Assembly: GCA_024220525.1 (NCBI GenBank)
Contig: JAMYWO010000011.1
Coordinates: 161,787 to 188,645, forward strand
Length of the DNA stretch: 26,859 bases
Source: Cochliopodium minus
Taxonomy: Eukaryota; Discosea; Himatismenida; Cochliopodiidae
Reading direction: 5' to 3'
In this document: positions 1-26,859 of the stretch, piece by piece
Layout of the letters: each line of letters starts with the position of its first letter
Numbering within the stretch: the first letter of the stretch is position 1
The notes under the pieces: model-generated
Databases searched by the model: none
The model's input: the letters and a program-made list of their open reading frames with translations, nothing else
What the model was told of the DNA's origin: nothing
Made by a program: the position numbers and the translations under genes

Positions 1-15
1 TCATTGAGGAATTTA

Positions 16-622
16 TCATAAATTAGATTTTTTTTTATCTAATTGTTTATTGCTATTTGATTCTTTTGATTCTTTTGATGCTTCTCTTGTAATTGTAAAC
101 AACCATCTTTCCCAAGCACCCCTTACAGAAGTTAGATTTACAGTTGTATTAGAATCTCCTCTCAAATAAGTTTGAGTTCCAATATTATATATTGCCCAGC
201 AATCTTCGCCTTGAACTCCAATCAATTGCCATTTTTCATAATTTGTAAAAGTGGATGGTTCTGGAATAAGAGCAACTGTTGTACAGCTCGTAGCACTCAA
301 GTAGGTTCCCCATTGAGCACTATATATATAACATATAGTCCCAAGAATAAATTGCAATCCAAACTTCCCAAATCAAGGGACTATTGTCAATATAAAAGAA
401 AAAAATTTAGAAATTTTATAGAAAGGGAAAGAGATTAAATTATAATTGATTTTTACGTAGTTGCGAGATTTGGATATCCTGCTGGATCACCACGAAGATA
501 GGTTGAATGGCTGACATTTTGTATAAAATTGCCACTTAAATTTTCTAAAATATTGGAAATTAAATTTAAATTAATATAATTATTTGTTTCTTGAAATTCC
601 TTTTACTTTTATTATTGCTCAT
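16..622 (-). pseudogene. Beta-trefoil protein, frameshifted tandem copy
   Basis: Closely similar to the intact neighbour at 910-1521, with the same three-exon layout: 607-622 (ATG at 622, phase 1), 457-544 (phase 2) and 16-380. The middle exon encodes the first lobe with the motif HSTYLRGDPAGYPNL. In the last exon the neighbour reads WEVWQMQF, but this copy is 2 nt shorter around 355-358. The reading frame therefore runs to a stop just after the junction, while the remaining two lobes (QWGTYLSA, EKWQLIGV, TYLRGDSNTTVNL, WERW) continue open in another frame from about 357 to 16. The three exons total 469 nt, which is not a multiple of three; the intact copy has 471. Everything else (splice sites, tail ending KKSNL) is preserved, so the break looks recent, or is a sequencing error in a functional gene. 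A short product starting at the internal Met near 357 would lack the first lobe. Confidence 0.72.
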
Positions 623-909
623 TTTCTCTTTTTTTTTATTTTATTTTATATTATTTTGTATTTTTTTATATTATTTTATTGTAATTCAAAATCTTTTTAT
701 ATCCACTTTTTATAATTTCATTTTGAGTTGATAAAATCATAGAATTTGATCATATATTTGATAATATATTCTCCAAATAATCTTTTTAAGTTTATAAAAT
801 TATGTTTTGAATTTTTTATTGAATAAGAGGTTTTTACAAATGATAGGATAAAATTTTAAAAGGAAATTCGTTTTTTAATTTTATCATTTTCCTTTTCTTT
901 TTTGATTTA
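545..909. other. Spacer between the two beta-trefoil copies
   Basis: Holds the first intron and short first exon (607-622) of the frameshifted copy and, beyond 622, AT-rich sequence that must carry its promoter and the 3' end of the intact copy. I see no other coding or RNA signal. Confidence 0.6.
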
Positions 910-1521
910 TCATAAATTTGATTTTTTATTTTCGAATGTTTTTTTGTTTAGTGTTAATGATTTGTTATTAGATTGCACAGAATCAGTAATCAACCATCTT
1001 TCCCAAGCACCCCTTACAGTAGTAAGATTGACAGTTGTATTAGAATCTCCTCTCAAATAAGTTTGAGTAGCAATATTATAAAACGCCCAGGAATCTTCGC
1101 CTTGAACTCCAATCAATTGCCATTTTTCATTATTTGTAAAAGTGGATGGTTCTGGAATAAGAGCAACTGTTGTGCTGCTGGTGGAGCTGAGGTAGGTTCC
1201 CCATTGAGCATTTTTTATATAACATATAGTTCCAAGAATAAATTGCATTTGCCAAACTTCCCAATCCAAGGGACTATTGTCAATATAATAGAGAATTAGA
1301 AAAAAAATTTAGCAATTTTAATAAATGGAAGAGGGATTGATTATAAATGATATTTACGTGGAAGTGAGATTTGGATATCCTGCTGGATCACCACGAAGAT
1401 AGGTTGAATGGCTGACATTTTGTACAAAATTACCACTTAAATTAAATGGAGGATTTTCTAAATTTTGGAAATATAAAAATTATTAAATTAATTGTTTCTT
1501 GTTAATTCCTTTACCACTCAT
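910..1521 (-). CDS. Small beta-trefoil (fascin-like) protein
   Basis: Three exons: 1515-1521 (ATG AGT G, only 7 nt), 1358-1457 and 910-1273. They splice in phase (1, then 2) to 471 nt, 156 residues. The protein has three related lobes of about 40 residues, each with a TYL(R/S) core and a closing W/E-x-W: HSTYLRGDPAGYPNL then DWEVWQMQF; WGTYLSSTSSTTVAL then EKWQLI; TQTYLRGDSNTTVNL then WERWL. Threefold repetition with such Tyr-Leu and Trp positions is typical of beta-trefoil proteins of the fascin, hisactophilin and plant DUF569 type. These are cytoplasmic and bind actin, membranes or sugars. The binding partner here cannot be told. There is no signal peptide or membrane segment. The charged Asn/Lys-rich tail (last 25 residues) is probably disordered. 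The tiny first exon is supported by phase and by an equivalent exon in the tandem copy. The fold call is by eye, not by profile search. Confidence 0.75.
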
Positions 1522-1964
1522 TTTTTGTTTTTTTTTGATTTCCTTTTTTTTTATTTATTTTTATTTTTTCAAAATTATTCTAAATCCACTTCTTTTTAAA
1601 ACAAAAATAACTAGGTGTTCAAATGCTTTCAAATTACAATTTATTCAAATTCACTATTCAACAAATATATTATTGAAAATTGAGTAATATAAAAAAATCT
1701 TTAAATATAAATTTAATAAATTCAAAATATAATGAAATTTCTGTATGGATTTTTATAATCTTTAAAAGAAAAACTTGATGAAGCATTTCTTAAAAGTATT
1801 TGTGAATAGTTTCTCTAATTTTGATCATTTCTTTCAAATGTTACTGTTTTTTTTCATTTATTTAAAAAAATGTCTGCTTTTATTAAATGAAAAATTAATT
1901 TCTCAATTGTTGAAGCTTGATTCCTACTTTATTTGACACAAGCACAATTACAAATGTCAAAATT
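1522..1964. other. AT-rich upstream region of the beta-trefoil gene
   Basis: Very T-rich next to the start codon at 1521, then mixed AT sequence. An open frame at 1499-1687 is only T-rich low complexity. No gene, RNA or convincing regulatory motif is visible. Confidence 0.5.
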
Positions 1965-2480
1965 TTAACTTTAAGGAATGATTACAAAAAGTTCGATTAC
2001 AACATTTTTGATTCCATCAGCACTTTCTTTTTAAGCAGTGACGTTCACTGGGTCAGTATCTCCCCTCAAACTTTTACTTTTGGAAAATTTTCATGAAACA
2101 TTGAAGAATATTTTCACTTGTAGGAGTTTGGAGGGAGAAACTTAGGAATGGATACAATACTCACAATTCCAAATTGTTTTTTCCAGATTTAAATAATTTT
2201 CAATTTACATTAATAATCTTCTCACATTCTTAACACCTTTATTTAATTTGGAAAAATAAATAATTAAAAATCCAAGTTTTGTAAATTAAATTGAATGATC
2301 CATTAAAATCACCACAAAGTAAAGTGCACTTAATAATTTTTGGTTTTTTCAATTTCATTAACAAGTTTAAATCTCTCAAGACTTTTAGACTCTTGGAAAT
2401 CATTTAATATTAACTTTCATCCAAATTTATTTTCCCTTTCTCACCTTTTAAAGTTCATTTCAGTAATTTAGATAAAAGTT
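1965..2480 (-). pseudogene. Degenerate coding remnants, EEP-nuclease-like
   Basis: Two minus-strand stretches look like decayed or cryptic exons. The first, about 2390 down to 2245, is open and contains KPKIIKCTLLCGDFNGSF followed by NLIYKTW. LCGDFN followed by an aromatic residue about 8 positions later is the signature of the endonuclease/exonuclease/phosphatase fold (CCR4, Angel, nocturnin, LINE endonucleases), where Asp and Asn bind metal. A leucine-rich helix precedes it, as in CCR4-type enzymes. A splice-like AAAAG|GTGAGA and an acceptor CCAAG lie upstream on the same strand, near 2453 and 2397. The second, about 2070 to 1970, reads LRGDTDPVNVTA, one TAA stop, then KESADGIKNVVIELFVIIP. 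The lack of a continuous frame argues for a pseudogene or a poorly resolved gene. LRGD also recalls the neighbouring trefoil genes, so the second piece could instead be a third, decayed trefoil copy. Confidence 0.35.
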
Positions 2481-2847
2481 ACAAAAAAGATTGATCATTT
2501 TAAACTTGAATTTTTGTTGACAACACAAATTGAAAAACAAAATGAAATTTCAAAAAATATTAAAAATTTAATCAAACAATAAATTCTATTTTGTTCGGTT
2601 TATTTTTTTCCATTGATTTGAAAGTTGTTTTAAGTTGGACAAAGTTGTTTGTTTCTTTTATAAATAAAATTATTTTTAAAATTAAATTCTACACATTTTT
2701 TCGATCTAATTTCAATCTTAATTTTTGATTAAAAATGTGTTGAAAAAGAGATAAAAAATACATGTTATTGGATCTATTCTTTGGTGGGAAAGATAATTAA
2801 TTAAAAAAAAAAATTTAATTTGAAAAAAAAAAAATTTGAAAGGAGAA
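2481..2847. other. Upstream region of the 7TM receptor gene
   Basis: AT-rich sequence ending in A-rich DNA directly before the start codon at 2848. It presumably holds the receptor promoter. No conserved element could be picked out by eye. Confidence 0.5.
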
Positions 2848-5800
2848 ATGATGTATAGGATTTTCATATTTATATTCCTTATCTTCTTCATAGTTGATGG
2901 TTGCCATATTTTTCATTAAATCAAAAAAAATTTATTTATTTTTTTTTATTTTTATAGCCCTGAAAGTAACAAAAATTACATATACAGAAAAAAGTAAGAA
3001 AATTGGAGTTGGAGATGAAATTGATGCTATCATTTATGAATTATATTTCGGTTATTTTTTCAAATAGAATTGATATATGGATATTTGGTTTATTTTGGAT
3101 TTTTTTTATTATTCACAATTGAAAGATGGAGAATTATACTTAAAGAGCAATATAGATGGGAATTTGACTGCATTATCTGATATAGAAATGACATATGATC
3201 CTATCTCACCAAACACGTAAAAATAAAAAATAAAACAGTTTATATATCGAAAAAAAATAAATAAATATAACTACGGTGGGAAATGATGGGAATAATATTA
3301 TCCTCAAATTATGATTCCAATATATCTGACAGAATATTTTATAACAAAAATAAAATATTTTTATTCGTTTCTCAAAATTCAATTTTGCATAATAGTCTTT
3401 TTAATGATTCTGTGATACCAATTTGTATGGGTAAATCCACAAATAGATGTCCATTGCTTCCTGCTGGCCTAAAATCATTGATAGGAAGTCTTATATTTCA
3501 ATGCGAAGAGGATAAAACAATATCCATCAAACCATATGAAGATAAAGTGATCTATTATGTATATGGTCTTGGAGGTGAAAAAAAAAAACAATAAAAAAAT
3601 AATTTATTCAAGTTCATCTCAATATAAAAAAAATTTATAGCAACCAATCTAGATTTTTTGATTCCATTAAACCCTACACAAAATCCTTTTGGAAATTTTG
3701 TCAAAGATTTACTGTAAAAAAATAAAAAAAGAAATATTTTTTTTTTATTATCAAAATATATAATATATAGATGGTTGAATGAATCTATTGTTCAAGGAGA
3801 GACATTCCAAAAAAACAAATTATCATTTATGGTAAAAAAATTTTTTTTTTTCTTCCCGATCTTTATAAATTTATATTCCGATCTAAAAATATGTCAGGTT
3901 CTAAATGCGTATGTTAAAGAATCAATGAAATATACATTCAGGAAAAGACCATCTCTTGCTAAGCATTCAATAAAAACTATGAATGATATTTTTTTTTGTA
4001 GATTTGTTGTGAATGAAAATAATACATATACAAATTATACACTCTCAGATAAAGACGGGAATGTAAAAAAAAAATTTTTATTATTAATCCCTAATCTTAT
4101 TATAAAACCTGATAATAGATTCCTACTGGATTCGAAAACCTTATTCCACAACCAGCAACTTTGGGAGATGATTGTCCACCTGAATCACTTGTACTTGCCA
4201 AAGATTTGATTAGTAACATCAGCATTACATTGCCACAAGTGAGATCTTGGAATGAATTGGATGATGCTTTATGGTATAAGTGAATATTATTTCAAAAAAT
4301 TCTCATATTTATTCCATTTTTATTATTTAGGACACAAGCTTTATTAATGATGTCTCCAAGAATGATTAATTGCACAAATTTTATAAATGGAAAACTTAGA
4401 TCTACAAACTTTCAATCGGGTTACTTTGGTACAAATTGTTATGCATTCCCAAATACTGAAGGATGGCTTTCTGATCCATGTTGTAATCCATTTTATACAT
4501 GGTATGTTTACTTTTATATCATAAAGATGTATTGTATTGAATATAAAATATATATTAAAACAATAGGAGTGATAAATGCTGTAGTGAAAGATCAGTTATG
4601 TACAATGGCACTTTATTTCTGGCTCCGAAAAATAATGTTACTGATTATTGTTCATCCCCAGATCAGAGTAGCGCTTTGCTTGTGGATTATGTCTCTTTGA
4701 GAAATGTCATGGATGATCAAAACAATGTAAATCGTTTATCAATATAATCTAATTTGAACGAAACTTCTTAATATATTTTTTATTTTGCGAAAGGGTTGTG
4801 AAAACATAATTAAACCATACACATACTCTCAAGTTACTACTATTATGGATACAGCTCTTAACTGTTTCTACTCAATCTATAACAAAATTTACCCTTGCAA
4901 CAATACTTCCGATTGCTTGTGTGGATCTTGTGATATCATGAAAGGGACTTGTTCTGCTTGTAACATAACTGCTCAAGAAAAAGCCTTTGAGGTTAACATT
5001 TTTTTTTTTAACTTTATGTTTTTATCATTTTTAAAAGGCTTGTTATAGAAAAAGTGGGTTCTCAAGCGAAATCGAGGCTTTGGCCAGAAAGGATTGGGGA
5101 TTGCAAGAAGCATCAGAAGATGATTTCTACAAGTACTTCTTCAATGCATCAAAACCCAACAATTGTGTAGATCAAACTGGGCAAGTACTTTTGTTTGACA
5201 ACTCTTCTTGTACTGTGGGCTATTGCAGGAGGGTCAACACAGTATTGGAGTATACCAAGACAGCAACCATAAATACTTGTATTTTGCCAACATTTAACGG
5301 ATCTTGTCAAATATGTTTAGAAAGTGGTGTATGTACTCAACTTCCCATCATTGACATGTGTATTGCCTCTGACGTAAGATACAAGGACCAATCGTCTTGT
5401 AGTGGAGGATTCTTTGTATGGAATCAATTTGAAAACTTGTGTTACTTCCGAGGTTCTCAGGGTGCTGTAAGGGATTGTCAATGTGCCTCTGGAGTCAATA
5501 ACAACACCCTTTGTAATGCTGGTTTTTGTTCTAACACTACCACCAAGGCAAATTGTGTATCTGGTCCTGGTGATTCTGTTTACAAGTATTATGATGATAC
5601 TTTGGCTACTTGTGTTATTATGGCCGATTCTGCATTTACTTGTAGTTCTGTTGGGGGAACATGGAAGTAAGCAATCTTTTTTTTTCAAATTCTTAAACAC
5701 TTTTTTATTTATAATATTTCTATTTAAAGGCCTGGAAGAGTTTGGAGACCTAAAGGAACTATGTATAATATTACTTCTCAAGAACAATGTGATTCGCTTG

Positions 5801-8800
5801 GGGAAATGTGTATTATAAATGGAAGATTGGTTAGTAATTGTACTAACAGGAATGTTTGTATTGGAAGGTAAAAATTATTAAAAGTTTTTTTTTTTTTTCA
5901 TTCAACAATATTTCCAAAAAAAAAAAAGATGTCCAACATGTGAACCTAGCATAAATAGTCCACTTTCTATCTGCTATAACAAAAACTTGACAAGATCTGA
6001 TTGTGTTGCTGCTCAAGGACTTTATGATAGGAATTTGAACGTCTGTCTTTTTCCGTACAAAAACTATGACACCTGTTCAGGAAATGGTTTAATCTATGAA
6101 AATTGTTCTTCTCTTACTTATGATCAATGCGAAGCTTGTACCCTTAATTCTTCTCAACCTGACTGTCCTAATTATGGTCGAAGTATTTTGAATTGTGGTT
6201 GGAACTCTCAAAGAATGTGTGATCAAAATTTACCTAAAGATCAATGTGAAGCGAAGAAATATTGTCATGGTAAGGAAAATTAACATTTTTTAATCTTCTT
6301 TTTTTTTAAATTTTTTTTTTTAATCTTTTTTTTTAAATCTTTTTTTTCAAATCATAAATTTTTAACAAAGATCAATCTCCATACCCCGCTTGTGCTTATA
6401 CTACTGATACAATTGACAATTTTGGTTGTCCTGTTTGTGTTTGGTCTTTGAGAAATGAAAAAGGAGGAAACACAACAAATACCTCAAAGAGAGAAACGAA
6501 CATGTTCGTAGGATTGGGATACGAGTTTAAAGCAACTCGCAGTGAAATCTTTACCGATCGTGAAGAAGGAGAGAAACAAAATTCCAAAAGAAGCCATTTT
6601 ACTTCATTCAATCAAAGAAACTTGATAGAATCTTACAGCGTTTATGGTTGCATTACTCATTCTGTAAATAAAAAACAATGTCTTGAGACTGGTGCAAGAT
6701 GGATCAAACCACTTTTGACTGAACAAGAGTGTAGTTCTGTCTACGGTTGCAAAGATAATTTGGTAAATCATTTTTTATTTTTTGTTGATTTATTCTTTAT
6801 TATTATTTTTTGTTTTCTCAAATTTTTTTTTTAGTTGAGTGTTGGTTGCCAAATCAGAGCTAATAACACTATCGCCACCGTAGATTACCGTACTAACAAA
6901 ACAGAAATTGAGTGCAATGTAACATTCTTATCAAATTCTTCATTTTTTAAAATCATTCATTTAAATTAATCAACAATATTTCTTATTTTCAACATTAAAA
7001 ATTTCGTTAAACTTTTCCTTTTTGTAACATAAAAGGCTTGTGGTGGGACTTATGGAACAGTAAACACTTGGAGAAGCGGGAGAATGGTGCCACCTCAAAA
7101 AATATACAGAACATGGCAAACCAGATTGTTTTCTCCATTTTACAATTACGTCCCTTACATGACAGGCCAAGTGTTGACATCTTTATTGTCTAAATACGTC
7201 TACACTAGAACAAGTAATGCTTTTTTATCCACCATAGACTGCACCACCTCTAATATCTTCCAAATCGACGAGGTTTTGCGTTGTGACTGCGTTTCTGTCA
7301 ACAACACCATGTATGCTCCTGGTGCTTGCTATGCTTCCAACACTGCAATCGTTTTGGGCAAACAGCTTGTGTGCAGAGGAGACGAAAAAACTGTTAGGAT
7401 AAGTAAAAAACTTTTTTTTTGAATATATTTTTCTGAAGATTAATGTTGAATCTACACATCAAATTTAGTTTTTTTTTGATTTTTTATTCATTCTTTTGGT
7501 TTTTAGTTTTTTTGATCAATTTTTTTATTTATTGTTTTTTGTTTTTTTGTTTTTTAGGTCAAGCAACTTTAGGATTCAATCCCAAATCGGTATCAATTCC
7601 TGTATATTGCATTCGCCTTTCCCTTTCCTTCATTAGTGCCACTCAGTTTAAATCACAAGAAGTTGTTTCTACTTCCAGCTTGCTGAGCAGTTTGACATAC
7701 AAAGACAATCCCTTCGCCATTGTCAAAAACAAATACGGTATCACTGTGGGGCAATTGGTGGGCGATGGAATCGATTTGGAGGTTTCTTCTGATGTTTTTG
7801 GTTCCTATCTTAACACTAGGTACGAAGATGAGATAATATTTCCTGGTAAACCTTTTTTTTTTTAAAATAATTTTAAAATAATTTTTTTTTCAGATTATTT
7901 TTTTTTGTTTTTTTAATATTTTAATATTTTTTTATTTTTTTCATATTGTTTTTTAAAAAATAATTTAAAATTATTCATCTTTTAAACTTTTTGAAAAAAC
8001 TGAATTCAATCAAAAAAAATTTTGCTTTTAACAATAAATCATTTTTTTTATTAAAATTAAGAATATAAGAGAAGATCTCTGGGAAATGGAGTTGTCAAGA
8101 GAGCAAACAACCAAGAAACCAACAACTTCACTCTTTGCATTGACTCAAGACCTGACCAAATCAAAAATAGTGAAAAAGATTTTCCCGTATTTGATTTTGC
8201 TACCACCACTGATTTCAAAAACTGGTATCCTTTGAGACTCCAAAATGTAACTTTTAACGGAATCACGTTTTGTGGTTTCATCGCCACCAATTCTTCTGTC
8301 ATATTTCCTGTTTCTCTTACCAAAGATTGGGAGACCAAGAATTCTATCTTTGCCAATGATAAAGGTTGGAGTTTTTCTTATTTTTGATTTTATTTTTACA
8401 TCCCATTTCTTGGATTTTTTTTTCTTTTTTTCATTTTTTTTGTTTTTGTTTTTGTGCATTCATTTCTTTTTTATTTTTATTAATAATGATCATTTTTTGG
8501 GATAGAATCGTTTTATTTTTTTATTTTTTTTTTTTTTGATAAAAAAATCATTATTTAATTGATTTTTAAAAATTTTTTTAATCTTTTTAAAATTTTTCTT
8601 TTCAAAAAAAATTCAAAAAAGTCCATTAATTTCATTTTTTATTTTCGAAAAAAAAAATAAAAAAAATAAATAGCAATTCGAGATATAATGTACTTTTTAT
8701 CTGGAGCGATGTTCGTTCTTTTCATAGCTTGCATCGTGGCAATCATCTTCCAATTTGTAATCAAACCAAAGTTCAACATCAGTAAAATCAGTTTGATTTT

Positions 8801-11159
8801 CTTGCTTTTCTACAGTGGCTTGAGGGCTGCTTACTTCTTGCTTTTCGCTCGTGAGAAGTTGTCCGAAATTTTGGACAGCAATCCCTCTGGTTATTTCGTT
8901 TTGGCTGAGCTCCCTTATTACATCTTTATTTCCATTTTCATTCTTTTGATTATCTTTTGGGTAAGAAATTTTAACAAATTCAATTTTTATTTATAATTTA
9001 TGAATTTTTTTATTTTATATTTATATTTTTTTTTAAATAAATATTAATTTTATTGTTTATTTTTCATTTTTAAAATTTTTTTTCAATTTTTTTATTTTTT
9101 TATTTTTTCTATTTTTTAAAATAATATTTATTTTATTGTTTATTTATTATTTTGTTAATGTTTCGTTAAGATTTTTTTTATGTTTTAAAATGATTTTCAA
9201 TTATTTTTTTTTTATTTTTTTTAATGATTTGAATACTCATTATTATTTTTTTTTTGATTGTTTTATTTTCATTTATTTTTTTCAAATTTAATCTTTAGTG
9301 GAAAATCAGCAAGTCAACAGCATCCATCTTGAGATTAATGATAGTTCCTGTTTTGGTCGTCAACTTTTTGCTCTACGCTTTCTTTGTGGCTGTTTGTATA
9401 GTCGCTGCTGTGGTTAAAGGAAACGGCGCGACAGTTTTGAACAAAGGTAAGAAAAATTTTTTTAAAAAAAAAATTTTTTTAAAAAAAAAATTAAATCAAA
9501 AAAATTAAAATTCAATCAAAAAAATTAAAATTCAAAAAATTCAAAAACAAAAAATTTTTAAAAAAAATGAAAAAAAATTATATTAAAAAAATTAAAATTC
9601 AAAAATTAAAATAAAAAAAAAATTATTTTAAAATAAATGAAAATTAATTCAATAAATTAAAAAAAAATATTTTTAGTGTACAAAATTATTGTTGCTTCCA
9701 TTGCTTTTGCTTTGATTATAGCCGCCTGGATTTTCGGAGGTATTGTGTTAAAATCAGCCTATAAAGGATTCAAAATGAGAACAAAGGGAAGAAAAGCAAA
9801 GATTCCCGCATACCTCATCCGTACCTTCATCATTCTCATTGTTACTTCCATTGCTCTTTTGTTTCAAATCATTTATCTTCTCTATGTTACTTTTAATAAA
9901 ACTCCAAGTAATGCTATGTCTGTTGCTGTAATTACTTTTTTTTTTTTTTCGAACTTTTAAAAAAAAATTATTTTTTAATTTATCAACATCTATTTTGATG
10001 TTTTTTTTTATTTTAAAATTATTTTTTTATTTAGTCTTATTTTTAATCTTCACCTCATTTTACTTTATTAACAATTGTTTTCAAATAAATTTTTTAATTT
10101 TTTATTCCATTTTTTTTCTGATATTTATTTTGATAAAATTTTATTTTAAATGTTTAATAGTTTTTGATTTTATTTTCTGATATTTTTATTCAGTTAAATT
10201 TAGTTTTTCTGTTATTTTTTATTTTTTTTATTTTCAAATTTAATTTATTTTTTTTATTTTCAAATTTATTTTTCTTTTTTTAATCAAATTTATTTTTAAA
10301 AAGGTTTACTTTCTGGTCGAGTTCATCCCAGCATACATCTTGTTCATTCTGTTCGCATTCACAATCACAAAGAAAAAGGGAGAGACGAGAGGCTCCAAAC
10401 AATCCGAAAGCAAGCCCACCAAAACCGGAAAGAAGGGTTCCAAATACGGCAACAACTCCAACTCTGGAAATTCTGCAACCTCCAAAAACCGTTCTAAATA
10501 TGGCAACTCCTACAATTCCAATAATTCCAACAATACTCAAACTGACAATGTCAATAGTAACGCCAACAGTTTTGCAAGCCATTTGGATGAGAATAACGAT
10601 GAAAGCGCCAATCAGGTCAAACCTAAGGTTGATGATGACATTGTTGTTGGCAGCGACCACGTTAAGTCCCCTCCTAAGAACAACTATAAAGAACCTCAAC
10701 AGTCTACCTCTGATGATGTACTTTAATTTACTTTTTTTCTCATTTTTTTAATTTTATTTATTTTTATTTTTTGTTGTTTTTTAATTTTTTCGTTATTTTT
10801 TTATTTTTATGTTTCATTTTTTTTTTTTTTTATTGTTTTTTAATTTTTTAGTTTTTTCATAAAGTCAATTTTTTTTTTGATTTTTCAATTATTTTATGTT
10901 TCAATTTTTATTTTATAATTTTTAATGTTTGTTGACTTTTTTAATATTAGTTTTTTTTTTTGGGTTTTTTGTTTTTAATACCATTTTGATTTCAATTTTC
11001 ACCTTTTTTTTTTTCTAGTTAAATTTCCATGACTTCATACCACTGAAGAATTTAAAGTCTTCTTACCAAAAGTTTGAGGAATCCTCAGAGGACGATCATA
11101 ACCACATTGACACCGAAATCCCCGACTTTGTTCTTAATGTTGGCAATGGCAACAAATAA
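2848..11159 (+). CDS. Cysteine-rich 7TM receptor, TOM1-like
   Basis: Twenty-four exons join in phase to 5244 nt (1747 residues): 2848-2899, 2958-3050, 3126-3216, 3333-3574, 3641-3713, 3771-3831, 3898-4062, 4119-4273, 4331-4501, 4567-4726, 4794-4991, 5038-5666, 5730-5867, 5929-6269, 6371-6762, 6835-6918, 7036-7402, 7558-7845, 8062-8364, 8674-8960, 9299-9446, 9677-9927, 10304-10717, 11019-11159. Residues 1-17 form a hydrophobic signal peptide. Residues 18 to about 1335 are extracellular, with many N-glycosylation motifs and, from about 420, dense cysteines (CLCGSC, CQIC, CPTC, CEAC) in loosely repeated C...G..W....C units. Seven hydrophobic helices follow at about 1341-1364, 1371-1393, 1408-1430, 1441-1467, 1480-1504, 1527-1552 and 1564-1584. 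Motifs SGLRAAYFLLF, AELPYYIFIS and VEFIPAYILFILF resemble the THH1/TOM1/TOM3 family of plants and amoebae. The tail (1585-1747) is basic, then Asn/Ser-rich with two SKYGN units, then acidic. It is likely a surface receptor; ligand and coupling are unknown. Exon 4 starts at 3333, since the open sequence upstream of it cannot be joined in frame. Small exon errors are possible. Confidence 0.82.
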
Positions 11160-11429
11160 ATGTCCCCTCCCCTCTTCTTATTCTTTGTACAAAATCTGTT
11201 GTCCAATTTTTTTTTTCTTTTTTTTCGAATTATTTTAACAAAGTATTTAAGTTTATTTTTACAAAAAGAAAAAGCATCTGGGACAGCTTACAAACAAACA
11301 CAAATTTCATTCAAATATATAAAATAAAAATTCAAATCTAAATCAATTTTTAAAAAATCAAATTGCTTTTTTTAATTACATAAATAGAAAATAATCTGTT
11401 TTGTTGGTTTTTTATTTTCAACTTGGAAC
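11160..11429. other. 3' flank of the receptor gene
   Basis: A pyrimidine-rich stretch right after the stop codon, then AT-rich sequence. No coding potential or RNA gene is seen. It probably holds the receptor's 3' UTR and polyadenylation region. Confidence 0.5.
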
Positions 11430-11668
11430 TATTTGCAGTAGGGCATTGGCAACAGGGACTTGGGCAAAATTTTTCCCATTTTTTTTTTTCACCATAAGAC
11501 AACCCCTTTTCCTCCTCGCACGGCTGAAGGACCTGGCTAGGTGATCAGTGTTGGTAGAACGCAGTGAACCAAATGGAGCACTGTACCCCTATATTATTCG
11601 GCCGAGGTCCCCAGTTTCGTATCATTGCTACCCATATGTTATACACTCAAGTGGTGCCAGCGTTTTTG
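11430..11668 (+). ncRNA. Structured RNA candidate, class unknown
   Basis: A G+C-rich island in otherwise AT-rich intergenic DNA, with no open frame and strongly nested complementary arms. From outside in: 11446-11451 with 11655-11660, 11458-11462 with 11648-11652, 11524-11526 with 11612-11614, 11529-11534 (GGACCT) with 11605-11610 (AGGTCC), 11535-11538 with 11600-11603, 11546-11550 (CAGTG) with 11579-11583 (CACTG), and 11551-11555 (TTGGT) with 11568-11572 (ACCAA). A T5 run at 11663-11667 follows directly, like an RNA polymerase III terminator, favouring the plus strand. However, T11 at 11479-11489 lies inside the outer helix and would stop polymerase III, so the transcript may begin after it (about 11491-11662). 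I compared it by memory with SRP RNA, 5S, U1-U6, U3 and RNase P/MRP and found no convincing core motif. The strand is not certain, because helices read equally on both strands apart from G-U pairs. Confidence 0.5.
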
Positions 11669-11952
11669 TTTTAATTTATAACATTACGCTTTAATTAAAA
11701 ATATTCCAATATTTTATTTTATTGGCATCAACTCTGCCTATTTTAGATAGGAAGGAAATAGAAAAAATTGAAGGCAATTCTAGAATAAAAAGGAAAAGAA
11801 AAACTGAAAAAAAAATTTGAAAAGATTCATAAATTAAAGAAAATACTCGGTTTAGTTACTACCATTTGCCATTTCTCTTTTTAATATTCCTGTTCAAATA
11901 AAAAAATATAAAAAAAATTTGAAGATTTAACATTTTATAACTCTAATTTTTA
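11669..11952. other. Spacer before the four-helix membrane protein
   Basis: AT-rich sequence between the structured island and the start codon at 11953. It presumably holds the promoter of the following gene. Nothing else is recognised. Confidence 0.5.
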
Positions 11953-13076
11953 ATGGGAAGAAAGACAATTTATTATCATCCATTAAGACCATATCTTTGG
12001 AAAAATTCACGTAATCATTTTCTGATTTAAGAAAGGTAAAATAAAAAAAATTTCAGTTTGGTACGAATTTTACAAAACTATTTTAGGAAATTTATCAAAT
12101 TGAATAAACAAAAATAATTTGTAAAAATAGATCACAAGATATTTCCAAGGTATATAAAATTTTTTTTTTTAATAATTTTTTTTTTTTTTTTTATTTAATT
12201 TAAGTTTGTTTTTAACTTTTTTTTCTTTGGGAGTGATATTGGTTTTGGATTCCAAATTGAAAGTAGAAAATGCTGTTAAAGTAAAAAAAATTAAAATTTA
12301 AATTTAATTTAAAAAAATAACATTTAAAAAATTAAATTTTAAAAGGGAGGAACAGGTATTTTCATATTTTTAAAAATAAAAAGTCTTCAATATATTTTCC
12401 AAAAGATCTTGAATTTGCTTTTAATGCAGACAAAGTGGATTTTATATTGTCATCATGGTCAACTCAACAGCAGTTGCTGAACTGCTTTCAACTTGGATTC
12501 GAATTTGTTTTCATTTTTAATGCGGCCATAAGTGCCACTATTTTGTGTTGTTGGAGTGCAAATCGTAAACAAAAAAATTTTAAATAAAATAAGGTAAATA
12601 AATAAATTAAATTTAACAAAGATACCCCTTTAACTCCTTTTGCTGTTCCAGTTGCTTGGTTTCAATGTACATTTTTTAAAAAATTTTGTAAAAATTTTTT
12701 AAAAAGTTTAAATTTTTTAGTTTTTGGAGCAATTTTCGGTTTTGTTAGTAAAGCCCTCCAAGTAGCACAAGTTTATAATGGATTTGGATATACTCCACAT
12801 GGTAAAATTTTTATAAAAACCAATATAATCGATTTTTTCAAGAGTAATTCAAATAATTAAAAATAAAGCATCCGCGGCAGGTGCTTTGGCGATTATTGGT
12901 ATCTTTTTTTCTTTTTTTCTTTTTATTTTTATTTATTAAACTTTTATTTTTTATTTTATAAAGAGGATATCTCTTTTGCTGTAGGATTTTTGGTATTTAT
13001 TGTAGCCAGGGTTGGGAAATTTTTTTTTTGGGTTGACCATGCGGCGGACGACATGGAAACAAAATATGATTATTAA
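11953..13076 (+). CDS. Four-helix membrane protein, family unknown
   Basis: Nine exons join in phase to 567 nt, 188 residues: 11953-12010, 12131-12149 (19 nt), 12205-12280, 12346-12355 (10 nt), 12430-12564, 12622-12666, 12721-12801, 12869-12898 and 12964-13076. The N-terminus MGRKTIYYHPLRPYLWK is basic and probably cytosolic or matrix-facing. Hydrophobic segments lie at about 24-40, 79-97, 104-122 and 145-168, separated by short polar loops (DSKLKVENAV; VYNGFGYTPH). The C-terminus WVDHAADDMETKYDY is acidic. There is no cleavable signal peptide and no catalytic motif, so it is a small tetraspanning protein of unrecognised family. The two very short exons are needed to keep the frame: skipping the 10-nt exon brings a stop within 17 codons. 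Its stop lies 44 bp from the converging RCC1 gene. The exon chain is well supported by phase; the start is less certain. Confidence 0.7.
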
Positions 13077-13120
13077 TTAAAAAACTTTTCAATTTTAATT
13101 CTCTGAAAAGTTTTTTTGAA

Positions 13121-14671
13121 TTAATTTTTCTTTTTTAAAAAAGAATAAGAATCTAAATTCTCCAGAATCTTCCATAATACAAATTTGGGAACTTTTGGTA
13201 AAGATCTCTTTTGAAATTTCAAACAAGAAACAAAACAAAAAACGCTGGAAAGAAAAGGTTTAGGGAAAGAATGATGGCGTTCTATCTTCCACTCAAATAA
13301 CAACAGAATTTCCCAAAATGGAAATGTTTGGAAAGTTACCGAGTAAGGTAGGAGAATGTTTATTTGTTTCCTTTTTACCCAAACCCAACCTCCCATCTAA
13401 ATTGTATCCAAAAACCATCAAATCACCATTAGATCTGTAGATCATCGAGTGAACATATCCTAATGATATTGCTATGATGTTTGGATCATTAAGAAGGAAA
13501 GTTGGTTTTTTTTTGCTTTCAGTAGAGTTAATCCCCAATTGTCCAAAAATGTTGCTTCCAAAAACAAACAAATCTCCATTTTTCTAATTTTCAAATATTG
13601 AAATTATCAAAATTAAAAACACAAAAAAAAAAAGCAAAAATTGAATCTTACTTTGTAAATTGTACTGTGATCCCCACCACAACAAATTGATAAAATTTGA
13701 TGATCATTCATGATTAGTCTGGGTGTAGAAGCATTATGGGTATCATCAGTACCTAATTGTCCATTGATATTTTTTCCCAATCCGTAAACCTCTCCATCTT
13801 TTGTAAGATAAAGAAAATGATTTTCTCCTTTATTCAAAAAATTATTGTTTAAATGTTAAACGAAAGATTTTAATTTTAATTTTATTATAAAAAAAAAACT
13901 GTTAATTTACCTCCACTTATAGATACAATATTTTCAACTTTAAATTTAGCTCCACCCTCGAAATCATTGCCATAAACTTTTAATTCATTTTGATTATTAT
14001 AAAAAGCAACATTGTTCCCTCCAACACACATTTTATTGATAGTTTTATCGTTGAAAATGGTTTTGAAAGAGTTCGCACTTGTTCCATTGTTTATTATGTC
14101 TAAGCCTGCTGACAATACATCTCCGTTCTTTTTGTAGATGAATGAGGATGAGTTTGATGCTCCGATAAATTTAATCTCTTTGTCAGTCATCACATGTTGG
14201 AAGGATGTTGAACCGTACGTTGATCCAATACCAAGTTCTCCTTACAAAAAAAAAAAAAAAATCAAAATTTCAATTTGAAAATGTTTTGATAGATGTTTTT
14301 AAAAAAAGCCTCTCTATCTTTTGATCATTTTGTTTTTCGTTTTTTTTTTTTTGCATCATTTCATTTATCTTTTATCATTTACCATCCACATTAGATCCAC
14401 ATGAATATAATTCTCCATTGTTTCTCAATAAAAGAGTATGCAATTGTCCACAACTCAATTGTTTTATTCCATCATCTCTTCTGCACATTCTTGGAACATA
14501 AACATTTCCAGCAGTTTTTATTCCGAGCGCACCCCCCGAATTGTATCCAAATCCATACAATATCCCATCTGAAAGAAGATAAAATTGAAATATTAAAGAA
14601 TATGAAAAAAAATGTTCAAATATACCAGTATAAATAAAAGAAAAAGTTGATACGGATGAACTTGTTATCAT
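13121..14671 (-). pseudogene. RCC1-repeat protein, C-terminal frameshift
   Basis: Tandem partner of the gene at 14729-16314, with identical exon structure: 14626-14671, 14383-14568, 13911-14240, 13652-13827, then 13583 onward. The first five blades of a beta-propeller are open (YGFGYNSGGALG, YGLGKNINGQLG, VFGSNIFGQLG, VFGYNLDGRLG), with spacing close to the partner. In the last exon, after FPNISILGNSV, it is 2 nt shorter than the partner (about 13296-13312) and meets TGA at 13293-13295, giving 342 residues instead of about 398. The lost domain (EWKIERHHSFPKPFL...KVPKFVLWKIL) is still readable in another frame down to 13121. RCC1 propellers act as guanine-nucleotide exchange factors or protein scaffolds; which applies here is unknown. 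It may be a truncated working protein, a young pseudogene or a sequencing error. Good conservation of the blades argues against long-standing decay. Confidence 0.75.
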
Positions 14672-14728
14672 TTTTATTTTTTTATTTTTATTTTTTATTT
14701 TTGATTTTAAAAATTTTTTTGTATTTTT

Positions 14729-16314
14729 TTAAAAGGAAGAGGAATCTAAATTCTCTAAAATCTTCCATAAAACAAATTTGGGAACTTTAGGTAAAAATCT
14801 CTTTTGAAATTTCAAACAAGAAACAAAACAAAAAACGCTGCAAAGAAAAGGTTTAGGGAAAGATTGATGGTGTTCAATCTTCCACTCATAAACAAACACT
14901 GAATTTCCCAAAATGGAAATATTAGGAAAGTTATCGAGTAAGGTAGGTTTTAGCTGATTTGGAACATTTTTACCTAAACCCAACCTCCCATCTAAATTGT
15001 ATCCAAAAACCATCAAATCACCATTAGATCTGTAGATCATCGAGTGGAAAAACCCAAGTGATATTAATCTGATGTTTGGATCATTAAGGAGAAGAAAGGG
15101 CGAATACTTGTGTTCAAGTAAACCAATCCCTAATTGTCCATGAACATTATTTCCAAAAACAAACAAATCTCCATTTTTCTAATCAAAAGTTTTTGAAAAA
15201 AAAATAAAAAAAATTTGCAATTAAAAAACAAACTTGCAATTAAAAAACAAACTTGGAATAATAAATTTTAAAAATTAAAAAAAATTAAATTATACTTTGT
15301 AAATTGCACTATGAGTCCCTCCACAAAAAATGGACAAAATTTGAGGATCTTTCATTATTAGTTGAGGTGTTTCAACTTTTTTAACATAACTATTAATTCC
15401 TAATTGTCCATAAAAATTACTTCCAAATCCGTAAACTTCTCCATTTTTTGTAAGATAAAGAAAATGATTTGCTCCTTTTTTAAAAAACTATGATTTAAAA
15501 AATAAACGAAAAAGTAAAAAATAAAATTAAAAATTTAAAAATTTAATTTTAAACATTTATTATTTATTTGTTAATTTACCTCCACTTATAGATACAAGAT
15601 TTTCAACTTTAAATTTAGCTCCACCTACAAATCTTTGTCCATAAACTTTTAATTCATTTTGGATAGTATAAAATGCAATATTATCTCCTCCAACACACAT
15701 TTTTATGATATTTTTATCGTTGAAAATAGTTTTGAAAGATTTTTCATTTTCAAATCTGTTTTCTATTATGTTCAACCCCGCAAACAATAAATCTCCGTTC
15801 TTTTTGTAGATGAACGAGGATGAGTTTGATGCTCCGATAAATTTAATCTCTTTGTCTGTCATCACATGTTGGAAGGTTACAGATTCACCAGAAGAAACTC
15901 CAATTCCAAGTTCTCCTAACAAAAAAAAACCCGAAAATTTTATTATAATTAATGTTTGATCCTTCTTAAATTCTAATTAGTTTAAAATTTTTTTTTTTTA
16001 TGAATTTTACCACTTGAATTTACGCCGCATGCATATAATTCTCCTTTATTGCGTAATATGAGAGTATGTTGTCTCCCACAGCTCAATATTTTGATTTCAT
16101 CATCTTTCCTGCATATTGTTGGTACATATACATTTCCATCTGTTTTTATTCCAAGTGAACCTCTCAAATTGTATCCAAATCCATACAATATCCCATCTGA
16201 ATAAAGATCAGATTGTGTTTAATGAAGAAAAATTGGATAGAAAAAGTTTTTTATTAAGAAAAATATACTGGTATAAATTAATGAGAAAATGGCAACTGAT
16301 GAGCTTGAAATCAT
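14729..16314 (-). CDS. RCC1-repeat beta-propeller protein
   Basis: Five exons join in phase to 1197 nt, 398 residues: 16269-16314, 16011-16196, 15580-15915, 15296-15474 and 14729-15178. About six RCC1-type blades are visible, each with a (Y/F)GFG-x-N-x-x-G-x-LG turn, such as LYGFGYNLRGSLG, VYGFGSNFYGQLG, VFGNNVHGQLG and VFGYNLDGRLG, and a following CGG/SLG-x-x-H-(S/T) strand. Blade boundaries largely match exon boundaries. The last 55 residues form a separate alpha-helical-looking domain (WKIEHHQSFPKPFLCSVFCF ... LPKVPKFVLWKIL) that I know only as a recurrent tail of amoebal RCC1 proteins, where a BTB domain often follows. There is no signal peptide. RCC1 proteins either act as Ran or other GTPase exchange factors or as adaptors; no Ran-specific residues can be claimed. 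The start ATG at 16314 is shared in position with the tandem paralogue, whose start lies 57 bp beyond this gene's stop. Confidence 0.85.
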
Positions 16315-16466
16315 TTTACTAATTGAATAAATCTTTTCGAATAAAAAAAAAAAGGGGAGAGAAAGAAAGCTTTTTTTTTAGTTTATTAAACTGAAATTAA
16401 TTATTTAACAACTTTAATAAACAATTTTGGAGGAGAAAAAAAAACTTATTTTAATGTTTAATTAAA

Positions 16467-18046
16467 TTACAAATAAAGGTGAGACAAATATTGGACAACT
16501 TTCATGGAAATTCCCTTTACAAAAACCTTGGAAACCAAAGACTTTGAAGAATGGGTTCTAAACTTGGAAATCAAAAGTAAAAGAGAAAGGATCTGATTCA
16601 GTTCGGAAGTTTCGGAAGTATTTTTTTCTTTTTTCTCCTCGTTTCTAATTTGGATGGCTTGTAACCAGAAGCAATGTAAAATAGGCTCCCATTCTGTGTT
16701 GTTTTCGGAGATGAATTTGATGAGGGAGGTGATGCTGGTTGTGTTTTTGAGGAGAGCTCCTTTGATGAGGTACTCTTTTTCTTTTGCCAAGTTTTTCTTT
16801 TCTTTGTAAAGCGTAACCAAATCTATAATAAAAAATAATTTTTAATTAATTTTGTTTATAGTTTTTTTTAATTTTTTTTTTACAATTAATTGCTTTTGTA
16901 AATCCTCTCATTGCTGCTTCTTCAACTGTTATAAAAAAATTTCAAAAAAATTTACACATAATTTTTTTTTTTTTTTTACAATAAAAGATAGCCTTTTCTT
17001 TATCAATCTTAACACTCTGAAAAAAATAAAAATTAATAAATAAAAAAATCAAAATAAAAAAAGAACAAAGAAAATAAAAATTAAAAATAAAAAAATTCAA
17101 AAAATCGAAAAATGATGATAAAAAAATCGAAATAAAAATTAAAAGTTCAAAAAATCGAAAAATGATGATGAAATTTTTTTTGTTACTCTTCCATGATGAT
17201 ACATCAAACCCAAGTTGAATGAAGAAGCATTGTGTCCCATTCTGTGGGCTTTTTCATATAAGTTAATGGACATTTTGATGTTCTCCTCACAACCATCTCC
17301 GTATTGATAGCTGATCGCCAAGTTGTTGATTGCAGCAATGCACCCTCCTTCTGCTGCTTTTTTGCACAACTCAAATGCCTTCATCACATCTTTTTCTACT
17401 CCTATTCCTTCCCCATACAGATAGCTTGCCATGTGATGAGCAACTTAATTTAATAATTTTTTAAAAAAAAATTTATAATTTTTTATTTAATTTTTTCTTG
17501 CAAATTTTTTTTAATTTTTAATTTTTACCATAAAATTCTTCTTTAGTTTGATTTTTTGCATCTTCGATGTATTTCTTCAACATACATGACGCAAGAATCA
17601 TATCAGTCTCGACTTCCCAACCATGATAATACCTTTTAAGTTAAGTTTAAAAAAAATCGCTAAGTAAAAATTTCGTTTAAAAATGAATTTTTTATTTTTA
17701 ATTAATTCCAAAGAAATTTGATAAATTCGAAAATTAAATTCATTTACTTCATGATGATTGCTAATTCATTCCCTTTAATCTCTGCCTTTTTTCTCCACAG
17801 ATTCGCAACTTCCACATCATCATCACTCTTTGCGATATCTTGAATTTGTCTCGATAAACCTTTGCAAATTTAAAAATTAAAAATCAAAAAAATTATTTTT
17901 TGGAGTAATTTTTTATTCTTCTTGCTGAATCATCTGATATATCAAGAGGGATATTTAAATTAAGATGAATATTCTATATTTTTGAATAAGAACTCACCTC
18001 CATTCTCTGATCTTCTCACCAAATCTTTGATTGTATCCATCATCAT
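16467..18046 (-). CDS. Sel1-like repeat protein
   Basis: Seven exons join in phase to 957 nt, 318 residues: 17998-18046, 17748-17859, 17529-17632, 17187-17443, 16980-17016, 16884-16925 and 16467-16822. Residues 1-85 are helical, with no known domain. About three Sel1 repeats (36-residue alpha/alpha hairpins) follow: ASYLYGEGIGVEKDVMKAFE / CKKAAEGGC; NLAISYQYGDGCEENIKMSI / YEKAHRMGH; NLGLMYHHGRSVKIDKEKAI / FEEAAMRGF. They carry the G-x-G and A-x-x-(W/Y) spacing usual for the family. Residues from 201 on are a Lys-rich helix and a Leu/Ser-rich end without repeats. Sel1 proteins are scaffolds, for instance in ER-associated degradation (SEL1L/Hrd3) or in signalling. This one has no signal peptide or membrane helix, so it is probably a cytosolic adaptor with unknown partners. 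Three ATG codons stand in a row at the start (18046-18038); the first was chosen. Confidence 0.85.
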
Positions 18047-18447
18047 TTTATTGATAAAAAAAACACTGATATGGTTTTTATAAATACAAAATATTTCAAA
18101 AAGAAAACTTTCTTTCTTCCGATTTTTTAATTTTTTTTTTAATTTATTAATTTTTTTAATTAATTATTTTCAATACAAAAGGGAATATAATTTTGAAACA
18201 TTTCTTCTATTCAAAGGAAGAGGAGCAAAAAAAAAAAAATTATGTATTGAAAGGGAATGATTGAATAAACAAAGAAAAATTAATTAAAAAAATAAAGTAT
18301 AATTCCTTTCTAAAAAAGGAAATTTAAAAAAAAAAGATTTGGAAATGAATTCACAATTCTCTCTTTGGATATTTATCATTTTTTAAAAATTTAATTTTTT
18401 CATTTATTAAATTATTATTTTCATTTAATTTAATTAATTTATAATTT
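18047..18447. other. Spacer between MUTYH fragment and Sel1 gene
   Basis: AT-rich, about 400 bp. It contains the 3' end of the MUTYH gene and the promoter region of the Sel1-repeat gene, both read on the minus strand. No other signal is seen. Confidence 0.5.
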
Positions 18448-19419
18448 TCATTTATTTTTCTTCATGAAAGAAGCAATGGATTTTTGGTTTTTTCCTTTGT
18501 CGAAGAGACCTAGAATCTTGACAACTCCCTTGGAGATTGCTTCTTTGTCAAGCTGTGCTCGGGTGCACCACTTCAATGTCTTCTTCTTGTCAAGTTTCAA
18601 ATCTGAAGAATCAGAAGAAACAACAATCACTTCCACAAACAATCTTCAAAAAATAAAATTAAAATTTAAAAAAAGTAATTAAATTAAATAAAAAATTAAT
18701 CAAACCAAAAAATTTAAACAAAAAAAATTAAAAAATAAATTAAAAATCGAATTAAACAAAAAAGATTTAATTTTAAAATGAAAAAAGTATATTAAATTTA
18801 AAAAAATTAAATAAAATAAAGAAAAAAAAAATTTTAATTTTAAATAAAATAAATTAAATTTTAAAAAAATTAAAAAAGAAAATTTAAATTTAAAAAAATT
18901 AAATAAAATAAATTTAAATTTAAAAAAATTAAAAGAAAATTTTAAAATTTTGATTTTACTTTTGTTTTATGTGACTAAATAAATGAGTTAGTTCTCCTAA
19001 AAAATCACGAGAAACTATTTTGGTTTGGATGAGATCGCCCAAAGAAAGATCATCAGAGAGGAAAGAGTCTGTTTTTTCTTTGAACTTTGCGTAAGATGGT
19101 TTTTTGGCGACGTCTTCTCCATCATCCTCGTCTATTAACAATGGGAATTCCCACAAATTTGCAAGAAGTCCCTAAATTGAAAAATAAAAAATAAAAAATA
19201 TAAAAATAAAAATAAAAATGAAATAAAAATGAAATAAAAAAAATAAATAAATATAAAAATAAAAAATTAAAAATCAAAAAAAAAAAATTTAAAAAAAATG
19301 TGATAATTCAGATTGAACATTACTTCACTTGGTCTTTTGACGATAAGGAATTTGTTATCTGAACTTTTAGTTTCTTTGGTGTGGATCAATGATACAAATA
19401 CGGATTGGTTCCTTTGTTT
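18448..19419 (-). CDS. MUTYH: MUTYH adenine DNA glycosylase, C-terminal part
   Basis: Three exons remain: 19324-19419 (open at its 5' end, cut by the N at 19420), 18960-19171 and 18448-18643. They join in phase to 167 residues. The reading FLIVKRPSE / GLLANLWEFPLL is the hallmark start of the MutT/NUDIX-like C-terminal domain of MutY/MUTYH, which recognises 8-oxoguanine opposite the mispaired adenine. HLFSHIK in the middle and WCTRAQLDKEAISKGVVKIL at the end match the family order. The last 20 residues are lysine-rich. The helix-hairpin-helix glycosylase domain, its catalytic Asp and the 4Fe-4S cluster cysteines are all absent. Upstream of the N lies the 3' end of PHAF1, with its stop only 18 bp away. 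The missing two thirds are therefore more likely lost in a collapsed assembly gap than deleted in the genome. The enzyme acts in nuclear or mitochondrial base excision repair. Confidence 0.85.
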
Positions 19420-19420
19420 N
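19420..19420. other. N: probable collapsed assembly gap
   Basis: A single undetermined base sits between the PHAF1 stop codon (19439) and the first readable codon of the MUTYH C-terminal half. An intact MUTYH would need roughly 300 more N-terminal residues plus introns here. Confidence 0.7.
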
Positions 19421-19438
19421 GAGATAGGTGCCAGTGAT

Positions 19439-20989
19439 TCAAATGGAGAAGATAGAGAAAGAATTGATGTAATTATTTTTCATAATTTCAAAGTAGAAAT
19501 TAGAATGACCATGAAACAAGGAAGATCCAAAGAGGGATTCTGGATTATCGTGGATGATGGGAGGGCCAAGATATCCGATCTCCTTCTCAATCTCCTTCCA
19601 GTTCATATGAGAATCAATTTCAATCCTCTCATCAATGGAAAAGGTGATATCAATAAGATCATTGGAAATTTCAACCAAATTGATTTCATTCAGAGAATTA
19701 TTGATAGAATTGCTTTTTGAAGAGGAATCATCATAATCAGAATTTTTTTCGGAGAGATTATCATCTCTTTGAGTATTCACAGTCTCATCGGGTTCAAATA
19801 TTACCACGAAATCACATTTGGAATACAATGAAAAATCGCTGTGAGAAGGGAGATTGGTGTGGAGGATGATCGAGATGATATGGTAGTTCTCAAAATCAAA
19901 GAGGATGTCAATACCCAGATCAAAGTAGTTGTAAAGACAACAGTTATTAGATTCAGAAGAAGAAAATTGATGATGGATCCTCATTTTGTTTTCGCCCTTT
20001 TGTATAATTTCATTTGGAGGTCCTATATAGAGGAGATAGGAAAAAAATAAATTAATAATCTAAAAAATAAAGTTCAAATTTGATTATTAAAAAGTTCATC
20101 TTCGTATCATTCCTATTATATTTGAATTATGGAAGTATATCAGATTATAAACTTTTAATATTTGTTAATATATTACAATATTCGATTTTTCTTTTTTTAC
20201 CCAAAATTGAAATGACATCTTGCAAAGATGATACCCCTATCTTTAAGATCCCACCTTTTAATTTCACAATTTCCCTTTTTACATCAACTTCTATCTTTTC
20301 CTTTGATTCCACCTTGAAATTTTTGACGTTCAATTTCTCGCCTTCGAATATTATCAAATGATCCAAAATGGGAGAAGTATTATCTGGAAGATTCACTGGT
20401 ATTTCCTTGTCCCTTTTCTTTGAAGAATATTTCTCAACAAAGATATCGTTATAGGATTGTGGGATAGGAAAATTGAAGATGAGGGAGGGATAGATCAGAG
20501 AATACATGAACTTTTTAGGATCATATCTTTAAAAATAAAGGATTTTAACTAAAAAATGATTTTTTATGATAAATTTAAAATTTAATTGCCTTCCAGGTGT
20601 TGTTGGTCCGAATATTTTATATAATTGAGAAAATGAAGGTGAAGAATTTCTTGCAATCAAAACATTATTGTAATAAATCTTGATCTTGGAGATATTATAC
20701 ACTATTATCTTTCTTAATGTTTGTTGATAGGGCTCGAATTCGAGTATGAATCCATTATCTTGGAGATTCAAGTATATTGGATCCTGATATGGCTCCTATT
20801 ATTAAATAACCTCTATAAATATAAACCTAAAAATTTTTTTTCTTTGAAATTCCTTACATTTTCGTTGAATGTAATCTTCACCCTTGGTATATCTGTCTCA
20901 TTTTGATAGATATAGGTTATTGCCTCCTTTATTGTCATACCAAAAAAAAATTTTCCCAAGCATTGATTTGGAATCAAATCATAATTCAT
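19439..20989 (-). CDS. PHAF1: UPF0183 family protein, PHAF1 orthologue
   Basis: Four exons: 20858-20989, 20590-20783, 20201-20526 and 19439-20022, together 1236 nt, 411 residues (human PHAF1/C16orf70 has about 420). Family landmarks occur in order: MNYDLIPNQCLG at the N-terminus; FEPYQQTLRKIIVYN and YKIFGPTTPG (30-108); YSLIYPSLIFNFPIP (115-130); SSLQDVISILGPPNEI (200-220); YNYFDLGIDILFDF and LHTNLPSHSDFSLY (240-275); and FGSSLFHG plus FYFEIMKNNYINS near the end. A Ser/Asp/Glu-rich insert separates the last two blocks, as in relatives. The known role of PHAF1 is in autophagy and phagosome formation, binding phosphoinositides at the phagophore. The second intron is GC-AG (donor AG|GCAATT at 20588-20590); the others are GT-AG. 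The ATG at 20989 gives the conserved N-terminus. It is divergent from the gene at 21353, 363 bp away. Confidence 0.92.
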
Positions 20990-21352
20990 TTAGAAACTTG
21001 AATGTTAAAGATTTTTTAAATTATTTTGATGAATCTATTGTTTTTAGTGTTCAATTATTTTCTTTCAAATTTTTTTTTATTTTTCAGTTTCAAATAAAAA
21101 TTATGTTGAGGTTCATGAATGAATACTGAAATAAGAATTTTTGAGTTTAAGTTGACACTGAAATCTCAAAATTTAGATTTTTTAAATATTCAAAATTTAG
21201 GGTTGTCCAAAAAAATTTGCAACAGTTGAAATTTTGTTAACCAAAGTTTTATTTCCGCCAAAAAAGTGTAATTTTTAGACACGTCTATTCAAAATTCTGT
21301 TTTTAAGAATTAACTCTGCAATATCTGTGCAAACTTTGGAAAATACTTTAAA
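20990..21352. other. Divergent promoter region
   Basis: Lies between the divergent starts of PHAF1 (minus) and the acidic nuclear protein gene (plus). AT-rich; it must contain both promoters. No shared element was recognised. Confidence 0.6.
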
Positions 21353-22537
21353 ATGGAAGAAAAATTATTCGTGGAAAAGTTTCTCAAAANAGAAGGTGAA
21401 GGTGACGGTGATGGTAAATAAAATAAAAATAATAAATCAAATTTGGATTATTTTTAACAAAATAAAAATTTTTCTCTTATCAAGAAATTATTGAAGAAAT
21501 AATCGAGGAAATTGACGAAGAACCTCCGAAAAAGAGTAAAAAAATTATAAAACTTATTTTTTTTTTATAATCGTTTTTAATTTTTAATTTTTATTTTATT
21601 TTTATTTTATTTTTATTTTTTTGTTTTTTATTTTTTTTCAAAGAAAAATCGAGCAAGAAGAAGAAAAGAGTCAAGTTGGAAGATGAGGAGGGAGAGGAAG
21701 ATTTGGAGGGACAAACTATTTATGATGTGGAGGAGGAAATCGAAGACCTGAGAGAAAAGCGCATCTTAGAAAAAGAAAGAGTAAAAAATAAAAAATAAAA
21801 ATGAAAAATAAAAAATAAAAAACAAAAAATAAAAAATAATGTAAAACAAAAAATAATTTAAAAATAAAAAACTTTAAAATAAATTAAAAAACAAAAAATT
21901 TGAAATAAAAAATAAAAAAATAAAAAATATAAAAAAAAACTTTAAAATAAAAAATAAAAAAAGTAAAATAAAATTTTAAAAATAAAAATAAAATAAAAAA
22001 ACAATGAATGTTTGTCAATAAAAAATATTCAATTTATTTTAATATTATTTCTAAATAAAGGATTTGCTACCCATGACTTTGAAGATTGGAATTCTGAGTT
22101 ATTTGTAAACTCAAAACAAACAGAGGGGATCTGCTTCGGAGAAAACAAGTTATTTAAGTTGAAAAAGAAAGAAGAGGTTCAGTTGGTCTGTGTTGTCGAT
22201 TTTCCCAACAACAAGTATTATCTTTTTAACCCCATTGAAAAGAAAAAGAGATTTGAATGTAAGATTTTTTTTCATTTTTTTTTTTATAATTAAATTATTT
22301 TTTCATTTTTATGGAATAGCTGGGCTCCCTGATAATCGTGACATAGGAATTAGAATGTTTGTAACATTGGGAACTGGTGATGAGTTTAAAGTGAAAAGAG
22401 TTATCGCATCTTCCATTGATATTGAACAAATCGAAAATTTTGTTATTACCAACATGGGAAGTGAGTTAAAGAAAGGTGGCTTTTCTGAGAATATGTCTCG
22501 GTTTAATGAGAATTCTTTTGATTATCAATTATTTTAA
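21353..22537 (+). CDS. Acidic/basic, probably nuclear protein
   Basis: Exons: 21353-21413 (ATG at 21353, with an N inside at 21390), 21485-21535, 21644-21780, 22061-22258 and 22320-22537 (stop TAA). The first half is strongly charged: an acidic stretch (EGEGDGDGE, EEIIEEIDEEPP), a lysine cluster that looks like a nuclear localisation signal (KKSSKKKKRVK), then EDEEGEEDLEG and a Glu-rich helix. The second half is a compact domain of about 135 residues (HDFEDWNSELF; FKLKKKEEVQLVCVVDFP; LPDNRDIGIRMFVTLGTG; ending FDYQLF) of no family I recognise. Exon 3 ends in phase 0, but exon 4 needs one extra base before it. Either a small exon in the A-rich intron 21781-22060 was missed, or there is a sequence error, or two genes lie here. 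The layout recalls acidic histone chaperones and chromatin proteins, but that is only an impression. Confidence 0.55.
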
Positions 22538-22823
22538 TTTAAAATTAAAAAATTAAAAATTAAAATATGTTCATTAGTATTTTGGGAAAATTCACTTACA
22601 AAAGAAATCAAAATGAGAATTTTCAATAAAATCCTTTCCATAATCAAATCAGAATATTTTTTTGATTTAATTTTTTAATTTTGAAAGAAGAGAAAAAAAT
22701 ATCAAAAGTAAATCTTTGTATATTTTAAAGATTTTGTCTTCATAATTAAGAAAATTCTTTTTCATTCTTCATTTATTTCAATGATGAAAAAAAATAAATA
22801 AAAAATTAATAAAAAAATTATTA
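22538..22823. other. Spacer between nuclear-protein gene and tRNA
   Basis: AT-rich sequence holding the 3' end of the plus-strand gene. A plus-strand A7 run at 22811-22817 (T7 on the minus strand), just beyond the tRNA 3' end, would serve as the tRNA's polymerase III terminator. Nothing else is visible. Confidence 0.55.
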
Positions 22824-22899
22824 GCAACGTGCAGGATTTGAACCTGCGCGGGGTTACCCCCAACAGATTTCAAGTCTGTCCCATTAACCGCTCTGGCAA
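22824..22899 (-). tRNA. tRNA-Ser(UGA), 5' acceptor strand missing
   Basis: The minus strand folds as a class II tRNA. The D arm has GCCAGAGCGG. The anticodon stem is ACAGA/TCTGT, with loop CTTGAAA giving anticodon TGA. A long variable arm GGGG-TAAC-CCC follows, and the T arm is GCAGG-TTCAAAT-CCTGC. The 3' acceptor strand is ACGTTGC. TTCAAAT doubles as a good B box for polymerase III. The long variable arm together with anticodon TGA means serine, reading UCA codons. The expected 5' acceptor strand GCAACGT is absent: an N stands directly before position 8 and the sequence beyond it belongs to another gene. The base after the acceptor is T, where serine tRNAs normally have G, which is odd. Confidence 0.9.
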
Positions 22900-22900
22900 N
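22900..22900. other. N: probable collapsed assembly gap
   Basis: This N separates a tRNA-Ser lacking only its 5' acceptor strand from an ankyrin-repeat exon that starts in mid-repeat. Two genes truncated at the same base point to missing sequence. Confidence 0.75.
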
Positions 22901-23134
22901 TTTGATCGAAAATAAATGTGATATTAACGGACAAACGAATTTAGGGACTACTGCATTGATGAGGTGAAAAAAAAAAAATTTTTTAAAATATTTTTTTTTT
23001 AAAATTTTTTTGTATAAGATGTTGTTCTAAGATGTCAAAGGAAGGTGTTATAATGTTATTAAAATTGGTAAGTTTAACTTATTTTTATTTTTATTTTTAT
23101 TTTTATTTTTGTTTTTTATTTTTGTTTTTTATTT

Positions 23135-23170
<36 letters not shown>

Positions 23171-26100
23171 GATTTTTTTAATTTTTATTTTTTATTTTTC
23201 ATTTTTTATTTTTGTTTTTTGTTTTTTGTTTTTTGTTTTTTATTTTTTTATTTTTTTATTATTGTTTTTATTTTTATTATTTTATTATTTTATTTTATTT
23301 TTTTATTTTTTGGTAGCAACTTGCTTTTCCAAGAGCATTTTTTTCACAGATCAAACAGACTTGGAGGAAATGGCAGATTTCAAATTTGTCAACATTTTGA
23401 TTGAGTACATCATCAAGAATAACATTGTATTAATCGAAAGGGTTCCCCAAAGACTCGTTTCATTTTTGAAAAATAAAGATGATCCTCTTTTAGGTATAAA
23501 AATAAAAATAATCCATTTTTTTTAGATGTTAATTTGTTAATTTTTATTATTTTTGTTTCAATTATATTCTTAAAATAAATTTTTTTTTTTCAATTTTATT
23601 ATGTCAATATTGAAATTATTTAATACCTGATTATTGAGAAAAAAAAAAAATTGAAAAAATTTTCTACATAATATAAAAATTAAAAAATAACTTTTTATTT
23701 TTAATTTACTGTATAAGGGAAATAAAAAAAAAATTTTTAATTTGTTAGAGTAAATGCTTTCCGAAAAAAAATTTTAGTTTGCTTAACTGAAAAAAAAAAA
23801 AAAATTTTTTTGACATAAATAAATAATTAAAATAACTTTTTATTTTTGATAAACTTTACTTGTTATTTTTAATTTTTTTTTTATTAATATCATTTTTCAT
23901 TATCAAATTTGGTTTATAGAAATGTCCAAAAAACTGATCAACTCTACAACAGATAATATAAAGTTGGATAACGAAGAGTTGTTGCTCTATTTCCAAAAAT
24001 CAGAGAAAAACACATCCAACATTTTCTTCGATCACTCTAGCAACAGTGTCGTTTGCAAAGAAAACGGCACCGAATCTGTTGTTAGCAAACCTCTAAAAGA
24101 CAACAAAAAATACATTTTAAAAGTTAGAGTAAATTCTCCAAGCCCTGATTCTATTTCTGTTGGTAAAAATAATTTAATGAGAAATATAAAAAATAAAAAA
24201 TTAAGAACGTAAAACAAAAAAATATTAAAATTAACAAACAAACAAAAGAAATGAAAAAGAAAGATAAAAAATAAAAAAATAGAGAATAATAAAAAATAAA
24301 CTAAATAAATAAAAAAATAAAAATGTATAAATAAGAGAATAAAAATAAAATAAAATTTATTAAATAAATAAAAAATCAAAAAATATATAAAAATTTAAAT
24401 AAAATGAAAATTTAAATAAAAGGAATTTGTAATGGGTCCTTTGATGATTATGGTAAATCCTTAGTTGACTCATCAAGTACTGTGGCAGTTAGTGGAAACG
24501 GGAAAAACACTTTCAACAAAGAATTATTGAAGCTCAAGTTTTGCGATGTAGAGTCTAAAGAAGATGAACTTGTCCTTTTCATTGATCTACCTAATCAAGG
24601 CAAACATTTTTTTTTATTTTTATTTAATTATTTAATTATTTATTTTTTAATATTTTTTTTTCTTTTAAAGTATTTTTAATCATTTTTTTCAAATAAATTA
24701 TTTTGTTTTCATTTATTTTTTTAATTAATTTATTATTTTAAAATAAATTTATTTTCAAATTATTTATTTATTTTATTTATTATTTTTAATTTTTTATTTT
24801 ATTTATTATTTTTAATTTTAATTTTTTTAAATTTTTTTTACAGAACTTTCTATTCAAAACACAAAAAGTCTAACTAAGGGGCATACCTTCAAACTTAACA
24901 AATTGAAAAAAGGAGATTACAGATTTTGTGTGAGCTTTTCTTCTCAGGACTCTTCTTGTGAAATTATCCAGTTCAGTTCCTATGATCATTTCGACTTTAA
25001 TCGTAGTGGTATCAATAAAAATTTGGTAAAAAAAAAATTATTAAGAAAAAAAAATTAAAAAAAATTTATAAATTAATTTAATTTTTAAAATCAAAAAATA
25101 TTAAATGCAAATTAATTATTTTTTTTTATCAATAAAAAGATTGAAAATAATATAATTAAAAAAAAATAAAAAATTTTTTTTTGCTTTGAATATTAAATAT
25201 TAAATTAAAATTTTAAATCATTGAAAAAAAAAATTAAATAATTGAAAAAAAAAAAAAAAAAAAGATTGAAATAATAGAAACTAATGAAAACAAGAGAAAC
25301 AATGAGTTTGGGCGTAGAGTTTCAGCAAGAATGATTGGGAATTCTGTCGTGCCATTTGGTCTCACCTCTTCCAATGTTTTCAAATTTGATGGAAAAGAGA
25401 AAATTATCTATTCTCTTTCTTTTAAGTCTCATTTTTCAAATTCTGTGATGTTTGGTAAAAAAAATCAAACTAAATAAAAAAAAATTAAAAAAAAAAAAAT
25501 ATATGAAAATGAAAAATATAAATTTTAATAGTAAAATAAAAAAATAATCACAATTAAAATAAAAAAAAAAAAAAAATTTAAAATAATAAATAAAATGTAT
25601 AAAAAACAAAAAAATAACAAATAAATTTTTAAAAATATAATCTATAAAAATAAAAATAAATAAAAAAATAAAAAAATAAAAAAGTATAACAAATAAATAA
25701 ATGGATGAATTTTTTATTCTAAAACCAAAACTTTTTTTATTTTGAAAGGAATTTTGACTGAAAACAGTGACATAAACTCAATATCTGACAACAAAGAAAA
25801 GATTGTTCTCTATGATGGATCCATGTTCAAGGACAAGAACAGCGCAGAGTTTTTGTTTTATTTGGATTTAGACATGAAGAGGTACACTTTTATTGAAAAG
25901 ACAAATTCTCCCAATGATAAGCATCCCATCAAGTTTTCAGAGCCTTTGGGTGCTAAAGTAAAATTTTTTTTTTAAATTTTAAATATTATTTTTTTGTAAA
26001 TTTTAAATATTACTCATTATTTTTTAAAAAAATACTTTATAAAAACACTTTTTTTAATTTCTTTATCATATTTGCCTTATCTAGATTTTTTAAAATTTTT

Positions 26101-26859
26101 TTAAATAAATAATCAAAAAAATTTTTTTTTTTTTTTTAAAATTAATTATTTATTAATTTTTTTTTATATTTAATTAATTTTTTCAAATTTGTAGAATAGT
26201 TTGGTGAGATTGGGCTTCGTTTTGTCGAATCCAGAAGACCAAATAGAAATAGTAGAATACGCCAATGCTAACTTTAACTTTGAAAAACATCCCAAGAACC
26301 AAGAAAGTCTGGAAATTTCTTTCAAGTCATTAGTCTCCAAAGCAGAAAAAGTATTTATTTTTTTAATTTTATTTTTAAAATTTATTTTTTATTATTTTTT
26401 ATTGATTTTTATTTATTTTTATTTTATTTTATTTTTTAATTATTTTTCTTTTTTCATTTTTTTCTTTTTTTCTTTTTTTTTTTTATTTTTTATTTGTTTT
26501 TTGATCTTTAAATTTAATTTATTTTTAATTTTAATTTAATCTAGGGATCCTTGAATGTGTTAAGTTCAATATTGTATCCTTTTTGGCATACTAAAATTGT
26601 TTATCATCTCAGCATAACTAAAAGGGAGAGCAAGTTAATCGGAAAAGACTCCCTTTCTTTTGGTAAAACATTGAAAAAAAAATAAAAATATAAAAAAAAG
26701 TCTCGATAAATAAAAAAATAAAATAAAAATTAAAAATTAAAAATTAAAAATAAAAAATAAAAAATAAAAAATAAAAAAAATGAAAATAAAAAATTTGAAA
26801 TAAAAAATTTGAAATAAAAAATTTGAAATAAAAAATAAAAAATAAAAAATAAAAAAAAT
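22901..26859 (+). CDS. Ankyrin-started modular protein, partial both ends
   Basis: Exons visible: 22902-22963, 23019-23067, 23317-23493, 23920-24162, 24423-24599, 24844-25025, 25265-25454, 25749-25957, 26195-26350 and 26545-26662; the next intron runs off the window. The first two exons give LIENKCDINGQTN, LGTTALMRCC and EGVIMLLKL, a typical ankyrin repeat, cut upstream by the N at 22900. From 23920 on, about 430 residues form beta-rich modules of no known family. Exons at 24162, 25454 and 26662 end alike (DSISV|G, NSVMF|G, DSLSF|G) in phase 1, each after a K-x-x-Y-x-L strand, suggesting duplicated exon modules. There is no signal peptide or membrane helix in the part seen. The intron after 24599 is GC-AG. 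The junction 23067/23317 is out of phase by one base, so the ankyrin part and the modular part could be separate genes. Confidence 0.55.

Follow-up and report, generated by a model that had tools for sequence, protein, structure and literature searches.

The window, i.e. the whole stretch of 26,859 nt from Cochliopodium minus that was analysed, contains one open coding sequence of 24 exons, obtained by splice-aware reading of the window DNA (Table 1). The gene model is a Viterbi path with hand-corrected exon edges, some of them picked by hand, and it includes several weak donor sites. It keeps the 24 exons of the original prediction but not its length of 1747 residues, as the protein now comprises 1728 aa. 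All 23 introns are of the GT-AG type with a mean length of 136 bases. Their A+T content is 87.2% compared to 63.2% in the coding sequence; it amounts to 74.9% in the whole window and to 73.6% across 20 fetched paralog loci. For Anaeramoeba ignava, PMC11550330 gives A+T values of 80.65% and 91.86%. The start codon is either the ATG at 2848 or an alternative ATG at 2851. If intron 23 is retained, the frame runs into a TAA stop codon at 10724-10726.

Table 1. Features of the gene in the window (positions refer to the window).
Feature	Position	Strand	Basis
Whole gene: predicted signal peptide, Cys-rich ectodomain, 7TM, cytosolic tail	2848..11159	+	Gene model, paralog homology
Exon 1: start and hydrophobic predicted signal peptide	2848..2899	+	Hydropathy peak 2.35, aa 1-19
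Exons 2-12: N-terminal ectodomain, first Cys-rich part, aa ~18-678	2958..5666	+	No Pfam match over cut-off
Exons 13-17: middle of the Cys-rich ectodomain, aa ~678-1119	5730..7402	+	Gene model, cysteine alignment
Exons 18-19: juxtamembrane domain, aa ~1119-1316	7558..8364	+	Highest conservation within the ectodomain
Exon 20: TM1-TM3, motifs LRA..F and AELPYY...FW	8674..8960	+	Gene model, 7TM alignment
Exon 21: TM4, most of the second extracellular loop	9299..9446	+	Gene model, 7TM alignment
Exon 22: TM5 and TM6 with the basic third cytosolic loop (9 K/R) between them, third extracellular loop	9677..9927	+	
Exon 23: TM7 (YF.VE..P....F), cytosolic tail rich in K, S and N	10304..10717	+	
Exon 24: end of the cytosolic tail and stop	11019..11159	+	Edge picked by hand

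By inspection, a strongly hydrophobic stretch of 19 residues at the N-terminus forms a predicted signal peptide. As judged from the sequence, it is followed by a Cys-rich and sequon-rich ectodomain of ~1300 residues with a fixed cysteine pattern, in line with what had been read from the window at first. Residues 1-1315 before TM1, signal peptide included, contain 74 Cys (5.6%, compared to 0.5% in the rest of the protein) and 30 NxS/T sequons. Since 2000 shuffles yielded 17.8 +/- 3.7 sequons with a highest value of 30, sequons are enriched, yet the observed count was reached at least once by chance. In an alignment of 15 rows (the window and 14 others, gene models with gaps) 72 of the 74 ectodomain cysteines are found again in at least 13 members. 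The juxtamembrane domain shows a mean pairwise identity of 0.43 compared to 0.34-0.37 in the other parts of the ectodomain, and pieces of it are also present in the paralogs L031, L036 and L037. Searching the ectodomain against Pfam revealed no match close to a cut-off, and its consensus yielded 0 matches at E<=10 against PDB sequences. With its ~1300 residues and 72 widely kept cysteines it is thus an orphan, having no relative by Pfam or PDB sequence search. Internal repeat similarity is weak (best probability 48.7%, seen for the middle part encoded by exons 13-17). For exon 19, predicting the structure from one sequence yielded nothing informative (mean pLDDT 41.6), and the model was discarded.

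Seven hydrophobic segments follow between aa 1323 and 1565. The seven-helix core proposed before is therein recovered, and the three motifs quoted for it (SGLRAAYFLLF, AELPYYIFIS and VEFIPAYILFILF) are located in TM2, TM3 and TM7. The number of K+R residues is 3, 3 and 9 in the cytosolic loops ICL1-3 and 2, 3 and 1 in the extracellular loops ECL1-3, which fits an N-out/C-in orientation. The core was aligned for 12 sequences (alignment A1) drawn from 21, namely the window and 20 fetched loci; L030 (near the window), L035, L038, L039, L041, L042, L044, L045 and L046 were excluded because of redundancy or poor gene models. In this alignment 22 of 259 columns are invariant, including R51, K148, Q209 and E235. 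The mean pairwise identity of the 7TM region is 0.44, a value lowered by wrong or missing 7TM parts in the models of L039, L041 and L045. The cytosolic tail is hardly conserved (identity 0.17 over 11 pairs).

The gene in the window belongs to a multigene family, which is invisible from the single window. The family occurs at 24 other places in the same genome, 20 of which were fetched (C349, C116, C25 and C24 were left out). Collinear homology extends from the ectodomain into the 7TM region in 14 of the 20 loci, and in 9 of the 20 a single open frame spans the junction between ectodomain and helices, with 467 codons in C100. Six loci are not full-length. In L031, L036 and L037 the juxtamembrane part and the 7TM region were detected, and a diverged N-terminus is possible. 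L038 and L042 are 7TM pieces whose models are wrongly fused with unrelated upstream genes, and L044 ends at the contig end. Homology of L039 reaches TM3 only.

The window gene was modelled from DNA alone and carries a 309-base intron at the ectodomain/TM boundary, as would be expected if a secreted Cys-rich protein and a neighbouring 7TM protein had been fused by a wrong gene model. The nine loci with a frame across the junction and the collinearity of both parts in 14 speak against two genes, so that we reject this highly improbable model. Ectodomain and 7TM core had been assigned to one gene from the start, and the paralog sequences sustain this assignment. Synonymous and nonsynonymous changes were compared with two paralogs. 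The dN/dS values versus C81 are 0.26 for the ectodomain and 0.17 for the 7TM region, those versus C100 are 0.32 and 0.11. Purifying selection acts on both parts and is weaker on the ectodomain. Collinear paralog homology together with dN/dS indicates that the architecture is not due to chance, and a large disulfide-rich ectodomain and a seven-helix core are very likely combined in one gene family. Among prokaryotic genomes and viral contigs, collections not meant for eukaryotes, 0 relatives were confirmed from 492 and 400 pattern stretches, respectively. As a separate observation, C453 resembles a mosaic of C45 and C34.

The core had been compared with THH1/TOM1/TOM3 proteins, a likeness that holds for the family rather than for the window protein itself. 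At the PF06454 cut-off of 25 bits the 7TM region of the window gave no match (at E<=5 with the tail and at E<=1 without), and without the tail no Pfam family was matched at all. The 7TM region of paralog L036, which is 57% identical to the window, scored 31.4 bits with PF06454 over positions 20-257 of 273. A computed family consensus reached 29.3 bits over positions 18-262, while the reversed consensus had no match. Single 7TM sequences were scanned in 14 cases, comprising the 12 of A1 and later, in part, L035 and L042. Only one of the 14 exceeded a Pfam cut-off, that of PF06454, and 12 of the 14 had no PF06454 match, including 10 of the 11 A1 members other than the window. L042 remained below the cut-off (0.0062) and L035 was not matched. 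The window protein itself lies below PF06454 detection, so that the family link is transitive and distant.

Profile alignment with hhalign points to the same family. The family 7TM region aligned to three TOM1-like proteins encoded in this genome with a score of 53.3 and a probability of 92.7%, compared to 20.6 +/- 3.3 (maximum 33.8) for 40 block permutations, a maximum of 18.7 for 40 column shuffles and 16.0 for the reversed profile. The single TOM1-like rows scored 16.1, 40.5 and 16.8; hence C141 alone matches by itself, and the C256 model used here is incomplete. Moreover, the shared motifs in TM2, TM3 and TM7 fit TOM1 sequences.

These values have to be weighed against convergence of hydrophobic helices, by which the 7TM core would be an unrelated new family. 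Such convergence would agree with the scarcity of single sequences above a cut-off and with only one of three TOM1-like rows matching alone. It would also agree with the matches of the window with tail to PF22251 (7.2e-5) and PF08552 (0.0013), both below cut-off. However, the latter two were lost once the low-complexity tail was removed and were discarded, whereas L036 and the consensus match PF06454 above cut-off over almost the full length and the reversed and shuffled controls fail; the shared motifs add to this. We regard convergence as unlikely, and the core is probably related to PF06454 as a divergent THH1/TOM1/TOM3 type, as far as sequence comparison tells.

No GPCR family of Pfam was matched by the 14 single 7TM sequences or the two consensuses, in scans where HMMER filters drop most matches above ~0.1. 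A classical GPCR family never surpassed PF06454, which agrees with the placement outside the standard GPCR families made at the outset, and membership in a classical GPCR family was rejected for want of a match in these scans. The 7TM profile found 3 matches among PDB sequences at E<=10, the best (2.1) being a V-ATPase subunit.

The second Pfam match of both consensuses was PF06664 (WLS-like_TM; 0.0059 and 0.36), with a trace in one member (4.2). In GOST proteins TM1 is likewise immediately preceded by a conserved domain in the lumen, a layout that the juxtamembrane domain shares by its position. One may thus think of a Wntless/GOST-like trafficking protein whose lumenal domain binds secreted cargo and whose core escorts it without signalling. 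All PF06664 scores are under the cut-off, though (best 16.4 of 28.3 bits), PF06454 scores higher in both consensus scans and Pfam finds no GOLD domain in the ectodomain. We consider this cargo role improbable.

Our overall explanation is a family of seven-helix membrane receptors that expanded in this lineage, and we assign it a probability of roughly 0.5; for receptor function as such the sequences suggest about even odds. Its members may instead have trafficking, structural or adhesion roles. The large Cys-rich, sequon-rich ectodomain and the many paralogs with divergent ectodomains would also suit a role in adhesion or in the surface coat, used in feeding or to hold other cells, with a functional ectodomain and the 7TM mainly as anchor. 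In contrast to that, the 7TM identity equals or exceeds that of any ectodomain part, the juxtamembrane domain included, and its dN/dS is lower in both comparisons. Invariant columns and tighter constraint are more than an anchor needs, which leaves the adhesion role doubtful. An ectodomain evolving faster than the core is what is expected of receptors whose ligands differ and whose output is shared.

As receptors, the proteins would reside either on the cell surface or in the phagosome/endolysosome, and their ectodomain would point outwards or into the lumen. An external ligand, e.g. molecules on the surface of bacterial prey or another cell, might be bound by the ectodomain as the more variable part, and binding would be relayed to the 7TM core via the juxtamembrane domain. 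There the basic third cytosolic loop and the invariant residues could engage a cytosolic partner. By analogy to TOM1 and GPR137B this partner may be a small GTPase and not a heterotrimeric G protein: TOM1 works together with ARL8 according to PMC3234234, GPR137B is linked with Rag by the title of a reference cited in PMC12716839, and PMC2530877 gives the TOM1-GPA1 interaction as absent, whereas seven other candidates interacted.

GPR137 of animals, choanoflagellates and Dictyostelium is a 7TM protein of ancient eukaryotic spread, thought to be TOM1-related, and in this description, rather than in sequence, it resembles the family presented here. Plant THH1/TOM1/TOM3 members are not known to carry a large ectodomain, and TOM1 has no known ligand. 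They share the seven-helix core, with the PF06454 coverage of the consensus given above, and differ from the family here by its signal peptide and ~1300 residues with 74 Cys. The original prediction described the plant members as essentially lacking an ectodomain; for GPR137 a corresponding absence is stated in PMC12716839, where no domains outside the helices are described and the ligand is listed as 'Unknown' in a table. The same text describes a weakly supported structural link of the Remi-sans-famille (RSF) 7TM to THH1/TOM1/TOM3; by its description RSF is set apart, having no additional domains.

Class C, Frizzled and adhesion GPCRs combine a 7TM core with a large ectodomain rich in disulfides. 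The family here has this layout but no Pfam match to them in any scan. The architecture is new; the 7TM family itself is known and poorly understood. If a related core carries a conserved ectodomain of secreted type with ~1300 residues, signals from outside may well be transmitted by such a core, and the family would offer a testable handle on the role of the THH1/TOM1/GPR137 7TM fold. Only tentatively, and from sequence, we propose an undescribed class of large-ectodomain 7TM receptors on this fold and not on the GPCR fold. With ~25 loci in one protist, its ligand-binding ectodomains would have diversified by faster evolution and paralog recombination into a repertoire for recognition of prey or symbiont surfaces.

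The same genome also encodes a TOM1-like protein (L001 on C23) with a PF06454 core of 54.1 bits behind a signal peptide. Unlike the family, outside which it stands, it has a short ectodomain with 6 Cys in a stretch that is EGF-like by inspection and matches Pfam EGF models below cut-off only.

The window (A+T 74.9%) lies at C11:161787-188645 of a 44.65 Mb eukaryotic genome. Its gene was modelled with a Viterbi gene finder whose training set was the window itself, and exon edges were corrected by hand. The model is one gene of 24 exons with 23 GT-AG introns and yields a protein of 1728 aa. It consists of a hydrophobic signal peptide at the N-terminus, an ectodomain with 74 cysteines and 30 NxS/T sequons within residues 1-1315, seven hydrophobic helices (aa 1323-1565) and a basic low-complexity tail. 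The sequon count compares with 17.8 +/- 3.7 in 2000 shuffles, whose maximum was 30. Loop charges are consistent with an extracellular or lumenal N-terminus. The original prediction had described the same succession of signal peptide, Cys-rich ectodomain and 7TM core, which holds, while its length was off by 19 residues. At the level of sequence we regard the topology, the fusion of ectodomain and 7TM and their conservation as established.

With the window 7TM as query, the same genome yielded at least 62 exon matches (E<=1). We group them into the window gene and at least 24 other places, 22 of these 24 with a best E <1e-3. By sequence the gene is thus a member of a multigene family. Twenty of the 24 places were fetched for comparison. 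Collinear homology runs from the ectodomain into the 7TM in 14 of them (in L039 to TM3 only), and 72 of the 74 ectodomain cysteines are each shared by 13 or more of the 15 members aligned. Three further loci show the juxtamembrane part and the 7TM as the only family sequence detected, two show 7TM pieces alone, and one is truncated by the contig end. The pieces in L038 (C33) and L042 (C13), which have no detectable ectodomain, adjoin coding sequence that by eye resembles ankyrin-repeat and other unrelated genes; both are probably truncated family copies.

Whether ectodomain and 7TM form one gene or two was judged by stop-free frames across the exon 19/20 boundary (aa 1316) with at least 15 matched residues on either side. 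A single crossing frame is present in nine of the 20 loci (L029, L030, L032, L035, L039, L043, L045, L046 and L048), in L029 with 467 codons spanning ~310 ectodomain residues and TM1-TM4. These frames indicate one gene, as originally proposed.

Both parts are under purifying selection. Between the window gene and C81, dN/dS is 0.26 in the ectodomain (1257 codons) and 0.17 in the 7TM (252 codons); against C100 it is 0.32 and 0.11, values that are rough since dS is >1. Mean pairwise identity is 0.44 in the 7TM and 0.17 in the tail (11 pairs). The juxtamembrane 200 residues (0.43) are the best conserved ectodomain part, the others reaching 0.34-0.37. Neither the window ectodomain (best E 0.3) nor a 1265-residue family consensus (best E 0.25) exceeded the cut-off for any Pfam family, and the consensus matched no PDB sequence at E<=10. 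Profile comparison of the Cys-rich middle gave weak internal similarities, none convincing, and a single-sequence structure model of exon 19 had too low a confidence for use.

The proposed link of the 7TM core to THH1/TOM1/TOM3 (PF06454) is partly upheld. The window 7TM alone has no Pfam match, and together with the tail all hits are below cut-off (PF22251 7.2e-5, PF08552 0.0013, PF11992 4). L036, whose 7TM is 57% identical to that of the window, is the sole PF06454 match among the 12 aligned family 7TM sequences (1.7e-7, 31.4 bits, profile positions 20-257 of 273). In two additional scans L042 reached 0.0062 and PF06454 was not found in L035. A by-eye family consensus scored 30.8 bits and a computed majority consensus 29.3 bits (positions 18-262), with the Wntless-like PF06664 as runner-up for both, below cut-off; the reversed majority consensus, as control, did not match PF06454. 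Three other places in the genome match PF06454 at E<=0.001 (C23, C141, C256). Aligning the 12 sequences to these proteins by hhalign gave a score of 53.3 (probability 92.7%, 217 columns), compared with maxima of 33.8 in 40 block permutations and 18.7 in 40 column shuffles, and 16.0 for the reversed alignment. Single TOM1-like rows scored 16.1, 40.5 and 16.8, hence C141 and the combined profile account for most of the signal. Taken together, a distant relationship of the core to THH1/TOM1/TOM3 is the likelier reading, and there is no sign of membership in a classical GPCR family.

Inspection of the C23 protein shows a signal peptide and, ahead of TM1, a short stretch that is EGF-like, Pfam EGF models being below cut-off. 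It may be a second instance in this genome of a TOM1-like core bearing an ectodomain.

Separate ectodomain and 7TM trees of 12 members both recover a group of the window gene, C81 and C100. The placement of C453 (L035) conflicts: the ectodomain tree joins it to C45 (L032), the 7TM tree puts it in another clade. By block identity, the closest to C453 over aa 1-1320 is C45 (43-70%). Blocks 1290-1413 are mixed (1290-1350: window gene 0.56 vs C45 0.49; 1353-1413: C45 and C34 both 0.61), and from 1390 onward C34 (L045) is nearest with 59-70% vs 33-47% for C45. The locus thus has a mosaic appearance, C45-like in the ectodomain and C34-like from TM3 onward. Such a pattern points to recombination or gene conversion among the paralogs, while an error of assembly or gene model is a conceivable source of it.

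The ectodomain would bind external ligands and the 7TM core would relay its state to cytosolic partners. We put the probability that the window protein is such a receptor at about one half. TOM1 works together with the small GTPase ARL8 (PMC3234234); no interaction of TOM1 with the G alpha GPA1 was seen in a study in which seven other candidates gave one (PMC2530877). By analogy, a small GTPase would therefore be as likely a partner as a G protein. A lysosomal receptor without domains outside the 7TM is how GPR137 has been described (PMC12716839), whereas the window protein carries a Cys-rich ectodomain before it. Among the titles and abstract openings listed from open-licence literature on THH1/TOM1/TOM3, GPR137 and protist GPCR repertoires, none describes this architecture, which we provisionally consider novel.

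Features of the window and of two other loci of the genome
Feature	Sequence	Position	Strand	Pfam match
Receptor candidate	window	2848..11159	+	
Open frame	window	16-372	-	
Open frame	window	910-1308	-	
RCC1-repeat-like tandem genes	window	~13300-16320	-	PF00415 1.1e-12
Sel1-repeat gene	window	17139-17444	-	PF08238 1.4e-18
Phagosome assembly factor 1 homolog	window	19439-20059	-	PF03676 5.7e-33
tRNA-like sequence	window	~22822-22905	-	
TOM1-like protein	L001 (C23)	~960-2184		PF06454 54.1 bits
Apparent mosaic family member	L035	C453:12000-21900		

The RCC1-like region consists of two similar stretches, one frame of which was scanned. The tRNA-like sequence, recognised by eye, contains an N, and ARAGORN called no tRNA there. 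The two short open frames are highly similar and probably represent a tandem duplicate; in the second, similarity to beta-trefoil/ricin-B is weak (1e-4 and 8e-4) and does not reach the cut-off.
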